Source: Gordonia aichiensis NBRC 108223
GTDB taxonomy: Bacteria; Actinomycetota; Actinomycetes; Mycobacteriales; Mycobacteriaceae
Length of the DNA stretch: 64,000 nt
Reading direction: 5' to 3'
Assembly: GCF_000332975.1 (NCBI RefSeq)
Contig: NZ_BANR01000001.1
Location: 1-64,000 of the forward strand
Shown here: in pieces, positions 1-64,000 of the stretch
Layout: each line of letters starts with the position of its first letter
How positions within the stretch are numbered: the stretch's first letter is position 1
Position numbers and translations under genes: made by a program
Notes under the pieces: model-generated
The model's input: only the letters and a program-made list of their open reading frames with translations
Database searches by the model: none
What the model was told of the DNA's origin: nothing

Positions 1-51
1 TGAGGCACGCAGTAGTGGTGCGGTACCAACGACCGCAGAATTCTCGGCCAT
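1..51 (-). CDS. ABC exporter permease, first 17 codons only (partial)
   Basis: An ATG on the minus strand at 51-49 overlaps the stop codon of the upstream ATP-binding protein gene (ATGA overlap) and opens a frame that runs off the left edge ([12 protein letters not shown]...). Translational coupling to an ABC ATPase makes a membrane permease the expected product. No membrane segment is visible in the 17 codons present, so the call rests on position only. Confidence 0.55.
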   Translation of the reverse strand, partial: MAENSAVVGTAPLLRAS

Positions 52-953
52 CACCGGCCACTGTTCGCGTCGTCGTAGAGGCGCAGAAAGAGGCTCTCGA
101 GTGACGGGGGTTCGACGGTCAGCGACCGTAACCCGCACGGCATCAGTGCATTCATCGCGTCGCCGATCTTGTCGGAATCGACTGTCGCGGTGAGTCGATG
201 CCCGTCGAGTGCGACGTCGTGCAGCATCGACAGCCGGTTGTCGTCGGGCAGTGTGTCGAGATCGGCGTGCACTGTGGTGCGGGTATGGCCGCGTAGGTCG
301 GCGAGGGTTCCGGTTTCGACGATCGCGCCGTCACGGATGATGCTGAGCCTGTTGGCGAGTTCTTCGACCTCGGCCATGATGTGACTCGACAACAGCACAC
401 TCGTACCCCTGGCGACCGCTTCGCCGACGACCTCTTGGAACACGTTCTCCATCAACGGGTCCAGACCTGAGGTGGGTTCGTCGAGGATCAGTAACTCCAC
501 ATCCGACGACAACGCCGCGACGATCGCGACCTTCTGCCGATTGCCCTTGGAGTACTGCCGACCCCGTTTGGTCGGATCAAGCTCGAAACGCTCGATGAGA
601 TCGTCGCGCCGGTCCTCGTTGAGTCCGCCGCGCAACGAGCCCAACAGATCGATGGCCTCACCGCCGGTCATGCTCGGCCACAACGACACATCGCCGGGCA
701 CATACGCCAACCGCCGATGTAAGTCGACGACGTCGCGCCACGGATCACCGCCGAGTAGTCGCACGGTGCCCGAATCTGCTTTCAGCAGGCCCAACAGGAC
801 GCGGATCGTCGTCGACTTGCCCGCACCGTTGGGGCCGAGGAACCCGAGGACCTCACCACGCCGGACCGTCAGGTCCAGACCGCGTAATGCCTCGAATGTG
901 CCGAACGACTTGTGCAAACCTGCTACGTCGATGACGAGGTCATCATCGGACAT
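51..953 (-). CDS. ABC transporter ATP-binding protein (drug/polyketide export type)
   Basis: This is the cytoplasmic ATPase of an ABC-2 type exporter (about 300 aa). Walker [10 protein letters not shown] lies at residues 40-48, the signature motif is the variant YSKGNRQK (134-141), Walker B LLILDEP is at 154-160 and the switch histidine is H191. The C-terminal 80 residues form the extension common in DrrA/polyketide-antibiotic exporters. The ATG at 953 is preferred over an in-frame TTG at 965 because GGAGGG lies 4 nt before it and overlaps the TTG. The gene overlaps the next permease by ATGA and diverges from a TetR gene that probably controls it. The substrate cannot be read from the sequence. 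Confidence 0.9.
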
Positions 954-1054
954 GGCGCCCTCCAAACGTCGGTGTTATCCGCAATGGTTCCACATACGTA
1001 GAAGTAATTCCACACCTGAGGACATATTGGACACCAGGCGCTACCCTTGCCGCT
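954..1054. promoter_or_regulatory. Divergent promoter region between ABC exporter and tetR
   Basis: About 100 bp separate the two divergent starts, so both promoters and the TetR operator should lie here. The only structure I see is a direct repeat TTCCACA at 988-994 and 1008-1014, with the palindrome TACGTA between the copies. The assignment as an operator is inference. Confidence 0.3.
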
Positions 1055-1675
1055 ATGCACGACACGGCACCGGCATCCCCGAAGCGGCGCCCCGGACGCC
1101 CCGCAGGCGACGGAGCCAACCGCGACGCCATCCTCGACGCAGCACGGGAACTGTTCGCGGCACGCGGCTACGACGGTGCGTCGATGAGAGCCATCGCCGC
1201 ACAGGCCGGTGTTGATCCGGCGCTGATCCGTCACTTCTTCACCGACAAACAGGGACTGTTCAGTGCCACCATCGCCGACCGGACCGTCATCGGGGATCGC
1301 ATGTCCGGTGTGTTCGACGGCGATGTCGAGGGCCTCGGCGAGCGGTTCGCATCGGCCTATCTCGATATCTGGGAGGACCCCGACACCGGCCCGATGATGG
1401 GCGCCATGTTGCGGACTGCTCTGACCACCGAGCGAGCGGCAGAACTGTTGCGCGACATGCTCATGTCGAAGGTGACCAGCCATATGCCGGCAGATCGAGA
1501 CATGCCCGACGACATCGTCGCACGGATACTGCTCGCCGGAGCGCACATGCTCGGCATCGTCATCGCACGCAACCTCGCACAGGTGCCACCACTGGCCGAC
1601 TACAACAGGGACCAGATCGTGCACACCGTCGCCCCGGCCATCCAGCACTATCTCGCCGAACCGCTATCGCGTTAA
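1055..1675 (+). CDS. TetR/AcrR family transcriptional regulator
   Basis: A one-component repressor of 206 aa. The N-terminal helix-turn-helix spans roughly residues 22-68 (AILDAARELFAARGYDGAS, then MRAIAAQAGVDPALIRHFF), which is the classic TetR pattern. The alpha-helical C-terminal half is a ligand-binding/dimerisation domain of the type found beside exporter genes. It is divergent from the ABC exporter at 51-953, so that exporter is the likely target. The inducer is unknown. Confidence 0.9.
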   Translation: MHDTAPASPKRRPGRPAGDGANRDAILDAARELFAARGYDGASMRAIAAQAGVDPALIRHFFTDKQGLFSATIADRTVIGDRMSGVFDGDVEGLGERFASAYLDIWEDPDTGPMMGAMLRTALTTERAAELLRDMLMSKVTSHMPADRDMPDDIVARILLAGAHMLGIVIARNLAQVPPLADYNRDQIVHTVAPAIQHYLAEPLSR

Positions 1676-1828
1676 ACCCATTCACCCCGGAGCTATCAAA
1701 CGTCGACTCTCATCGGCGCTACGAGGCGTGTTTGTCGACACTGACCTTCCGGCGTCGAATAGCAGGTCAGCCGGGAAGTCCCGCATGCCCTCGAGAACTC
1801 CGAGTGGCATGATTCACGGTGCACCTAG

Positions 1829-2344
1829 TCAGCACGAACCAGTTCGGCGAGCCTTTGCTGGGTGGGGGAGTTTTCCTCGGTTCCAGGCGAGGATGTCGGT
1901 GCGCGGGCCCAGGACGATGGCGGGGGTGTCGGCGAGTTGGTCGATGAGGCGTCGGACCTGCGGGCGGATACGACTGGATGTGCGTACGGGTTTCGTCGTC
2001 GCCGGTTGGTGGCCTGCGTGGTTGGCGAGGCTGTCGAGGTACTCGGCCTGGTCGCTGTCGAGGTGTAAGGCGTCGACGAGCGCGGTCAGCACCGGCGGTG
2101 ACGGGGCGAGTCGCCCCTGTTCGATGCGCGTGTAGTAGTCGGTGCTGATCGACGCCAGTTGCGCCACCTCTTCACGCCGCAAGCCGCTGACGCGGCGTCG
2201 CTGATCGAGTTCGGGTAGGCCTGCCTGTGCCGGGGTGAGTTCGCCGCGTCGCGTTCGTAGGAACGCGCCGAGCTCTTTGAGGTGTGGTTCGGGGCCGCGG
2301 GCAGGCATTCCTTCAGCGTACGAGTGGTGCGTGGTGGTGGTCAT
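1829..2344 (-). pseudogene. XRE/MmyB-like helix-turn-helix regulator, C-terminally truncated
   Basis: Residues 10-90 match the XRE-type HTH of the MmyB-like family (LKELGAFLRTRRGELTP, RVSGLRREEVAQLASIS, DYYTRIEQGR). The MmyB ligand-binding domain begins (RIRPQVRRLIDQL, TPAIVLGPRTDILAWN) but stops about 15 residues later at TGA. Family members are usually near 270-290 aa, whereas this one is about 171. The tail after DILAWNR does not resemble the family, so a deletion or frameshift has removed most of the sensor domain. ATG 2344 (GGAG upstream) is chosen over the upstream in-frame ATG at 2410. It lies downstream of, and co-oriented with, the hydrolase at 2451-3398. It could still bind DNA as a short protein. 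Confidence 0.6.
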
Positions 2345-2450
2345 GGAAGAGATCAACTCCGGGTACGAGTGATGCGATGTTCTGCACCCGTGACATGGAA
2401 TGCAGAACACCGCTCTCGCGTGACTCGTCAGGGGGTCGGTGCGGCGCCGA

Positions 2451-3398
2451 TCAGAGGTGTTCGCCGAAGAACGGGATCACCGTCTTGAGTGCCTCGCCGG
2501 CGCCCTTGGGCTGGTCGTAGAGGTCGTAGTGCGATACGCCTTCGAGGACAACGAGTTTCTTGTCCTTCGACGCGGCGCGTTCGATGATCTCGTGACCGTC
2601 ACGATAGGCGCCGAAGGCACCTTGCTTGTCACCGACGACGACGAGCAACGGCTGGGTGAGTAGTTCCTCGGCGAGGTGGAAGGCATCCCACCCGAGTGCC
2701 ACGGCACCGTGGCCGGCTTCGAACAACACGCACCCGTTGGACGCTTGGCCGCGGTCGGTGCGGTAATAGTCGTAGGCCTCGATGATGTCGATGTCGCCGA
2801 CCTGCTGGGCTGCCTCGGCGGAATCAGGAAGCAAGCCGCTGACGACGGGCTCGCCACCACGTGCATAGTCCGAGCGTTGTGTGCCAATGGTGTGCAGGGC
2901 TGCGATCACGCCGTCGGCGGCTGCGGCGTTCTCGCGGATCATCCGGCCGTAGTTGACGCCGGTGATCGACACGACGGCCTTGAACCGCTTTTCGGTCATC
3001 GCGGCGTTCAGTGTGTAGCCGCCACCGCCGCACACTCCGAGGACACCGATGCGATCGCTGTCGACATACGGAAGTGTTTCGAGGTAGTCGACGACGCGGC
3101 GGAAGTCCTCCACACGTTGGGTGGGATCTTCGACGAAGCGTGGCGTGCCGCCGCTTTCACCCTGGAAACTGGCGTCGAACGCGATCGCGACGTAGCCGGC
3201 CTCGGCCAGTGCGGTCGCGTAGATGTTGCCCGCGGTCTGCTCCTTGCACGAGCCGATCGGATGCGCCGCAACGATCGTGGGGTAGGTGGTGTTCTCGTCG
3301 AAGTTCGGCGGGAAGTAGATGTCCGCAGCGATATCCCAGTACATGTCGGGGTTGCGGAACGTGACGTGCTTGATGTTGGTTGCCGTGGCGGTGGCCAT
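2451..3398 (-). CDS. Alpha/beta hydrolase with cysteine nucleophile (COG1073-like)
   Basis: A 315-aa alpha/beta-fold hydrolase. The nucleophile elbow reads GVCGGGG, so Cys123 replaces the usual serine, as in dienelactone hydrolase and related families. Asp257 (VVGDKQGAF) and His290 (GVSHYDLYD) would complete the triad. No signal peptide is visible, so it should be cytoplasmic. A strong ribosome-binding site (GAGGAGG) precedes the ATG. It is followed by the truncated XRE gene, and its upstream region holds a striking double palindrome (3476-3505), suggesting the pair was once a regulator/target unit. The substrate is unknown. Confidence 0.85.
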   Translation of the reverse strand: MATATATNIKHVTFRNPDMYWDIAADIYFPPNFDENTTYPTIVAAHPIGSCKEQTAGNIYATALAEAGYVAIAFDASFQGESGGTPRFVEDPTQRVEDFRRVVDYLETLPYVDSDRIGVLGVCGGGGYTLNAAMTEKRFKAVVSITGVNYGRMIRENAAAADGVIAALHTIGTQRSDYARGGEPVVSGLLPDSAEAAQQVGDIDIIEAYDYYRTDRGQASNGCVLFEAGHGAVALGWDAFHLAEELLTQPLLVVVGDKQGAFGAYRDGHEIIERAASKDKKLVVLEGVSHYDLYDQPKGAGEALKTVIPFFGEHL

Positions 3399-3475
3399 CT
3401 CGGCGCCTCCTCATCTCGGTGACTGGCTGATAAGACCAGTCTGCGAGCTGCCTCAGCACCGCAACAGGACCGAAA

Positions 3476-3505
3476 CGTTCCTAGGAAAGATCGATCCTAG
3501 GAACG
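3476..3505. promoter_or_regulatory. Double CCTAGG palindrome, probable operator of the hydrolase gene
   Basis: CGTTCCTAGGA (3476-3486) and TCCTAGGAACG (3495-3505) are perfect 11-bp inverted repeats around an 8-bp spacer. Each arm itself contains the palindrome TCCTAGGA, so the region also reads as two tandem palindromes 17 bp apart. It lies about 80 bp upstream of the hydrolase ATG and has no T-run, which favours an operator over a terminator. The truncated XRE regulator downstream of the hydrolase is the obvious candidate binder. Confidence 0.6.
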
Positions 3506-3583
3506 CACACTCTCTGAACGACAAAACCTTCGTCCAGTTCGACGAGATCCACGGAGTCGAGGAGAGTAGCGGCTGATAGACCC

Positions 3584-4675
3584 CTACGCAGGATGATCGC
3601 GATAGAAGGCCAGGTGCGCTCGTGCGGCCGCCTTCCAGGTCAGTGATCTCGCAAGAGACCTGCCGTGATGTGCACGCTGTGCGTCCGGGGTTCTCGCGGC
3701 GAGGATTTCGTCCGCGAGGGAGTCCGCGCTCTCCGCGTACCTGACTGTGTCCCCGAAGACCTCGCGCAGGATGGGCAGTTCACGCGCCACGACGGGGCGA
3801 CCGGCCGCGAGCGCTTCCATCGCGGCGAGGCCGAAGCCCTCTTTTGTGGAAGGGAAGGCGAAGACCTCCGACGCAGCCACCAGTGACGGCAGCTGGTCGT
3901 CGTCGACCGGACCGAGGACCGTCGTCCGTAGCCCGAGTTCTGTGTGGCGGCAGTCGAATTCGCTCCGGTAGTCGCGGTAGTCGAAGAGGGTCTCTCCTCC
4001 GGCGAACACCAGACCGAGGTCGGGGTCGACGTCGCGCACGAGCGCACAAGCGTCAAGCAGGTCGATGCTGCCCTTGCGTGGTTCGATACCTCCGACCGCG
4101 AGTACATACCGTCCCAGTCGATTCCGCCAACCTTCGCGGCGCGCGATGGCCTCCGGCGCGTTCGATGCAGCATCGTGGAATCGGGCGAAGTCGACGCCGT
4201 TGGGTATCACGGTGGGGGTCAAACCCCATTCCGCTCGCACCTCGTCTGCGACACCGCGCGACACGCAGATCCGTGCGTACGGTGCAACCACGGCCTTTTC
4301 GTGGCACTCCGCCAGGATCGGGGTGGTGAACTGATCGAGATGATGAATCGTCCGGATGCAGTGGCCGACAGCGTTCGCGCTGATGCAGTCCTGTGCATGG
4401 ACGATGTCGTACTCGACGGCCGTGAACGCTGCGCGCAATGTATCGATCGACCGTACTATTCGTTCGGTGATCGATTCGCCATCCCGGTTCTCGAACGGAA
4501 CAAGACGTTGGTGCACAACGGGATCGATGGTCCGGAAGAATCCCTGATCGCCCCCGCGGGCCAGACTCCAGACGGTCACCTCGGCGCCGAGACGGGCAAG
4601 TGCCTCGGCCAGGTTGAGGGTGTGCACCACTCCGCCACGAGGCTTGGTCGAGTAGGTGATGAGCGCGACGCGCAT
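3584..4675 (-). CDS. Glycosyltransferase family 4, Nit1C cluster (MSMEG_0565 family)
   Basis: A GT-B fold glycosyltransferase of 363 aa. It has the N-terminal glycine-rich acceptor loop (TKPRGGVVHTLNLAEAL), the inter-domain motif VIPNGVDFARF, and the C-terminal donor-binding E-x7-E region (EGFGLAAMEALAAGRPVVA) typical of GT4 enzymes. It is the last gene of the eight-gene minus-strand Nit1C cluster, starting 2 nt after the stop of the nitrilase-like gene, so it is almost certainly co-transcribed. Sugar donor and acceptor are unknown. Within Nit1C it is recognised as the MSMEG_0565 family mainly by context. Confidence 0.88.
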   Translation of the reverse strand: MRVALITYSTKPRGGVVHTLNLAEALARLGAEVTVWSLARGGDQGFFRTIDPVVHQRLVPFENRDGESITERIVRSIDTLRAAFTAVEYDIVHAQDCISANAVGHCIRTIHHLDQFTTPILAECHEKAVVAPYARICVSRGVADEVRAEWGLTPTVIPNGVDFARFHDAASNAPEAIARREGWRNRLGRYVLAVGGIEPRKGSIDLLDACALVRDVDPDLGLVFAGGETLFDYRDYRSEFDCRHTELGLRTTVLGPVDDDQLPSLVAASEVFAFPSTKEGFGLAAMEALAAGRPVVARELPILREVFGDTVRYAESADSLADEILAARTPDAQRAHHGRSLARSLTWKAAARAHLAFYRDHPA

Positions 4676-4677
4676 AT

Positions 4678-5526
4678 CTAGTCCTCCGTCAGCGATTCGT
4701 CCACCCGATACACGTCGGGCCGCAGCTCGGCAAGATGGTCGAGGACCCTACGTGCACGGGTGATCTCGGCGTCGACGTCGACGCTCACCTGAGCCATGCC
4801 GCCCTTGGATCGCGTCGTCGCCAAGATCTCTCCGCCAGGCCCGACCACCTTCGCCTGGCCGAGGAACCTCAGTGATCCGGTCACCCCGGTCAGGTTCGAC
4901 GACACGACGAAGACCTGATTCTCGGCAGCCCGGGCGCAGTCGTACAAATCGAACAGCCGTGACTGTCGGTCGGCGGGCAACCGCGCGGCCCGGTCGGTCA
5001 CGCTGGCTGGCCACGCCGACAGCGCGGCGATGACGCGAGCCCCGTCGATGGCAAGGGTTCGTGCTGACTCGGGAAAGGTCTTGTCGTAGTCGATGAGCAT
5101 GCCGAGGCGCCCCACTGGCGTGTCGAAGGCTCGGAATGAGTCTCCGGCGCAATAGGCTTCGCTTTCGCCTGCAGGCTGATGAACCTTGCGGTGACGACCG
5201 AGAATTCCGTCACCCGACACACAGACCGCAGTGTTGTACCTGCGGTCTGCATCGGCCTCCGTATAGCCGATGCAGACGGTCATGTCGCCTGCCGCAGCGA
5301 TGATCGCCGCCAACTCGGGTCCGTCCGGGTCGAGTGCCGGTGGTAGCTCGTAATGGTCGGGCGCCCGCAGATCCCCGATGTATCCGCCGATCGACGCGTC
5401 GGGAAAAACGAGTAGATCCACATTGTCGCGCGCCGCGACCTCGATGATGCCGAGCGCCTTGGACAGCCCACGATCGACGTCGCGCCCGAAGTGTGCGGCA
5501 AGTGCACCGAGCGTCACCGTGGTCAT
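4678..5526 (-). CDS. Nitrilase-superfamily protein lacking catalytic Glu and Cys (MSMEG_0566 position)
   Basis: A carbon-nitrogen hydrolase fold of 282 aa that is clearly paralogous to the true nitrilase at 9712-10611 (shared FDTPVGR, HQP and ALSAWPA/SLSAWPA blocks). The catalytic lysine is kept (K114 in RHRKVHQP). The glutamate is replaced by D43 (FPDASIGGY versus FPEAAIGGY) and the cysteine by D146 (LIDYDK versus QICYDK). On the known nitrilase Glu-Lys-Cys mechanism this protein should not form a thioimidate, so it is probably a pseudoenzyme or partner subunit. ATG 5526 is used; the upstream TTG at 5550 lacks support. A gap of 30 nt separates it from the preceding gene. Confidence 0.88.
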   Translation of the reverse strand: MTTVTLGALAAHFGRDVDRGLSKALGIIEVAARDNVDLLVFPDASIGGYIGDLRAPDHYELPPALDPDGPELAAIIAAAGDMTVCIGYTEADADRRYNTAVCVSGDGILGRHRKVHQPAGESEAYCAGDSFRAFDTPVGRLGMLIDYDKTFPESARTLAIDGARVIAALSAWPASVTDRAARLPADRQSRLFDLYDCARAAENQVFVVSSNLTGVTGSLRFLGQAKVVGPGGEILATTRSKGGMAQVSVDVDAEITRARRVLDHLAELRPDVYRVDESLTED

Positions 5527-5556
5527 GTCATCGAACCCTACCCACCGCAACGAGTG

Positions 5557-6990
5557 TCATGCAGCACCCAGTCCGGTCACCGACGAGGCCACGGCCACGG
5601 TCACTTCGCCATCGGGCCACCGCAGTCGAACACCAGGTTCTGGCGTCAACCGCCCGCATGCCGCTGACGTCACGGGTCCGCCCGCAGGCGCGAGGTTCCG
5701 ACGGTCAGCCGTCAACATCGCGTATCCGGGGAAACAGGTGAGCCAGGACCCCATGTCGGCGGCGGCGGGAATCGGAATGGCAGCGACGTCGAGTTCGGCG
5801 CCGGTCCCCGACGCCTCGGCGAGCATCCCGAGAGTGCCCGTGATCCCTGCCATGCTGACGTCTTTCGCTGCGGCGGGACGTGTCTCGCTTACGAATCGAG
5901 CCATCTGCGCCAGTTCTGTCGTGCTTCTACTGCTGGTGCTGTCCCACTGTGTTCCGTGGTATCCGGGACGCCAACCACCTCCGAGATCAACCGTCAGCGA
6001 GACGACGTCGCCCACCTGACCCCCTGCCGCCGCCACCGGATGGTCGGTTCGCCCCAGCGCGGTCACCGAGAGGGAGGCGGGCACGCCGACCTGGGTGTGA
6101 CCACCGAGAACCGGCGTCTGCCACGCCTTCGCTGCATCCGACAGACCCCGGATCACCCGCGTCAGTTGTCCTCGAGTTGGCGTGCCAACGGCATCGAGAA
6201 GGCCCACCGGAGTTGCTCCCATCGCGGAAAGGTCGTTGATGTTCACCAGCACCGAACACCATCCGGCCCATTCCGGGTCGCGCTCCACCATCGAGGGAAG
6301 AATCGCGTCGCAGGCGGCGATGACATCGGTGCCCGGCACAGGTGTGCCGTCGTCACCGCGGAAACCCTTGGGGCCCAAACCGTCAGGTTGATCTGCCAAG
6401 GGGCTGAGAACCTCGGCCAGCATCGACTTCGTGGCGTCGACGGTCCGTTGCATCCGTCCGATAGGCCACCGCATCCGACGATGAGTTCGTCCGGCGATTG
6501 TCTCGCCGGCCCCGCAATCACGCCAGCCGAGGGAGAAGAACATCGGCGCATAGCGGTCCTGGACGGCCGCATCGAACCGTACGACACCGATCGACTCGGC
6601 ATGAGCACACGCGGCCCGCACGAGAGCTGCCCCGATCCCGGCGGAGTGCTGGGGGTCCAGCACGACCAGACGGCTACCCGACCACCAACCGATGTCCGGG
6701 GTGTGGTTGGGCGCCAGACGAACTCCGCCGACGACAGCACCATCCCGGGTGACCGCGACCAGAACGACGGTTCGGGGGTCATCGTCGATGTCGTCGCGGT
6801 CGGAGGAGTCGAACAGTCCCTGGCGTTCGACGAACTCGCGATGGCGTAGTGCATGATGGGCGGTCACCGCGGACGGTTCGTCGGCAACTCGGATGAGGAA
6901 GGGCGGCAGAGCCGGGGGCTGGCCGGCCAATATCGAGAGATCCCGGTGGGCGGTTGTGTGTGGAGTCGTGTCTCGACCATCGAGAATCAT
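5557..6990 (-). CDS. GNAT/AIR-synthase-like protein, Nit1C (MSMEG_0567/Sll0787 family)
   Basis: A two-domain protein of 477 aa. Residues about 32-185 form a GNAT-like acetyltransferase domain (VLVAVTRDGAVVGGVRLA, then SAGIGAALVRAACAHAES). Residues about 190-470 form a PurM/AIR-synthase/HypE-like ATP-binding domain (DVIAACDAILPSM, VNINDLSAMGATPVGLLD, VLGGHTQVG, GDVVSLTVDLGG). PurM-fold domains often activate amides or formyl groups with ATP. ATG 6990 follows the radical-SAM stop by one base; the upstream frame extension overlaps that gene and is rejected. The pairing with radical SAM and nitrilase is diagnostic of Nit1C. The precise reaction is not known to me. Confidence 0.88.
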   Translation of the reverse strand: MILDGRDTTPHTTAHRDLSILAGQPPALPPFLIRVADEPSAVTAHHALRHREFVERQGLFDSSDRDDIDDDPRTVVLVAVTRDGAVVGGVRLAPNHTPDIGWWSGSRLVVLDPQHSAGIGAALVRAACAHAESIGVVRFDAAVQDRYAPMFFSLGWRDCGAGETIAGRTHRRMRWPIGRMQRTVDATKSMLAEVLSPLADQPDGLGPKGFRGDDGTPVPGTDVIAACDAILPSMVERDPEWAGWCSVLVNINDLSAMGATPVGLLDAVGTPTRGQLTRVIRGLSDAAKAWQTPVLGGHTQVGVPASLSVTALGRTDHPVAAAGGQVGDVVSLTVDLGGGWRPGYHGTQWDSTSSRSTTELAQMARFVSETRPAAAKDVSMAGITGTLGMLAEASGTGAELDVAAIPIPAAADMGSWLTCFPGYAMLTADRRNLAPAGGPVTSAACGRLTPEPGVRLRWPDGEVTVAVASSVTGLGAA

Positions 6991-6991
6991 G

Positions 6992-8047
6992 TCACCCTCC
7001 GACGTTCGGTAACACGCTGCACGCACCACAAGCCGCGCAACCCGCACGTTGATCCGACCCCGACATGCCGATCAGTTGCAGATGTCCGGCGACCTCGCGG
7101 CTGATCTTCTCCACGATGGCGGGATCGGGGGCCCGCGCGTCGTCGACGTCGACGGCGAGGGTACCGACATGTGGTCGGAAAGGAACGATGAACGGATACA
7201 CTCCTGTATCCGCGAGTTGCTGTGCGCCGCGGATCATCTCGTCCGGGTCCTCGCCAAGACCGACCAGGAGGTAGGTGGACACCTGGTTTCGACCGAACAC
7301 TCGGACGGCCTCGTCCCAGGCGGCGCGGTATTCGTCGAGCGACACCGTTGCCTTGCCGGGCATCCAACGCCGACGAACCTCGTCGTCGAGAGATTCGACG
7401 TGGATGCCGATCGCGTCAGCTCCGGCCTCGCGCAGTTCCGTGATGGTGTCGAGCGTGGCCGGTGGCTCGCACTGCACCTGGATCGGAAGGTCGGGGACCG
7501 CAGACTTCACCGCGCGGACACAGCGTGCCAGGTGTTTTGCGCCACGGTCACGACCTGCCGACGTGCCTGTGGTCATGACCATCTGCGTGACACCGTCGAG
7601 TTCGACGGCTGCACGCGCGACTGCCGCGAGGTCGGCGGGCTTCTTCACCGCAACTGTCGACCCCGACCGCAGTGACTCCTCGATCGAACAGAATCGACAC
7701 CGCTGGGTCGCGTCGTAGCGGATGCAGGTCTGCACGACGGTCGTGGCAAGAACATTGCTGCCGTGCAGTTTCGCGATCTTCTCGTAGCTGACACCCTCGT
7801 CGGTGACCAGGTCGTAGAACCGCGGACGAGAGATGGCTTGTACGACGAGTCCGGTGTCGTGGCCGTCGTAGAGGACATGATCGCCGTCGAAGCTGAACGG
7901 GCTGGCGGGATTTCGTGGGATCGCAGCGTGAAGGCCGTCGATCATCAGGTGTCCGTCGTCAGTCGGCCCGGCACCACCGGTCCGGTTGACGGGAGGGGTG
8001 CCGCGGATACCCAGCAGGGCGAGATCTGTACGGGTGGAAACGGTCAC
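6992..8047 (-). CDS. Radical SAM protein, Nit1C (MSMEG_0568 family)
   Basis: A 351-aa member of the radical SAM superfamily. The cluster-binding cysteines are C108, C117 and C120 (CIRYDATQRCRFC), a CX8CX2C spacing rather than the usual CX3CX2C. The TIM-barrel core follows (VTQMVMTTGT, IQVQCEPPA, ADAIGIHVESLD, VSTYLLVGLGED). The extreme C-terminus has a second cysteine set, C337-C340-C343 (GCAACGAC), that could hold an auxiliary iron-sulfur cluster. Expected activity is S-adenosylmethionine cleavage to a 5'-deoxyadenosyl radical in the cytoplasm. The substrate is unknown. It sits between the flavoprotein and AIR-synthase-like genes of the cluster. Confidence 0.9.
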   Translation of the reverse strand: MTVSTRTDLALLGIRGTPPVNRTGGAGPTDDGHLMIDGLHAAIPRNPASPFSFDGDHVLYDGHDTGLVVQAISRPRFYDLVTDEGVSYEKIAKLHGSNVLATTVVQTCIRYDATQRCRFCSIEESLRSGSTVAVKKPADLAAVARAAVELDGVTQMVMTTGTSAGRDRGAKHLARCVRAVKSAVPDLPIQVQCEPPATLDTITELREAGADAIGIHVESLDDEVRRRWMPGKATVSLDEYRAAWDEAVRVFGRNQVSTYLLVGLGEDPDEMIRGAQQLADTGVYPFIVPFRPHVGTLAVDVDDARAPDPAIVEKISREVAGHLQLIGMSGSDQRAGCAACGACSVLPNVGG

Positions 8048-8118
8048 GTGTGTGCTCCGTTCGGTGGAGAGTGGAAGTGAAGCCGAGGCATCGATGGCCC
8101 GTCATGTCTGGTTGGCTG

Positions 8119-9405
8119 TCAGGAAGCGACGCGGACGTGTCCGTGCGTGTCGTCGAGCGCTTCGACGATCGAGTCGGCGACGTACTTTGCGTCGGCGTCG
8201 ATTCCGAGGAATCGTCCCGATCCCCAGGTGTGCATCCATGGCAGTCCGATGAAGCTCAGGCCGGGTACCTGGGTGATTCCACGCGTTTGCATGGGACGCC
8301 CCCCGCCGTCGAACGCACTCGCTTCGATCCAGCGGTAATCCGGTCGGAAACCGATCGCCCACACGATGCTGGTGACGCCCGATTCGATGAGATCGAGATG
8401 TGTGGGCTCAGCGTCGGGCTGCCACACGGGTTCGTATCGCGACGGTGGAGGTGCTTGAATCTCGCGGGCGTCGATATAACGGTCGATGTCGGCGCAGATC
8501 GAGTTGTACACGGAATCGGCCTTGTCGAGCGCTGAGCGCAGCGTCGGCGCGAAGGTCAGTCCTGAGTCCTTGCCGCCCGTGAGCGAGCCGTAGAGCCGCA
8601 TGCCCTCTGTGGCGAACTGGCGGAGGTCGACGTCGCGGCCACCGTCTCGACCCGTCACGTAATGGTTTGTCTTCTCCTGTGCCGCTTTGCCTCCCGGGTA
8701 CTGTGCGGTGGGGGTGTCGTACAGGCCCATCTCCGCCAACCAGGTCATGCAATCTCGTCCGCGATAGCGTCTGGCAACTCGCGGTGCACTGCCCACCGCC
8801 AGGTGTACCTGACGGCCGGCCAGGTGGAGATCCTCCGCGATCTGCGCGCCTGACTGTCCACTTCCGACGACGAGGACCGCGCCGTCGGGTAGTTGCCCGG
8901 GAGCGAAGTACTCCTCGGAATGCACCTGGTGCACCGAAGGATCGAGTGTCGACGCGTACGGCGGGATGACTGGCAGCGGATAACCGCCGGTGGCCACCAC
9001 GACCTGATCGCACTGCAGTAGTTCGACGTCGCCGCCGGACTGCAGGGTGAGTTCGAATGTTGCCGAGTCGATCTGACGTAGCCGGGATACCGTCGTATGC
9101 GTGCGGATCGGGGCGTCGAATGTCTCGAGCCACCCGCCCAGCCACGTGACGACCTCGTCTCGGGTCATGAAGCCGTCGGGGTCGGGACCGTCATAGGCGT
9201 AGCCGGGGAGGCGGCAGTGCCAGTTCGGAGTGACGAGAGTGAAGTTGTCCCACCGTGCGTCGGCCCAGGCGTGCGTCGGTGTCTTCGACTCCACCACGAC
9301 GTGCTCCACCTGTGCCTGGCTGAGATACCAGCTGACCGACAGACCCGCCTGTCCGCCTCCGACGATGACAACCGGCACATGAATGGCCTGCGTGGGCGCG
9401 CTCAT
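8119..9405 (-). CDS. Flavin-dependent oxidoreductase, Nit1C (MSMEG_0569 family)
   Basis: A 428-aa class B-like flavoprotein. The FAD-binding GGGQAG lies at residues 16-21 (VVIVGGGQAGLSVSWYL) and the NAD(P)H-binding GSGQSG at 181-186. The second Rossmann arrangement resembles flavin monooxygenase/Baeyer-Villiger relatives. A C-terminal block (ITQVPGLSFIGLPWMHTWGS) is typical of this family. ATG 9405 overlaps the stop of the upstream small gene (ATGA), so the long upstream extension of the frame is not coding. In Nit1C it is presumed to oxidise the nitrile/cyanide-derived substrate; that role is inference. Confidence 0.9.
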   Translation of the reverse strand: MSAPTQAIHVPVVIVGGGQAGLSVSWYLSQAQVEHVVVESKTPTHAWADARWDNFTLVTPNWHCRLPGYAYDGPDPDGFMTRDEVVTWLGGWLETFDAPIRTHTTVSRLRQIDSATFELTLQSGGDVELLQCDQVVVATGGYPLPVIPPYASTLDPSVHQVHSEEYFAPGQLPDGAVLVVGSGQSGAQIAEDLHLAGRQVHLAVGSAPRVARRYRGRDCMTWLAEMGLYDTPTAQYPGGKAAQEKTNHYVTGRDGGRDVDLRQFATEGMRLYGSLTGGKDSGLTFAPTLRSALDKADSVYNSICADIDRYIDAREIQAPPPSRYEPVWQPDAEPTHLDLIESGVTSIVWAIGFRPDYRWIEASAFDGGGRPMQTRGITQVPGLSFIGLPWMHTWGSGRFLGIDADAKYVADSIVEALDDTHGHVRVAS

Positions 9406-9719
9406 GAGGCAGCCTGGGAGTTCGGGGTGGCGGGAAGGGGCGGATACATGTCGACGATGTGCACACGTGCATCGGACTCGAACCGTTGTGCCGTGCCGGT
9501 GATCTCGTCGATCGTCGCTGCCGCGGAGGTGCACGCGAATCCGTACTTGGCGCGCACCCGCTCTGCGGCCTCGCGCAAAGCAGTGGTGCACCTTTGGCAG
9601 AAGTCGGCGACCGAGTAGTCGTCGCCGGCTCGGAGGTGATCGTGCATCACGAGACTCGGTGAGTAGCAGTTCTGCGTGGCTCCATCGGGCCACCGGACCA
9701 CAAACGTCATTTCAGGCAT
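9402..9719 (-). CDS. Small Nit1C protein (MSMEG_0570 family)
   Basis: A 105-aa protein (start MPEMTFVVRWPDG) with a CxxC pair (FCQRCTTALREAAERV) in its middle. No membrane segment or signal peptide is visible. It is recognised by position and general character as the MSMEG_0570 family, described as a nitrogen-starvation response protein. The start overlaps the 3' end of the nitrilase gene by 8 nt, and the stop overlaps the flavoprotein start. The longer open frame that continues upstream to 10112 is a shadow of the nitrilase gene. Biochemical function is unknown. Confidence 0.82.
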   Translation of the reverse strand: MPEMTFVVRWPDGATQNCYSPSLVMHDHLRAGDDYSVADFCQRCTTALREAAERVRAKYGFACTSAAATIDEITGTAQRFESDARVHIVDMYPPLPATPNSQAAS

Positions 9720-10611
9720 GGGCCAGATCCCTCCACCCTGTGGTGCCGGTCGCGTCGAGTTCGGTGAGTGGTCCGTAGACGTCGGGACGGCGGTCGCGGA
9801 GGTGGAACATTCCGCCGCGCATCGTCGTGAACGTCTCCGCGATGTTGATGTCGGCGACAGCCATACCCTCCGACAGCAGGGTGGTCGCCAGTACGTTGCC
9901 GCCGGGGTCGACGATCTTGGCGTTGGCGACGTAGCGCAACGATCCGAACGTTCCGGACTGGTTAGAAGCGATCCAGAACACCTGGTTGTCGAGCGCTCGC
10001 GCGGCGTCGAACAGGTTGAATCGGTAGGTCCAGCGGTCTTCCTGCAGGTTCTCCGCCGTCGCGGTACGGGCGGCAGGCCACGCCGACAGGCTGGCGATGA
10101 TCTCGGCGCCATCGAGGGCCATCAACCGTGCGGCCTCGGGAAATGCCTTGTCGTAACAGATCTGGAGTCCCACACGTCCGACGGGTGTGTCGAAGACGCC
10201 ATACCGGTTACCCGACGAGTACGACATGTTCTCGCCCAGGGGCTGATGCACCTTGCGGTAGCTACCGTAGATGTGTGTGCCGTCGAGAACCGCTGCTGCG
10301 TTGTACCGGGTCTCGCCGTCGTCGGCGAGCTCACAGAAGCCGATCGCGATGACCATGTCCCCGACGATTGCCTGCACACGCTGGATTTCTGGTCCGGCGA
10401 GTGTGATCGCAGGCGGAAGCGATCGTGTCGTGTTCTTGATGGTGTCGCCATGATTGCCCAGTGACGAGAGGTAGCCACCGATCGCCGCCTCGGGGAACAC
10501 GAGGAAGTCGACGCCCGCACGCCTCGCCTCGGCGACGAAGTGTTCGATGGTTGCGTAGTTCTGTTCGAGATCGCGCGAGAAGTTCGCTGCAACGGCTGCC
10601 ACTCTGGTCAT
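9712..10611 (-). CDS. Nit1-type nitrilase of the Nit1C cluster (MSMEG_0571 family)
   Basis: A 299-aa nitrilase with the complete catalytic triad: E41 (LVFPEAAIGGY), K120 (SYRKVHQP) and C152 (LQICYDKAFPEAAR). The family hydrolyses nitriles to acids and ammonia. Nit1 enzymes of this cluster have been linked to bacterial growth on cyanide as nitrogen source. It is cytoplasmic and normally oligomeric. It is the second gene transcribed in the cluster and overlaps the next gene by 8 nt. A paralogue lacking two of the three catalytic residues lies four genes further on, which may be a partner. Confidence 0.93.
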   Translation of the reverse strand: MTRVAAVAANFSRDLEQNYATIEHFVAEARRAGVDFLVFPEAAIGGYLSSLGNHGDTIKNTTRSLPPAITLAGPEIQRVQAIVGDMVIAIGFCELADDGETRYNAAAVLDGTHIYGSYRKVHQPLGENMSYSSGNRYGVFDTPVGRVGLQICYDKAFPEAARLMALDGAEIIASLSAWPAARTATAENLQEDRWTYRFNLFDAARALDNQVFWIASNQSGTFGSLRYVANAKIVDPGGNVLATTLLSEGMAVADINIAETFTTMRGGMFHLRDRRPDVYGPLTELDATGTTGWRDLAHA

Positions 10612-10656
10612 GTCAACTCCGGAACATGGTCGAAGTATGTTGTGCGCATCGTCATG

Positions 10657-11181
10657 TCACACCATGTAGGTCGAGTTGATGATCGCGCCCTTACGGGCGT
10701 AGTGGATGACTGCATCCTGCACGTCGAGTGGATGGGCGGGGATCACACCCTCGATGAGGTCTTCTTCTCGACCGCCGTGCAATGCCAGTCCGAACCGGCA
10801 GCAGAAGACGGTTCCGCCCTCGGCGATGAACGTGGCCAGGGAGTCGTTGATGTTCTGCTCGCCTGGGAAGCCGGAGTCGCCTGTCTTCGGGAAGCCGCGT
10901 GTGGCAAGGCAATTGATGGCACCCGGACCGTAGAAGTAGATCGCCGACTCGAAACCCTTGCGGAGTGCCCGGGTGGCTTGTAGGACTGCGACGAATGACA
11001 CTGACGACTCGTGGGCGATGCCGTGTACCAGGGTGAAGTAGGTTTCGCCGTCCTCTGCCTGGTAGTCGGGGAAGATCTTCGTCCCGCCGTAGATGTTCGA
11101 GCCCTTGGGCAGGGAGGGATGGGGAATTTCGTTGAGGGACTTGGTGATGTTGTCGCTGATCGACGCGTCGAAGGAAGGCAC
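10657..11181 (-). CDS. DsrE-like Nit1C protein (MSMEG_0572/Sll0783 family)
   Basis: The first gene of the cluster, 174 aa. The central part (YFTLVHGIAHESSVSF, ESAIYFYGPGAINC) looks like a DsrE/YchN-type alpha-beta fold, with a strongly conserved-looking double cysteine C127-C128 (VFCCRFGLALHG). The Sll0783 family is named as a nitrogen-starvation response protein from cyanobacterial work. A 45-nt gap separates it from the nitrilase gene. Its upstream region (11182-11377) should contain the promoter of the whole cluster. Confidence 0.87.
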   Translation of the reverse strand: MPSFDASISDNITKSLNEIPHPSLPKGSNIYGGTKIFPDYQAEDGETYFTLVHGIAHESSVSFVAVLQATRALRKGFESAIYFYGPGAINCLATRGFPKTGDSGFPGEQNINDSLATFIAEGGTVFCCRFGLALHGGREEDLIEGVIPAHPLDVQDAVIHYARKGAIINSTYMV

Positions 11182-11200
11182 GATGCTCCTCGGGGTGCTG

Positions 11201-11216
11201 CCGCGAGTTCTCGCGG
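11201..11216. promoter_or_regulatory. 16-bp palindrome CCGCGAGTTCTCGCGG upstream of the Nit1C cluster
   Basis: The arms CCGCGAG and CTCGCGG are perfect inverted repeats around TT, placed 20-35 bp upstream of the first Nit1C ATG. A second related palindrome, CTCGCGAG, follows at 11244-11251. The position is that of a repressor site or a leader hairpin. No regulator can be assigned. Confidence 0.35.
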
Positions 11217-11320
11217 GAGTGAACGATGGTGAGGCGACACTGCCTCGCGAGTGGAGCCGTCACCCGCTCTGTGGCGGTACTTGGTCGTTCCGGCTACATC
11301 AGCTAGTTCACGCTCGAAGT

Positions 11321-11336
11321 ATTTCGTGGTGGTTAC
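11321..11336 (-). promoter_or_regulatory. Possible GlnR-type nitrogen box upstream of Nit1C
   Basis: On the minus strand the sequence reads GTAAC-CACCAC-GAAAT. This is close to the actinobacterial GlnR a-site/b-site pattern GTnAC-n6-GAAAC, with one mismatch in the last base. It lies about 140 bp upstream of the first Nit1C gene. A nitrogen-control site is plausible for a nitrile/cyanide cluster, but a short match of this kind can arise by chance. Confidence 0.3.
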
Positions 11337-11377
11337 GCGCGGAATAACTCATGGGCCTCGGCGCGCAACAATGGTTA

Positions 11378-11974
11378 TCAGCGGTCTGGTTTGAGCAGCT
11401 GGTCGATCAGCGGGCCGACGTCCTCGGCCAGTTCGTCGACGGTCGCGTCGGCGATCTCGGGACGCCGGAACACGTACCTCATGGTGACGAGGCTGAGCAT
11501 CTGCCCGGCGACGAGGACGAGCCGGCGGTCTCGATCGTCGGCCGCGACGATGTCGCCGAGCGCGAGATGCGCAACGCCAACATAGAAATCCACCATGCGC
11601 TTCGACACTTCCTCGTCGGTGACTGCAATCCTCAGCAGTGCGATGGCCCGTTGTCGCTGCGCGTCGTCGTCGTCCCAGAGACGCAGCGCGCGGCGGACGA
11701 AATCCCGCCCCGGATGCGACGCGTCCAGTGGGGTATCGAGGAACAGTGCCGTCGGGTCGACGTCGGGTCGCAGGGCCTCGACCGTCAGGGCACGTTTGTT
11801 GCCGAAGTAGTGGTGGATCAGGGCGGCGTCGACTCCCGCACGGCCGGCAATCGCCCGCATGGTGGTCCGCTCGAAACCTCTCTCTGACAGAAGCTCTCGG
11901 CTCGCGGAAAGGATGGCGTTGCGCGTGGCAGCGGAATCCGAAGACGGGGGCCGTCCGGTTCTTCGGCCGCTCAC
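11378..11974 (-). CDS. TetR/AcrR family regulator of the export operon
   Basis: A 198-aa TetR repressor. The HTH is at residues about 18-65 (AILSASRELLSERGFERTT, MRAIAGRAGVDAALIHHYF). The C-terminal domain resembles the exporter-associated type (KRALTVEALRPDVDP). It is the last gene of a four-gene operon, with a 4-nt overlap with the upstream ATPase gene, so it is made together with the exporter and likely represses the whole operon from the promoter upstream of 14755. Confidence 0.9.
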   Translation of the reverse strand: MSGRRTGRPPSSDSAATRNAILSASRELLSERGFERTTMRAIAGRAGVDAALIHHYFGNKRALTVEALRPDVDPTALFLDTPLDASHPGRDFVRRALRLWDDDDAQRQRAIALLRIAVTDEEVSKRMVDFYVGVAHLALGDIVAADDRDRRLVLVAGQMLSLVTMRYVFRRPEIADATVDELAEDVGPLIDQLLKPDR

Positions 11975-12846
11975 GCTGATGTGCTCTGCCTGGCCAACGA
12001 CAGCATCTTCTCCTCGATGGTCGCGGGCACTGTGGTCACGCTTGCATGTATGTCTGCGGTGTCGAAGACCTGCTCGAGTTGCGCGGGGTCGGTGTCGACG
12101 ACCCGGATCGAGGTTCCGGACAGGATCACGGGCACGTCGGCGTCGTTGAGTGCGGAGAAGGTGTTCGCCCAGTCGTCGGTGTCGACCTGCACGGCCCTGG
12201 TGTCACCGATGATGTCCTTCTCACTGCCCTGTGCCACGAGTTTTCCCGATGACATGAGCAGCAGACGGTCGCACTCCTGCGCCTCCTCCATGTAGTGCGT
12301 GGTCACCAGGACGGCTGTGCCCCGGTCCGATTCGCCCCGAATCGTATCCCACAGTCGCGCGCGTGAGAGTGCGTCGACGCCCGACGTCGGCTCGTCGAGG
12401 ATCAACGCGTCAGGAGTGTGTGCCAGTGCCACCAGAAAAGCGATCCGACGCTGCGCTCCGAGGGACAATGAACCGATGATCGTGTTCTGGTGTGCTGCGA
12501 GGTCCTCGGGGAGTTCCGGCACTGCGACACCGTAGGCTCCGGCTGAGAACTCGAGATTCTCACGGACGGTGAGATCGCGATAGAGTCCGAGATTCTGTGG
12601 TACATAACCCAATCGGGCTCGTCGGCCCTGATCGGGCGGACCGTCGAACAGGGTTACCGAGCCGCCTGTGGGTCGTAGCAGCCCGAGCAGCATGCGGATG
12701 AGCGTTGTCTTACCGGCACCGTTGGCGCCGAGCAGTCCGACGACCTCACCGCCGCCGACACTCATCGAAACGTCGGCGACGGCAGTGAAGTCGCCGAAGC
12801 GCTTCGTCACCTGGTCGGCAGCGAGCAGGGGGCGGTCGGCGGTCAT
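11971..12846 (-). CDS. ABC exporter ATP-binding protein, second ATPase of the operon
   Basis: A 291-aa ABC ATPase: Walker A GANGAGKTT, signature-like LSLGAQRRI, Walker [14 protein letters not shown]-loop VLVTTHYME. The last 80 residues are the DrrA-like extension. It overlaps the preceding ATPase gene and the following tetR gene by 4 nt each. Together with the ATPase at 12843-13679 it forms a pair equivalent to the two halves of E. coli YbhF. The role is energising export of a hydrophobic compound across the inner membrane. Confidence 0.9.
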   Translation of the reverse strand: MTADRPLLAADQVTKRFGDFTAVADVSMSVGGGEVVGLLGANGAGKTTLIRMLLGLLRPTGGSVTLFDGPPDQGRRARLGYVPQNLGLYRDLTVRENLEFSAGAYGVAVPELPEDLAAHQNTIIGSLSLGAQRRIAFLVALAHTPDALILDEPTSGVDALSRARLWDTIRGESDRGTAVLVTTHYMEEAQECDRLLLMSSGKLVAQGSEKDIIGDTRAVQVDTDDWANTFSALNDADVPVILSGTSIRVVDTDPAQLEQVFDTADIHASVTTVPATIEEKMLSLARQSTSA

Positions 12847-13679
12847 CGCGCACCTGCTGAAACGAGTTGGCGTCGTAGTGACAGCGAGATCACGATGTCC
12901 TCCAGGTCGGGGTCTACGGTGGTGGCTCCCGCAGGGGGCCGCTCGGCTGAGTCCTCGGGCCAGTACTCGTGACGCTCATGTCCTCGACGCCACGACCATT
13001 CGCGTCGGACCGGGTGAGGTGACGAGGTGATGATTCCGGTGAATCCTGCGCGTACGTCGGCGTACGAACCCTGCGCCAGCGTGCGGCCTTCGTCGAGGAC
13101 GAGTAGCTGTGCTGCACGTTCTGCCTCGTCGAGATAGGTCGTCGACATGATCACCGCCGAGCCTGCTGCAGCGGACTCGGAGATCATGCGCCACAGATCG
13201 ATTCGACTCACCGGGTCGACGCCGGTGCTCGGTTCGTCGAGGATGACAAGACGCGGTCGGTGAATGAGCGCCATCGACGTGGCGAGCTTGCGCCGCATGC
13301 CGCCCGAGAGTGCGCCGGCCGGTCGGTCAGTGGCCACGGTGAGTCCTGCGCGCTCGATCATCTCGTCACGACGTGCGACGAGTTCGTCGCCCCGCAGGCC
13401 GTACATCTCGCCGACGAAGTCGAGGTTCTCCCGCACGGTGAGTGCGGCCCAGCACCCGGGACCGGCGGGAAGGTACCCGAGGTGCTGTTTGTCCGGTGAC
13501 GTGATCGTCCCGGAGTCGCAGACCACCTCGCGCGCAAGAGCTCGCAGGAGCGTCGTCTTGCCTGCGCCGTCACCGCCGACCGCAGCCAGAATCGTTCCGT
13601 CGGTGAGTTCGACCGACACGTTCTCGAGAGCGACGGTGTCGCCGAAGCGAACGGTCACCGACGACGCCGCGGCGATCAT
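12843..13679 (-). CDS. ABC exporter ATP-binding protein, first ATPase of the operon
   Basis: A 278-aa ABC ATPase with the unusual Walker A GGDGAGKTT (GPDGAGKTT is typical of the N-terminal half of YbhF-like proteins), signature LSGGMRRKLA, Walker B LVILDEPSTGVD and a degenerate H-loop where the expected His is replaced (MSTTYLDE). The missing switch histidine suggests an asymmetric pair in which this ATPase is the degenerate site. The gene overlaps its neighbours by 4 nt on both sides. Confidence 0.88.
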   Translation of the reverse strand: MIAAASSVTVRFGDTVALENVSVELTDGTILAAVGGDGAGKTTLLRALAREVVCDSGTITSPDKQHLGYLPAGPGCWAALTVRENLDFVGEMYGLRGDELVARRDEMIERAGLTVATDRPAGALSGGMRRKLATSMALIHRPRLVILDEPSTGVDPVSRIDLWRMISESAAAGSAVIMSTTYLDEAERAAQLLVLDEGRTLAQGSYADVRAGFTGIITSSPHPVRREWSWRRGHERHEYWPEDSAERPPAGATTVDPDLEDIVISLSLRRQLVSAGAR

Positions 13680-14755
13680 GACGCCGTACCGCTGGTCGTA
13701 TCCGTATGCCCTTGTGCCGGTACGTCCTTATGTGCATTGGGCGCCAGATCGCGACGGAAACGCAGTGTCGCGGCGGTGAATACGACGACGGCCATCACCG
13801 CCAGAACCAGTAGCGGGACCCAGAGCGAGCCGATTGATGCGCCTCGGATCATGACGCCTTGCGAGATCATCGTGAAGTAGGTGAGCGGGAGTAGGTAGCC
13901 GATCCAGCGGACCCCGGCCGCCATGGCGTCGAGCGGAAATATCATGCCCGACAACAGGATTTGTGGCATGAGAAACAGAAAGGCGGTTTGGATGGCCTGC
14001 CCGGTGGTCTGCGAGATGGTGGAGATCAGCACGCCGAGTCCGAGGACGACGAACAGAAATAGTGCAGCGCCGAGTGCGAAGACCCCGACATTGCCGTTGA
14101 ACGGCACACCGAAAAGCCACATGCCGAGCACGGTCACGATGATCATGTCGATGGCCGCGAGAAGGAAGTAGGGCGCTATCTTGCCGAGAATCACCTGGCT
14201 GGGCTTGATCGGCATGACGGCCAGCTGTTCGAGGGTTCCTGCCTCACGTTCGCGTACCAACCCGATGCTGGTGACGATCGTGCCGATGAAGGTGAGGATG
14301 AGGCCGATGATCGCGGGGACCATGACCCACGATGTCTTGAGTTCCGGGTTGAACAGCACGTGGACCTTGACGCTGTTGCCCATCTTGTTGAGCAAGCCCG
14401 ATGTTGCTTGGGCGCCAAACAGATTCGATCCGTCGAGCAGGGCTTCGACTGGCGGTTGGCCTGGTGTGCTGCGCCCGGTGACGAAGGCGGTGTCGACCTT
14501 GTTGTCGCGCAGCAGCTCCGTGGCGTCGGCCTCGGTGCCGTCGGTGTCAACGGTCGTGACGTCGAAATACTCCGGCAACGACTTCGCGAACTGCGTTGCC
14601 TGCGGGCCGACGACCGCAGTCGTCGACGACGACACGTAGAAATTGGCCGCGTACCCGAAGATCACGAGTAGCAGCAGCGGTAGTACGACCAACATCGCCA
14701 GGGTGCGCGGATCGCGCCGTAACTCGCGGAATTCCTTCAGGATCATCGCTCGCAT
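13676..14755 (-). CDS. ABC-2 type exporter permease
   Basis: A 359-aa membrane protein. One N-terminal membrane segment (TLAMLVVLPLLLLVIFGYA) is followed by an extracytoplasmic domain of about 150 residues and then by five further hydrophobic segments, the YhhJ/YbhR/YbhS architecture. The ATG at 14755 (MRAMILKEFRELRRDPRT) is chosen because the amphipathic KEFRELRRDPRT stretch is the conserved N-terminus of this family. It is the first gene of the operon. No HlyD-type adaptor gene is present beside it, as expected for an organism without a Gram-negative outer membrane. Confidence 0.9.
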   Translation of the reverse strand: MRAMILKEFRELRRDPRTLAMLVVLPLLLLVIFGYAANFYVSSSTTAVVGPQATQFAKSLPEYFDVTTVDTDGTEADATELLRDNKVDTAFVTGRSTPGQPPVEALLDGSNLFGAQATSGLLNKMGNSVKVHVLFNPELKTSWVMVPAIIGLILTFIGTIVTSIGLVREREAGTLEQLAVMPIKPSQVILGKIAPYFLLAAIDMIIVTVLGMWLFGVPFNGNVGVFALGAALFLFVVLGLGVLISTISQTTGQAIQTAFLFLMPQILLSGMIFPLDAMAAGVRWIGYLLPLTYFTMISQGVMIRGASIGSLWVPLLVLAVMAVVVFTAATLRFRRDLAPNAHKDVPAQGHTDTTSGTAS

Positions 14756-14773
14756 GTGGCGAGTGTAAGCACA

Positions 14774-14801
14774 ATGACCGCCAAAAGTCATCACCTGATG
14801 A
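14774..14801. promoter_or_regulatory. Inverted repeats upstream of export operon, possible TetR operator
   Basis: TCATC-ACCT-GATGA (14788-14801) is an inverted repeat about 35-45 bp upstream of the permease start. It overlaps a second one, ATGAC (14774-14778) with GTCAT (14787-14791). The position and dyad symmetry suit the operator of the TetR protein encoded at the end of the operon. This is inference. Confidence 0.35.
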
Positions 14802-14824
14802 ATTAAAAGTGCGGCGTGCATCGC

Positions 14825-14866
14825 ACGAACAGGGGGCGACGGCTGTTCGCCGTCGCCCCTGTTCGT
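14825..14866 (-). terminator. Strong hairpin terminator after the ring-cleaving dioxygenase gene
   Basis: A stem of about 18 bp with one bulged base: arm 14825-14843 pairs with arm 14849-14866 (GCCGTCGCC...TTCGT) around the loop TGTTC. On the minus strand it follows the dioxygenase stop codon at 14882 and is followed by an A/T-rich stretch (CTTTTAATT) about 20 nt later. It insulates the dioxygenase operon from the exporter operon. Confidence 0.75.
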
Positions 14867-14881
14867 CAGAACGTCAGGACA

Positions 14882-15838
14882 TCAGTCCTCGATCGTCTCC
14901 AGCTGTCCGAAGATCTCCTCGCGACGATCTTCGAACTGCGACGGGAGCTGGAAGCGCATGCCGAGTTCCTGCGGCGACTCGTCGCAATCCCAGCCGCCAT
15001 CGGCGTGGGTGACAGCGATCTCGAACAGTGCTCCACCCGGTGAACGCACATAGACCGACTTGAAGTACTTGCGGTCCTTGAGCTCGGAGATGTCGGTGTA
15101 GCCTGCACCTTCGATCTCGAACTTGAGCTCGTCCTGGTTCTCGAGGCTCGACGCATTCCATGCGAAGTGGTGGTAGGTGCCTGCGCCGTAGCTCCAGGTG
15201 CCCTGGTCGTCGGTGCGGTTGCCCACCAGCTCGACCCAGTTGCCCACCTTCTCGTTGCCGACGCGGAATGCGGCGCGGTCGCCGTCCTCGATGATGTCGC
15301 CCTGCGAGTAGAAGACATCCTCGGCGAAGTCGACCATCCGGTCCGGGGTGTGGGCGTGGATGCCGACACCGTGGATTCCGTGGATCGCATGCTCCTGCGG
15401 AACACCGTTGCCCGAGTAACCCTCACGTGCATCGTTGTCGTTGGTGACAAAGACGTACTCCAGGCCCGACGGATGACGGAATGCCAAGCGGCGCTGCCCG
15501 AACACCTCGATGTCCTGGACGTCCTTGACGTCGTGTTCGGTCAGACGGGAGTGCCAGTAGTCGAGCGAGTTGGTGGGCACCGACAGCAACACCTCACGCG
15601 CCTGGTTGGTGCCGGGCTTGCCGAAGCGACCCTGCTGCGCCCACGGGAAGGTGGTGATCACGCTCGACGGATCGCCGTTGGCGTTCGAGTAGTAGAGGTG
15701 GTAGATCGGCAGCGAGCCGTCGAACAGCACGGTGCGCTTGATGAAGCGCATACCGAGCGTCTTGACGTGGAAGTCGACGTCCTCCTGCGCGCCTGCGACG
15801 GAGAGGGTGACGTGGTGTGAACCTTCGACAAAGGCCAT
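14882..15838 (-). CDS. VOC-family ring-cleaving dioxygenase (PcpA/LinE/MhqO type)
   Basis: A 318-aa protein with two vicinal-oxygen-chelate modules. Candidate Fe(II) ligands fall where PcpA has them: His8/His9 (GSHHVTLS), His223/His224 (GTYHHFAWN) and Glu273 (ALFEIAVTH). The family opens hydroquinone-type rings by 1,2-cleavage to 4-hydroxymuconic semialdehyde or acyl-halide equivalents. It is the last gene of a minus-strand catabolic run (ADH, SDR, monooxygenase, dioxygenase) and has its own regulated-looking leader with an 18-bp direct repeat at 15857-15898. Downstream pathway enzymes (aldehyde dehydrogenase, maleylacetate reductase) lie on the plus strand of the island. Confidence 0.88.
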   Translation of the reverse strand: MAFVEGSHHVTLSVAGAQEDVDFHVKTLGMRFIKRTVLFDGSLPIYHLYYSNANGDPSSVITTFPWAQQGRFGKPGTNQAREVLLSVPTNSLDYWHSRLTEHDVKDVQDIEVFGQRRLAFRHPSGLEYVFVTNDNDAREGYSGNGVPQEHAIHGIHGVGIHAHTPDRMVDFAEDVFYSQGDIIEDGDRAAFRVGNEKVGNWVELVGNRTDDQGTWSYGAGTYHHFAWNASSLENQDELKFEIEGAGYTDISELKDRKYFKSVYVRSPGGALFEIAVTHADGGWDCDESPQELGMRFQLPSQFEDRREEIFGQLETIED

Positions 15839-15856
15839 GATTTCTTTCCTTTCAAT

Positions 15857-15898
15857 GGTGAAGCGAACTTCGTTCTGGTGGGTGAAGCGAACTTCGTT
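15857..15898 (-). promoter_or_regulatory. Two perfect 18-bp direct repeats in the leader of the dioxygenase gene
   Basis: GGTGAAGCGAACTTCGTT occurs at 15857-15874 and again at 15881-15898 with no mismatch, 24 bp apart. Each copy contains the dyad GAAG-CGAA-CTTC, which on the mRNA strand is a GAAG-UUCG-CUUC mini-hairpin. They lie 20-60 bp upstream of the start codon. They could be tandem operator sites or paired RNA hairpins in the 5' leader. Confidence 0.55.
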
Positions 15899-15932
15899 GT
15901 TATCCAGAGGTTTTTGAGTGGGTGATGGGCGA

Positions 15933-17168
15933 TCAGGATGCGGTGGTGAGCAGCGCGGACCCGTAGATCGGAGCCGTGATGTCCTGGACGATGGTGTTCT
16001 GGTGACTGTGCAGCATGCTGAAGTCGCGCCAGATCCGTTCCATGCGGGAGCCGTTCACGAGGTGGCTGGAACCCGAGGTCTTCATGAGCGTGCCCTCGAG
16101 TACCTGCCACGCAGCAGCTTGCGCTGTGTAGGCGCACCGTCCGATGCCCGCGTCGTCGGTCAACGAGAACGACCCCTCGCCCTTCGCCGCACGTGTCGCA
16201 CACTCGGTGAACTGTTCGGCGGCGGCGTCGAGTGTTGCCTCGGCCACCTGCAGTCGCGTTGCCGCATCCGCGTACCAGAGCTGGTAGGTCGGATTCTCCG
16301 ACCGAAGTGTGATGGGCGGCAACGCAGTCCGCTTGGTCGTGATGACCTCCCGGTACTGATCGAGAGCGCCGAGCGCACCACCGACACCGAGGCTCGCGAG
16401 CTCGAGCGTGAAGGTCGACAGCCCCCTTCCGTTGTAGATCGGGTTCTTGTGCAGTGCGTAACCCGGAGTTCCGTCGTCGACGGCGATGTCGGTGATCGCC
16501 TTGCCGAGGAGTACGTGAGAATCGGGGACGAAGCCGTCGGTGATCTCGACGGTGTGCGAGCTGGAGCCCTTGAGCCCCAGTGTCTTACCCCAGTCGTCGC
16601 GCACGGTCCAGATGTCTCTCGGAGCCATGAACACGCTCAGCGGACCCTGACTGCCGTCCTCGTTGACCGGGAACACGTGGCCGAGGAAGTGGGTGGAGTA
16701 CGCGCCGCCGGAGGCATAGGGGAAGACACCGTTGACGATCCAGCCGCCGTCGACCTTCGTCATCCTTCCGCCGGGAGCCGACGTACCGCACGCTGCCGTA
16801 TGCGCGCTGGCGAAGAACTCGCGTTGCGCCTCCTCGGGCCACCACGATGCCATCCACAGCACATGCGCCGAGGCGAGACAGAAGCCCCAGGCGGTGCTCA
16901 TGTCTGCGCGTGCGATCTCTCGAACCACTTTGAGGTATGCGGCGATCGGGAACTCGTAGCCGCCGAATGTCCTCGGCCGCAGCAGGTTGTAGAGGCCTGC
17001 GCGCATGAAGGACAGATGGAGGTCCTCGGAATAGAAGGTGCGCTCCTCCGTCTCGGGTGCTTCCGCTCGGATCTGCGGAGCGAGTTCGGCGACGACGGCG
17101 AGTGCTTCGGCGACCGTGAGGTCTTTCGGCGGGTCGACGACGGCGACTTCTCTTGGTGGGATGGGCAT
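15933..17168 (-). CDS. Acyl-CoA-dehydrogenase-fold flavin monooxygenase (group D type)
   Basis: A 411-aa protein of the acyl-CoA dehydrogenase fold. It lacks an obvious catalytic-base glutamate context and resembles reduced-flavin-dependent hydroxylases (HsaA/HpaB-like). Recognisable blocks: LLRPRTFGGYEFPI (62-75), ARADMSTAWGFCLASAH (86-102), WIVNGVFPYASGG, SSSHTVEITDGFVPDSHVL and a C-terminal GSSHLVNGSRMERIWRDF. Such enzymes ortho- or para-hydroxylate phenols using FMNH2/FADH2 from a separate reductase; a flavin reductase is encoded at 34238-34777. A second, truncated copy lies at 31076-32128. It is followed directly by the ring-cleaving dioxygenase. Confidence 0.82.
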   Translation of the reverse strand: MPIPPREVAVVDPPKDLTVAEALAVVAELAPQIRAEAPETEERTFYSEDLHLSFMRAGLYNLLRPRTFGGYEFPIAAYLKVVREIARADMSTAWGFCLASAHVLWMASWWPEEAQREFFASAHTAACGTSAPGGRMTKVDGGWIVNGVFPYASGGAYSTHFLGHVFPVNEDGSQGPLSVFMAPRDIWTVRDDWGKTLGLKGSSSHTVEITDGFVPDSHVLLGKAITDIAVDDGTPGYALHKNPIYNGRGLSTFTLELASLGVGGALGALDQYREVITTKRTALPPITLRSENPTYQLWYADAATRLQVAEATLDAAAEQFTECATRAAKGEGSFSLTDDAGIGRCAYTAQAAAWQVLEGTLMKTSGSSHLVNGSRMERIWRDFSMLHSHQNTIVQDITAPIYGSALLTTAS

Positions 17169-17246
17169 CTGGACTCCTCTGCTGCTGGTGAGTTTGGTTG
17201 GTGAATGTGGGTGCTGGTAGGCGACTGGTTATCGGGTGACGGGGGA

Positions 17247-17984
17247 CTACTGGGCGACGTAGCCGCCGTCGCAGGCGAGCTCGGCGCCTGTCACGTACGC
17301 GGCGTCGTCACTGGCCAGGAAAGCGATAACGGCGGCAACCTCGGCCGGTCGACCGACTCGCGCCATGGGGATCACCGGTGCGAAGACGGAGTCGTCGGCC
17401 CCGCCGAGCATCGCGGTGTCGATAAATCCGGGATGAACGGAGTTGACGCGGACACCGTCGGGCGCCCAGGCGACCGCAGTGCCCTTGCTCATGCTGCGGA
17501 GAGCGCCCTTGGCCGCGTGATAGGCGGGTGACACCGTTGCGGTTCCGACGAATCCGAACATGGAGCTGACGTTGACGACGGAGCCGCCCGTCTTCTTGAG
17601 TGCCGGGCCGACTGCCTTCATCCCGAGAAAGGCGCCGGTCTGCAGAATGGCGATCACGTGCTCGTAGCTGTCCCGCGTGCTCTCCTCGATCGTGCGGAGA
17701 TCGCCGATACCCGCGTTGTTGACGAGTGCGTCGATGCGGCCGTGCTCGGCGAGTGTCTGCTCGACCACTGCGTCCCAGCCGTCTTCGTCGGTGACGTCGA
17801 GGGTGGCGAACGACCCGCGCGAGAACGGGACGCGGAGTTCCTTGGTGATCTGTTGTGCGTCGGCGTCATTGACGTCGGTGGCGATGACGACGGCGCCCTC
17901 GTCGGCGAGGCGCTGCGCTGTCGCGCGGCCGATCCCGCCGGCCGCCCCGGTCACGATCGCGACCTTCCCGTCGAATCGATTCAC
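17247..17984 (-). CDS. Short-chain dehydrogenase/reductase
   Basis: A classical SDR of 245 aa with TGAAGGIG (12-19) for NAD(H) binding, NNAG (89-92), Ser141 and the YHAAK active site (Y155, K159). The C-terminal motif YVTGAELACDGGY is typical. Its start overlaps the stop of the ADH gene by 4 nt, so the two act in one transcript, probably oxidising successive alcohol intermediates in the cytoplasm. Substrate unknown. Confidence 0.9.
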   Translation of the reverse strand: MNRFDGKVAIVTGAAGGIGRATAQRLADEGAVVIATDVNDADAQQITKELRVPFSRGSFATLDVTDEDGWDAVVEQTLAEHGRIDALVNNAGIGDLRTIEESTRDSYEHVIAILQTGAFLGMKAVGPALKKTGGSVVNVSSMFGFVGTATVSPAYHAAKGALRSMSKGTAVAWAPDGVRVNSVHPGFIDTAMLGGADDSVFAPVIPMARVGRPAEVAAVIAFLASDDAAYVTGAELACDGGYVAQ

Positions 17985-19087
17985 TGTGCTTCCTCACTCT
18001 GCGCTTGTGTGTTGAGCCGGACGATTCCGGTGATACCCTTGCGATTTCGCATGTCGTCGAATGCGGTCTCAATGTCAGCCAGCTCGTAGACGTCCGTGAC
18101 GATCGCCGACGGATTCAGCGCGCCTGCGTCGAGGAGCTCCGCGAACCTGGGGATCATCGAGATGATGTCGCCGCCGCCGGTCTGGGAACTCAGGATTCGT
18201 TTCGACCCGATCGCGAACTCGTACCCGTGCAGGGTGACCGTGGCGCTGGGGCTTTCCATTCCGGTCGGCACGACCGTCCCGCCGCCGCGCGTCATCGCGA
18301 ATGCCTGCTCCATGGCCGCGGTGCGTCCAGCGGCTTCGAGGGCGACGTCGACGCCGCGTCCGTCGGTGAGTGCCTTCACCTGCGCGACGGGATCCGACTC
18401 CTCCGGGTCGACGAGGTCGGTGGCCCCGAGTTCGCCTGCGAGAAGGCGCCGGGACTCGATGGGCTCGACGGCGATGATCTGACCGGCTCCGGCAAGAACT
18501 GCAGCCTGGACCATCCAGAGTCCGAGATGCCCGCAGCCGAGAACAGCCACCGAATCTCCGGCCTTGACCTGCGCGACGTCGAATACTGCCCCGAGACCCG
18601 AGACGATGCCGCAGCCGAGCATTGCCAGGTGCTTCGGATCGGCGGCGCTGGACACGACGACCACGTTGGATTCGCGGTAGATCATCTCTTCGGCCATGGT
18701 GGCGACGCCGCCATCGGCATGGACTGCCCGGCCCTCGGCGTCGGTGCCGATGACCCGGGACATGCCGTCGAAGATCTGCTCGCAGGCGCCGGGGGCGTCG
18801 TGCTCGCAGTAGTAGCAGTGGGTGCACTGGGCCGACCCGACCACGATCACCCGGTCGCCGGCCGCGACTCGGGTGGTGTCCGGTCCAACTGCCACGACGG
18901 TGCCCGTCGCACTGTGTCCGGGAATGAGCGGAAACGGGGTGAGCCCGTCGCCGCCGACACTCAGGGTGTCGGTGATGCACATCGCCGCCGCGTCGAGACG
19001 GACATGTACCTCGCCTGCCTCCGGAGCCCGAAGGGTCACGTCGATCACCTCGAGCCTGCCCGCCTCGGGAACGACGACTGCCTTCAT
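17981..19087 (-). CDS. Zinc-dependent alcohol dehydrogenase, paralogue 1
   Basis: A 368-aa medium-chain dehydrogenase. It has the catalytic-zinc region (MCITDTLS, LIPGHSATGTVVAVG), the structural-zinc cysteines (CTHCYYCEHDAPGAC) and the cofactor site VLGCGHLGLWMVQAA. The ATG at 19087 is set by GGAGG 9 nt upstream. The GCGxxGLWxVQ signature is shared with the ADHs at 32983 and 37051, marking three paralogues in one island. It is the first gene of the minus-strand catabolic run and diverges from an AraC regulator. Confidence 0.9.
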   Translation of the reverse strand: MKAVVVPEAGRLEVIDVTLRAPEAGEVHVRLDAAAMCITDTLSVGGDGLTPFPLIPGHSATGTVVAVGPDTTRVAAGDRVIVVGSAQCTHCYYCEHDAPGACEQIFDGMSRVIGTDAEGRAVHADGGVATMAEEMIYRESNVVVVSSAADPKHLAMLGCGIVSGLGAVFDVAQVKAGDSVAVLGCGHLGLWMVQAAVLAGAGQIIAVEPIESRRLLAGELGATDLVDPEESDPVAQVKALTDGRGVDVALEAAGRTAAMEQAFAMTRGGGTVVPTGMESPSATVTLHGYEFAIGSKRILSSQTGGGDIISMIPRFAELLDAGALNPSAIVTDVYELADIETAFDDMRNRKGITGIVRLNTQAQSEEAQ

Positions 19088-19238
19088 CGGAATCCTCCAG
19101 AAAGTGGTGGTGGGCGACTGATCGCCGTGCTGATCGGTGGGGTGACATCGCCCTGATTGCGTGTCACACTCGAAGCTATTCGTGACCGGCATCACTGCCA
19201 TCACGGATGCGTGCACATCGATGTTGTGGATGCGAACA

Positions 19239-19253
19239 CCCTCACAGTGAGGG
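19239..19253. promoter_or_regulatory. Palindrome CCCTCACAGTGAGGG in the ADH/araC divergent region
   Basis: CCCTCAC and GTGAGGG are perfect inverted repeats around a single A, located 34 bp upstream of the AraC start and about 150 bp upstream of the ADH start. The intergenic region also carries CACGGATG followed by TGCACAT (19202-19218), which recurs upstream of the flavin reductase gene at 34114-34128. It is a candidate operator. Confidence 0.35.
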
Positions 19254-19286
19254 CGTCAGTGTCCGTGGCGAGAAAGAACTACTGCA

Positions 19287-20276
19287 GTGACAAAGATTTG
19301 CGACGACGCAAGTCGAGAGCGAGAAACGCACTCAGCCGAGTGGTCGGGTGATCACGACCTCAGCGTCGAGGAGTGGGGGCCGGCGATCGCCGCACTCACC
19401 ACCCGATTCGACGTGCGGCCCGATTCGGCCAATGACTTCCACGGCAGACTCCGGGCGCATGTCGCCGACGGAATCGGGTTGTGCGACTTGGTGACCGGTA
19501 AGCACGAGGCTTACCACGACCCGGCCGGACGCGACGGTGCAGCTCCCGTCCACATGCTCTCCTTGCAATTGAACGGCCACGCCACGATGGAGGTCGACGG
19601 CCAACAGTGCGTGTTCCGCCCGGGCGACATCGGCTTCTACAGCGCTGACCGAGTAGGGCTCGTGGCCAGCAGCGACGACTACCGCAGTCTGTGCCTGACG
19701 CTCCCGTCGAACGCCATCAGCATCCCGATCGACTACATCCGGCATGTGCAGGCGCGCACGCTCGGGCCCGACCGTGGATTGACCCCCGCGGTCGCAGGAC
19801 TACTGATCTCTCTCAACGAGACTCTCCCGAAGGTCGGTCCGGCCCAACGGGCCAGAGCTTTACGCAGCGCGGTGGATCTCGCTGTGACGCTGGTCCTGCA
19901 GGAGGTCGGCGAGTCGGTGGTTCCGAAGGACCCGACGCAGCGGCTGCGCGAGCAACTGTTCGCCTACATCGAAGATCATCTCGACGATCCCGAGTTGGAC
20001 GTGAAGCAACTCGCAGACGCCCACTATGTCTCGGTTCGGCAGGTGCACAACGTGTTTCGGGGGGCGGGTCAGACTGCCGCCGAACGAATCCGGACACGGC
20101 GGATCGAGCTGGCGCAACGCGAACTCGCCGATCCGGCACAGTTGACGGTGCCCGTCGGGCAGATCGCGATGCGCTGTGGCTTCGCCAATCCCTCCCATTT
20201 CGGCAACCTGTTCAAGGAGCGGATCGGTGTGACCCCGGCCGCCTACCGCGCCTCTGTTCATCCGGGACTTGGCTGA
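19287..20276 (+). CDS. AraC family transcriptional activator, copy 1
   Basis: A 329-aa regulator. The N-terminal half is an AraC_binding_2-like cupin sensor (HMLSLQLNGHATMEVDG, CVFRPGDIGFYSAD). The C-terminal 100 residues hold the double HTH (LDVKQLADAHYVSVRQVHNV, VGQIAMRCGFANPSHFGNLF, GVTPAAYR). It starts with GTG and has a weak ribosome-binding site. It is divergent from the ADH-SDR-monooxygenase-dioxygenase run, which is its likely target. Similar in layout to the second AraC protein at 26538-27533. Confidence 0.9.
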   Translation: MTKICDDASRERETHSAEWSGDHDLSVEEWGPAIAALTTRFDVRPDSANDFHGRLRAHVADGIGLCDLVTGKHEAYHDPAGRDGAAPVHMLSLQLNGHATMEVDGQQCVFRPGDIGFYSADRVGLVASSDDYRSLCLTLPSNAISIPIDYIRHVQARTLGPDRGLTPAVAGLLISLNETLPKVGPAQRARALRSAVDLAVTLVLQEVGESVVPKDPTQRLREQLFAYIEDHLDDPELDVKQLADAHYVSVRQVHNVFRGAGQTAAERIRTRRIELAQRELADPAQLTVPVGQIAMRCGFANPSHFGNLFKERIGVTPAAYRASVHPGLG

Positions 20277-20386
20277 CCCCTCGCAAACCCTGCGCGTCCA
20301 CGACAGATCGGTGCGCGAACGCGACAGTGCGCGGTGATCGACGCCGGATACGCTCACGAATCACCGACTAGTGGACGGAGCGCAGC

Positions 20387-21037
20387 GTGGCGTCGAACCC
20401 TCATCTTTCTTCTCCATTGATCGAGTGGGGCGCCGAGCCCGCCGATATGACGACCGCCGTACTGGCTGTGCACGGGCGTGGGCAGAGTCCGGACTTCATG
20501 AGGGAGCAATCGCATCGACTCGATGTCGCAGATGTCCGGTACTGCGCACCCGCCGCCGACGGCGATTCGTGGTATCCGCGACCGTTTCTCGAACCCATCG
20601 ATGCCAATCAGCCGAGCCTGAACCACGCGCTCGACGCCATCGATGCACGGGTAGACGCGCTTGTCGAGTCGGGGATCGATACTGCGCGGCTCGTGGTCTG
20701 GGGCTTCTCACAGGGCGCGTGTCTCCTTGCTCACTGGGCGCTGACCCGGCCACGGCCTGTCGGCGGGATCATCCTGTTCACCGGCGGCTACATCGGACCA
20801 GAAGACGTTGTGGCGCAGGCTCAGTCGCTCGACGGTGTTCCCGTGGTGGTGCGCAGTATCGAGCACGATCCCTTCGTGCCGCCTGAGCGGGTCACGCAGA
20901 CTGTCACCGCGCTCCGCGCGGCTGGAGCCGATGTCGACGCCCTGATCGTTCCGGGCGACGAGCACATCATCACCGATGAGGCGATCGACGCTGCACGGAA
21001 GCTGTTGCGTCGCGAGGAGACGATGTCGCTCACGTAG
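20387..21037 (+). CDS. Phospholipase/carboxylesterase family hydrolase (MhqD-like)
   Basis: A 216-aa Abhydrolase_2 enzyme with nucleophile elbow GFSQG (Ser108), Asp161 (IEHDPFVP) and His193 (GDEHIIT). The GTG start has GGAG 7 nt upstream. In Bacillus the related MhqD is encoded with the ring-cleaving dioxygenase MhqO and responds to quinones. Here an MhqO/PcpA-type dioxygenase lies 5 kb away on the other strand. Whether this enzyme handles a ring-cleavage product is inference. Confidence 0.87.
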   Translation: MASNPHLSSPLIEWGAEPADMTTAVLAVHGRGQSPDFMREQSHRLDVADVRYCAPAADGDSWYPRPFLEPIDANQPSLNHALDAIDARVDALVESGIDTARLVVWGFSQGACLLAHWALTRPRPVGGIILFTGGYIGPEDVVAQAQSLDGVPVVVRSIEHDPFVPPERVTQTVTALRAAGADVDALIVPGDEHIITDEAIDAARKLLRREETMSLT

Positions 21038-21049
21038 TGGCCACAACAC

Positions 21050-21091
21050 AAGGCGCTCCGCGGGCCATGATCTGTTGCCGCGGAGTGCCTT
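21050..21091. terminator. Bidirectional hairpin terminator between convergent genes
   Basis: AAGGCGCTCCGCGG (21050-21063) pairs with CCGCGGAGTGCCTT (21078-21091) with one G-T wobble around a 14-nt loop. It sits in the 65-bp gap between the stops of the plus-strand esterase and the minus-strand SDR; the A/T flanks serve both directions. Confidence 0.75.
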
Positions 21092-21102
21092 TCGTCTCGC
21101 TG

Positions 21103-21948
21103 CTATCGGTTGGTCGTCGCTGCACCGTGCCGGTGCAACAGGTCGAGATCGGTGACCGAGACATCCCACAATCCCGCACCGCCCGCGTTGCGATTGGTGT
21201 TCTGGATGTTGGCGCCCCCGTCGACCGAGAGGATCTCGCCGGTGACGTAGGTGGCGTCGTCGCTGAACAGGTACGCCACCGAACCGGCGATCTCCTCCGG
21301 ACGTCCCGGCCGTCGCATCGGTGAGGTACCGGCGCGACGGATCATGTCGTCGCGCCCTGCGGGGCCGAAAATCTGCGTCGGGACGATACCCGGCGCGATG
21401 CCGTTGACCCGCACTCCGATGGGGCCGCCGTAGACGGCCGCGCCGTGGACGAGCCCGATGACTCCGTGCTTCGACGTCGTGTATGCCAGTAGATCGTTGC
21501 TGCCGCGCAATCCGGCGATCGACGAGGTGACGACGATCGCGCCGTGCCCACCCGTCTTGTGGAACTCGCGGAACGCGCCACGAACTCCGAGAAACGGGCC
21601 GCGGAGGTTCACGGCCATCACCGCATCCCACTCGTCGACAGAGACGTCGACCAGGGGGGCAGTCGATCCCGCGATACCGGCGTTGAGGAAGTGGAAGTCC
21701 ACCGCGTCGAATCGATCGAGCGCGGCGGCGAGGTAGCTGTCGACGCCACTCTCCGTGGTCACGTCTGCGCCCACCCCGATCGACTCGGTCGACAGCGCGG
21801 ATGCGACCTCACGTGCAGCGGCTTCGTCGAGGTCGACGGCGACGATGTGCACACCTTCGTCGGCGAGGCGGACGGCGGCAGCGCGCCCGAGACCACCTGC
21901 GGCTCCGGTGACGACCGCCACCCGCCCGTTCAGTCCGGTTATGGTCAT
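21103..21948 (-). CDS. Short-chain dehydrogenase/reductase, last gene of five-gene operon
   Basis: An SDR of 281 aa: TGAAGGLG cofactor loop (residues 15-22), NAGIAG, and YTTSK active site. The C-terminal YVTGEILSVDGGANIQNTN is the usual substrate/cofactor end. Its start overlaps the stop of the fusion gene by 4 nt. In this operon it follows two 3-hydroxyisobutyrate-dehydrogenase-like domains, a cupin and a metallo-beta-lactamase protein, so it probably oxidises a hydroxyl intermediate in the same unassigned pathway. Confidence 0.88.
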   Translation of the reverse strand: MTITGLNGRVAVVTGAAGGLGRAAAVRLADEGVHIVAVDLDEAAAREVASALSTESIGVGADVTTESGVDSYLAAALDRFDAVDFHFLNAGIAGSTAPLVDVSVDEWDAVMAVNLRGPFLGVRGAFREFHKTGGHGAIVVTSSIAGLRGSNDLLAYTTSKHGVIGLVHGAAVYGGPIGVRVNGIAPGIVPTQIFGPAGRDDMIRRAGTSPMRRPGRPEEIAGSVAYLFSDDATYVTGEILSVDGGANIQNTNRNAGGAGLWDVSVTDLDLLHRHGAATTNR

Positions 21949-23651
21949 GACTGTGAACCTCCGATGGCATCGGGCGACGACGCCGACCGACGTGACCGGC
22001 GGTCGAGTTCGTCTGCGAGAATGGGAAAAGCGGTCGTCGCGGACTGGAAGCCCAGCGCGCTGGAGATCTCCATCACTTCAAGGATCTCCTCCTTCGTCGC
22101 GCCGTGGTGAATTGCGTTGCGAATGTGTAGCTTCCAGCCTTTGACGTAGAGATGTGTCGCGGCAGAGTCGAATGCGATGTAGATCAGTTCTTTGACCTTG
22201 GGCGAGAGGGACCCCGTGCGCCACGGCAATGCCGAGAACTCGGTGTACGCCTCGAACATCTCGGGATCGAGTTCGAGGATCTCGTCCCAGAACTCATGCC
22301 AGTAGCCACGCTCGGTGGTGAACTGCTCCTGCAGGGACCGCTGGTATGAGGTCAGTTCGGCCGGCGTGTCGCGCAGACCCTCCTCCTCCAGCACCTCGGT
22401 GAGCAGGGGCACACCGATGTTCATCGCGTGGATACCGAGCGTTGCCGTCAGCTCGATGGTCTCCATGATCTCGTCGGGAGTAGCACCGTGGTCGAGTGCG
22501 GCCCTGATGTGTTGACGAACGCCGGGGCTGTGCAGGTGCGTCGCGGCGGCGTCGACCGCGAGGTAGATCAGTTCCTTGGTCTTGTCGTCGAGGTGGTTCT
22601 TCTTCCACGGAACCTCGGCGAGGTCGGCGTAGGCGGCGAGAAAGGCCGGCCGCAGGTCGAGAATCGACTGCCAACCGTCGTCCCATGTCCCATGAATATC
22701 CCGAATGCGTTGAGCGAGCGCCTTCTTCGATGCTTCTGAGTCCGCTGCGGAATCATCGGCCACGGGATCGTCGACGTTGTTGTCGATCCAGCGTGCGATC
22801 TCCGTGTGGTCGGCGCCCGGTTCCAGCTCGGTCTGTGCACGCTCCCACATCGCGACCGCCTGCTCGCCGAGGAGCGCGGGCGCACCCACTTTCGCGGCCA
22901 GGTCGGTGGCGATCTTCATGTCCTTGAGCATCAGCGCGAGCGCGAAGCCGGAGTCATAGGTGCCGGGGAGAATGAAGTTCGGGTACTTGTTGTCGGTCGA
23001 GCCGCTCCGTCCGCTGGACGTGTTCACCATGTCGATCAGCACCGCCGGGTCGAGTCCGAAGCGCTGTGCAGCGGCGGCTGCCTCCGCAGTTGCCAACAGG
23101 TGTGTTGCCGAGAGCAGGTTGTTGATCGCCTTGATGGCGTGCCCGGCTCCGACGTCGCCGCCGAGCCGCGGGGTGCCCAGCGACTCCAACACGGGGCGGA
23201 CCGTGTCAAAAGCCTCGGGGGAGCCGCCAACCATGATCGTCAGCTTGCCGTTCTCTGCGCCCTTGACCCCACCGGAGACCGGTGCGTCGACCAGGGTCAC
23301 ATCGGCCGCGGACAACGTTTGTGCGAGTTCGCGAGTCGACGCCGGATCGGACGAACTCATGTCGACGACGACACTTCCGGGCGCGAGTGCAGCAGCGTCG
23401 AGCAGATCCCGGACGACGGCTTCAACGACAGTGGAGTTGGGCAGCATGAGGATGACCACCGACGCCGCCCGTGCCGCCTCGACGGCCGTGACCACGCCGG
23501 TACCCCCGTTCGCGGTCAACCGATCCCGAGCCGCGGGGTCGAGGTCGAAGCCGGTGACCCGATATCCGGCGCCGATCAGACGCGCGGCCATCGGGGAGCC
23601 CATATTGCCCAGTCCGATGAGTGCGATGTCGGGAAGGACCTCGGTGCTCAT
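21945..23651 (-). CDS. Fusion: 3-hydroxyisobutyrate-dehydrogenase-like domain plus two carboxymuconolactone decarboxylase domains
   Basis: A 568-aa three-domain protein. Residues 8-292 are a beta-hydroxyacid dehydrogenase (GLGNMGSPMA nucleotide loop at 13-22, substrate loop DAPVSGGVKGAENGKLT at 122-138, catalytic Lys174 in GHAIKAINN). A linker (about 293-320) leads to two CMD/AhpD-like repeats at 333-424 and 462-549 (TKELIYLAVDAAATHLH, VKELIYIAFDSAATHLY). Neither repeat has the CxxC of AhpD peroxidases, so they are more like gamma-carboxymuconolactone decarboxylase. The gene overlaps both neighbours by 4 nt. It suggests a dehydrogenation/decarboxylation pair on one chain. The single reading frame is uninterrupted, so it is not a sequencing artefact of two genes. 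Confidence 0.9.
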   Translation of the reverse strand: MSTEVLPDIALIGLGNMGSPMAARLIGAGYRVTGFDLDPAARDRLTANGGTGVVTAVEAARAASVVILMLPNSTVVEAVVRDLLDAAALAPGSVVVDMSSSDPASTRELAQTLSAADVTLVDAPVSGGVKGAENGKLTIMVGGSPEAFDTVRPVLESLGTPRLGGDVGAGHAIKAINNLLSATHLLATAEAAAAAQRFGLDPAVLIDMVNTSSGRSGSTDNKYPNFILPGTYDSGFALALMLKDMKIATDLAAKVGAPALLGEQAVAMWERAQTELEPGADHTEIARWIDNNVDDPVADDSAADSEASKKALAQRIRDIHGTWDDGWQSILDLRPAFLAAYADLAEVPWKKNHLDDKTKELIYLAVDAAATHLHSPGVRQHIRAALDHGATPDEIMETIELTATLGIHAMNIGVPLLTEVLEEEGLRDTPAELTSYQRSLQEQFTTERGYWHEFWDEILELDPEMFEAYTEFSALPWRTGSLSPKVKELIYIAFDSAATHLYVKGWKLHIRNAIHHGATKEEILEVMEISSALGFQSATTAFPILADELDRRSRRSASSPDAIGGSQS

Positions 23652-24088
23652 CGGAGCGCTCCCACGCTGCTCTGGTCGGATGAGTTCGTGTCGGCCTCGA
23701 CCGTCTCGGCCGCCGCCACGAAGTCGGCGTCGTCGAGTGGGTCGGCCCAGGTGGTGACTCCCAGGGAGATGGCGGTGTGCGTCATGAACGACTCGGCTCC
23801 CGCACCGTGCCAGTGTTTCTCACCGGGTGGGCACCAGACCGTGTCGCCGGCCTTGAGCCTGCGGACCTCGGTTTCGGTCCCGATCAGACCTTCGCCTGCC
23901 AGGACCTGCAGGATCTGGCCGTGCTCGTGGTGATGCCAGAAGGTGCGCGCCCCGGGAGTGAAGTTGACCGAGTTGATGGTGATCCCATCGGTGGCGGGCA
24001 TGGTCAGGTAGTTGTACACGTTGCCGGTGAACTTCGACCCTGTCTTGCCTGCGGTGCCCGAGTGGTCGAGGGAGTGAATGAGTTTCAT
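23648..24088 (-). CDS. Cupin-domain protein
   Basis: A 146-aa single-domain cupin. Metal-binding motif 1 is TFWHHHEHGQILQVLAGEG (H52-H54, H56, Q58) and motif 2 is GDTVWCPPGEKHWHGAG (H92, H94). The fold resembles the CMD-associated (R)-mandelonitrile-lyase/cupin family that is often linked to carboxymuconolactone decarboxylases. The ATG overlaps the stop of the upstream dehydrogenase (ATGA). It may be a metal-dependent isomerase or lyase. Confidence 0.87.
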   Translation of the reverse strand: MKLIHSLDHSGTAGKTGSKFTGNVYNYLTMPATDGITINSVNFTPGARTFWHHHEHGQILQVLAGEGLIGTETEVRRLKAGDTVWCPPGEKHWHGAGAESFMTHTAISLGVTTWADPLDDADFVAAAETVEADTNSSDQSSVGALR

Positions 24089-25023
24089 GCGTCGTCCTCG
24101 TTCGTGGTGGGTTGTAGGCGAACGTTCCCGGAGAGGTCGCCGATCGCGTCGACGACCGTGTTGCTGATGCGGTCGGCGTAGCCGAGTTGGATCGCGAGGC
24201 CGAAGGCGGCAACCGGTGCGGACGAGTTGGGACTCGTGACGCCGAGACCCGCGGCCAGATCGCAGTACGCGAGAACGTCTTTCATCATCAACGAGTTGGT
24301 GAGACCGCCTTCGAGGTAGTCGCCGTGGATGATCTTCGGGAAGCGGTTCTGGGTCGCGAAGTTGACGCCGGAACTGCTGTTCAACACGTCGAGCAGTACG
24401 TCGAGGTCGAGCCCGGCCTTGCGTCCGGCGACCATCACCTCGGCTGTCGCCGACAGCGAGATCGCGTTGAGGAAGTTGTTCAGCAGCTTCACGGTGTGGC
24501 CCGCGCCGACGTCGCCGCAATGAAAGACCTTGGCGGAAAAGAGATCGAGGATTGGGCGTGCGGATTCGAGAACGTCCCGCTGGCCGCCGACCATGAGGGT
24601 CAGCGCGCCCTTTTCCGCCGCAGCTGCTCCGCCGGAGATCCCGGCATCGAGTAGGGCGACCTCGCGTTGGGCGAGTTCGGCCGCGAGCACCTTGGTGGAC
24701 GCGGGTTCGGAGGTGCTGAGGTCGACGATGATCTGTCCCGGCGAGGAGTGCTCGAGGATTCCGTCGGCGCCCCTGACGACGCTCTCGACGATGCGGCTGT
24801 GCGGCAGCGACAGCAGCACGACGTCCGCGCTGCTGATGACATCCTTGACCGAGGTGGCTCTGGTGGCGCCGCAGTCGGCCACGTTGGCTGCCACGGTGTC
24901 GAAGCCGATCACCTCGACCCCGGCGTCGACGAGGCAGCGTGCCATGCGACCGCCCATGTTGCCCAGGCCGATGAATCCGACGGGACCGCCACGGCCCGAC
25001 TTCTCTGATGTGACGTCAGACAA
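24085..25023 (-). CDS. Beta-hydroxyacid (3-hydroxyisobutyrate-like) dehydrogenase
   Basis: A 312-aa NAD(P)-dependent dehydrogenase: GLGNMG at 19-24, substrate loop DAGISGGAAAAEKGALT, catalytic Lys179 (GHTVKLLNN). It is the same family as the N-terminal part of the neighbouring fusion protein but without CMD domains, giving two such enzymes in one operon. It overlaps the MBL gene by 8 nt upstream and the cupin gene by 4 nt downstream. Confidence 0.9.
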   Translation of the reverse strand: MSDVTSEKSGRGGPVGFIGLGNMGGRMARCLVDAGVEVIGFDTVAANVADCGATRATSVKDVISSADVVLLSLPHSRIVESVVRGADGILEHSSPGQIIVDLSTSEPASTKVLAAELAQREVALLDAGISGGAAAAEKGALTLMVGGQRDVLESARPILDLFSAKVFHCGDVGAGHTVKLLNNFLNAISLSATAEVMVAGRKAGLDLDVLLDVLNSSSGVNFATQNRFPKIIHGDYLEGGLTNSLMMKDVLAYCDLAAGLGVTSPNSSAPVAAFGLAIQLGYADRISNTVVDAIGDLSGNVRLQPTTNEDDA

Positions 25024-25885
25024 CGTCTGCTCCTCTCTGTGCGGCTGCGACGCAGCGCGATGGTGTTGGCGTAGGGGCGATGACGACCGCGAACTCTGCG
25101 GTGTCGTGCGCGGGGAAGCGCGTCATGACCTCCGGATCGTGGCCGGGCACCAGGATGGCGTTGCGCTCGTCGACGATGCGCTTCATCGTGTCGAAGCCGG
25201 CGTACATCGCCTCGAGGTCGGCGACGACGAGGAACGGCATGTCCCGCTCGATCTCCTCGTAGTAGTGCGTCGCGTCTGAGCTGAGCAGGACGGTGCCCAC
25301 CTCGGTGTTGACCAGGACGATCGCCTGCCCCGGGGAATGACCGCCGAGTTCGATCAACTCGATTCCCGGAGCGATGTCAGAACGCCCCTCGAAGAAGGTC
25401 ATTCGTCCCTGGCGTGCGATCTCGCCGAGCAACTCGAGCTCCCGTGTCTCGGCAGAGTGTCGAAACTGCAAGCGATGCGCCATCTCTCCGGTCCAGAAAT
25501 CGAACTCGGTCTTCGGGGTGATGATCGGCGACCGCGGGAACAGGTCGAGGTTGCCGGCGTGATCGTAGTGAGCGTGGGTCAGGATCACGGTGGCGTCATC
25601 AGGGTCCACGTCGAGGGCTGTGAGTGCATCAGCGGGGTGGATGAGGTGGCCGCGTTGGCGTGCCCGCCCGCCCTCGACGCTGTATCCGGTGTCGACGACG
25701 AAGGTGCGCTGAGCGTTTCGCACGATCCAGATGAAATAGTCCATGCCGATCGGGCCATCGGGCTCGTCGTAGAGATGATGATTGAGATACACGAGGCTAC
25801 GCAGCGTCTGCCTCGACGCGTAGCGCACTGCGAGCACCTCGTAGACGTCGTCGTCCATCAGGTTCACCGGATTTCCGTTATGCAT
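25016..25885 (-). CDS. Metallo-beta-lactamase-fold hydrolase (lactonase-like)
   Basis: A 289-aa MBL-fold protein of the N-acyl-homoserine-lactonase-like group. The metal motif HAHYDH is at 104-109, followed by a later His (GHSPGQAIV), Asp (LLSSDATHYYEE) and His (LVPGHDPEV). It probably hydrolyses a lactone. It is the first gene of a five-gene overlapping operon (MBL, dehydrogenase, cupin, fusion, SDR), so a lactone intermediate of that pathway is a more likely substrate than a quorum signal. Confidence 0.87.
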   Translation of the reverse strand: MHNGNPVNLMDDDVYEVLAVRYASRQTLRSLVYLNHHLYDEPDGPIGMDYFIWIVRNAQRTFVVDTGYSVEGGRARQRGHLIHPADALTALDVDPDDATVILTHAHYDHAGNLDLFPRSPIITPKTEFDFWTGEMAHRLQFRHSAETRELELLGEIARQGRMTFFEGRSDIAPGIELIELGGHSPGQAIVLVNTEVGTVLLSSDATHYYEEIERDMPFLVVADLEAMYAGFDTMKRIVDERNAILVPGHDPEVMTRFPAHDTAEFAVVIAPTPTPSRCVAAAQRGADVV

Positions 25886-25910
25886 GTGTCCCCGGGGCCG
25901 AGGACTGAGA

Positions 25911-26077
25911 TGTCATACGGTAAGGCAATATCCGGCCGATGCCTATGGCGTTGATCGACGGCAGCTGATCTGTGCGCAAATCTTAAGCCGGACAGCGCGA
26001 TTTCTAGATCTCCTTACCCCGAGACGTCAATAGGCTGAGCGTTGGATCAGACCGTCATGACTCGGATATATGACAAT
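25911..26077. promoter_or_regulatory. Divergent promoter region with two ATTGTCAT-like motifs
   Basis: The 208-bp gap between the MBL operon and the CMD gene holds TGTCATAC (25911-25918) and TATATGACAAT (26067-26077). The latter matches one half of the perfect palindrome ATTGTATGACAAT found upstream of the zinc-ribbon/hyuA genes, and a site upstream of the ADH at 32983. These are the candidate sites of the GntR regulator at 32133-32846. Confidence 0.4.
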
Positions 26078-26093
26078 CAATGCAGGAGGAACC

Positions 26094-26492
26094 ATGAAGT
26101 TCGACGACACGCACGACGAGACGTACCGCGAGGGCATCGAGATGCGCAAGGCGGTGCTCGGGGCGGAGCATGTGCAACGCTCCCTCGACAACGTCACCGA
26201 GTTCTCGCGGCCCATACAGGAATTGGTCACCGAGTACTGCTGGGGTGCGGTGTGGACGCGTCCAGGGCTCGATCGCAAGACCCGGAGCCTGCTGAACCTC
26301 GCCATGCTCACAACACTGAATCGCGGGCATGAGTTGGCAGTTCACGTTCGCGGCGCTGTCACCAATGGCTGCACCGAGGAAGAGATCCAGGAAGTGCTGA
26401 TCCAGACCGCGATCTACGCCGGAGTGCCCGCGGCATTGGAGTCGTTCCGGATCGCAGAGGCAACCCTGTCGGAGATCCGCGTCAACGCCTGA
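26094..26492 (+). CDS. Carboxymuconolactone decarboxylase family protein (PcaC-like)
   Basis: A single-domain CMD protein of 132 aa with the PcaC-like blocks WGAVWTRPGLDRKTRSLLNL, NRGHELAVHVRGAVTNGCT and IYAGVPAALESF. The ATG at 26094 has an excellent AGGAGG 5 nt upstream, so the earlier in-frame ATG is rejected. In the protocatechuate pathway PcaC decarboxylates 4-carboxymuconolactone. The pcaBDGH genes are absent here, so the substrate may differ. It is divergent from the MBL operon, which also encodes two CMD domains. Confidence 0.88.
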   Translation: MKFDDTHDETYREGIEMRKAVLGAEHVQRSLDNVTEFSRPIQELVTEYCWGAVWTRPGLDRKTRSLLNLAMLTTLNRGHELAVHVRGAVTNGCTEEEIQEVLIQTAIYAGVPAALESFRIAEATLSEIRVNA

Positions 26493-26537
26493 CGACTCGG
26501 GCAAGAGAGCACCTGACGAGTCGTCCGACCCCGGACG

Positions 26538-27533
26538 CTACCGTGCCGACACGGATACCGCGTCCGGGGTACGTCGCGTAGTGGTGCGTGCGCGGAATGC
26601 CGCGGGCGTCTCGCCGGTGGTGCTCTTGAAGACCTGACCGAAGTGCGATGCACCGGAAAAGCCCCAATGCGCCGCGATGGTGGCTAGCGGCACGTCCACC
26701 TTCATCGGGTCGGCGAGCTCTTCGCATGCGCGCGCTACCCGGCGCTCCCGGATCCGCGCCGCGGCGCTCTGTCCGCTGAGTCGGAAGATGTTGTGCACGT
26801 GTCGAACTGAGAGATGATGAGCGGCCGCGAGCTTGTTGACGTCAAGTCCGGGATCCGGCAGGCGCTCCTCGATGTGACGATACATCTCCCGCAGCAGGAC
26901 GACGTGCGGGTCGGATTCCGACCAGGTCCCGTCGCAGTCGTCGAGGATCACCGCCAGTCCGAGTTGTGCGGCGCTTCGCATGACCCGGTAACGCTGGTGG
27001 CCGTCGAACATCTCATAACCTGCAACGATGGTGTTCAACAGATGGGTGAGCGCGTCGGTGAGTGACCCCTGACCCGCACCGATCGTCGTGAGACCGAACT
27101 CTGCGAGGGGTATCTCGACCTCACTCCACGGAATCGACAAGTCGATGCAGTGGTTGTCGGGCGACGCCGCCGTCGTGGCCGTCCGGCCGGTGAGCACTCC
27201 CGTGTCACCGGGCCGCAGCGTCGTTTCGGTGGTTCCGGAACCAACTCTGCTGTGCCCGGCGAGCTGGACTCGCACCACCGTCGACGATGAGTCCGAGAAC
27301 GCGGGGAAGCTCTGTCCGGCAGAGCCTTCGGAGAGTATCTCGGTGACCCGGACGTTGGTTGCCGGAGCTGTGAGCCGGCGCGTCGCGGGTGCTCGGCTCG
27401 GACTAGGGTCCGACAGGCGGGCGCCAGTGCGTCCACCCGACAGTGGTGTGCGCTTTTGGCCCATGCCTGCGCATCGATCAGCCTCTACATTCATCTGTGA
27501 ACCGCGCAACACAGGACCTCCGGTGTGACTCAT
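26538..27533 (-). CDS. AraC family transcriptional regulator, copy 2
   Basis: A 331-aa regulator. An AraC_binding_2-like sensor half (VVRVQLAGHSRVGSG, TLRPGDTGVLTG) is followed by a double HTH (LDVNKLAAAHHLSVRHVHNI, LATIAAHWGFSGASHFGQVF, GETPAAFRAR). The start is uncertain: ATG 27533 or ATG 27494, neither with a strong ribosome-binding site. It is divergent from the zinc-ribbon/hyuA genes. A perfect 13-bp palindrome lies just 12 bp upstream of 27533. Confidence 0.88.
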   Translation of the reverse strand: MSHTGGPVLRGSQMNVEADRCAGMGQKRTPLSGGRTGARLSDPSPSRAPATRRLTAPATNVRVTEILSEGSAGQSFPAFSDSSSTVVRVQLAGHSRVGSGTTETTLRPGDTGVLTGRTATTAASPDNHCIDLSIPWSEVEIPLAEFGLTTIGAGQGSLTDALTHLLNTIVAGYEMFDGHQRYRVMRSAAQLGLAVILDDCDGTWSESDPHVVLLREMYRHIEERLPDPGLDVNKLAAAHHLSVRHVHNIFRLSGQSAAARIRERRVARACEELADPMKVDVPLATIAAHWGFSGASHFGQVFKSTTGETPAAFRARTTTRRTPDAVSVSAR

Positions 27534-27544
27534 GACTCGTCATG

Positions 27545-27557
27545 ATTGTATGACAAT
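27545..27557. promoter_or_regulatory. Perfect palindrome ATTGTATGACAAT, probable GntR-type operator
   Basis: The dyad ATTGT-ATG-ACAAT lies between the divergent AraC gene and the zinc-ribbon/hyuA genes. Its form (TTGTnnnACAA) is what FadR/FCD-type GntR regulators commonly bind. Close relatives occur upstream of the GntR gene itself (TGTACGACAA, 32874-32883), the ADH at 32983 and the CMD gene at 26094. Confidence 0.5.
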
Positions 27558-27637
27558 CGTACAACACGGCCGGGAGTGGTGCGGTCGAGCGGCGATCGTC
27601 CGAATGCGATCGAGACGTCTGAAAGGAATCGGTAGCG

Positions 27638-27892
27638 ATGCACAACTTTCCACGGCCGACGCAGGAGCGGCTCTACGCCCAACGGTCACCGGTCGACGAG
27701 ACCTGCCCGGAATGCGGCAGTTCAACGGCGGTCGCCGAGTACCGGGTGCTCGGCGAGGGTGGCTGGTGGGACGTCACCAAGTGCCAGGACTGTCTGTACA
27801 CGGTGACCAAGAGCAGGACGCCGCGGCTGGGTTCGTTCACACCTGTCGTACCCGCCAGGACAGCCACTGGCGTCGGGCAGCGGGGGGAGTGA
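27638..27892 (+). CDS. Small zinc-ribbon protein preceding hyuA
   Basis: An 84-aa protein with two knuckles, C23-C26 (TCPECGSS) and C49-C52 (TKCQDCLYT), expected to bind one zinc. The start ATG has AAGGAA upstream and the gene ends 5 nt before the hyuA ATG, so the two are coupled. Small zinc-ribbon subunits occur with hydantoinase-related acetone/acetophenone carboxylases. A similar accessory role is plausible, but the homology is not established here. Confidence 0.75.
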   Translation: MHNFPRPTQERLYAQRSPVDETCPECGSSTAVAEYRVLGEGGWWDVTKCQDCLYTVTKSRTPRLGSFTPVVPARTATGVGQRGE

Positions 27893-27897
27893 GCGCG

Positions 27898-29931
27898 ATG
27901 TTCGGAGTTGATGTCGGCGGCACCTTCACCGATGTCGTCGCGGTGCGCGACGGCAAGATCTCGGTGACCAAGGTGCCCAGTAGTCGTTCCAATCCCCCTG
28001 CGCCGGTTGTCGAAGGTGCCAAGAGACTCGGCGTGGCCGGTAGCACCGTCTTCAACCACGCCAGCACCATGGGTCTCAACGCGGTCATCGAGCGACGACT
28101 GCCCAAGATCGCATACCTGACCACAGACGGTTTCCGAGACGTCCTCGACCGAGGAAACGTGCACCGCCCGCTCGACGCGCAGACCGATCCCGCATGGCGT
28201 CGGTCGTTCGGCGATGCCAACCGGCCGTTGGTGCCGAGATACCTGCGGCGCGGCGTCGTCGAGCGTGTCACCGCCGACGGAAACGTCCTCATCGAACTCG
28301 ATGAGGACAGCGCGCGGCATCAGCTCGAGGTGCTCGGCAAGTGCGGCGTCGAAGGCATCGCCATCTGCACCATCAACAGCTACGTCAACCCGGCGCACGA
28401 GATCCGGCTCAGGGAGCTCGTGCACGAGGTTCTCGGTGGCGACATGGTGGTGTCCATCTCCTCCGAGACATCGCCCTTGGCAAAGGAATACACACGCGCG
28501 TCGACCACGGTCATCGATGTCTTCATGAAGCTGATCTTCACCGACTACTCGGCCCACATCGATCGCGAGCTACGGGAACTCGGTTTCGACGGCGAGTTGA
28601 ACTTCGCCGACTGTGCCGCAACACTTCTGCCCTGGCAGGAGGCGCTCAATCGCCCGTTCCGCATCCTGTTCGCCGGGCCGGCGGCAGGCACCATCTCCAG
28701 TGTGCGACTCGGCGCCGCCATCGGAGAGAACAACCTCCTCTGCGCCGATGTCGGCGGGACATAGACGGACGTGTCGTTGATCGTCGACGGAAAGCCGTTC
28801 ATCGAGAACACCTTCGAGCTCGAGCACGATCTCGTGATCAATGCGCTCTCGACCGAGGTCTACAGCGTCGGCGCAGGCGGCGGCAGTCTGGTCGGGATCG
28901 CGCCGTCGGGCGGCATCCAGGTCGGTCCGGGGTCGGCAGGTGCGGAGCCAGGACCGGCCTGCTATGGACGCGGGGGCACCCAGCCTGCGGTGACCGACGC
29001 CTGTCTGCTGATGGGAATCCTCGACGGCGAGGCGTTCGCCGCGGGTGAGATGTTCCTCGACAAGGAGGCTTCGCGCGCAGCGTTCGAAGCACTCGACACT
29101 CCCATCGAGTTCTCCGAACGAGTCGCCTCGGCGTACTGGCTGGCGGTGTCGAACATCGCCGAAGAGGTTCTCAACGTTGCCGTCCGGCACGGCGTCGACA
29201 TCCGTGACTTCGCGCTCATGTCCTACGGAGCCGCTGGACCGATGCTCCTGCCGGCGGTGCTGGACCTGCTGCCACTGAAGAACGCAATCATTCCGCCGTA
29301 CCCGGGACTCTTCTCCGCGCTCGGACTGCTCTCGACGGATCAGGTCTTCTACGAATCACGTAGCGCATACATGGTGTTGAGTCCGGACAACGCCGACCAG
29401 GTCGCCGAGGTCTTCGACGAGATGGAGCGCACCCTGCGTGAACGCGTGGGCGCCGCGGGCGCAGACCTCAGGGTCAGGCGCAGTTTCGACGGACGCCTCC
29501 TCGGTCAGAGTTGGGAGACCCCCTTCATCGAGATCACCGGTGACACGATCACGCAGGACACGGTGGGCGACATGATCGCGGCATTCCACCGTGCCTACGA
29601 GGATCGCAACGGGCATCGCTTCGAGCAGATCCCGGTGGAAGGGGTCACCTATCGGGTCGAGTTGATCGTCCCCTCGGAAAAGGTGGAGTACATCCCCGCC
29701 GAGAACCGGGCACCATTCACCGCGTCGCCCGACAGATTGATCACCCTGGAATACCTCACCGATACTCCGGTCACGGCCGGCGAGTACCAGCGGGCGGAGC
29801 TCGCCGTGGGTGCGACCGTCGAGGGGCCCGCGGTGATTCGCGAAGACCTGTCCACCACCATCGTCCTGCCCGAGCAGACGGCCCTTGTCGGGCGGTGCGG
29901 CGAGCTCATCATCGAAAGGAAGACGAAATGA
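27898..29931 (+). pseudogene. hyuA-type hydantoinase/ketone carboxylase subunit interrupted by an in-frame amber codon
   Basis: The reading frame matches the HyuA/N-methylhydantoinase A family over its whole length (about 677 codons). It opens with the ATP loop GVDVGGTFTDVV, continues to CADVGGT, hits TAG at 28762-28764, and resumes in the same frame with TDVSLIVDGKPF through to TGA at 29931. The family sequence at the stop is DVGGTSTDV, so a serine codon has become amber inside the second nucleotide-binding loop. Translation could restart at GTG 28771, but splitting the active-site loop should abolish activity. Nonsense suppression is an alternative. The neighbouring hyuB is also broken, which supports a decayed locus. 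Confidence 0.85.
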
Positions 29932-30765
29932 CACTCGTCGAACAGACTGCCCCCGTGGAGTCGTCGCAGATCCGTGATCTCGACGCCGAGATGTTCACTC
30001 ACCTCTACGGGTGCGATCGATACACCGCCACCGTTCTGAGCAACCGTTTCGACTACCTCGTCGAACACATGAGTGCTCGCCTGCTGACCGGTGCATTCTC
30101 GCCGGTGCTCCGCGACTTCTACGACCTCGCGTGCACCATCAGCGGACCCACCGACCTCGATTATCTTGTGCCTGCGGCAAGTAACGGCATCGTGCTGATG
30201 GCGGGCACCGCACTGGACGGGGTCGCCAACACGGTCGAGGAGTTCGGCCCGGAGAACCTCGCCGAAGGCGACGTGCTCATCTCCAACGACCCTTACCGCA
30301 CGGGCAACCACAACAACGACCTGACGTTCATCCGGCCGGTCTTCGTCGACGGCAGGATCATCGGCTTCGTCAATCTCAATGCGCACCAACTGGATATGGG
30401 TGGTGTGGTGCCGGGCGGCTTCAGTGCAACGAAACGAAACGTCTACGAGAACGGGCTGGTGATCTCGCCACGCCTCTTGGTGCACAAGGGCGAGAAGGTC
30501 CCCGAGACCTGGAATCTGATCTTCGACAACGTCCGCATGGCCGACATCCTCTACCCGGACATGCTGACGATCTGCTCCAGCCTCGAACTCGGCGAACAAC
30601 TGTTGCTCGAGTCGGTCGAGCGATACGGACTGGCGGCGGTGCACGGCACCATGCGCTACGTCTGCGACCTCGGTGCCGAATCCATGGCAACCGCGTTGTC
30701 GGTGCTTGCCGATGGCGACTGGACGGGATGCGAGCAGATCGACTGCGACGGGGTCGACGACACCG
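29928..30765 (+). pseudogene. hyuB-type subunit, N-terminal part only
   Basis: An ATG overlapping the hyuA stop (ATGA) opens a HyuB/N-methylhydantoinase B frame. The family blocks ISNDPYRTGNHNNDLT, FVNLNAHQLDMGG and ADILYPDMLTIC are all intact up to EQIDCDGVDDT at codon 279. Beyond that the frame loses all resemblance to the family, whose members are usually 550-600 aa. The missing C-terminal portion appears, inverted, at about 30822-31073. The breakpoint is at or just after 30765. Confidence 0.82.
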
Positions 30766-30821
30766 CTGATAGCTCATGCACTGGCTGTCGGCATCACCGA
30801 ACTGGTTGGCGCCGTATGGGC

Positions 30822-31073
30822 CTACCTCTCCACCACACTGCAGCGCCGAGACCCACTGTGTTCCGTCCCGCAGTTCACCGAACGCGGTATTGCGTTCTTG
30901 TACCGCAGCGATGTCAGGGAGTGTCCGGCGTCGAGCTTCCACACCGTATCCCGGAGCACCGCGGCGCCTCCGCGGAAATGACCGGGCCCAGCGGAATCGA
31001 TCTTCATCTCATGTCGCAGAACAACGGCAGGGGCGTTCTTCTCGATCGCCTCGATGGGAGGTGCGACGCCATT
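30822..31073 (-). pseudogene. Inverted internal/C-terminal fragment of hyuB
   Basis: Read on the minus strand from 31073, the sequence encodes NGVAPPIEAIEKNAPAV, LRHEMKIDSAGPGHFRGG and DTVWKLDAGHSLTSLRYKN. This is the characteristic HyuB C-terminal block (RYELRPDSGGPGRFRGG type). It is opposite in direction to the hyuB N-terminus at 29928-30765, and about 200 residues that should lie between the two parts are missing. The right edge abuts the truncated monooxygenase frame at 31076. The identity of the 30766-30821 stretch is unclear. Confidence 0.7.
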
Positions 31074-31075
31074 GG

Positions 31076-32128
31076 CTGGTTCCGCGCCGCTACGGTGGCT
31101 TCGAGATGGGTCTCGACGACTTCATGCGCCTCGGCATCGAGATCTCGCGTGCCGACCCTGGGGTGGGGTGGAGCTTCATCCTCGGCGCGGGTCACGCCTA
31201 CCACGTGGCATGCTTCTTCGGCGAGCAGGCGCAGGAGGAACTGTTCGCGGGAACGTTCATCGCTCCCGGTCGAACGGTGCCGTCGGGCAAGGCCGTCAAG
31301 GTATCGGGCGGCTATCGACTCAGCGGACGTTGGGACTACTGCTCCGGTTCCGCGTGGAGCACTCATGCGATGGTGCTTGCACGGACAGAGGGCGCTGACG
31401 GCGAAGCAGGTGAGCAACGGATCTTCATCATCCCCCGGTCCTCCTACACCATCCTCGACGACTGGGGCGGCGACCAGACCATCGGCATGCGTGCCTCGAG
31501 TTCGAATTCGATTACCGCCGAGGATGTTCTGGTTCCCGATCACCTCAGTGTCGTCTACGATTTCCGCGACCACGTGCTCGGCACCGATGGCACACCCGGG
31601 TATCGGCTGCACAAGAATCCGATGTATCTCGGTCGTACGCTCACCTACTTCAACGCAGAACTGGTGGCGACGCAGGTCGGCGCGGCATGGGCGGCGATCG
31701 ACCAGTTCGAGGAATTGATGGAGGCGCGCCCGGCCAGCTTCCCGCCGCGAACCCCGCGCATCCAAACCCCTGAGTACCACCGGTGGTTCGGAAGTTTGCT
31801 GGCACAGATCGATTCGGCGGAGAACCTACTGATCTCCGCGGTGCGGCAGCACGAGGCCCTCGGTCAGAAATGGGTGGATACGGGCGAGGAGTTCACGCCG
31901 GAGCAGGATGCACGCCTGCGCGGAATCGTGCAGACCGCGGCCCGGATCGCCAACGATGCCGTGGATCTCGCGTTTTCCACTGCGGGGAGCACGTCGGCCA
32001 AGAAGGGCTCGTCGATGGAGAAGTACTACCGTGACGTCGCGATGTACAAGACGCACATCGCCGCACAGTGGGACGTGACATTCAATTCGCTGTCGCACTT
32101 CCACTTCGGAGAACCGCTGGTCTTCTGA
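31076..32128 (+). pseudogene. 5'-truncated acyl-CoA-dehydrogenase-fold monooxygenase
   Basis: The frame is homologous to the monooxygenase at 15933-17168, starting in the middle of the conserved block LVPRRYGGFE (LLRPRTFGGYE in the intact copy) and running to the normal C-terminus (GSTSAKKGSSMEKYYRDV, FNSLSHFHFGEPLVF). About 62 N-terminal residues are missing, and the junction joins an inverted hyuB fragment. The first in-frame ATG (31106) would lack the start of the fold. The rest is uninterrupted, so inactivation looks recent. Confidence 0.78.
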
Positions 32129-32132
32129 CGAG

Positions 32133-32846
32133 CTAGACCGCGAGTCGCCGCAGGCTTCGCACCGCGTTGTCTGCGGCGGCTCGCAGGTGGTCGTCGTAGA
32201 GCTCTTCAGCGCGGTCGGCGTCGCCGTCTCGTGCTGCGTCGACAACACCGCGGAGTTTGTCGATCGAGATCGAATGGTCGGCTGGCATGCCCTGAGCTCG
32301 CAGCACGCGCAGTCGGCTCTGCAGATTCCCGACCAGGGATTCGAGAACCGGGCTGCGCGCGCCAGCCACGATCACGGCGTGATAGTCGTCCACGGCGTCG
32401 AGAATGCGTAGTGGCTCGCCGGATTCCGTCGCTTCGGCGAACGCCTCCGCGGCCGCAGCCAGTGCGATGATCTGCGACTTTGCCGCACGCTCGACGAACC
32501 GTCGGACCAGGAGTCCCTCGAGACGACGACGCGCCTCGTACAGCTCCTGTGCTTCCTCCACCGACGGGGAACTGACGATGGCGCCCTTCTGCGGCACGAC
32601 GGTGATCAGCCCCTCGGAGGTCAACTCGCGCAGCGCCTCACGCACCGTCGTACGGGAGACGCCCAGTTGTTCGATGAGTTCTCGTTCGATCAGACGTTGC
32701 CCGGGAGCGAGCGTGAAGTCGAGTATGGCCGCGCGCAGCGCGTCGATGACCTGTTCGCGTAGCGGAGCAGCCACCCGGCCAACGGGTCCGGGCGTCCAAC
32801 TGTCGGCAAGCGCCCTGCTCGGCGACACTTCTCTACTCGCAGCCAC
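32133..32846 (-). CDS. GntR family regulator with FCD ligand domain
   Basis: A 237-aa regulator. The winged HTH is at residues about 26-92 (LREQVIDALRAAILDFTLAPG, LGVSRTTVREALRELTSEGL). An all-helical FCD domain follows (YEARRRLEGLLVRRFVE, DYHAVIVAG, DHLRAAADN) whose Asp/His residues usually bind a metal and an organic acid. It is convergent with the truncated monooxygenase and divergent from the ADH at 32983. Its own promoter has TGTACGACAA, suggesting autoregulation. Confidence 0.9.
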   Translation of the reverse strand: MAASREVSPSRALADSWTPGPVGRVAAPLREQVIDALRAAILDFTLAPGQRLIERELIEQLGVSRTTVREALRELTSEGLITVVPQKGAIVSSPSVEEAQELYEARRRLEGLLVRRFVERAAKSQIIALAAAAEAFAEATESGEPLRILDAVDDYHAVIVAGARSPVLESLVGNLQSRLRVLRAQGMPADHSISIDKLRGVVDAARDGDADRAEELYDDHLRAAADNAVRSLRRLAV

Positions 32847-32873
32847 TCGCTCTCCCTACCCGCTTCACCCACC

Positions 32874-32883
32874 TGTACGACAA
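32874..32883. promoter_or_regulatory. TGTACGACAA site upstream of the GntR gene
   Basis: This sequence matches the core of the palindrome at 27545-27557 (TGTATGACAA) at nine of ten positions and lies 28 bp upstream of the GntR start. Autoregulation by FCD-type GntR proteins through such sites is common. Confidence 0.4.
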
Positions 32884-32945
32884 GTCTACGAAACCGCAGT
32901 GGGTACTGACCGCCTCTACTTCCGTGCAGCTTCTCGGCAACGCTG

Positions 32946-32955
32946 ATTGTCATAT
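32946..32955. promoter_or_regulatory. ATTGTCATAT site upstream of ADH 2
   Basis: The sequence is the reverse complement of the ATATGACAAT found at 26068-26077 and lies 28-37 bp upstream of the ADH start at 32983. It is one half of the candidate GntR operator. Confidence 0.35.
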
Positions 32956-32982
32956 CGTCCGATACCCGAGGAAAGGTTCCGA

Positions 32983-34077
32983 ATGCGTGCACATGCAGCA
33001 GTGATGGTCGCAGAGGATGCGCCGCTGGAGTACATGGAAATCGACTTCCGGTCACCGGCGGAGACCGACGTAGTCGTGCGTGTCGAAGCGACACCGTTCT
33101 GCGTCACCGACTGGCTCGGCGTGCACGGATCGCTGGGCATCGCCGCTCGCGGAATCCTGCCGACGGTCCTCGGTCACGCTGCGGTGGGTGAGGTGATCGA
33201 GGTGGGCGCCGACGTCACCAGGGTCCGCGCCGGTGATCGTGTGCTCGTTCCCGCCACGCCCGAATGCGGTCGCTGTCGGTGGTGTGCGCGCGGCCGAATG
33301 GACCAGTGCGTCGAGCTGTTCGCGCCACCGGCGGTGATCGGCTCGACGACCGACGGTGTATCCGTCACCGCATACGGCAACGTCGGCAGTTACGCGGACG
33401 TGGTCGTCGTGCGTGAGATCGGGGTGTTCGCGGTGCGCAGCGGTCTCCCGGCCGAATGGCTCTCGATGATCGGCTGCGGGATCTGTTCCGGCGTCGGAGC
33501 GGTGCTCAACGTGGCGCAGGTGCGCCCCGGCAGTTCAGTGGCGATCATCGGCTGTGGCCAGGTGGGACTGTGGATGGTGCAGGGTGCGCGTCTGGCCGGG
33601 GCAGACCGCATCATCGCAGCCGATCCGGATGAGTCGCGTCGTAGTAGCGCACTCCAACTGGGCGCGACGGACGTCATCGACTCCGGCGCGGTCGACGTCG
33701 TCGGGTGCATCAAGGATCTGACCGCGGGCATCGGAGTCGACTACGGCTTCGACGCCGGCGGGACCTCCGGCGCTGTCGTCGACGCATTCAGGGCGACGTC
33801 CCTGGCGGGAGTGGTCGTGCTCACCTCGCTCGAAAGCACTTCCGCGACAGTGACCCTCCCGCTGTTCGACCTCGCGCTGCGTGGTCGGGACGTGCGCAGC
33901 GCGCAGTCGGGACGCACCTCGTTCACCCGCGACATCCCGTTGTACACGCGATGGCTGGAGACCGGACAACTCGATGCGGCCGCGATGCTGGGTAGTCGTT
34001 ATCGGCTCGGTGACGTGAACGGGGCGCTCGATGCCGCTGGGCGGCGCACGGAGTTGACGCCCATGATCGTGAACTGA
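32983..34077 (+). CDS. Zinc-dependent alcohol dehydrogenase, paralogue 2
   Basis: A 364-aa medium-chain dehydrogenase. Catalytic-zinc region TPFCVTDWLG and LGHAAVGEVIEVG; structural-zinc cysteines CGRCRWCARGRMDQC; cofactor loop IIGCGQVGLWMVQGA. ATG 32983 is preceded by GAGGAAAGG; the upstream TTG frame start is rejected. Its signature (GCGxxGLWxVQ) groups it with the ADHs at 17981 and 37051. It is probably the first gene of a plus-strand run through 38142. Confidence 0.9.
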   Translation: MRAHAAVMVAEDAPLEYMEIDFRSPAETDVVVRVEATPFCVTDWLGVHGSLGIAARGILPTVLGHAAVGEVIEVGADVTRVRAGDRVLVPATPECGRCRWCARGRMDQCVELFAPPAVIGSTTDGVSVTAYGNVGSYADVVVVREIGVFAVRSGLPAEWLSMIGCGICSGVGAVLNVAQVRPGSSVAIIGCGQVGLWMVQGARLAGADRIIAADPDESRRSSALQLGATDVIDSGAVDVVGCIKDLTAGIGVDYGFDAGGTSGAVVDAFRATSLAGVVVLTSLESTSATVTLPLFDLALRGRDVRSAQSGRTSFTRDIPLYTRWLETGQLDAAAMLGSRYRLGDVNGALDAAGRRTELTPMIVN

Positions 34078-34118
34078 CCTCTGCGGTCGCGGCATCCTGC
34101 TTCACGTTATCGACACGG

Positions 34119-34128
34119 ATGTGCACAT
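34119..34128. promoter_or_regulatory. Palindrome ATGTGCACAT upstream of the flavin reductase gene
   Basis: A perfect 10-bp dyad in the 160-bp gap before the flavin reductase gene. The wider sequence CACGGATG-TGCACAT resembles CACGGATG-CG-TGCACAT at 19202-19218 in the ADH/araC intergenic region. A shared regulator is possible but unproven. Confidence 0.3.
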
Positions 34129-34237
34129 TTCTCCGATGTGTGTGACGTGCAACACGCCATACCGTGAAAGCAATCCACAAGACATCTGGGAAATCGAACA
34201 CGTAAGGGTCTCGGTTTCCGAGCACGGAGGAGCAGCG

Positions 34238-34777
34238 ATGACAACCACGAATCCCATTGGCGCCGAAGCGGCACCCCGGGTCGACGCCGACAGCTACCGG
34301 GCCATCTTCCGCGACCACCCCGCGGGGGTCGCGGTCATCACCGCAGACGCAGGGAACGGGCCCGCGGGACTGACCGCGACCTCGGTGTCATCGGTGTCCG
34401 CCACACCGCCCATGATCGTCTTCTCCCTGTCGAACGCCTCGTCCGCTGCGCCGACGATCGCCGCAGCGGAGACCGTCGTGGTGCACATGATGACGGCCGA
34501 CCAGATGCACCATGCACTCACCTTCGCCACGAGTGGAATCGACCGGTTCGCCGACCGCTCCACCTGGACGCGACTGCCCGGCGGAGAACCGCTGCTGCAA
34601 CCGGCCGCACGATGGATGCGCGGCAAGGTCATCGATCGCGTCATCGCGGGGACCGCGACGGTCCTGACCGTCGAAGTACTCGAGACCCACATCGACAATG
34701 ATGCCGATCCGTCCGTGCCGCTCGTCTACCACGACCGCACGTGGCACACGCTCGGCGAGCATTCGCGCGTGAACTGA
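34238..34777 (+). CDS. Flavin reductase (HpaC-like) domain protein
   Basis: A 179-aa flavin reductase-like protein: FRDHPAGVAVITADAGNGPA, then GLTATSVSSVSATPPMIVFS, which is the FMN-binding core of this family. The ATG follows GGAGGAG. It would supply reduced flavin by NAD(P)H oxidation to a two-component monooxygenase, most likely the group D enzyme at 15933 or the broken copy at 31076. It is followed 31 nt later by a RibB-like gene, suggesting flavin-centred physiology. Confidence 0.88.
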   Translation: MTTTNPIGAEAAPRVDADSYRAIFRDHPAGVAVITADAGNGPAGLTATSVSSVSATPPMIVFSLSNASSAAPTIAAAETVVVHMMTADQMHHALTFATSGIDRFADRSTWTRLPGGEPLLQPAARWMRGKVIDRVIAGTATVLTVEVLETHIDNDADPSVPLVYHDRTWHTLGEHSRVN

Positions 34778-34808
34778 TCAACCACACGGGTGCCAGAAGG
34801 AGACGACC

Positions 34809-35894
34809 ATGACCACTTTCACCTGCAACGACGGCTTCGTCGAGCACTACGACGCCACCAAGCTCCGGAAGTCCTTCGTACGTTCCACGTCGTGCATCAA
34901 CCGCATTCACCACGCACGCGAAGAGCTGCTGTCGGGCAAGCCGGTACTGCTCGTCGACGACGACGGTGACGAGGCCGCGGGCCACCTGGTGATCTGCGCC
35001 GAGCAGGCGCGAGTCGGTGCGGTGTCGTTCCTGGTGCGTCATAGTTCCGGATACCTCTGCGTGGCAATGGAATCCGAACGCTGTCGCACGCTCGGGCTCC
35101 CACCGGCGTGGGAGTCGGACGCACCGGATCGCAGTCGATTCGACTATCGGATAGCAGTGGATGCTGCGACCGGCATCGGCACCGGGATCTCGGCGACCGA
35201 TCGTGCTCGGACGGCGCACGTACTCGCCGATGAGGCGACAGTTCCAGGGGATCTGACACGTCCGGGTCACGTCATTCCCGTTGCCGCAGCGCCGACAGGC
35301 GTGCTCACCGCGGATGCGTCAGTGCCCGAGTTCGTTGTCGAACTCGTGCGCGCCACCGGCAAGAATCCGGTGGCGATGTACGGCGCGATGGTCGGTGAGG
35401 GCATCACCTCGCTGCCGAGCAGACGCGAACTGTTGGACTTCGCCGCAGATCACTCGTTGGTTGTGCTGACGCACAACGACATTCGCATGGCGGTGGCTCA
35501 TCGGGACGGGCGATCACCGGAGGCCGCGGTTCTCGTCGAGGCAAACGACACCGTCAGCATTTATCAGCTCGACTGTGTTGGTCTCCCGACGCCGTGCCAC
35601 GTTGTCGCGCCTGCGCGATTGCGCCGGGACTCGGAAGTCGTCGTGGAGGTCCGCCAGGTAGAGGGCGTCGCAGGGCTGCTCTCCGGCCTATCGACGGCTT
35701 TCGCAACCGCGTCGTCGACCGATACGGTGACCGTGTACGTGCCGTCGACGTCGCGACTGACGCAGATCGTCGCGCCGACTCTCGTGACGCGGGCACTGGA
35801 CGCAGTGGGATGCACGGCAAGAGCGTGTCGCGACGACGTGTTGTCCCGCCGGGCTCACCTGCCGGGCCGAGAACGGGTCGCCGCGACCAACTGA
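34809..35894 (+). CDS. Divergent RibB (3,4-dihydroxy-2-butanone-4-phosphate synthase) homologue
   Basis: A 361-aa protein whose residues about 30-235 follow the RibB fold (TGIGTGISATDRARTAHVLA at 121-140, DLTRPGHVIPVAAAPTGVL at 148-166). Key active-site positions are changed. The usual DDEDRENEGD loop reads DDDGDEAAGH (50-59), losing the Arg, Asn and second Glu, and the histidine after GVLTRGGHTE is absent (TADASVPE). The C-terminal part (TVSIYQLDCVGLPTP) has no clear GTP-cyclohydrolase II motifs. It lies between flavin reductase and maleylacetate reductase genes. It may be a pseudo-RibB or an enzyme with a new activity rather than a second riboflavin gene. Confidence 0.8.
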   Translation: MTTFTCNDGFVEHYDATKLRKSFVRSTSCINRIHHAREELLSGKPVLLVDDDGDEAAGHLVICAEQARVGAVSFLVRHSSGYLCVAMESERCRTLGLPPAWESDAPDRSRFDYRIAVDAATGIGTGISATDRARTAHVLADEATVPGDLTRPGHVIPVAAAPTGVLTADASVPEFVVELVRATGKNPVAMYGAMVGEGITSLPSRRELLDFAADHSLVVLTHNDIRMAVAHRDGRSPEAAVLVEANDTVSIYQLDCVGLPTPCHVVAPARLRRDSEVVVEVRQVEGVAGLLSGLSTAFATASSTDTVTVYVPSTSRLTQIVAPTLVTRALDAVGCTARACRDDVLSRRAHLPGRERVAATN

Positions 35895-35938
35895 GCGCAA
35901 TCCCTGCATACGAGTCAGCCGATCACAGTTAGGGTTTC

Positions 35939-37054
35939 ATGGAATTCACACATACGACGCTCGGCCAACGGGTGCGTTTCGGAACGGGGCACGCCGCCGA
36001 GCATCTGCGATCGGAACTCTCCGAGCAGGGAATCTCGCGGCCGATGGTGATCGTGTCCGACCGCGACCGTCCACTGGCGGACGCGGGAACCGCCGACACG
36101 AAGCCCTCGGTGTGGTGGAGCGACATCGCCCAGCATGTTCCGGTGCAACTCGTGGAGCGGGCCACCACTGCTGCGCGGGACAGTGGCGCGGATGGAGTGG
36201 TCTGTATCGGTGGCGGATCGATCACGGGACTGGCCAAAGCTGTTGCGCTGCACACCGGGCTGGCCATCATCTCGGTGCCCACCACGTACGCGGGGTCGGA
36301 AGCCACCAACGTGTGGGGGATGACCGAGAACGGCGTGAAGACGACCGGCGTCGACGACCGTGTGCTCCCCGCAGCAGTGATCTACGACGCGGAACTCGTA
36401 CGTGGGCTGCCGACCGAACTCGCCATGGCATCCGGACTCAACGCCTTGGCACATTGCGTGGATTCGCTGTGGGCGCCCCGAGCGGATCCCATCAACCGGG
36501 CCCTGTCGCTCGAGGCTGCGGGCGCGCTCTCATCGGCGCTGCGCGGGATCGCGGTGGACAGCGGCGACACGGAAAGTCTCGAGAAGGCGTTGTACGGTTC
36601 CTATCTCGCAGGGGTCGCGTTCGCGAGTGCCGGTTCAGGACTGCACCACAAGATCTGCCATGTACTCGGTGGCGCCTTCGATCTCCCGCACGCGCAGACG
36701 CACGCGGTGGTTCTCCCGCACGTTCTGGCGTTCAACGCGCCGGCGGTGCCCGATCTCGCGGCACGCCTCGCGGTAGCGCTGGGCGCCACGGCAGCCGGGC
36801 AGGGTGAGGTGACGGCGGTCGCGGCACTGAATGAACTCTATTCGGCCGTCGACGCTCCGAATCGTCTGTCGGATATCGGCTTTCCCGACGATGGTGCTGA
36901 GCTGGTGGTCGATCGCATCCTCGAGGTGGTCCCGCCGTCGAACCCGACGCCGGTGACCCGGAGCGCACTGCTGTCGCTGCTCGCTGCCGCTCGGGTCGGA
37001 GCGCCCGCCATCCTTGACGACGCAGGATCTCGTGTCGAGGGCGATGCGCGATGA
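35939..37054 (+). CDS. Maleylacetate reductase (iron-type alcohol dehydrogenase family)
   Basis: A 371-aa Fe-ADH family enzyme with the maleylacetate reductase features: VCIGGGSITGLAKAVAL cofactor loop, IISVPTTYAGSEATNVWG, and the metal-ligand region SGLNALAHCVDSLWAPRADP and GLHHKICHVLGGAFDLPHAQ. It reduces maleylacetate to 3-oxoadipate, the last step of hydroquinone, hydroxyquinol and chlorinated phenol pathways. The start is ATG 35939 with AGGG upstream. It overlaps the next ADH gene (ATGA). It is the best pathway marker in the island. Confidence 0.92.
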   Translation: MEFTHTTLGQRVRFGTGHAAEHLRSELSEQGISRPMVIVSDRDRPLADAGTADTKPSVWWSDIAQHVPVQLVERATTAARDSGADGVVCIGGGSITGLAKAVALHTGLAIISVPTTYAGSEATNVWGMTENGVKTTGVDDRVLPAAVIYDAELVRGLPTELAMASGLNALAHCVDSLWAPRADPINRALSLEAAGALSSALRGIAVDSGDTESLEKALYGSYLAGVAFASAGSGLHHKICHVLGGAFDLPHAQTHAVVLPHVLAFNAPAVPDLAARLAVALGATAAGQGEVTAVAALNELYSAVDAPNRLSDIGFPDDGAELVVDRILEVVPPSNPTPVTRSALLSLLAAARVGAPAILDDAGSRVEGDAR

Positions 37055-38142
37055 AGGCGGCCGTTCTGCAGACCCTGGCCTCCCCCTTCGTCGTGGAGGA
37101 CCTCGACTACCTGCCCCCCGAACCTGACCGGGTGTTGGTGCGCACCCACGCCACCCCTTTCTGTTCGACCGATTGCACCAACTGGGCGGGCAAGTTCGGC
37201 AAGGTGCCGCCGGTGATTCTCGGACACGCATCCATCGGAGAAGTGGTTGAGGTGGGTCGCGACGTCCGACATGTATCCGTGGGACAGCGGGTTGTCGTGC
37301 CGGGCACACCGGAATGCGGGCGTTGCTACTACTGCTCGATCGGACGCCCCGATCAGTGTTCAGAGCTGTTCGACCGTTCCGATGGCTATCCGGTCGTCGC
37401 GATATCCGGTGCGGGGCAGAAGGTCCGGGCATCGGGAAACGTCGGCGGGTACGCCGAGCTGATGAGTGTGTCCGCCAACCAGGTATTCGCCGTCGAGTCA
37501 GATCTCGGGTCCGACGTGCTCTCCCTGATGGGCTGCGGGATCATGACCGGTGTGGGCTCGGTGGTCAATGTCGCGCGCGTTGAGCCCGGCGAGAGCGTCG
37601 CGGTCATCGGCTGCGGTCATCTGGGACTGTGGGTCGTGCAGGCGGCGAGACTCGCTGGGGCTGCGCAGATCTTCGCGATCGACCCTGTTGCCGAACGCAC
37701 GGCGATGGCATTGAAGCTGGGAGCCACACATGCGATCGATCCGGCCACGGAGGACGCGATCGAACTGGTGCGTGATGCCACCGACGGCAGGGGAAGTGAC
37801 CACGCCATCGAGGCTGCGGGACCCGCGGGCTCGCAAGAACTCGCGGTGGCCGTGACCAGGAGGGCGGGCACCGTGGTACTCAACGGGGTCAAACAGCTCG
37901 GGACGACGGTGACCTACCCCCAGGTGTCGATCGCTGTGCAGGGGCGCGCGATCCTCTCCTCGCAGAACGGCAATGTGCGCATGCGCCGCGACCTCGCTCG
38001 CTATGTGTCCCTGCTGGAGGGAGGTCTCCTCGATCCGGAGCCCATCATCACCTCGCGGTATCGGCTCGACGGCATCAACGACGCCTTGCGGGCATCGGCC
38101 GAGCTGCGAGACCTCAGTGGCCTGATCGTCTTCGACCACTGA
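37051..38142 (+). CDS. Zinc-dependent alcohol dehydrogenase, paralogue 3
   Basis: A 363-aa medium-chain dehydrogenase. TPFCSTDCTNW and LGHASIGEVVEVG at the catalytic zinc, CGRCYYCSIGRPDQC at the structural zinc, VIGCGHLGLWVVQAA at the cofactor site. It is translationally coupled to maleylacetate reductase by a 4-nt overlap. It is the closest relative in the window of the ADHs at 32983 and 17981. Substrate unknown. Confidence 0.9.
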   Translation: MKAAVLQTLASPFVVEDLDYLPPEPDRVLVRTHATPFCSTDCTNWAGKFGKVPPVILGHASIGEVVEVGRDVRHVSVGQRVVVPGTPECGRCYYCSIGRPDQCSELFDRSDGYPVVAISGAGQKVRASGNVGGYAELMSVSANQVFAVESDLGSDVLSLMGCGIMTGVGSVVNVARVEPGESVAVIGCGHLGLWVVQAARLAGAAQIFAIDPVAERTAMALKLGATHAIDPATEDAIELVRDATDGRGSDHAIEAAGPAGSQELAVAVTRRAGTVVLNGVKQLGTTVTYPQVSIAVQGRAILSSQNGNVRMRRDLARYVSLLEGGLLDPEPIITSRYRLDGINDALRASAELRDLSGLIVFDH

Positions 38143-38156
38143 GTCCCGCGAGGGTC

Positions 38157-38171
38157 GGCGAGATCCTCGCC
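38157..38171 (+). terminator. Short hairpin after ADH 3, probable terminator
   Basis: GGCGAG-ATC-CTCGCC lies 15 nt after the stop codon at 38142 and is followed by the T-rich stretch TTCGTTGTT. The stem is only 6 bp, so termination may be partial. The gap up to 38336 otherwise shows no strong structure. Confidence 0.45.
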
Positions 38172-38336
38172 TTCGTTGTTACGTTCATCAACTACGGGCA
38201 CCCATCCGCCCACGGTCGTCCTACCCCTTTGGTGATACGGAGATGTCACTGACTGCGGTTACCTAGCTCACACTCTTGCTGATTCCATTGCTGCACAGGG
38301 AAATCAGCCAAGAGAACGAGTTCGAAGGAGACAGTG

Positions 38337-38741
38337 GTGGGTTACTTCAAGGATGCCGACGAGTTGGATCACTACATCGGTGGCGTGTTCCGCGATGCGG
38401 GGGAGCATCCCGAGTCGGGTCCCAAGCTCAAAGCAGCCAACATCGTGATGCGGGTGCTCTACAACGATCCCGACTGTGAGGTCACCATCGCGTTCCGCGA
38501 TGACTATCAGGTGGTTTCCGGTCCGTCCGACCTGAAGCCCGACATCACGCTGCTGATGCGCGGCGACACCGCAGACCAGTTCTGGCGCGGCGAGTACAAC
38601 CTCGCGGTCGGACTCGCGAAGGGGCAGGTCAAGGCCAAGGGGCCGGTCAACAAGATCCTCAAGCTTGTGCCGCTGACCAAGCCGCTCTTCCCGATGTACC
38701 GCGAGAAGGTCGCTGCGAAAGACGCCGAGGTGAAGGCATGA
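38337..38741 (+). CDS. SCP-2 sterol-transfer-like protein
   Basis: A 134-aa lipid-binding domain protein (CEVTIAFRDDYQVVSGP, KPDITLLMRGDTADQFWRGE, NLAVGLAKGQVKAKGPVNKI) of the SCP-2 family, which binds hydrophobic or acyl-CoA ligands. GTG 38337 is spaced 6 nt from GAAGGAG, so it is preferred to the GTG one codon earlier. It overlaps the next ADH gene by 4 nt. In the operon with ADH and aldehyde dehydrogenase it may present a hydrophobic substrate. Confidence 0.85.
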   Translation: MGYFKDADELDHYIGGVFRDAGEHPESGPKLKAANIVMRVLYNDPDCEVTIAFRDDYQVVSGPSDLKPDITLLMRGDTADQFWRGEYNLAVGLAKGQVKAKGPVNKILKLVPLTKPLFPMYREKVAAKDAEVKA

Positions 38742-39796
38742 GCACCATGAAGGCCGCGGTGCTGCGCGCTCCTCATGTGCTCGAGGTCGCCGACGTCCCG
38801 ATCCCTTCGATCGCCGAGCCGACCGATCTGTTGCTGAAGGTCGAGAAGACGGCCATCTGTGGTACCGACCTACACCCGTACGAGGGCAGGCTCGAACTCG
38901 AATCCGACATCATCCTCGGGCACGAGTTCCTGGGCACCGTCGTCGAGGTCGGGAGCGCTGTCACACAGTTCTCGCCGGGGGACCGGGCGGTGTCGTCGTG
39001 CGTGGTCAGCTGTGGTGCCTGCTACCAGTGTCGGCGCCATCAGCCGGGTAATTGCGCAGGCAGCCGCATCTTCGGCCTGGGGCTGGCCCTCGGCGACCTC
39101 GACGGTGGACAAGCCGAGTACGTCGTCGTGCCGTCTGCGGACATCACGGCCCGCGCGATCCCGGAGGGCGACGGCATCGACGACGACGACATCCTGTTCG
39201 CCGGCGACATCATGACGACAGGTCACGAGGCTGTCGCGCGGGCCATGCGGCCGGGCGACATCGTGGCCATCGTCGGGGCGGGCCCGGTCGGGCTCTGCGC
39301 CGCGATGTCGGCGGTTGCGCTGGGAGCCAGCAAGGTCATCGTCGTCGACAAGGTCGCCGCGCGCCTGACCGAGGCGGAGAAGTTCGGGGCGATCGGGGTG
39401 AACTCCAGCGAGACCGACGGCACCGACGCGGTGCTCGATCTCTCCGACTGGCGCGGTGCCGATGTCGTCGTCGACGCCGTCGGACATCCGTCTGCTCTGT
39501 TGGCCGCGATCCCACTGCTTCGAGCGGGAGGCACCCTGTCGATCCCCGGTGTGTACACCGAGGACACCATCGACGGATTCCCGTTCTCCGAGCTCTATCT
39601 CAAAGGCATCAAGGTGGAGATGGGCGTCAGTCACATCACCGAGTACATGGACGAGGTCATCGGTTTGATGACTGCGGGAAAACTGCACCCGAGCGCCATG
39701 ATCTCCCATCGGATGGGACTGTCCGAAGCTGCAGATGCATACAAGCTCTTCGAGGCCAGAGAGGCCATGAAGATCCTTCTCGATCCGGCCAGGTGA
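38738..39796 (+). CDS. Zinc-dependent alcohol dehydrogenase, paralogue 4 (FDH/threonine-dehydrogenase-like)
   Basis: A 352-aa medium-chain dehydrogenase of a different subgroup from the other three. TAICGTDLHPYEGRLELES and LGHEFLGTVVEVG give the full catalytic-zinc signature; structural cysteines CGACYQCRRHQPGNC; cofactor loop IVGAGPVGLCAAMSA. It is coupled to the SCP-2 gene (4-nt overlap) and followed 4 nt later by aldehyde dehydrogenase, an alcohol-to-acid pair. Confidence 0.9.
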   Translation: MSTMKAAVLRAPHVLEVADVPIPSIAEPTDLLLKVEKTAICGTDLHPYEGRLELESDIILGHEFLGTVVEVGSAVTQFSPGDRAVSSCVVSCGACYQCRRHQPGNCAGSRIFGLGLALGDLDGGQAEYVVVPSADITARAIPEGDGIDDDDILFAGDIMTTGHEAVARAMRPGDIVAIVGAGPVGLCAAMSAVALGASKVIVVDKVAARLTEAEKFGAIGVNSSETDGTDAVLDLSDWRGADVVVDAVGHPSALLAAIPLLRAGGTLSIPGVYTEDTIDGFPFSELYLKGIKVEMGVSHITEYMDEVIGLMTAGKLHPSAMISHRMGLSEAADAYKLFEAREAMKILLDPAR

Positions 39797-39800
39797 CACC

Positions 39801-41315
39801 ATGACAAGTATTGACGTACAACACTATTCGATGCTCATCGGTGGTGAACGAGTCGACACCGACGACACCATGACGATCATCAATCCCGCCGACGAGTCGG
39901 TCGTCGCGACGGTCGCCAAGGGGACGGCCACCCACATCGATGCCGCGGTGGCCGCGGCGAAGAGCACGTTCGAGTCCGGTGCGTGGTCGGGAAAGACCCC
40001 GCAGGAGCGTGCGCAGATCATGCGCGCCATCGCTGCCGCGGCCAACGATCAGGTCGAGGAGTTGGTGGAACTCGAGATGTCCGCGAACGGCGCAACCGTC
40101 CGCCAGGCCACCGGGTTCCACGTCGGGTATGCATTGGCACATTTCAACTTCTTCGCCGACCTCGCCGACACCTATCAGTTCGTGCGCCCCGCTCCCGTGG
40201 TGAGCTTTCCTGCGCTCGCGCAGAGTGTGGTTCACCGTGAACCGTTGGGTGTCGTCGGTGCGATCGCGCCGTGGAACTTCCCCCTTCTGCTGACCCTGTG
40301 GAAGGTCGGACCGGCGTTGGCCGCAGGCAATTCCGTGGTGGTCAAGCCCGACGAGCACACGCCTTTGTCGATGTTGAAGTTCGCTGAGATCGCAGAGGCC
40401 AATGGTCTTCCGAGGGGTGTTCTCAACGTGGTTCCCGGAGACGGTCGAGACGCAGGCGCGCGCCTGGCAAGTCATCCCGACGTCGCCAAGATCGCTTTCA
40501 CCGGATCCACCCAGATCGGTCGCGAGATCATGAAACTGGCGTCCGGAACGGTCAAGGAGGTCACGCTCGAACTGGGCGGCAAGGGCCCATCGATCGTTCT
40601 CGATGACGCAGACCTCGACATGGCGGTCGACGGTGTCCTCTACGGGTGCTTCACCTACTCGGGACAGATCTGCGAGTCGGGCACCAGGGCGATCGTGCCG
40701 CGAGAACTGCACGACGAGTTCGTGTCTCGTCTCATCGAGCGGGCCAAGACCATCGTCGTCGGCGCTCCCGACGACTGGGACACCGACATGGGTCCGGTCA
40801 TCAACGCCAAGCAGCAGGCCCGCATCCTGTCCTATATCGACGGGGCGAAGGCCGAAGGCGCAACCGTTGCCCTGGGCGGCGGCAAGCCTGACGGAATCGA
40901 TCGTGGCTTCTACGTCGAGCCGACCATTCTCGCCAACGTCGACAACTCGATGACCGTTGCGCGTGAAGAGATCTTCGGGCCGGTGCTGTCGGTGATCGCC
41001 TACGACACGGAGGACGAAGCCGTGGCCATCGCCAACGACAGCGAGTACGGCCTGGCGGCCAGCGTGTGGACCCGGGACAACGCCCGGGGACTCGCGGTCG
41101 CAGATGCTGTGCAATGCGGCAGCGTGTGGATCAACGACGCCCACCAGATCAATGCGCAGGTGCCATTCGGCGGTTACAAGCAGAGCGGTATCGGTCGTGA
41201 ACTAGGGCCCGATGCGCTCGACGAGTACACGCAGGCCAAGGCGGTCCACCTCGACCTATCCGGTGGACGAGACGCAAAACCATACGACATTCTGCTCAGC
41301 CACGCAGACGACTGA
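39801..41315 (+). CDS. NAD(P)-dependent aldehyde dehydrogenase
   Basis: A 504-aa aldehyde dehydrogenase: GAIAPWNFPLLLTLWKVGPA, PDEHTPLS, catalytic glutamate in TLELGGKGPSIV and catalytic cysteine in SGQICESGTR. Two roles are possible. It may finish oxidation of the aldehyde made by the ADH encoded 4 nt upstream, or oxidise 4-hydroxymuconic semialdehyde to maleylacetate in the hydroquinone branch. Context supports both; the sequence alone does not decide. Confidence 0.92.
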   Translation: MTSIDVQHYSMLIGGERVDTDDTMTIINPADESVVATVAKGTATHIDAAVAAAKSTFESGAWSGKTPQERAQIMRAIAAAANDQVEELVELEMSANGATVRQATGFHVGYALAHFNFFADLADTYQFVRPAPVVSFPALAQSVVHREPLGVVGAIAPWNFPLLLTLWKVGPALAAGNSVVVKPDEHTPLSMLKFAEIAEANGLPRGVLNVVPGDGRDAGARLASHPDVAKIAFTGSTQIGREIMKLASGTVKEVTLELGGKGPSIVLDDADLDMAVDGVLYGCFTYSGQICESGTRAIVPRELHDEFVSRLIERAKTIVVGAPDDWDTDMGPVINAKQQARILSYIDGAKAEGATVALGGGKPDGIDRGFYVEPTILANVDNSMTVAREEIFGPVLSVIAYDTEDEAVAIANDSEYGLAASVWTRDNARGLAVADAVQCGSVWINDAHQINAQVPFGGYKQSGIGRELGPDALDEYTQAKAVHLDLSGGRDAKPYDILLSHADD

Positions 41316-41355
41316 ACGTCGTCTTTGTGACGACTAACTACCTGAAAGATAGCGC

Positions 41356-42684
41356 ATGTCAACAACTTTCGATGATCGAGAACTGAGTTTCGACGACGAC
41401 GACGGCGATCTGGTCCCGTCGAACGACGTGGCGGCCACGCGTGAGTTCCACCCGCTCAACGTGTCGTCGGATGCGTTCTGGGATCAAGACGCCCCAGAGC
41501 GTGAGAAGACCTACAGGGTGCTGCGCGAGACCGCGCCGGTTACCTGGCAGGAGCCGATTCAGAGTGCGGTGGTGCCCGATCCCGACGATCCGGGCTTCTG
41601 GGCAGTGGTCAGACACGAACACATCGCCGAGGTGAGTAATCGTAACGATGTCTTCGTCTCGGGCTACGGCGTGATGTTCGACTTGCTGCCGTCGATGTTG
41701 CTCGAGATGGCCATGTCGTTTCTCGCCATGGACAACCCGCAGCACGACAAGATCCGCAAGCTGGTCAGTGCGGCCTTCACCCCCAAGCAGATCAAGAAGA
41801 TCGAATCCGATATCGCCGACCGTGCACGTCGAATCGTCGCGGCGGCTGCCGACAAGGACGAGATCGATTTCGTCGCCGACATCGCCCGCCACCTGCCGAT
41901 CGAGATGTACGGCGACATGTTCGGCATACCCGCCGACAAGGTGCACGGTGTCGCCCACGCCGCCGACGACATCACCGCATGGGCCGACCCCGACCTGCTC
42001 GCGGGCCGAGACCCGATCGACGTGCAGAGCGAGGCCGGTCTGTTCATCCACGATCTCGCAGAAGAACTGATCGCCGAACGAAGAGAGAACCCGACCAACG
42101 ACCTCCTGACCAATCTGGTGCAGGCGGAGGTCGACGGCGAGAGCCTCACCGACTTCGAGATCGGCGCCGTCATGACGTTGTTCTCGGTGGCAGCGACCGA
42201 TACGACGAGGCACACCACGAGTTTTGCGGTGAAAGCGCTGACGGACTTCCCCGAGCAGCGTGCCTGGCTGTGGGAGGACTTCGAGGGGCGAATCAACACC
42301 GCGATCGAGGAGTTCCTGCGCTGGGGCTCGGTGGTGCTGACCTTCCGTCGGACCTGCGTCGCCGAGTACGAACTCGGCGGACAGACGATCCTGCCGGGCG
42401 ACAAGGTCGTGATGATGTACGGCTCGGGCAACTGGGACACCGACGTGTTCGAGAACCCGGACACCTTCGACCTCAGCCGGAGTCCCAACCCGCATGTCAC
42501 GTTCGGCGGTGGCGGTGTCCACTACTGCGTCGGCAACCAGTTGGCGAAGTCGATGATGCGATCGCTGTTCCGCGAACTCCATCGGCAAATGCCGGATTTC
42601 GTTGCAGGAGAGCCGAAACTTATGCGCACCAACTTCATGCGCGGAGTGCTCAGCATGCCGTTCTATCCACACGGGAGGAAGTGA
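41356..42684 (+). CDS. Cytochrome P450
   Basis: A 442-aa bacterial class I P450. The heme-ligand motif FGGGGVHYCVGNQLAK places the thiolate at Cys391, the I-helix is SVAATDTTRHTTSF, and the ExxR motif is in EEFLRWG. The FGGGGxHxC motif is typical of actinobacterial CYP124/125/142-like enzymes acting on branched or steroid side chains, but substrate class cannot be fixed. It overlaps the ferredoxin gene by 1 nt and is followed by the ferredoxin reductase, giving a complete electron chain. Confidence 0.92.
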   Translation: MSTTFDDRELSFDDDDGDLVPSNDVAATREFHPLNVSSDAFWDQDAPEREKTYRVLRETAPVTWQEPIQSAVVPDPDDPGFWAVVRHEHIAEVSNRNDVFVSGYGVMFDLLPSMLLEMAMSFLAMDNPQHDKIRKLVSAAFTPKQIKKIESDIADRARRIVAAAADKDEIDFVADIARHLPIEMYGDMFGIPADKVHGVAHAADDITAWADPDLLAGRDPIDVQSEAGLFIHDLAEELIAERRENPTNDLLTNLVQAEVDGESLTDFEIGAVMTLFSVAATDTTRHTTSFAVKALTDFPEQRAWLWEDFEGRINTAIEEFLRWGSVVLTFRRTCVAEYELGGQTILPGDKVVMMYGSGNWDTDVFENPDTFDLSRSPNPHVTFGGGGVHYCVGNQLAKSMMRSLFRELHRQMPDFVAGEPKLMRTNFMRGVLSMPFYPHGRK

Positions 42685-42893
42685 TGACGATGACCGCAAC
42701 CTGTCGTATCAAGGTCGACATGGGGAAGTGCTCCGGGTTGGGGCTGTGCGAGGCGGAAGCGCCCGACCACTTCGAGATCGGCGACGACGGTCAACTCACC
42801 GTGTTGTCGTTCGACGTCTCCGAACGTGATAGGGCCGACGTCGAGCAGGCCGTACGTGCGTGTCCGACACAGGCCATCAGCATCGAGGAATGA
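42684..42893 (+). CDS. 3Fe-4S ferredoxin
   Basis: A 69-aa ferredoxin of the P450-partner type: CSGLGLCEAEAPDHFEI and VRACPTQAISIEE give the CX5C...CP pattern of a [3Fe-4S] protein. ATG 42684 follows GGAGGAAGTG and shares its A with the P450 stop codon. It passes electrons from the reductase at 42927 to the P450. The gene ends in a 14-nt tandem repeat (42884-42925). Confidence 0.9.
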   Translation: MTMTATCRIKVDMGKCSGLGLCEAEAPDHFEIGDDGQLTVLSFDVSERDRADVEQAVRACPTQAISIEE

Positions 42894-42925
42894 GCACCGA
42901 GGAATGAGAACCGAGGACTGAGAAC
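42884..42925 (+). repeat. Three tandem 14-bp repeats at the ferredoxin/reductase junction
   Basis: CGAGGAATGAGCAC (42884-42897), CGAGGAATGAGAAC (42898-42911) and CGAGGACTGAGAAC (42912-42925) follow each other without gaps. The first unit contains the ferredoxin stop and an overlapping ATGAGCACCGA that resembles the reductase start (TTGAGCACCGA at 42927). The array looks like a slippage duplication of an original ATGA overlap, and each unit carries a GAGGA ribosome-binding-like core. Confidence 0.8.
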
Positions 42926-42926
42926 G

Positions 42927-44174
42927 TTGAGCACCGACCACCTGGTGGTGGTAGGAGCAGGACTCGCAGGCATTCGGGCCTGCGAGTCTGCTCGTCGGGA
43001 GGGGTTCACCGGCGCCCTGACGCTGGTGGGTTCCGAGACGCATCTGCCCTACGACCGCCCACCACTGTCCAAAGAACTACTTCTCGCCGACGACGAGCCG
43101 GCTTTGCCCACACTGCGAGACGAGTCATTCCTGCGCAGCGAGTTGGACGTGGACGTCCGAAACAATTCGGCAGCAATCGGATTGAATACCAGGGCCAAAA
43201 CGCTTCACACCGTCACGGGTGATATCGACTACGACGCGATGGTGATCGCAGTCGGCGCGCACGCCCGCACGCTTCCGGGTGTCGAGGGCATTCAGGGCGT
43301 GCATACGATACGCACCTTCGCCGACGCGCAGTCGATCTGGCGGGCACTCCGGGCTCGGGCACGCGTCGTAGTTGTCGGCGCAGGCTTCATCGGCGCCGAA
43401 GTCGCCTCGGCTGCACGAAAGCTGGGTTTGCCGGTGACCGTCGTCGAAGCCGCGCCTGCTCCGCTGACCCGCTCGCTTGGTGTCGACGGCGGCACGCTGT
43501 GTGCAGATCTGCACGCCCGCAACGGAACCGAGCTCATACTCGGTGTCGGGGTGAGTGGGCTGCGGACGTCGGGCGGGGATGCTCCGGCAGTCACCGGCGT
43601 TGAGTTGGCCGATGGGCGGGTGCTCGACGCAGATCTCGTCATCGTCGGAGTCGGAGCGGCTCCGTCGACGCAGTGGCTTGCGGATACCGACATCGCTCTC
43701 AATGGGGTTGACGGAGGCATCGAGTGTTCGGAGACTCTTGCTGTGCTCGACACCGGGCGCCAACCGATCCCTGGGCTGTGGGCGGCGGGCGACGTAGCGC
43801 ATTGGCCCAACGCTCTCTTCGATCGGCGAATGCGTCTGGAGCACTGGACGAGTGCTGCCGAACAGGGGGCGTGTGCCGCACGAAACGCAATCGGTACGGA
43901 GGCCGGTGTGTACGAGACGGTGCCGTACTTCTGGTCGGACTGGTATGGCACTCGGTTGCAGTTCGTCGGTGTTCCCGACACGGACGAGATTCTCGTGCAG
44001 GCTCGCACGGACAAGTCGGGCGGCACGGTGGTTCTCTACCGCGGAGGTGACACTGTGGCAGGGGTTCTCACGATCGGTAGGCCCGATCTGATCATGAAGT
44101 ACCGGAGGTTGGTTGCCAAGAGGGCGCCCTGGACGGACGGGGTGGCCTTTGGTGCCGACCTCTGTCGGGTCTGA
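42927..44174 (+). CDS. Ferredoxin reductase (FAD-dependent, NAD(P)H)
   Basis: A 415-aa oxygenase-coupled reductase. FAD site VVVGAGLAGIRACESAR, conserved LPYDRPPLSK, NAD(P)H site VVVGAGFIGAEVASAARKLG, and a C-terminal FAD motif IPGLWAAGDVAHWPN with RLEHWTSAAEQG. It starts with TTG at 42927, positioned 9 nt after the GAGGA of the last tandem repeat unit. It completes the P450 electron chain. Confidence 0.92.
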   Translation: MSTDHLVVVGAGLAGIRACESARREGFTGALTLVGSETHLPYDRPPLSKELLLADDEPALPTLRDESFLRSELDVDVRNNSAAIGLNTRAKTLHTVTGDIDYDAMVIAVGAHARTLPGVEGIQGVHTIRTFADAQSIWRALRARARVVVVGAGFIGAEVASAARKLGLPVTVVEAAPAPLTRSLGVDGGTLCADLHARNGTELILGVGVSGLRTSGGDAPAVTGVELADGRVLDADLVIVGVGAAPSTQWLADTDIALNGVDGGIECSETLAVLDTGRQPIPGLWAAGDVAHWPNALFDRRMRLEHWTSAAEQGACAARNAIGTEAGVYETVPYFWSDWYGTRLQFVGVPDTDEILVQARTDKSGGTVVLYRGGDTVAGVLTIGRPDLIMKYRRLVAKRAPWTDGVAFGADLCRV

Positions 44175-44187
44175 CCGAGGGCGTGGA

Positions 44188-45336
44188 TCAGTCGTGACCC
44201 TGCTCGTTGAACCACATCGATGTGGCTTCGGATCTGTTGCCGGCCCGAAGTTTTCGCAACACATGCTTGACGTGTTGCTTGACCGTTCCCTCGGAGATCA
44301 CGAGCTCATGTGCGATGGCGGCGTTCGTACGACCCTGTGCCATGAGCGCGAGGACCTCGGACTCCCGCGCTGTGAGACCGGCTTCGGCCACTCGCGCCGA
44401 TGGGCCGCGGTTGGTAGCCGTTCGCGGGGCCGCGGTCGGCATCCCGTTGATCTCTGCCGGGGGGTCGGACCGTCGGACACTGAGGGTGTGTGCCCCGGCG
44501 GCAGTCGAGTCGACGGAGTCGACGAGGCCGCTCAACCCTTTTCGCAAGGCGCCGAGTTCCTCGCTCATCCGAGCGCGACTGAGTGCGAGGCGAAGGCTTT
44601 GGGCGAACCCGATGAGGAGTTGACACTCCTCGTCGTCGACGTCGGTGCTGTGCCGGTACTTGTCGGCATGGAGCAGACCCACGACCCGTCCGTCCGAGAC
44701 GACGGGTGCGGCGACATACGACCGCGATCCCGACACGTCGGCGATCGGACGGTTCACGCGTGTATCGGACTGGACATCGGTGACGAGAAGTCCCTCGCGG
44801 CGTCGAACGATCTCCGTCTCGAGGATCTGCGGTCCGAGGATCTGCGGGTTCTCCTGCCCGGCTCGGTTGATTTCCGAGGCCCACTCCGGGTCGTCGGCGA
44901 CGTAGACGCACTCGGATATCCACAGTCGCTCGTCGATGCGCGAAATGATCGCTCGGTCGAATCCGAGTTCGCAGATGAGCTGCGGCGCGAGCGTGACGAG
45001 TTCACCGGTGACGCACGGTGCGGCCTCGAGTCGGGACACGACGTCGGCGAGTCGTGCCTCGACACCGGACCTGGCGTCGAGGCGGTCGGACAGCAGTTGG
45101 TCGATGCGCTGCAGCCGAGTGAGGGAGGCGGCGACGGTCGGACTCAGCTCGCCCAGTTCGACGGCCAAGGTGTCGGCGAGGTCTTTCCATGCGCGATCGA
45201 GAAGGCTTCGAACAGGAACAAGGGCTGTGTCGTCAGCGTCCGCGTGCTCTCTGAGCGTGTCGATCACCGTGCGTGAATCGACCACAGGGCCGGTGTCAGA
45301 GGAGGTGGACGCCTTCGCTCGGACAATGTGGTGCAC
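44188..45336 (-). CDS. GAF-LuxR transcriptional regulator
   Basis: A 382-aa regulator. A helical N-terminal region leads to a GAF-like sensor (about 105-255: LICELGFDRAIISRID, RSYVAAPVVSDGRVVGLLHA) and a C-terminal LuxR/NarL HTH (LTARESEVLALMAQGRTNAA, ISEGTVKQHVKHVLRKL). It is divergent from the CoA ligase operon and convergent with the ferredoxin reductase gene. The dyad at 45353-45372 between it and the ligase is its likely binding site. Confidence 0.9.
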   Translation of the reverse strand: MHHIVRAKASTSSDTGPVVDSRTVIDTLREHADADDTALVPVRSLLDRAWKDLADTLAVELGELSPTVAASLTRLQRIDQLLSDRLDARSGVEARLADVVSRLEAAPCVTGELVTLAPQLICELGFDRAIISRIDERLWISECVYVADDPEWASEINRAGQENPQILGPQILETEIVRRREGLLVTDVQSDTRVNRPIADVSGSRSYVAAPVVSDGRVVGLLHADKYRHSTDVDDEECQLLIGFAQSLRLALSRARMSEELGALRKGLSGLVDSVDSTAAGAHTLSVRRSDPPAEINGMPTAAPRTATNRGPSARVAEAGLTARESEVLALMAQGRTNAAIAHELVISEGTVKQHVKHVLRKLRAGNRSEATSMWFNEQGHD

Positions 45337-45352
45337 CCGCCAATACTAACCA

Positions 45353-45372
45353 TATGTGCCATGAGTCACATA
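45353..45372. promoter_or_regulatory. Dyad TATGTG-n8-CACATA between luxR and CoA ligase genes
   Basis: TATGTG (45353-45358) and CACATA (45367-45372) are perfect inverted repeats with an 8-bp spacer in the 60-bp divergent gap. The position is right for control of both the LuxR gene and the ligase operon. Confidence 0.45.
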
Positions 45373-45396
45373 AACGGACTATAAGGAGATGAATTC

Positions 45397-46944
45397 ATGT
45401 ATCCGGCAATCCATGCCGCGCTGCATCCGGATAAGCCTGCAGTGATCGTTGCGGGAACCGATTCGGCGCTATCGTACGCAGAACTCGAGCAACGGTCGAC
45501 ACAGCTGGCGAATGCCTTCCGGGATGCAGGTCTGCGCGACGGTGACGTCGTCGCACTCTTGAGCACGAACGCGGCCGAGGTGTTCGTCGTGTACTGGGCC
45601 TGCCTGCGCTCCGGTCTCTACCTCACCCCCGTCAACACACACTTGTCGGCCCAGGAGGTCGCCTACATCGTGGACGACTGCGGTGCGCGTGCACTGGTGG
45701 TGTCCGCGGACTTGGCGGGGTCTGCGATGAGTGCGCGTGAGTCGAGTCCCGCGCTGCAGATCGCTCTGGCCTATTCGGGCTCGGTGCCCGGTTTCGACGA
45801 CTACGAAGAGTTTCTCTCCTCGGGATCGGCGGAGCCGCCCGAGCATCAGCGACGCGGCAACGACATGCTCTACAGTTCGGGCACAACAGGCAGGCCCAAA
45901 GGTGTGAAGCCTCCACTTCCCGACCGTCAGGTGGGCGATCCGGGCGACCCCTACGTGATGGTGTTCGGCGGAACCTACAAGATGGATGCCGACACCGTCT
46001 ACTTCTCCCCGGCGCCCCTCTATCACGCCGCACCGCTTCGGTTCGGGATGATCACCCAGAGCCTCGGCGGCACGGTCATCACGACCGAGAAGTTCGACGC
46101 CGAGGAGTGCCTGAAGATCATCGATCGATACCGGGTGACCCATTCGCAGTGGGTGCCCACCCACTTCGTTCGCATGCTGCGACTTCCCGAGCAGGTCCGC
46201 AACACCTATGAGGTCGGTACGCAGAAGTTCGTCGTGCACGCTGCTGCGCCGTGTCCACCAGAGGTCAAACAACAGATGATGGACTGGTTCGGTCCGATCC
46301 TGCACGAGTACTACTCGTCGACAGAAGCCAACGGCATCACGATGGTCGATCCCGACGAGTGGTCGGCCAAACCGGGGACGGTTGGCACAGCGAAACTCGG
46401 CACGATCCATATCTGTGACGACGACGGTGTCGAACTCGGTGTGGGAGAGTCGGGGACGGTCTATTTCGAGCGGGATGTGTTGCCGTTCAGCTATCACAAC
46501 GATCCGGACAAAACGGCTTCGGCGCAACATCCGCAACATCCGACATGGACGACGACCGGAGACATCGGGTATGTCGATGCCGATGGATATCTGTTCCTCA
46601 ACGATCGCAAGGCGTTCACGATCATCTCCGGCGGTGTCAACATCTATCCGCAGGAGATCGAGAACTGCCTCGCACTGCACCCCGACGTCGACGACGTCGC
46701 GGTGATCGGAGTGCCAGACGCCGAGTTCGGTGAGCGGGTTCTCGCTGCGGTCACACCTGCGCCGGGGGTCACCGGTAACGACGAGGTCGCCGACCGTCTG
46801 CGTGACTTCGTGCGTGAGCGGCTTGCCGGCTACAAGGTGCCGCGCGAGATCCGATTCGTGACCGACCTTCCGCGCACGCCGACGGGAAAGCTGGTGAAGG
46901 GGCCATTGCGCCAGAAGTTCACCGACGATCGTGCTGGGGTGTGA
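45397..46944 (+). CDS. Acyl-CoA synthetase (AMP-forming)
   Basis: A 515-aa ANL-superfamily ligase: P-loop YSSGTTGRPKGV (159-170), HEYYSSTEANGI as the A5 motif, TTGDIGYVDADGYLFLNDR as A7/A8, and PRTPTGKLVKGPL with the catalytic lysine near the C-terminus. It activates a carboxylic acid with ATP and CoA. AAGGAG lies 8 nt before the ATG. It heads an operon with an SDR and an acyl-CoA dehydrogenase, a beta-oxidation-like entry module. Confidence 0.92.
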   Translation: MYPAIHAALHPDKPAVIVAGTDSALSYAELEQRSTQLANAFRDAGLRDGDVVALLSTNAAEVFVVYWACLRSGLYLTPVNTHLSAQEVAYIVDDCGARALVVSADLAGSAMSARESSPALQIALAYSGSVPGFDDYEEFLSSGSAEPPEHQRRGNDMLYSSGTTGRPKGVKPPLPDRQVGDPGDPYVMVFGGTYKMDADTVYFSPAPLYHAAPLRFGMITQSLGGTVITTEKFDAEECLKIIDRYRVTHSQWVPTHFVRMLRLPEQVRNTYEVGTQKFVVHAAAPCPPEVKQQMMDWFGPILHEYYSSTEANGITMVDPDEWSAKPGTVGTAKLGTIHICDDDGVELGVGESGTVYFERDVLPFSYHNDPDKTASAQHPQHPTWTTTGDIGYVDADGYLFLNDRKAFTIISGGVNIYPQEIENCLALHPDVDDVAVIGVPDAEFGERVLAAVTPAPGVTGNDEVADRLRDFVRERLAGYKVPREIRFVTDLPRTPTGKLVKGPLRQKFTDDRAGV

Positions 46945-46945
46945 G

Positions 46946-47854
46946 ATGACCGGCGAAACGTTGACCGATATCGCATCCGTGCGTGATCTCACCGGATACA
47001 CGATGCTGATCTCGGGAGGTAGTAGGGGGATCGGCTTGGCTGTCGCCAGGCGGTTCGCGGCGTCCGGTGGCAATGTCGTCATGCTTGCGAAGACCGATCA
47101 GCCGCACCCGACGCTGCCGGGCACCATCCACACCGCTGTTGCCGAAATCGAAGACCAGGGTGGAAAGGCCATCGGAGTCGTCGGCGACGTCCGCAACGAT
47201 GCCGACATCGCCGAAGCCGTCGAGAAGGCGGTGGCGGCATTCGGCGGGATCGATGTCGTCGTCAACAACGCCAGTGTGCTGAATACCTCAGGCACGCTGG
47301 ATCTTCCGATGAAGCGGTTCGATCTCATGATGGGCGTCAATGTGCGCGGTACCTTTGCGCTCACGCAGGCTGCTCTCCCCGAACTGCTCAAGCGCGGTGG
47401 TCACGTCGTCACACTGGCGCCGCCGCTGAACCTGAGCAGACGCTGGCTGGGCGAACACCCGGGATACATGCTGGCCAAGTACGGAATGTCTTTGGCGGCG
47501 ATGGGAATTGCCGCGGAGTTCGCCGACCGGAAGATCTCGAGCAACTGTGTCTGGCCGGAGAGTCTCATAGCGACGTCCGCGGTGCGGAATCTCTACGGAG
47601 GCGACGAGGCGCTCGCGCGCGCCCGCGACCCGCAGATCATGGCCGACGCCGTGCTCGCGCTCGTTTCTCATGAGCCGGGTGAGATCACCGGCCAGACGTT
47701 CCTCGACGTCGAGGTCCTCGAGCAACACGGCATTCGGGATCTCTCCGGCTACGGCGCATCGGACGGTATCGGCTTCGACATCTTCGTCGACCCCGACCAT
47801 GCCGACCCCGCTCATCCAGACCATGCCGACTCGGGAACGCGGGTATCCGCATGA
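46946..47854 (+). CDS. Short-chain dehydrogenase (HSDL2-like)
   Basis: A 302-aa SDR. SGGSRGIGLAVARRF, NNASVLN and the active site PGYMLAKYGMS (YxxxK) are present; the block ALPELLKRGGHVVTLAPPLN is typical of the HSDL2-like branch. It starts 1 nt after the ligase stop. The C-terminus ends in a low-complexity Asp/His/Ala/Pro tail (DPDHADPAHPDHADSG). Confidence 0.87.
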   Translation: MTGETLTDIASVRDLTGYTMLISGGSRGIGLAVARRFAASGGNVVMLAKTDQPHPTLPGTIHTAVAEIEDQGGKAIGVVGDVRNDADIAEAVEKAVAAFGGIDVVVNNASVLNTSGTLDLPMKRFDLMMGVNVRGTFALTQAALPELLKRGGHVVTLAPPLNLSRRWLGEHPGYMLAKYGMSLAAMGIAAEFADRKISSNCVWPESLIATSAVRNLYGGDEALARARDPQIMADAVLALVSHEPGEITGQTFLDVEVLEQHGIRDLSGYGASDGIGFDIFVDPDHADPAHPDHADSGTRVSA

Positions 47855-47877
47855 CGACAACACAGGAGGACGTGAAG

Positions 47878-49110
47878 ATGACTTCGTCGCTCGAAGATCT
47901 GCCACGCGTGGCAGATCGCTTGTCCGACGACTTGCTGCTCCCACCAGAAACCGTGAAGGTCCGCGCCCGGGCGCGGGAGTTCGCCACGTCAATCTTGGCG
48001 CCGCGCGCGGCGGAGCTCAACAGCGCGGAGGAATCGCGAGCGGCGTTCCCGCGTGACATCGTCGACGCGATCGCTGCGGCGGGTCTGTATGCGGTGCCTT
48101 TCGCAGAGGACGTCGGGGGTGCGGGGCTCGAGTTCCCCATGCTCGCTGCCGCAACGGTTCTCGAAGAACTCGGGTACTACAGCGCGGGCATCGCCTCCGC
48201 ACTCTATGACGGCCAGGCGTTGCTGGTCGGTCACACTCTCGACGCGGCTCCCGCAGCTATTCGTTCCGAATTCCTTCCGCGCCTCATCCGAGGGGAGATC
48301 GTCGGTTCGTTCGCAACGAGCGAGCCCGATGCGAGTACCGACCTGTCAGCCGAACACATGCGAACGACGGCCCGACGCGTCGACGGCGGGTTCCGGCTCT
48401 CCGGGCGTAAACGCTGGATCACCAATTCCTGTGCGGCCGATATCACGACGGTTCTGTGCGTGGCCGAAGGGCAACAGGCGATGGTGCTCGTCGACATGTC
48501 TGCGCAAGGCATCACGGTTCTCGAGCCCGACAAGAAGATGGGCAACAGACTTAAACTCACCTCTGACATCGTCTTCGACGACGTGTTCGTGCCGGAGGAG
48601 CATGTGATCGCGCAGCCGGGTCGTGGGTTGGCCGCGGCGTTGGGCAGCCTTGCACTTGGACGCATCGGTATCGGTGCGGTCGGAGTCGGTATGGCGCAGA
48701 GTGCATTCGACCACGCCGCACGGCACCTGCGTCGTCGAGAAGCCTTTGGGCACAAGTTGGGCGAGTTCCAGCACTGGCAGTTCCGTACCGCAGAACATGC
48801 CATCGGGATCGAATCTGCTCGCTCGCTCTATCAGAAGGCCGCGCGCAAGTTCGATACGACTGGCCGGGCCGAACCGGAGGCCGCGATGGCGAAGGTTGCC
48901 GGAAGCAGGATAGGTGTGGACGTGGCGCGAGACGCGATTCAGGTGCACGGCGGGTACGGATTCGTCCGTGAGCTCACCGCGGACGGCGTCGTCAATCACC
49001 TGGAGGCGATCTGGCGCGACGCGAAGATCGGCGAGATCTACGAGGGCGCCAACGAGGTGCAACTGTGGTCCATCGCCCGCGTGGCATTGGGACGTGACAT
49101 CACCGCGTGA
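47878..49110 (+). CDS. Acyl-CoA dehydrogenase
   Basis: A 410-aa FAD-dependent acyl-CoA dehydrogenase: VGSFATSEPDASTD, LSGRKRWITNS, the C-terminal QVHGGYGFVRELTADGVVNH and EIYEGANEVQ containing the probable catalytic glutamate. ATG 47878 has GGAGG 8 nt upstream; the earlier ATG at 47851, overlapping the SDR stop, is the alternative. It introduces an alpha-beta double bond in the acyl-CoA made by the ligase at 45397. Confidence 0.92.
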   Translation: MTSSLEDLPRVADRLSDDLLLPPETVKVRARAREFATSILAPRAAELNSAEESRAAFPRDIVDAIAAAGLYAVPFAEDVGGAGLEFPMLAAATVLEELGYYSAGIASALYDGQALLVGHTLDAAPAAIRSEFLPRLIRGEIVGSFATSEPDASTDLSAEHMRTTARRVDGGFRLSGRKRWITNSCAADITTVLCVAEGQQAMVLVDMSAQGITVLEPDKKMGNRLKLTSDIVFDDVFVPEEHVIAQPGRGLAAALGSLALGRIGIGAVGVGMAQSAFDHAARHLRRREAFGHKLGEFQHWQFRTAEHAIGIESARSLYQKAARKFDTTGRAEPEAAMAKVAGSRIGVDVARDAIQVHGGYGFVRELTADGVVNHLEAIWRDAKIGEIYEGANEVQLWSIARVALGRDITA

Positions 49111-49442
49111 GGCTCGAACACGCGAGTTTCGGAGGGGTACCACGCTGACGGCACCGTGACGTTGCGCCGCCACCCCGACACGGGGTGTGCGGCTCAACGG
49201 ATCTCCCTCAACGTCAACTGATCTTTCCTCGGTGTCTCGGTGCAGGTGAAGGACTGTTTTCGGAGGTCGTCGGGCTACCCGGTGTTCGACGTGGCGGGTT
49301 TGGATACGTAGACTCCGCGAGTGCATGGGCCGCGGTGTGGTTTCGTGCCCACCCGCCGTCTGCAGGCCGGTACGAGTTCCCTGCGGCCCCGCTGCGCCAG
49401 CACTCGACCATGGCGAAATGCAGATTGAGGGAAGGATCAGCG
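49111..49442. other. 332-bp non-coding gap before ectD
   Basis: No credible gene is visible here. It contains the hairpin at 49166-49193 (terminator for the acyl-CoA dehydrogenase operon) and presumably the ectD promoter. An in-frame extension of the ectD frame runs through it but lacks conserved character. Confidence 0.5.
49166..49193 (+). terminator. Hairpin after the acyl-CoA dehydrogenase gene
   Basis: GCCGC-CACCCCG-ACA-CGGGGTG-T-GCGGC forms a 12-bp stem with one bulged T and a 3-nt loop, 56 nt after the stop codon. No U-tract follows, which is common for actinobacterial terminators. Confidence 0.6.
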
Positions 49443-50333
49443 TTGATCACAGAAACTCGAACGGCCAGCCGCCCCGTGGACGTGTACCGAACACGGCTCG
49501 CGGATCACGGAGAGATCGAACCCCGCCCACATCCCGTCGTGTGGGCACAGGACCAGCAGGGGCCGCTGTCGACCGCGGAGATCGATGGCTACCGCGACCG
49601 GGGATACCACACAGCCGAAAAGGTATTGTCCGACAACGATATCGACACATGCCTGACCGAGGTCGCCTCGATCACGGACAGGTTGGGAGACGACGAGCGC
49701 GTGATCCGCGAATCGTCGAACGGTGATGTGCGATCACTCTTCGCGGTGCACCATCTCAGCGACGCGATCGCGGAGATCTGTGAGCGCACCGAGATCGCAG
49801 GCGTCGCACGGCAGATACTCGGAGACGACGTCTACATCCACCAGAGCCGGATCAACCTGAAGCCGGGGTTCGCTGGTGGTCCGTTCTACTGGCACTCCGA
49901 TTTCGAGACGTGGCACGCCGAGGACGGCATGCCGACGCCCCGTGCGCTCAGTGTCTCGCTCGCGCTCACGCCCAACCTTCTGACCAACGGGGCCCTGATG
50001 ATCATTCCGGGGTCGCACAAGCAGTTCGTCGGATGTGTTGGACGGACCCCCGACGACTACCACAACCAGTCGTTGGTCTCCTATCGTCCGCCGTTCGGGA
50101 CTCCCGAGGAATCCGACGTGACAACGCTCGCAGACGAACACGGCATCGACATGATCACCGGGCCTGCGGGGTCGGCGCTCTACTTCGACTCGAACTGCAT
50201 GCACGCGTCGTCGGGCAACATCACGCCGTACCCGCGTAGCAATCTCTTCGTCGTGTTCAACGCGAAATCGAATGCGCTGCAAGAACCTTTTGCCGCCGAT
50301 GCGCCCCGACCGGACTACCTCGCACACCGGTAG
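49443..50333 (+). CDS. ectD: Ectoine hydroxylase
   Basis: A 296-aa Fe(II)/2-oxoglutarate dioxygenase carrying the EctD signature FYWHSDFETWHAEDGMP. The iron ligands are His151, Asp153 and His254 (FDSNCMHASSGN). It hydroxylates ectoine to 5-hydroxyectoine in the cytoplasm as a stress protectant. The TTG start at 49443, 7 nt after GGAAGGA, gives the normal family length; ATG 49410 is a less likely alternative. No ectABC genes lie nearby, so ectoine must come from elsewhere in the genome or from uptake. Confidence 0.93.
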   Translation: MITETRTASRPVDVYRTRLADHGEIEPRPHPVVWAQDQQGPLSTAEIDGYRDRGYHTAEKVLSDNDIDTCLTEVASITDRLGDDERVIRESSNGDVRSLFAVHHLSDAIAEICERTEIAGVARQILGDDVYIHQSRINLKPGFAGGPFYWHSDFETWHAEDGMPTPRALSVSLALTPNLLTNGALMIIPGSHKQFVGCVGRTPDDYHNQSLVSYRPPFGTPEESDVTTLADEHGIDMITGPAGSALYFDSNCMHASSGNITPYPRSNLFVVFNAKSNALQEPFAADAPRPDYLAHR

Positions 50334-50365
50334 CCGCAACGAGAACACAACAGCGAGAATACGAA

Positions 50366-50405
50366 CGCGCAGGTGGGGGACGAGGTTTCGTCCCCCACCT
50401 GCGCG
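50366..50405. terminator. Perfect 18-bp stem, bidirectional terminator
   Basis: CGCGCAGGTGGGGGACGA (50366-50383) pairs perfectly with 50388-50405 around GGTT. It lies between the convergent stops of ectD (50333) and the MFS gene (50432), so it can terminate both. Confidence 0.85.
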
Positions 50406-50431
50406 TCGGATGGTGAGAAGAGGGCAAGCCC

Positions 50432-51928
50432 TCAGTTCGCGGCGGGCACCGCAGGAGCGTCGTCGGACGACGGCGTCGCCGTCGGTACCGGCTGCGGACC
50501 GCGCTTCGGAATCGTCAGCGTGATCGCGACGCCCACGAACGCGGCGACGGCTCCGACGAGGAAGCACAGGCGGAAAGACGTGTGCGATGGCATGTCCTGA
50601 CCACCCATCGAGACGGTTGCCGTGGTCAGCAGTACCGCCATCACGGCAGACGAGACCGTCGTGCCGATCGATCGCATGAGCCCGTTGAGGCCGACCGCTG
50701 AACCGGCCTCGGTCATGGGAACCGAGCCCATGATCAGGGTCGGCATCGCCGCGTACCCGATACCGACACCGGAGGCGGCGATGATGGACGCGATCATGAG
50801 CTGCCACGGCGAATTCATCAGGAACAGTGCAATCAGGTAACCCACGCCGAGAACGGTCGCACCGATGGCCAGCGTGTACTTCGCGCCGATCTTGTTGATC
50901 AGGATGCCCGACACCGGAGAGAAGACCAGCATCATCAGTCCACCCGGTGCCATCCAGAGTCCGGCCGCCAGCATGGTCTGGCCGAGTCCGATCCCGGTTT
51001 CCTTCGGCATCTCCAGCAGCGCCGGGATGACCACCGACTGAGCCATCATGCCGAAGCCGATCGCGATGGCGGCGATGTTGGTCAGCAGCACCGCCGGCCG
51101 CGCGGTGGTACGCAGGTCGACGAGCGGCTCGGTGGTACGCAACTGATAGAAGCCCCACGCGACCAGGACGACGATGCCTGCGGCGAGCAGTCCAAGGGTC
51201 GTGCCGGATGCCCAGCCCCAGTCGTTGCCCTTCGAGACAGCGATGAGCGCTGCACAGAGTCCGATCGCCAGGCCGATGGCGCCGACGATGTCGAGGCGGC
51301 CACCGGTGGCGTCGGGAACATGCGGCACGACGACGATGACGAGCGCCAGCACGACGGCACCGAGAGCCGCGGCGACCCAGAACAGGGCGTGCCAGTTCCA
51401 CGTCTGTGCGATCCACGCAGACAGCGGCAGGCCGATCGCGCCGCCGACACCCAAGGTGGCACTCATCGCAGCGATGGCCATCGAGGTGATCCTCGGTGGG
51501 GTCACCTCGCGCATGAGGCTGATGCCGACCGGGATGAAGCCCATCGCGAGGCCCTGGATGGCGCGACCGATGATCATCGGGATGACCGAGTCGCTCAGTG
51601 CACACACCACCGAGCCGACGACGAGGAGGACGCCCGAGCCGACCAGCACTCGCTGCTTTCCGAACATGTCACCGAGTCGGCCCGCGATGGGCATGGCCAC
51701 GGCTGCGGCGAGCAGCGTTGCGGTGATGACCCACGAGGCGTTCGAGCGCGACGTGCCGAGCAAGTGTGGCAATTCAGGCTGGATCGGGATCACGAGCGTC
51801 TGCATCAACGCGGCGACGAGTCCGCCGAGGCAGAGGACGATCACAGTGGCGATGGCGCCAGTGGTGGTCTTGTTCTCCACGTGCGGCAGCGAGTTCTGCG
51901 CAGTAGAGGATGAGTGAGTGTCGGACAT
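50432..51928 (-). CDS. MFS multidrug exporter (DHA2-like, 14 TM)
   Basis: A 498-aa major facilitator protein with about 14 hydrophobic segments. Family motifs: GRLGDMFGKQRVLVGS (motif A) and RAIQGLAMGFIPVG. The ATG at 51928 follows AAGGAGG; the GTG two codons earlier is less likely. It should be a proton-coupled exporter in the cytoplasmic membrane. It is divergent from a MarR gene, with palindromic TACATATG sites in between, a standard repressor/exporter pair. Confidence 0.92.
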   Translation of the reverse strand: MSDTHSSSTAQNSLPHVENKTTTGAIATVIVLCLGGLVAALMQTLVIPIQPELPHLLGTSRSNASWVITATLLAAAVAMPIAGRLGDMFGKQRVLVGSGVLLVVGSVVCALSDSVIPMIIGRAIQGLAMGFIPVGISLMREVTPPRITSMAIAAMSATLGVGGAIGLPLSAWIAQTWNWHALFWVAAALGAVVLALVIVVVPHVPDATGGRLDIVGAIGLAIGLCAALIAVSKGNDWGWASGTTLGLLAAGIVVLVAWGFYQLRTTEPLVDLRTTARPAVLLTNIAAIAIGFGMMAQSVVIPALLEMPKETGIGLGQTMLAAGLWMAPGGLMMLVFSPVSGILINKIGAKYTLAIGATVLGVGYLIALFLMNSPWQLMIASIIAASGVGIGYAAMPTLIMGSVPMTEAGSAVGLNGLMRSIGTTVSSAVMAVLLTTATVSMGGQDMPSHTSFRLCFLVGAVAAFVGVAITLTIPKRGPQPVPTATPSSDDAPAVPAAN

Positions 51929-51952
51929 GAACACCTCCTTGGGATATGCAGA

Positions 51953-51974
51953 TTACATATGTAAGCTACATATG
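51953..51974. promoter_or_regulatory. Tandem TACATATG palindromes, probable MarR operator
   Basis: TTACATATGTAA (51953-51964) is a perfect 12-bp palindrome, followed 2 nt later by TACATATG (51967-51974). They lie in the divergent gap between the MFS and MarR genes, 24-46 bp upstream of the MFS start. AT-rich dyads of this kind are typical MarR sites. Confidence 0.6.
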
Positions 51975-52033
51975 CCTAATTCACTCGTGTATTTCGGACA
52001 TAACAGACACTGTTGAGGGAGAAGGGAATTCGG

Positions 52034-52543
52034 GTGATCAGTGACGATGGGAGTGGCGGCGCGGACCACTCACGGGATGAGTACGCGCCCTGGCCGTCGC
52101 CCCTGTATCGCGATCTCGCCGACGAGTTCCTCCGCATGGCGCGCCGTCGTTCGCACGTTGATCCCGACTCGATCCTCGAGGTCTCCGCGTTCAATCTCCT
52201 GTGGATACTGTCCGACGGCAGGCCTCGTACGCTTCGACAGTTGACCGATGCCATGCAACTCGAGCAGTCGACCGTCAACCGCCAGGTCAACGCCGCGATC
52301 AAGCACGGCTATCTCGAACGCTTCGATGTCGAGGGTGCGATCAGTCGCCAGGTCAGGCCCACGAGACTCGGGCGCGAGGCATTCGAGCACGACGGGCTGC
52401 TGCGGGCCAGGCGACTCGAGCGCGTGCTCTCCGACATGGGACCGGGCTCGCCGGAAGCATTGTTTCGCGAACTCCACGCCTTCAACGACGCGTATGACCG
52501 TACGCTGGCCGACGACGACCGCAACAGAAGGCGGCACGGATAG
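52034..52543 (+). CDS. MarR family transcriptional regulator
   Basis: A 169-aa MarR protein. The winged helix includes ILEVSAFNLLWILSDGRPRT, LRQLTDAMQLEQSTVNRQVN and the wing GYLERFDVEGAISRQVRPT. GTG 52034 is chosen because AAGGGAA sits at the right distance; a TTG at 52013 is the alternative. It is divergent from the MFS exporter and followed by an SDR gene 7 nt downstream. Confidence 0.87.
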   Translation: MISDDGSGGADHSRDEYAPWPSPLYRDLADEFLRMARRRSHVDPDSILEVSAFNLLWILSDGRPRTLRQLTDAMQLEQSTVNRQVNAAIKHGYLERFDVEGAISRQVRPTRLGREAFEHDGLLRARRLERVLSDMGPGSPEALFRELHAFNDAYDRTLADDDRNRRRHG

Positions 52544-52550
52544 GAGCATG

Positions 52551-53456
52551 ATGTCCGACGGCTCGACAGCCGACGAGAGCGCACTCGACGCTCCACGGAG
52601 GTACGTGATCACCGGAGCAGCCTCCGGGATGGGTTTGGCTGTAGCGGAATCGATTCGGGCGCAGGGGCACACGGTGATCGGCGTGGACCAGCGAGAAGTC
52701 GAGGTCGTCGCCGACCTCTCGACCACGGCAGGCAGGCAGGAGGCGATCGCGGCCATCCTCGAGCTGAGTGACGGGGCGCTCGCCGGCGCGGTACTTGCAG
52801 CCGGGGTGGGACCGAGAGCTGGTGCCGAGCGGGCAATCGCCGAGGTCAACACTCTCGGGGTCACCGAGGTGTTGACCGGGATCCGAGATGCGCTCACCGC
52901 CTCCGACAAGGCGAAAGTGGTTGTCTTCGGCTCGAACTCGACGACATCGACGCCATTCGTGCCGAAGTCCGCAGTGCGCAGACTGATCGCGGGCGACACC
53001 GAGGCCGCGGCGAGGATCATTCGACGACGCGGTACGACCTTGTCGGGTCCGATCGCGTACGCGGCGTCGAAACTTGCTGTGACGCAGTGGTGTCGCGAAC
53101 ACGGTACCGATCTGGAATGGGCGGGTGCGGGTATCCGGCTCAACGTGATCGCGCCCGGGCCGGTGATGACACCTCTACTGCAATCACAACTCGACGGCGC
53201 GTCGGGGAAGAACGTCCGTTCGTTCCCGGTGCCGGTGCGCGAATACGGCACACCGGAACAGCTCGCCGCGTGGGTCATGCTGATGCTGTCGTCCGACGCC
53301 GATTTCATGTCGGGCTCCGTCGTCACGGTCGACGGAGGAACCGAGGCGTACCTGCGGTCGCGCGATTGGCCGGCCCCGTTGCCGCTGCGTGAGGTTCCCC
53401 GCACCCTGTGGCGTATGTACCGGGCTCCCAAGGAGGGACGCGTTGTCACCTACTGA
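52551..53456 (+). CDS. Short-chain dehydrogenase (3-alpha-hydroxysteroid-dehydrogenase-like)
   Basis: A 301-aa SDR: VITGAASGMGLAVAESI cofactor loop, GPIAYAASKLAVTQW active site, and DFMSGSVVTVDGGTEAYLR. The insertion before the active-site tyrosine (IAGDTEAAARIIRRRGTTLSG) resembles 3-alpha-hydroxysteroid dehydrogenase/carbonyl reductases. ATG 52551 is preferred to the adjacent ATG 52548 on ribosome-binding-site spacing. It overlaps the CoA-transferase start by 14 nt. Confidence 0.87.
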   Translation: MSDGSTADESALDAPRRYVITGAASGMGLAVAESIRAQGHTVIGVDQREVEVVADLSTTAGRQEAIAAILELSDGALAGAVLAAGVGPRAGAERAIAEVNTLGVTEVLTGIRDALTASDKAKVVVFGSNSTTSTPFVPKSAVRRLIAGDTEAAARIIRRRGTTLSGPIAYAASKLAVTQWCREHGTDLEWAGAGIRLNVIAPGPVMTPLLQSQLDGASGKNVRSFPVPVREYGTPEQLAAWVMLMLSSDADFMSGSVVTVDGGTEAYLRSRDWPAPLPLREVPRTLWRMYRAPKEGRVVTY

Positions 53457-54648
53457 TCCCGCACCCGACTCAGCGGATTCGTGGTCGCCGGGAGCTCTCG
53501 ACGGCCTGGTGGTCGCCGACTTCACCCGCGTGCTCGCAGGACCCTACGCGACGATGATGCTCGCCGACCTCGGCGCGGAGGTGGTCAAGATCGAGCGTCC
53601 GGGTGCAGGTGACGACACCAGGTCGTGGGGGCCACCGTTCACCGACGACGGCATGGCCACCTACTTCGCGTCCGTCAACCGCAATAAGGAGTCGGTGACC
53701 CTCGACCTGCGTGACGCCGACGACCTGGCACGTGCACGCGATCTCGCACTGACCGCCGACGTCGTCATCGAGAACTTCCGTGCCGGGACCATGGACCGGC
53801 TCGGTCTGGGATACGACGAGTTACGTTCGCACCGAAAAGATCTCGTCTACTGCTCGATCACCGGGTTCGGCAGGGACGGCGGCGCGGCACTGCCCGGATA
53901 CGACCTCCTCGTGCAGGCCGTCGGCGGACTCATGAGCGTGACCGGCGCCGGGCCAGAGGAGCCCGTCAAGGTGGGTGTGGCGGTCGTCGACGTGCTCGCC
54001 GGCCTACACGCGGGAATGGGAATCCTCGCAGCCCTCCGACATCGGGACAGGACCGGCGAGGGCCAACGCGTCGACGTCGACCTGTTCTCGGTGTCGTTGT
54101 CGTCGTTGGTGAATCAGGCCTCCGGCTTCCTCAACGCCGGAGTGGTGCCGCAGCCGATGGGTAATCGTCACCCGAGCATCGCCCCCTATCAGGTGTTCTC
54201 GACGGCCACCCGCCCGATCGCGTTGGCGGTCGGCAACGACGGTCAGTTCGCGAAAGCCGTCGACGTGCTCGGGCGGCCCGATCTCGCAACGGACGAGCGC
54301 TTCACGTCGAACGCGGCGCGGGTGGCGCATCGCGACAACCTCATCGACGAGATCACCGCGGTACTGGTGACCAGGGATGCCGATCACTGGTACGCGGAGT
54401 TCACCGCGGCGGGAGTGCCTGCTGGTCCGATCAACTCGGTAGCCGAGGCATTCGATTTCGCCGAAGACCTCGGCGTCGACGCGAGGGCGACAACTCCGGA
54501 CAGCCCCGTCGTCACCGCCGCCAACCCGATCAGGCTGTCGGCGACACCGGTCACCTATCGCAGCGGGCCGCCGACCCTCGGAAGTGGCTCGGCGACAGCG
54601 GGCCACCCAGCATCTCGAGCCGAGCAGAATGGGGAGAGCTCCGGGTAG
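53443..54648 (+). CDS. CaiB/BaiF family CoA transferase
   Basis: A 401-aa class III CoA-transferase. VVADFTRVLAGPYATMMLADLGAEVVK is the conserved N-terminus, and the catalytic aspartate is in LPGYDLLVQAVGGLMS. The TTG start at 53443 has AGGAGGGA upstream and overlaps the SDR gene. It moves CoA between an acyl-CoA donor and a free acid. With the SDR before it, it forms the right end of the catabolic island. Confidence 0.9.
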   Translation: MSPTDPAPDSADSWSPGALDGLVVADFTRVLAGPYATMMLADLGAEVVKIERPGAGDDTRSWGPPFTDDGMATYFASVNRNKESVTLDLRDADDLARARDLALTADVVIENFRAGTMDRLGLGYDELRSHRKDLVYCSITGFGRDGGAALPGYDLLVQAVGGLMSVTGAGPEEPVKVGVAVVDVLAGLHAGMGILAALRHRDRTGEGQRVDVDLFSVSLSSLVNQASGFLNAGVVPQPMGNRHPSIAPYQVFSTATRPIALAVGNDGQFAKAVDVLGRPDLATDERFTSNAARVAHRDNLIDEITAVLVTRDADHWYAEFTAAGVPAGPINSVAEAFDFAEDLGVDARATTPDSPVVTAANPIRLSATPVTYRSGPPTLGSGSATAGHPASRAEQNGESSG

Positions 54649-54668
54649 CAGATAGTGACGAGGACCGG

Positions 54669-54962
54669 CTACTCGTTGTGATCTTTGGGCCAGTCACCCT
54701 CGGTGATGAGGTCCTCGAAGTTCTTGAGGAGATGCGGGTTGAGCTCGTCCTCGACGGCCTTCTCATAGTTGCCGTTCCATTTGGCGAACCACTTCTCGTC
54801 GCGATCCATCAGGTAGATCGGCCAGCCGTGCGTGATGATCAATTCGTCGGAGTAGAGGTCCGTCGAGCCGTCGTCGCGCATGTACCAGTACTTCTGGCCG
54901 GAGTCGTAGAACGCGGCCAGTTCCTCGGCCGTCACGAAGTATGTGCCGTCTGCCTGCCTCAT
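54669..54962 (-). CDS. Conserved hypothetical protein
   Basis: A 97-aa acidic, aromatic-rich soluble protein (TYFVTAEELAAFYDSGQKYW, ITHGWPIYLMDRDEKWFAKW). ATG 54962 has AGGA upstream; the longer frame to 55055 begins with arginine-rich, non-conserved codons. I do not recognise a named family or function. It is convergent with the CoA-transferase gene. Confidence 0.7.
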   Translation of the reverse strand: MRQADGTYFVTAEELAAFYDSGQKYWYMRDDGSTDLYSDELIITHGWPIYLMDRDEKWFAKWNGNYEKAVEDELNPHLLKNFEDLITEGDWPKDHNE

Positions 54963-55151
54963 GGCGACGATCCTACGGAGTCGCGCGCGGCTGCGGGCTC
55001 GAGTCGACACACGGGTGGACGCTGGTGGTGGCGAGTTCGCCCACCGACAGGGCACGATTGATATGCGCGGGTCGCCATGGGTCCGTATTCCGTCACGACA
55101 AGTGCGTGACGTCGCGTCCAGAGTCGTTCGTTCTCTCCAGGGAGGTGCCGT

Positions 55152-55994
55152 GTGTCATCCGTGCTGATCGACGTCGACCAGCTTGCCGACGCCATGCTCT
55201 CCGATACCCCGCCCGTCGTGCTCGACGTACGGTGGCAGCTCGGTGACGCCGACGGCCATGCGCACTACCGAGCCGGCCACATTCCGGGAGCCGTGTACGT
55301 CGACCTGGACACCCAACTGGCCGGTCCGCCGGCGCCGGACGTCGGTAGGCACCCGCTACCCGACATCACCGCACTCACCGAGGCAGCTCGCTCCTGGGGT
55401 GTCGACGACACCTCGCCCGTGGTGGTCTACGACGACAACGGCAACCTCGCATCGGCACGTGCCTGGTGGTTGCTGCGCTGGGGAGGCCACCGAGACGTCC
55501 GGCTTCTCGACGGCGGCCTTGCCGCGTGGCGTGACGCAGGAATGCGCCTGTCGGCCGGGGACACCCCCGTCCGGCCCGGAAGCGTCACATTGCGAGCGGG
55601 CTCGTTGCCCGTCGCCACCATCGACGACGTCGCGTCGCGCGGTCCGGATGTGGTGCTCGTCGATGCCCGGGCAGCCGAACGCTACCGAGGCGACGTCGAA
55701 CCCGTCGATCCGCGCGCTGGACACATTCCCGGCGCGATCACTCTCCCCACCGCCGAGAACGTCGACGCCGACGGGCGTTTTCATGCGGCTCCGCAGCTAC
55801 GGGAACGGTTCGCGCGTGCCGGCGTCACGGATGCGACGACCGTCGTCGCCTACTGCGGGTCGGGTGTCAACGCGGCACACGAGATCGCGGCGCTGGAGAT
55901 CGCGGGACTGACGGGAACGCTGTTCCCTGGGTCGTGGTCGCAGTGGTCGGCAGACCCCGCGCGGCCCGCGGAAACGGGACAGAACTCGAACTGA
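55152..55994 (+). CDS. Thiosulfate/3-mercaptopyruvate sulfurtransferase (two-domain rhodanese)
   Basis: A 280-aa tandem rhodanese. The N-terminal domain (VVLDVRWQLGDADGHAHYRA, HIPGAVYVDLD) lacks a catalytic cysteine; the C-terminal domain has VVAYCGSGVNAAHE with Cys235. It transfers sulfane sulfur, for instance from thiosulfate to cyanide. GTG start. The gene ends in the first unit of a 15-bp tandem repeat. A link to the cyanide-related Nit1C cluster 44 kb away is only speculative. Confidence 0.9.
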   Translation: MSSVLIDVDQLADAMLSDTPPVVLDVRWQLGDADGHAHYRAGHIPGAVYVDLDTQLAGPPAPDVGRHPLPDITALTEAARSWGVDDTSPVVVYDDNGNLASARAWWLLRWGGHRDVRLLDGGLAAWRDAGMRLSAGDTPVRPGSVTLRAGSLPVATIDDVASRGPDVVLVDARAAERYRGDVEPVDPRAGHIPGAITLPTAENVDADGRFHAAPQLRERFARAGVTDATTVVAYCGSGVNAAHEIAALEIAGLTGTLFPGSWSQWSADPARPAETGQNSN

Positions 55995-56054
55995 CAGAAG
56001 TCCAACCCGCAGAACTCGAACTGACAGAACTCGAACTCGCAGAACCCGACCCGC
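55980..56054 (+). repeat. Five tandem 15-bp units at the 3' end of the rhodanese gene
   Basis: Units begin at 55980, 55995, 56010, 56025 and 56040. The commonest form is CAGAACTCGAACTGA, with point changes in units 2, 4 and 5. The stop codon of the rhodanese is inside unit 1, and the repeats keep the gene's frame (15 nt = 5 codons), so the gene has probably been shortened or lengthened by slippage here. Confidence 0.8.
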
Positions 56055-56219
56055 CCGAATCCAGCCAACGGCCCGCGACGGCGGGGTGACACTGGTCACG
56101 AACGCGTGCAGAAGGCCGCGCGGCTCCGACCTCTATCGAGACACATGCAGCCACGACGTGACCAGCTCGGACCGACCAACCGAGCTACGTTCGGCCCGAC
56201 AAACGAAAAGAGTGAGTAG

Positions 56220-57254
56220 ATGCGCGATTTCCATTGTTCCAACTGCGGACAGCAGTTGTCGTTCGAGAACACGATCTGTCTCAGCTGCGGCAAGAATCTG
56301 GGATTCCACCTGCCGAGCCGGACAATTCAGGTTCTCGACGACGACGAGAAGGGCACGGTCGATGGGGCGACCATCATCCGGTGCGCCAACAACCTTCCCG
56401 CCGCCTGCAACTGGATGGTCGAAGAGGGGCCGGATCAGCCTGCGCTCTGTGAATCGTGTCGATTGACGCGCACAAGGCCGTCGGATTCCGACGCGCAGGC
56501 CATGACCGCGTTCGCCGAGGCAGAAGCCGCGAAGCGTCGGGTGATCTACGAGCTCGACGAACTGAAGTTGCCGATCTTCGGCAAAGACACCGACCCGCAG
56601 ACCGGACTCGCTTTCGACCTTCTGTCGAGCCGTGACCAGCCGGTCACCACCGGCCACGCCGACGGTGTGATCACCATCGACCTCGCCGAGGGCGACGACG
56701 TGCACCGCGAGCAGCTGCGTGTGTCGATGGACGAGCCATACCGGACGCTGATCGGACACTTCCGCCATGAGATCGGACACTTCTATCAGATGGTCCTCGT
56801 CGGCGAGGGGCCCAATCTCGAGCGCTACACCGAGCTGTTCGGCGACCCCGACACGAGCTACCAGGACGCGCTCGACCGTCACTACAACGACGGTCCGCCG
56901 GAGGATTGGGAGGAGGACTACGTCTCCTCGTACGCCACGATGCACCCCTTCGAGGACTGGGCCGAGACCTTCGCCCACTACCTGCACATTCGCGACACCC
57001 TTGACACAGCAGCCGCCTTTGCGCTGGCGCCCGCGGGTGCGACCCTGGAGGCCGATCTGCCGGGCAAGGTCGGGTTCGAGCGGATCATCGACTGGTGGTT
57101 GCCGTTGACCTGGGCGCTCAACCAGATCAACCGCTCAATGGGACATCAAGATCTCTACCCGTTCGTTCTGCCGCCGAAGGTCCTCGAGAAGATGGAGTTC
57201 ATCCACGAACTCGTCAGCTCAGACGAACGCGCGGTGGTATCGCAAGCCCAGTGA
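56220..57254 (+). CDS. Putative zinc-binding metallopeptidase with N-terminal zinc ribbon
   Basis: A 344-aa protein. A zinc ribbon at the N-terminus (C6, C9, C20, C23) is followed by a second cysteine group (C55, C63, C77, C80), then the gluzincin motif HEIGH (His183, Glu184, His187) and the downstream EDWAETFAHYLHIRDT, which should supply the third ligand. This is the layout of the putative zinc-binding peptidase family whose substrate is unknown. No signal peptide is visible, so it should be cytoplasmic. The ATG lies close after AAAAGAGTGAGTAG, a weak ribosome-binding site. Confidence 0.87.
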   Translation: MRDFHCSNCGQQLSFENTICLSCGKNLGFHLPSRTIQVLDDDEKGTVDGATIIRCANNLPAACNWMVEEGPDQPALCESCRLTRTRPSDSDAQAMTAFAEAEAAKRRVIYELDELKLPIFGKDTDPQTGLAFDLLSSRDQPVTTGHADGVITIDLAEGDDVHREQLRVSMDEPYRTLIGHFRHEIGHFYQMVLVGEGPNLERYTELFGDPDTSYQDALDRHYNDGPPEDWEEDYVSSYATMHPFEDWAETFAHYLHIRDTLDTAAAFALAPAGATLEADLPGKVGFERIIDWWLPLTWALNQINRSMGHQDLYPFVLPPKVLEKMEFIHELVSSDERAVVSQAQ

Positions 57255-57281
57255 TCATGTCGCAAGCACAGTAGCCGTGCC

Positions 57282-57330
57282 GCGGTCGCGGTGATCGACG
57301 CGACGCAACTGTAGTAATCACCGCGACCGC
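57282..57330 (+). terminator. Perfect 14-bp stem after the peptidase gene
   Basis: GCGGTCGCGGTGAT (57282-57295) pairs perfectly with ATCACCGCGACCGC (57317-57330) around a 21-nt loop, 28 nt downstream of the stop. The long loop is unusual for a simple terminator. Confidence 0.6.
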
Positions 57331-57416
57331 AACCCTTGGAACGGGCCCTCATCTCGACTGAACTGGTGTAGTTGCGCGTACGTCGCGCCACCCGACGTCG
57401 AGGAGAGAGGCTTTCT

Positions 57417-58583
57417 GTGAGCTCCCTGAAGTTCCACTGGTTCCTGCCGACAAACGGCGGTGACAGCCGCAATGTCGTCGGAGGAGGTCACGGCGTCGCC
57501 GCCGAAGCGGCTGGTCGACCGGCATCGGTGCAGTATCTGGGACAGATCGCGCGCAGCGCGGAGCAACTCGGATTCGAGGCGGCGCTGACTCCGACGGGCG
57601 CCTGGTGCGAGGACGCCTGGGTCACCACGGCGATGATCAACGCTCTGTCCGAGCGATTGAAGTTCCTCGTGGCGTTCCGGCCGGGCATGACGGCTCCGTT
57701 TCTGGCTGCTCAGATGGCTGGATCGTTCCAGAACCTCTCGGGAGGTCGGCTGCTGCTCAACGTCGTCACCGGTGGTGAGGATGCCGAGCAGCGTATGTTC
57801 GGCGACTTCCTCGACAAGAAGCAGCGCTACGCGCGTGCCGATGAGTTCCTGGAGATCGTGCGACGGCTCTGGACCGGTGACACCGTGAACTTCGACGGCC
57901 AGTACCTCTCCGTCGACAACGCTGTACTGCACCAGATTCCCGACCCCCTCCCGCAGATCTACTTCGGCGGCTCGTCACCCGAGGGGATTGCGGTGTCGGC
58001 AAAGCATGCCGACGTCTACCTCACCTGGGGTGAGCCGCCGGAGGCTGTGGCGGAGAAGATCTCTCGGGTCCGTGCTGCCGCGGCGGCGCAGGGGCGCGAG
58101 TTGACCTATGGAATCCGACTGCACACCATCGCGCGGGATACGTCCGCGGCGGCGTGGGCCGAGGCAGATCGTCTGCTGGCCAACATTTCTGACGCCGACA
58201 TCGCGCGAATCCAGTCGGGTCTGAAGCGTTCGGCATCCGAGGGGCAGCAGCGCATGCTCGCACTGAACAAAGGCTCCAAGGACGGCCTGGAGATCTACCC
58301 GAATCTGTGGGCGGGCGTCGGACTGGTGCGCGGCGGAGCCGGCACGGCGATGGTCGGTTCGTTCACCGAGATCGCCGACCTCATCGAGGCGTACCACGAG
58401 GTCGGTATCGACGAGTTCGTGTTATCCGGTTATCCGCACCTCGAGGAGTCCTACTGGTTCGGTGAAGGCGTGCTCCCCGAGCTGACACGTCGCGGACTGT
58501 GGGAACACCCTGCGCCGGTTGCGACTACAGCGTCCGTGCCTTTCGGCTCGCCGACTCCGCTCACGCGGGTGTCGGCATCGTGA
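57417..58583 (+). CDS. FMNH2-dependent alkanesulfonate-type monooxygenase (SsuD-like)
   Basis: A 388-aa luciferase-like monooxygenase: LKFHWFLPTNGGDSR, GFEAALTPTGAWCEDAWVTT, KFLVAFRPGMTAPFLAAQMA and RLLLNVVTGGEDAEQR match SsuD. It desulfonates alkanesulfonates or oxidises related sulfur compounds using reduced FMN. The GTG start overlies a GAGGAGAGAGG leader. It overlaps an FMN-reductase gene by 4 nt. No SsuABC transporter genes are nearby, so the true substrate could differ. Confidence 0.9.
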   Translation: MSSLKFHWFLPTNGGDSRNVVGGGHGVAAEAAGRPASVQYLGQIARSAEQLGFEAALTPTGAWCEDAWVTTAMINALSERLKFLVAFRPGMTAPFLAAQMAGSFQNLSGGRLLLNVVTGGEDAEQRMFGDFLDKKQRYARADEFLEIVRRLWTGDTVNFDGQYLSVDNAVLHQIPDPLPQIYFGGSSPEGIAVSAKHADVYLTWGEPPEAVAEKISRVRAAAAAQGRELTYGIRLHTIARDTSAAAWAEADRLLANISDADIARIQSGLKRSASEGQQRMLALNKGSKDGLEIYPNLWAGVGLVRGGAGTAMVGSFTEIADLIEAYHEVGIDEFVLSGYPHLEESYWFGEGVLPELTRRGLWEHPAPVATTASVPFGSPTPLTRVSAS

Positions 58584-59080
58584 CGACGGCAGTCGTCGTC
58601 GGCAACCCGCGCCCGGGTAGTCGAACACTGAGCGCCGCCACGTATCTGGCTACCGAGCTCGCCGACGGCCGACAACCCGATCTCACTGTCGACCTCGCTG
58701 CTCTGGGTTCGGCTCTACTGGACTGGTCGGACGAATCGGTCGGCGACCTGGTGACGCGGGTCGGAGCTGCTGATCTCGTCGTATTCGCCAGTCCCACATA
58801 CAAAGCCGCATACACCGGACTGTTGAAGCTCTTCCTCGACAGGTTCGCGGGCGGAACCGGACTGTCGGGAGTGGCGATTCCCCTGATGCTCGGCGGCAGC
58901 CCCGCGCATTCCCTCGCACCCGAACTCGCGCTACGCCCGGTGCTCACCGAGATCGGTGGCACGGTCCCCGGACGCGGGCTCTACGTCGTCGACACCGCAT
59001 ACGACGATCCGGACGCTTACGCCGAATGGCTCACCGCCACAAAACCACTCGTGTCCACATTGCTGAAGGCAGGCTCATGA
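58580..59080 (+). CDS. NADPH-dependent FMN reductase (SsuE/MsuE-like)
   Basis: A 166-aa flavodoxin-fold reductase with VVGNPRPGSRTLSAATYLA as the phosphate-binding loop and VVFASPTYKAAYTGLLKLFL as the conserved core. GTG 58580 overlaps the SsuD stop. It provides FMNH2 to the monooxygenase encoded just upstream. Confidence 0.9.
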   Translation: MTTAVVVGNPRPGSRTLSAATYLATELADGRQPDLTVDLAALGSALLDWSDESVGDLVTRVGAADLVVFASPTYKAAYTGLLKLFLDRFAGGTGLSGVAIPLMLGGSPAHSLAPELALRPVLTEIGGTVPGRGLYVVDTAYDDPDAYAEWLTATKPLVSTLLKAGS

Positions 59081-59601
59081 GCGAACTACGCACCAACCAG
59101 GATCTCGACCCAGCGCGTCTACGCAAGGCGTTCGGCATCTTTCCGACCGGAGTGGTCGCGGTCGCCGCGGAGGTCGACGGTCGGTTGACCGGGCTCGCCG
59201 CGAGCTCGTTCACCAGTGTCAGCCTTGATCCGCCGCTGGTGTCGGTGTCGGTTGCGGCCGGTTCGAAGACATGGCCCGATCTCCGACGCGCCGCTCATCT
59301 CGGCGTCACCATCCTCGCCGACCACCAGGGCGCCGCGTGCCGCCAACTCGCCGGAGATGTGGAACACCGCTTCGACGGTATCCCCGTCAAGGCGTCCGAC
59401 GGCGGTGCGGTGACCCTCGACGACGGACTCGCGCATTTCGACTGCACCATCTACCGCGAGGTCGAGGCGGGCGATCACGTCATCGTGCTACTCGAACTTC
59501 ACGGCGTCGACCATCCGGAGACCGGGGATGACCATCAAGAGGCCGGCAATCCATTGATCTTCCACCGCAGCGGTTTCGGCCGTCTCGCGCAGGCTGTGTA
59601 G
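59077..59601 (+). CDS. Flavin reductase-domain protein
   Basis: A 174-aa HpaC-type flavin reductase domain (FGIFPTGVVAVAAEVDGRLT, GLAASSFTSVSLDPPLVSVS, FDCTIYREVEAGDHVIVLL). It overlaps the FMN reductase stop by 4 nt, so the operon encodes one monooxygenase and two unrelated flavin reductases. Confidence 0.88.
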   Translation: MSELRTNQDLDPARLRKAFGIFPTGVVAVAAEVDGRLTGLAASSFTSVSLDPPLVSVSVAAGSKTWPDLRRAAHLGVTILADHQGAACRQLAGDVEHRFDGIPVKASDGGAVTLDDGLAHFDCTIYREVEAGDHVIVLLELHGVDHPETGDDHQEAGNPLIFHRSGFGRLAQAV

Positions 59602-59604
59602 CGC

Positions 59605-59638
59605 TCTAGCGCAGCGAGGCTGTCTAGCGCAGCGAGGC
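59605..59638. repeat. 16-bp direct repeat between convergent genes
   Basis: TCTAGCGCAGCGAGGC occurs at 59605-59620 and 59623-59638. The second copy covers the last codons and stop of the minus-strand msrC gene, so the first copy is a duplication of that gene's 3' end. Confidence 0.75.
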
Positions 59639-60109
59639 GACGAATGTCGCCGCTAGTGCCTCCAGACCTGCCTGGTCGTCGTCGTCGAACCGGTCGGGCA
59701 CCGGGCTGTCGAGGTCGAAGACCCCGATCAGAGCACCGTCGTCGTCAACGAGCGGCACGACGATCTCCGATCGACTGTCGGCGTCGCAGGCGATGTGGTC
59801 GGGAACAGCGTGCACGTCGGCAACGCGCTGTGTCGTGCGGGTCCTCGCCGCGGCGCCGCAGACACCGCGGTCGAGGGGAATACGCACGCATGCGGGTTTG
59901 CCCTGGAAGGGGCCGACCACCAACTCATCGCCGTCGAAGAAGTAGAAACCGGCCCAGTTGACCTGCGGCAGTGCCTGGTAAACGAGTGCCGACAGATTCG
60001 CCGCGTTGGCAACCCGGTCGGATTCGCCGTCGACGAGTGCGCGTGCGGCGTTGTCGAGTTCGGCATAGTCCACAGCTGGATTGGTGATCGGGGCGGCGTC
60101 GAAACTCAT
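59624..60109 (-). CDS. msrC: Free methionine-R-sulfoxide reductase (GAF domain)
   Basis: A 161-aa single-GAF enzyme. Cys74 (GKPACVRI), Cys84 (RGVCGAA) and Cys108 (HIACDADSRSE) have the 10 and 24 residue spacing of the E. coli fRMsr cysteines. It reduces free methionine-R-sulfoxide. ATG 60109 with GGGGAA upstream is used; the longer upstream frame is arginine-rich and not conserved. Confidence 0.9.
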   Translation of the reverse strand: MSFDAAPITNPAVDYAELDNAARALVDGESDRVANAANLSALVYQALPQVNWAGFYFFDGDELVVGPFQGKPACVRIPLDRGVCGAAARTRTTQRVADVHAVPDHIACDADSRSEIVVPLVDDDGALIGVFDLDSPVPDRFDDDDQAGLEALAATFVASLR

Positions 60110-60245
60110 TTCCCCACTGTGCCCCGGCGTCAGTGGTGACGCCAGACCGGCGATCACGCTGGTTCTGTGCTGGACGGTCGATGTGAACCGGCGAGACGAC
60201 TGTGGCCGGGAGCGCGCACGCTCCCGGCCACACATCGCGTCAGAT

Positions 60246-60518
60246 TCACTGGCGGACGGTGCGCCCCCGGATGGCGAGGTAGGCGGCGATCAGCACGATC
60301 GCGACGACGACGCCGACGATGAACGGGATGACCTCCCAACCGCCGTTCGAGTTGCTGTACCCGAACTGGTAGGTGAGCCAGGAACCGATGAGCGATCCCA
60401 GCACACCGAGAACGATGGTCATGATGATGCCGATGTCCTGCTTGCCCGGCATGAACAGCCGTGCGAGCGCGCCGATGATCAGGCCGACGACGATGGCGCT
60501 GATGATTGTTCCGATCAC
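60246..60518 (-). CDS. GlsB/YeaQ/YmgE-like small membrane protein
   Basis: A 90-aa protein with three hydrophobic segments and glycine-rich turns (VIGTIISAIVVGLIIGALAR, FMPGKQDIGIIMTIVLGVLG, IPFIVGVVVAIVLIAAYLAI), the transglycosylase-associated/stress-response membrane family. GTG 60518 with GGAGGAG 6 nt upstream is clearly the start. The next 278 bp to 60796 hold no visible gene. Confidence 0.9.
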   Translation of the reverse strand: MIGTIISAIVVGLIIGALARLFMPGKQDIGIIMTIVLGVLGSLIGSWLTYQFGYSNSNGGWEVIPFIVGVVVAIVLIAAYLAIRGRTVRQ

Positions 60519-60796
60519 GTGAAACTCCTCCGTTGGCGGGGCCTGATCCGCTTGGACGATCCACGACTGCTTCATGGACGGAGCGTCGACTCGTCGACAC
60601 ATCCGTGACGGCCCCTCAGCCAACGTACGGCTGCGGAACGGTTATGCGGTTCCACGCAAGCCGCGTCGTAATCCAATCGAAATGTCGGGCAAACGACCCA
60701 TCTCGGATGTCCCTGTTCGGTGTCGACGCACACAGTCGTGTCCACCGCAGGCAGACCGCCCGGAACGGTGACGAGACCGCCCGGAGTGGAGACGAG

Positions 60797-61668
60797 TCAG
60801 TGGCGGTGCCGTCGGAGATGCACCAGGTGTGTGTCGCGCTCGTCGTTGACCCACGCGTAGTAGAAGCCGATGAGGATCCCGCCGCCAACGAAGTTGCCCA
60901 GCAGCACTGTCCCGAGGTTGCCGAAAACCAGCCCGACCGGGACGTCGTGTTGGAATCCGACGATCATGAACAGCACGGTGTTGGCCACCGAGTGCTCGAA
61001 GTCGAGGAAGGCGAACACGAAGACGGCGGTGATCATCGCCATGCATTTGGCGATGTCCTCGGTGAGGTAGCCGTTGTAGACGAGCAGCATCGCCAGGTTG
61101 ATCATGAAGTTGCAGAGCACGGCGCGGATGAAGAGATCCAACCAGCCGCTGAACCCGTCGCTGAGGTAACCGGTCTTGACGTCGACCGCGTGGACCATCG
61201 CGTTCAGTACGGGACCGTCGAGAAGCGTCGTGCCGCGCAGCATCACCGCGATCAACAGGCCGCCGAGGATGTTGCCGAGGTAGCAGAACACCAGAATGCG
61301 CATGATCAGCACGGGCGTCACGCGGCGGTAGTAGGCGCCGACCGAGACGATCATCATGTTCGAGGTGAGCAGTTCGGACTTGGTGTAGTAGATGAAGACC
61401 AGTGCCCAGCCGAAGGCGAGCGCCCCGATGAGTTTGCCGACTGCGTGGAGTTGGCCCGGCGGATCGGTCATCGTGTCGAACGCCGCGACGATTGTGTAGT
61501 TGATGACGTAGAAGATCGCGATGATATCCCGGCCATCGCGGCTCGCTGGATGAAGCGCCGCCGAAGGTGACCGGTCATCTTCTTCTTGGATTCGAGCACG
61601 TCGAGGGTCGTGCTGATGAAGAACTTTCCCGGGAAGAGCTTGGTGACGTCGAACTCGGGGTCGCTCAT
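60797..61668 (-). pseudogene. Formate/nitrite transporter family channel with a frameshift
   Basis: The N-terminus (start 61668, MSDPEFDVTKLFPGKFF, TTLDVLESKKKMTGHLRRRF, IQRAAMAG) and the remainder (DIIAIFYVINYTIVAAFDTM to NDERDTHLVHLRRHRH) are in different frames. They join at a CCC run (GGG on the coding strand) at 61528-61530, where one base is missing. With one base restored the protein would be about 290 aa with six membrane segments of the FNT pentameric channel. Either a real inactivating deletion or an assembly error. Confidence 0.8.
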
Positions 61669-61708
61669 GGGTCAACGGTTCCACAGGCCCGGCGCCGCTG
61701 CCCGTCAT

Positions 61709-61787
61709 ACGTACACAACTGCTACGTCAGCGCGAGGCCATCGAAATAATTGTGATGGCCTCGCGCTGACGTCCGGGTTGTGTACGT
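61709..61787. terminator. Large two-part inverted repeat after adhC
   Basis: Outer arms ACGTACACAAC (61709-61719) and GTTGTGTACGT (61777-61787) and inner arms of 18 bp (61724-61741 with 61755-61772) are all perfect. They are separated by opposed 4-nt internal loops and closed by an AT-rich 13-nt loop. It lies directly after the adhC stop codon (61796) and before the channel gene, so a terminator is the simplest reading. Its size and symmetry are unusual. Confidence 0.7.
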
Positions 61788-61795
61788 CTCCGCGG

Positions 61796-62845
61796 TCAGT
61801 CTGCGAGGGTGGCGGTGTCGATGACGAATCGATACCGCACGTCGCTGTCGACGACGCGGTCATAGGCCGCGTTGATCTCGTCTGCGCTGATCTTCTCGAT
61901 CTCGGCTCCGATGCCGTGCTCGGCGCAGAAGTCGAGCATCTCCTGGGTGGCGGGGATACCGCCGACCATCGACCCCGCGATCGAGCGGCGGTTGGCCAGC
62001 AGCGAGAACGCCTTGATCTCCAGGGGGTGCTCCGGCACGCCCAGCTCGACGAGCGTGCCGTCGACGGCCAGCAGGCCGAGGTAGCTGTCGAGATCCAGAT
62101 TGACCGACACCGTGTTGATGATGAGGTCGAACTCGCCGCGCAGAGCCCTGAAGGTGTCTGCGTCTTTGGTTGCGTAATAGTGATCGGCGCCGAATCGTTT
62201 GCCGTCGGACTCCTTGGACAAGGTCTGACTCAGCACGGTGACCTCCGCGCCCAGTGCGTGCGCGATCTTGACACCGATGTGCCCAAGACCGCCCATGCCG
62301 ATGATCGCCACCTTCTTCCCCGGACCTGCTCCCCAGTGCTTGAGCGGCGTGTACAGGGTGATGCCGGCGCAGAGGAGGGGTGCTGCGACGTCGAGCTCAA
62401 CGCCCTCGGGGATCTTGAGCACGAAGTCCTCGGTGACGACGACCTGCTGCGAGTAACCGCCGTGGGTGAACTCGCCCTCGTAGGTAGACGAGTTATATGT
62501 CTGCACCACACCTTTAGTGCAGTACTGCTCGTCGCCGTTCTTGCACGCTTCGCACTCGCCGCAGGAGTCGACGAAGCATCCGACGCCGACGCGGTCGCCG
62601 ACCTTGTGCTTGGTCACCTCGTCGCCGACGGCGGCAACTGTTCCGGCGATCTCGTGTCCGGGGACGACGGGGTAGGTCGTGCCGCCCCACTCGTTGCGGG
62701 CGGTATGGATGTCGGAGTGACAGATCCCCGCGAACGCGATGTCGATCAGAACATCCTTCGGGCCGAGATCCCTGCGTTCGATGGTGGTCTTCGACAGGGG
62801 CTCATCGGGTGCTGTCGCCCAGAACGCATTGACGGTTGTCGTCAT
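61796..62845 (-). CDS. adhC: NADPH-dependent alcohol/cinnamyl-type dehydrogenase (AdhC-like)
   Basis: A 349-aa zinc dehydrogenase of the cinnamyl-alcohol/YahK group. Catalytic region [18 protein letters not shown] and [16 protein letters not shown]; structural cysteines [15 protein letters not shown]; cofactor loop [15 protein letters not shown]. It matches the AdhC enzyme widespread in mycobacteria and relatives. ATG 62845 is chosen; the upstream frame extension is not conserved. It is divergent from the Emb gene. Confidence 0.9.
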
Positions 62846-63024
62846 GGTGGTTCCCTCTCCGGCGTCCGCGGGAAGCGCGACGATCTGCCGGTGCCGCGGG
62901 CACCTCACCTCATCCAGCGTGCCGACGCATCGTCGAATGCGCATGCGACTGTGGCGGGAGACACGTCGGGCCCGAAACGGGACCGACTTGGTTTTGTCAC
63001 AGACAACCTGACTAGCATTCGCGT

Positions 63025-64000
63025 GTGACCGAATCGCCGGAGAAGACGACAGCAGGGCTGCCCACCCGTCGATCCGACGACCCGAAGCGCCGCGCCACAA
63101 AGCTCTCACCTGCGACGACCGCGATCGTCTCGGTGGTTGCGGGGTTGATCGCCGTCGTTGCAGCCGTACTGACCCCGTTTCTGCCCGTCACGACGACGAC
63201 GGCAACCATCACCTGGCCGCAGGGGCAGCAACTGGGCGCGGACAATGCCGACATCACCTCGCCGCTCGTCGCGCAGATGGCGCAGGACCTCGACATCACC
63301 ATTCCGTGCGCTCTGCTGCGCTCGGCACCGACGGACGCGGCGTCGACCGTGCTCACCACGATGCCGTCCGCTGCGAAGAACCAGCGCTCATCGGCGCTGA
63401 ACGTGACAGCGGACGCCAACGCGGTGACGGTCACGATGCGCGGCGACACGGTTGCGTCCGCCCCGCGCGCAGACATCGCGTCCGATCGCTGCACGCAGCT
63501 GCACATCTTCTCGTCGGCGGCGGGTTCGGGCGCGCGTTTCGTCGGACTCGGGCCGGCGCAGATGGCTCCCGAAGCCGACCGGCCCCAGGTCGCAGGCGTG
63601 TTCACCGACATCGGGGCGTCGACGATCACGTCGACGCCCGGCCTCTCGGTGCGCATCGTCGTCGACGATCGCTTCGATTCGAGTCCTTCGGTCATCAAGT
63701 GGCTCGTGATGATCATCGGGGTGCTGGCGGCGATCGTCGCGCTCGCCGCCCTGGCGCTGCTCGACCACATCCACGGCTATCACCGACGGATCGGCCGTGT
63801 GCGCTGGCTTGCCCTGCTCCGTCCGCGCGCCACGGACATCGCGGTCACGGCGATCCTGGTCATCTGGCATTTCCTCGGTGCCGGCTCATCCGACGACGGA
63901 TACATCCTCAACATGGGCCGAAACGCCGAGCACGCGGGCTACCTGGCCAACTACTACCGCTACTACGGCATCCCGGAAGCGCCGTTCGACTGGTACTACG
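63025..64000 (+). CDS. Emb-type arabinosyltransferase, N-terminal part (partial)
   Basis: The first 325 residues of an EmbA/B/C-like membrane arabinosyltransferase that builds arabinogalactan or lipoarabinomannan. A first membrane helix ([20 protein letters not shown]) is followed by an extracytoplasmic domain ([13 protein letters not shown]), a second helix and the catalytic loop region [20 protein letters not shown] with its Asp-Asp pair, then [19 protein letters not shown] 63025 start. It runs off the right edge. It marks the organism as a mycolata member. Which of A, B or C it is cannot be told. Confidence 0.9.

Follow-up and report, generated by a model that had tools for sequence, protein, structure and literature searches.

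What does a protein do in which a dehydrogenase and two carboxymuconolactone decarboxylase (CMD) domains share one chain, and does the join itself mean that the two halves work together? The window analysed here, a stretch of 64,000 nucleotides from Gordonia aichiensis NBRC 108223, raises this question at 21945..23651 on the minus strand, where a single ATG-started open frame encodes such a protein of 568 aa, referred to here as D-CC. The first-pass annotation had described a beta-hydroxyacid dehydrogenase and two tandem CMD repeats in one frame, and both the open frame and the Pfam matches agree with this. The dehydrogenase part, D, is of the 3-hydroxyisobutyrate dehydrogenase (HIBADH) type and occupies residues 8-288 (22788..23630). 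It is followed by CC, which carries the two CMD domains (residues ~302-553).

Domains and junction of the D-CC frame

D matches Pfam NAD_binding_2 (residues 8-160, E 1.9e-46, 158.5 bits against a cut-off of 21) and NAD_binding_11 (residues 168-288, E 1.2e-39, 135.7 bits against 30), both above the gathering score. It carries GLGNMG, D36, DAPVSGG, K174 and N178, keeping the catalytic motif of the HIBADH family. In the 23 aligned rows of D and of D2, a second dehydrogenase of this type encoded nearby, 15 of the 17 positions checked are identical throughout; the exceptions are positions 124 and 125, which read P/V in 15 rows and G/I in the other 8. Among the residues present in all 23 rows, we take G13, G15 and G18 to be the Rossmann glycines, S126, G127 and G128 to be the SGG of the substrate motif, and K174 and N178 to be catalytic. 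With these residues and both NAD domains D belongs to the HIBADH-like beta-hydroxyacid dehydrogenase family, and it shares its fold, GLGNMG, DAPVSGG and the catalytic K and N with the Mycobacterium tuberculosis HIBADH (5y8g-n) and 2-hydroxymethylglutarate dehydrogenase (3cky). D-CC differs from these in its additional C-terminal dualCMD and in scoring under the cut-off of every NCBIfam dehydrogenase equivalog listed, the best being the 3-hydroxyisobutyrate dehydrogenase model TIGR01692 (218.0 of the 291.6 bits needed). D would be a beta- or gamma-hydroxy acid dehydrogenase, and it is probably NAD-dependent.

The CMD model PF02627 matches D-CC in two stretches (E 2.7e-25). The first CMD domain, as bounded by Pfam, spans residues 335-404 (22440..22649, minus strand) and includes E360, H372 and H381; the second, whose bounds were taken from the alignment, spans residues ~463-532 (22056..22265, minus strand) and includes E488, T499, H500 and H509. 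A tandem CMD is already a known unit, the dualCMD, and CC falls in this subgroup of the CMD family through its two domains and its fold, all 249 of 249 residues aligning with the solved dualCMD 2Q0T at 1.4 A and 51% identity. 2Q0T (Paraburkholderia xenovorans bxe_b0980) is a free-standing protein of 263 aa, whereas CC is fused behind a dehydrogenase. According to the available portion of PMC5615479, dualCMDs occur in bacteria, archaea and eukaryotes, 1202 were gathered of which 540 were left once near-copies had been removed, and 2Q0T and 4G9Q form homotrimeric rings. T499, H500 and H509 of domain 2 are present in 21/21 aligned CC rows and E488 in 20/21; the corresponding counts for domain 1 are 17/21 for E360 and 19/21 each for H372 and H381. 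We take these conserved residues to mark a functional site, most clearly in domain 2, and this site may be catalytic.

There is no cysteine in the 568 residues of D-CC, which makes an AhpD-type CxxC impossible. The proposal that the CMD repeats lack this motif thus holds in its strongest form, and identity as an AhpD-type peroxidase is ruled out. The CMD domain is shared with the 4-carboxymuconolactone decarboxylase PcaC, whose decarboxylation of gamma-carboxymuconolactone is the defined lyase reaction of the CMD family. Together with the fold match, this family membership argues against the possibility that CC, instead of decarboxylating, acts as an isomerase, as a lyase of the retro-aldol or hydrolytic type, or as a scaffold subunit. 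Several observations point the other way: the missing cysteines leave no peroxidase chemistry, D-CC reaches 42.5 bits with the PcaC model TIGR02425 against a cut-off of 155.7, the PcaC-like protein encoded in the window has GHELAVH where CC has TH...H, and the available portion of PMC5615479 gives a function or reaction for no dualCMD. A CC that is not a decarboxylase is a reading to be taken seriously, though on balance somewhat doubtful; it is a variant of the explanation favoured below, compatible with a bifunctional enzyme, and its probability was judged separately. Joining a CMD domain to another catabolic enzyme is itself a known theme, as in the curated models PcaCD and PcaDC, but their partner is an enol-lactonase and that of D-CC a dehydrogenase.

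The two halves are connected by a linker at residues 289-312 (22716..22787, minus strand), placed from the predicted structure and from a reading of the junction. Codons 281-331 contain no stop and no in-frame ATG, and the one ATG, GTG, TTG or CTG in frame is the GTG at codon 297. Since the junction has no stop and no in-frame ATG, and inspection by eye of the 20 bases upstream of this GTG revealed no Shine-Dalgarno-like stretch, one polypeptide is expected. It would be surprising if the frame instead gave separate proteins, by an internal start at codon 297 or by proteolysis of the linker, even though the GTG lies within the linker and the fused frame of another actinobacterium (L009, discussed below) has AGGAGG 8 bases upstream of an in-frame GTG at the start of CC. 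That arrangement means that L009 may also make CC on its own. In the predicted monomer (pTM 0.55) the linker has pLDDT <50 at residues 295-299 and confidence is poor in the helical half of D, with values of 38-80 from ~171 to 300, so that the relative placement of the halves is not firm in the model. The prediction used an alignment with shortened D rows (A5). When rows with and without the fusion were aligned globally (A1), the D tails were misplaced, and alignment settings were then compared by script; in the A5 row set (n=11) 12 D and 28 CC residues were still out of place.

The operon and its relatives

D-CC is the fourth of five minus-strand genes that overlap by 8 or 4 bases, in the order MBL, D2, cupin, D-CC, SDR. 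The first encodes a metallo-beta-lactamase-fold hydrolase resembling AHL lactonases (25016..25885, from profile matches), with an 8-base overlap with D2 (24085..25023), the second HIBADH-type dehydrogenase by frame and Pfam. The cupin (23648..24088, from profile matches) has 4-base overlaps with the D2 stop and the D-CC start, and the SDR dehydrogenase gene (21103..21948, from frame and Pfam) shares 4 bases (ATGA) at its start with the stop of D-CC. AHL lactonases are the nearest relatives of the MBL protein, yet it scores far under every curated cut-off listed. A divergent gene on the plus strand (26070..26492) encodes a PcaC-like single CMD, with 153.1 bits for TIGR02425, just below the cut-off of 155.7. 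A setting in which lactones are handled, as had been proposed, is therefore borne out by the lactonase-like protein in the operon and the PcaC-like CMD alongside. A promoter scan found 0 sites against 0.7 expected, and terminator-like sites numbered 1 against 2.5 expected.

The same gene set recurs in Streptomyces, Kribbella, Arthrobacter and metagenome-assembled genomes (MAGs) of Rhodococcus and Microbacteriaceae. Acidiphilium, Sodalis and Paraburkholderia have plasmids with a related set that includes MFS and NIPSNAP genes and, in the latter two, an aldehyde dehydrogenase gene; in all three CC comes after D2 and cupin. The plasmid-borne module of L087, L088 and L090 has NIPSNAP and MFS in 3/3 cases and the aldehyde dehydrogenase in 2/3. 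A literature search combining NIPSNAP with carboxymuconolactone decarboxylase found nothing.

D is also associated with single CMD proteins. It lies directly behind a PcaC-like CMD in 13 loci (L003, L004, L006, L007, L008, L010, L011, L012, L013, L087, L089, L092 and L095), about as often as it lies directly before CC or is fused to it (12/24 CC loci). In five of the 13 (L012, L013, L087, L089 and L092) CC is not beside D. L092 is a second PcaC-D pair elsewhere in a Gordonia genome (G027), with a D 54% identical and no CC in the 3.8 kb examined. The D-CC of this genome has the contig position seen in L001, so that it is probably G. otitidis. L089, on the Rhodococcus rhodochrous plasmid pGD02.2.2, is near genes for a maleylacetate reductase, two P450s, a VOC protein and a phospholipase-like hydrolase, with no CC in the stretch examined.

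Vitamin B6 catabolism has an SDR dehydrogenase, the MBL-fold 4-pyridoxolactonase and, later, a dehydrogenase and a decarboxylase. The operon has the same kinds of step, which is an analogy only, as its proteins score far apart from the corresponding models: the MBL protein 39.6 of 325 for 4-pyridoxolactonase, the SDR protein 149.7 of 325 for pyridoxal 4-dehydrogenase, and D-CC 27.6 of 500 for FHMPC dehydrogenase.

Distribution and origin of the fusion

The fusion of a HIBADH-type dehydrogenase to a dualCMD is a real and rare architecture. An intact D-CC frame of the same length is present in Gordonia otitidis NBRC 100426 (L001), with 99% identity over residues 1-568, so the fusion is no slip seen once. 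The two sequences differ by 42 synonymous and 6 non-synonymous changes, both halves being under purifying selection. For the Gordonia gene, its presence in another genome and the pattern of substitutions rule out an assembly error or pseudogene; L009, which comes from an actinobacterial MAG, may be either.

The arrangement of D and CC was compared by script in 24 CC loci, of which L090 and L093 are near-copies, as are the window and L001. One search for relatives retained the best 80 of 269, which leaves room for additional loci. Outside the 24 are L098-L103, with a single CMD domain, L105, which is the L009 locus again, and, L106 apart, the other genomes matched in the family of L009. Tabulated open-frame lengths can contain stops and were not taken as proof of fusion. 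D and CC form one frame in 3/24 loci (the window, L001 and L009). In 9/24 D is a gene of its own directly before CC (L002, L003, L004, L006, L007, L011, L095, L096 and L106), and in 7 of these nine the D stop and CC start overlap by 4 bases (ATGA or GTGA). L002 has a 17-base gap, while in L106 (genome G1338) a lone TAG, immediately followed by ATG, is all that parts D from CC, and the two share a reading frame. A GntR regulator gene, 50-57% identical to one in the window, lies between D and CC in 3/24 (L008, L010 and L097). In 6/24 (L012, L013, L087, L088, L090 and L093) a D-type gene with 37-47% identity to D occupies some other position in the locus, and D was not seen in 3/24 (L005, where D2 precedes CC; L053; and L104, of 3.7 kb). 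Since D neighbours CC as a gene of its own in relatives, D-CC should be seen as two joined operon neighbours rather than as a new class of enzyme.

Searches of wider samples, which share genomes and differ in query and threshold, confined the architecture to very few genomes. D-CC was matched at 1e-60 in 2/59 genomes of the genus, and at 1e-50 matches were found in 2/396 genomes of the phylum and 1/394 of the class, the own genome included in each. CC was matched at 1e-40 in 9/397 genomes of the order, with both CMD domains in 4 (own included) and one domain in 5. At least 19/200 genomes from the family of L009 match D or CC at 1e-70, with 6 candidates scored per genome; two of the matches extend over nearly the whole query, one of them with an internal TAG. 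Among the matches from this family that were inspected (L106-L109), L107-L109 have no match to the queried motif. In 4 of 2286 matching plasmid records 80% of the D-CC query is held in one place, each time in 3 pieces, and the sole annotated record of the four, H1, has separate genes. A wide family of such fusions was thus not seen in the genus, order, phylum, class, L009-family or plasmid samples. That 2/59 Gordonia genomes match points to acquisition by transfer or to repeated loss. In searches of open-licence literature, the titles and abstract openings listed described neither the fusion nor the operon, and to that extent the statement that no enzyme of this architecture has been characterised also stands.

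In both trees, and across the bootstrap range, the fused rows of Gordonia and L009 need two changes, as do 96/500 and 112/500 label shuffles (about a fifth). The supported branches force only one change, with 9 forks open per tree. A Cyanobacteriota label attached to L002 in the trees conflicts with its record as a Rhodococcus MAG and was disregarded. The join may therefore have happened twice, and the well-supported branches are compatible with one origin. Two separate events would weigh against a neutral fusion, in which the halves are unrelated steps of one operon whose boundary was lost with no kinetic coupling. The purifying selection on both halves also weighs against it, though two separate steps would show the same. 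Consistent with neutrality are the small number of fused loci, two of the three being near-identical Gordonia, and the gradation from overlapping genes through the abutting TAG-ATG of L106 to one frame. The low-confidence linker fits as well, as does the position of D beside PcaC in many loci and of CC beside D2 and cupin in proteobacteria. A fusion of this kind is quite conceivable, if not what we expect.

A putative lower pathway and its surroundings

The explanation that we narrowly favour makes D-CC a bifunctional enzyme of catabolism, derived from two neighbouring operon genes, whose two steps are linked. The MBL lactonase would open a lactone to a hydroxy acid, and D would oxidise the hydroxyl freed in this way to give an oxo-acid. 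CC would then work on this oxo-acid or on a close successor, most simply by loss of CO2, as PcaC does with carboxymuconolactone. It would do so as a CMD trimer ring with an E...TH...H site, mainly that of domain 2. Fusion would set the activities of D and CC at 1:1 and may hold a reactive oxo-acid near CC. The substrate, the order of the steps, the decarboxylation and any channelling are all putative; the single frame, the selection on it, the intact dehydrogenase motif, both folds and the operon were observed.

Of the coupling that had been read from the architecture, the lactone setting stands. The fusion does not in itself imply coupled oxidation and decarboxylation, because D and CC are not in one frame in 21/24 loci, including the 3 without a visible D, D lies directly behind a PcaC-like CMD and away from CC in five loci, and proteobacterial CC follows D2 and cupin. 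The pairing of PcaC with D and the order D2-cupin-CC mean that the association of D with CC may reflect adjacency alone. D may instead supply the PcaC-like enzyme, with D2 supplying CC.

A more specific form of the bifunctional enzyme, which we think unlikely, would be a two-site oxidative decarboxylase in which the oxo-acid made by D passes to the cysteine-free dualCMD ring of the same polypeptide. 6-phosphogluconate dehydrogenase carries out oxidative decarboxylation on one active site, whereas D-CC would use two. D should form dimers. If it does and CC forms trimers, as described for dualCMDs in the available portion of PMC5615479, D-CC would assemble into a hexamer or a cage. Were this so, D-CC would serve an undescribed lower pathway, fed by hydroquinone cleavage in some actinobacteria.

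The natural fusion to a well-understood enzyme class narrows what the dualCMD of D-CC could act on. So does the compact recurring operon, with its lactonase, two HIBADHs, cupin and SDR and, in some actinobacteria, a hydroquinone dioxygenase beside it. The question of dualCMD function thus becomes testable with a few purified proteins.

The hydroquinone 1,2-dioxygenase-like VOC protein of the window (14882..15838, minus strand) was recognised from structure-database matches, its best solved relative being 4huz, a 2,6-dichloro-p-hydroquinone 1,2-dioxygenase (E 4.9e-66), with MhqO (3oaj) at E 7.5e-45. Relatives at 68% are present in L003, L004, L006 and L007. The oxygenase component of an HsaA/HpaH-type flavin monooxygenase (31061..32128, plus strand; profiles below their cut-offs) has relatives at 66-71% in the same four loci and in L002, and an iron alcohol dehydrogenase of the window has relatives at 55% in L003, L006 and L007. 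The L008 and L010 stretches yielded no relatives of these three. The neighbouring GntR-family regulator (32133..32846, minus strand) is the one whose relatives lie between D and CC in L008, L010 and L097. Judging by such neighbours, a phenol that has been hydroxylated and cleaved is the probable feed of the lower module in some actinobacteria; in the proteobacteria an imported compound may take this role.

The stretch 14882-45000 is a large catabolic region. Besides the hydroquinone dioxygenase it contains two HsaA-like monooxygenases, a flavin reductase, a RibB-like DHBP synthase, iron and zinc alcohol dehydrogenases, an aldehyde dehydrogenase, a P450 with a ferredoxin-reductase-like protein, and two AraC and one GntR regulators. 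There is no tRNA in the 64,000-nt window and the G+C content is ~0.62-0.66 across it, so neither gives a sign of an island edge. A hydantoinase-A-like gene on the plus strand (27532-29931) looks broken: a single stop in its frame ends at 28764, an open frame resumes in phase at 28771, and the relative in L002 stays open for 620 aa or more. The hydantoinase-B-like frame (29895-31718, plus strand) covers profile positions 1-242 of 519 and is followed by the overlapping monooxygenase gene. It is probably truncated, and L002 has a 663-aa frame at the matching place between its hydantoinase-A-like and monooxygenase genes.
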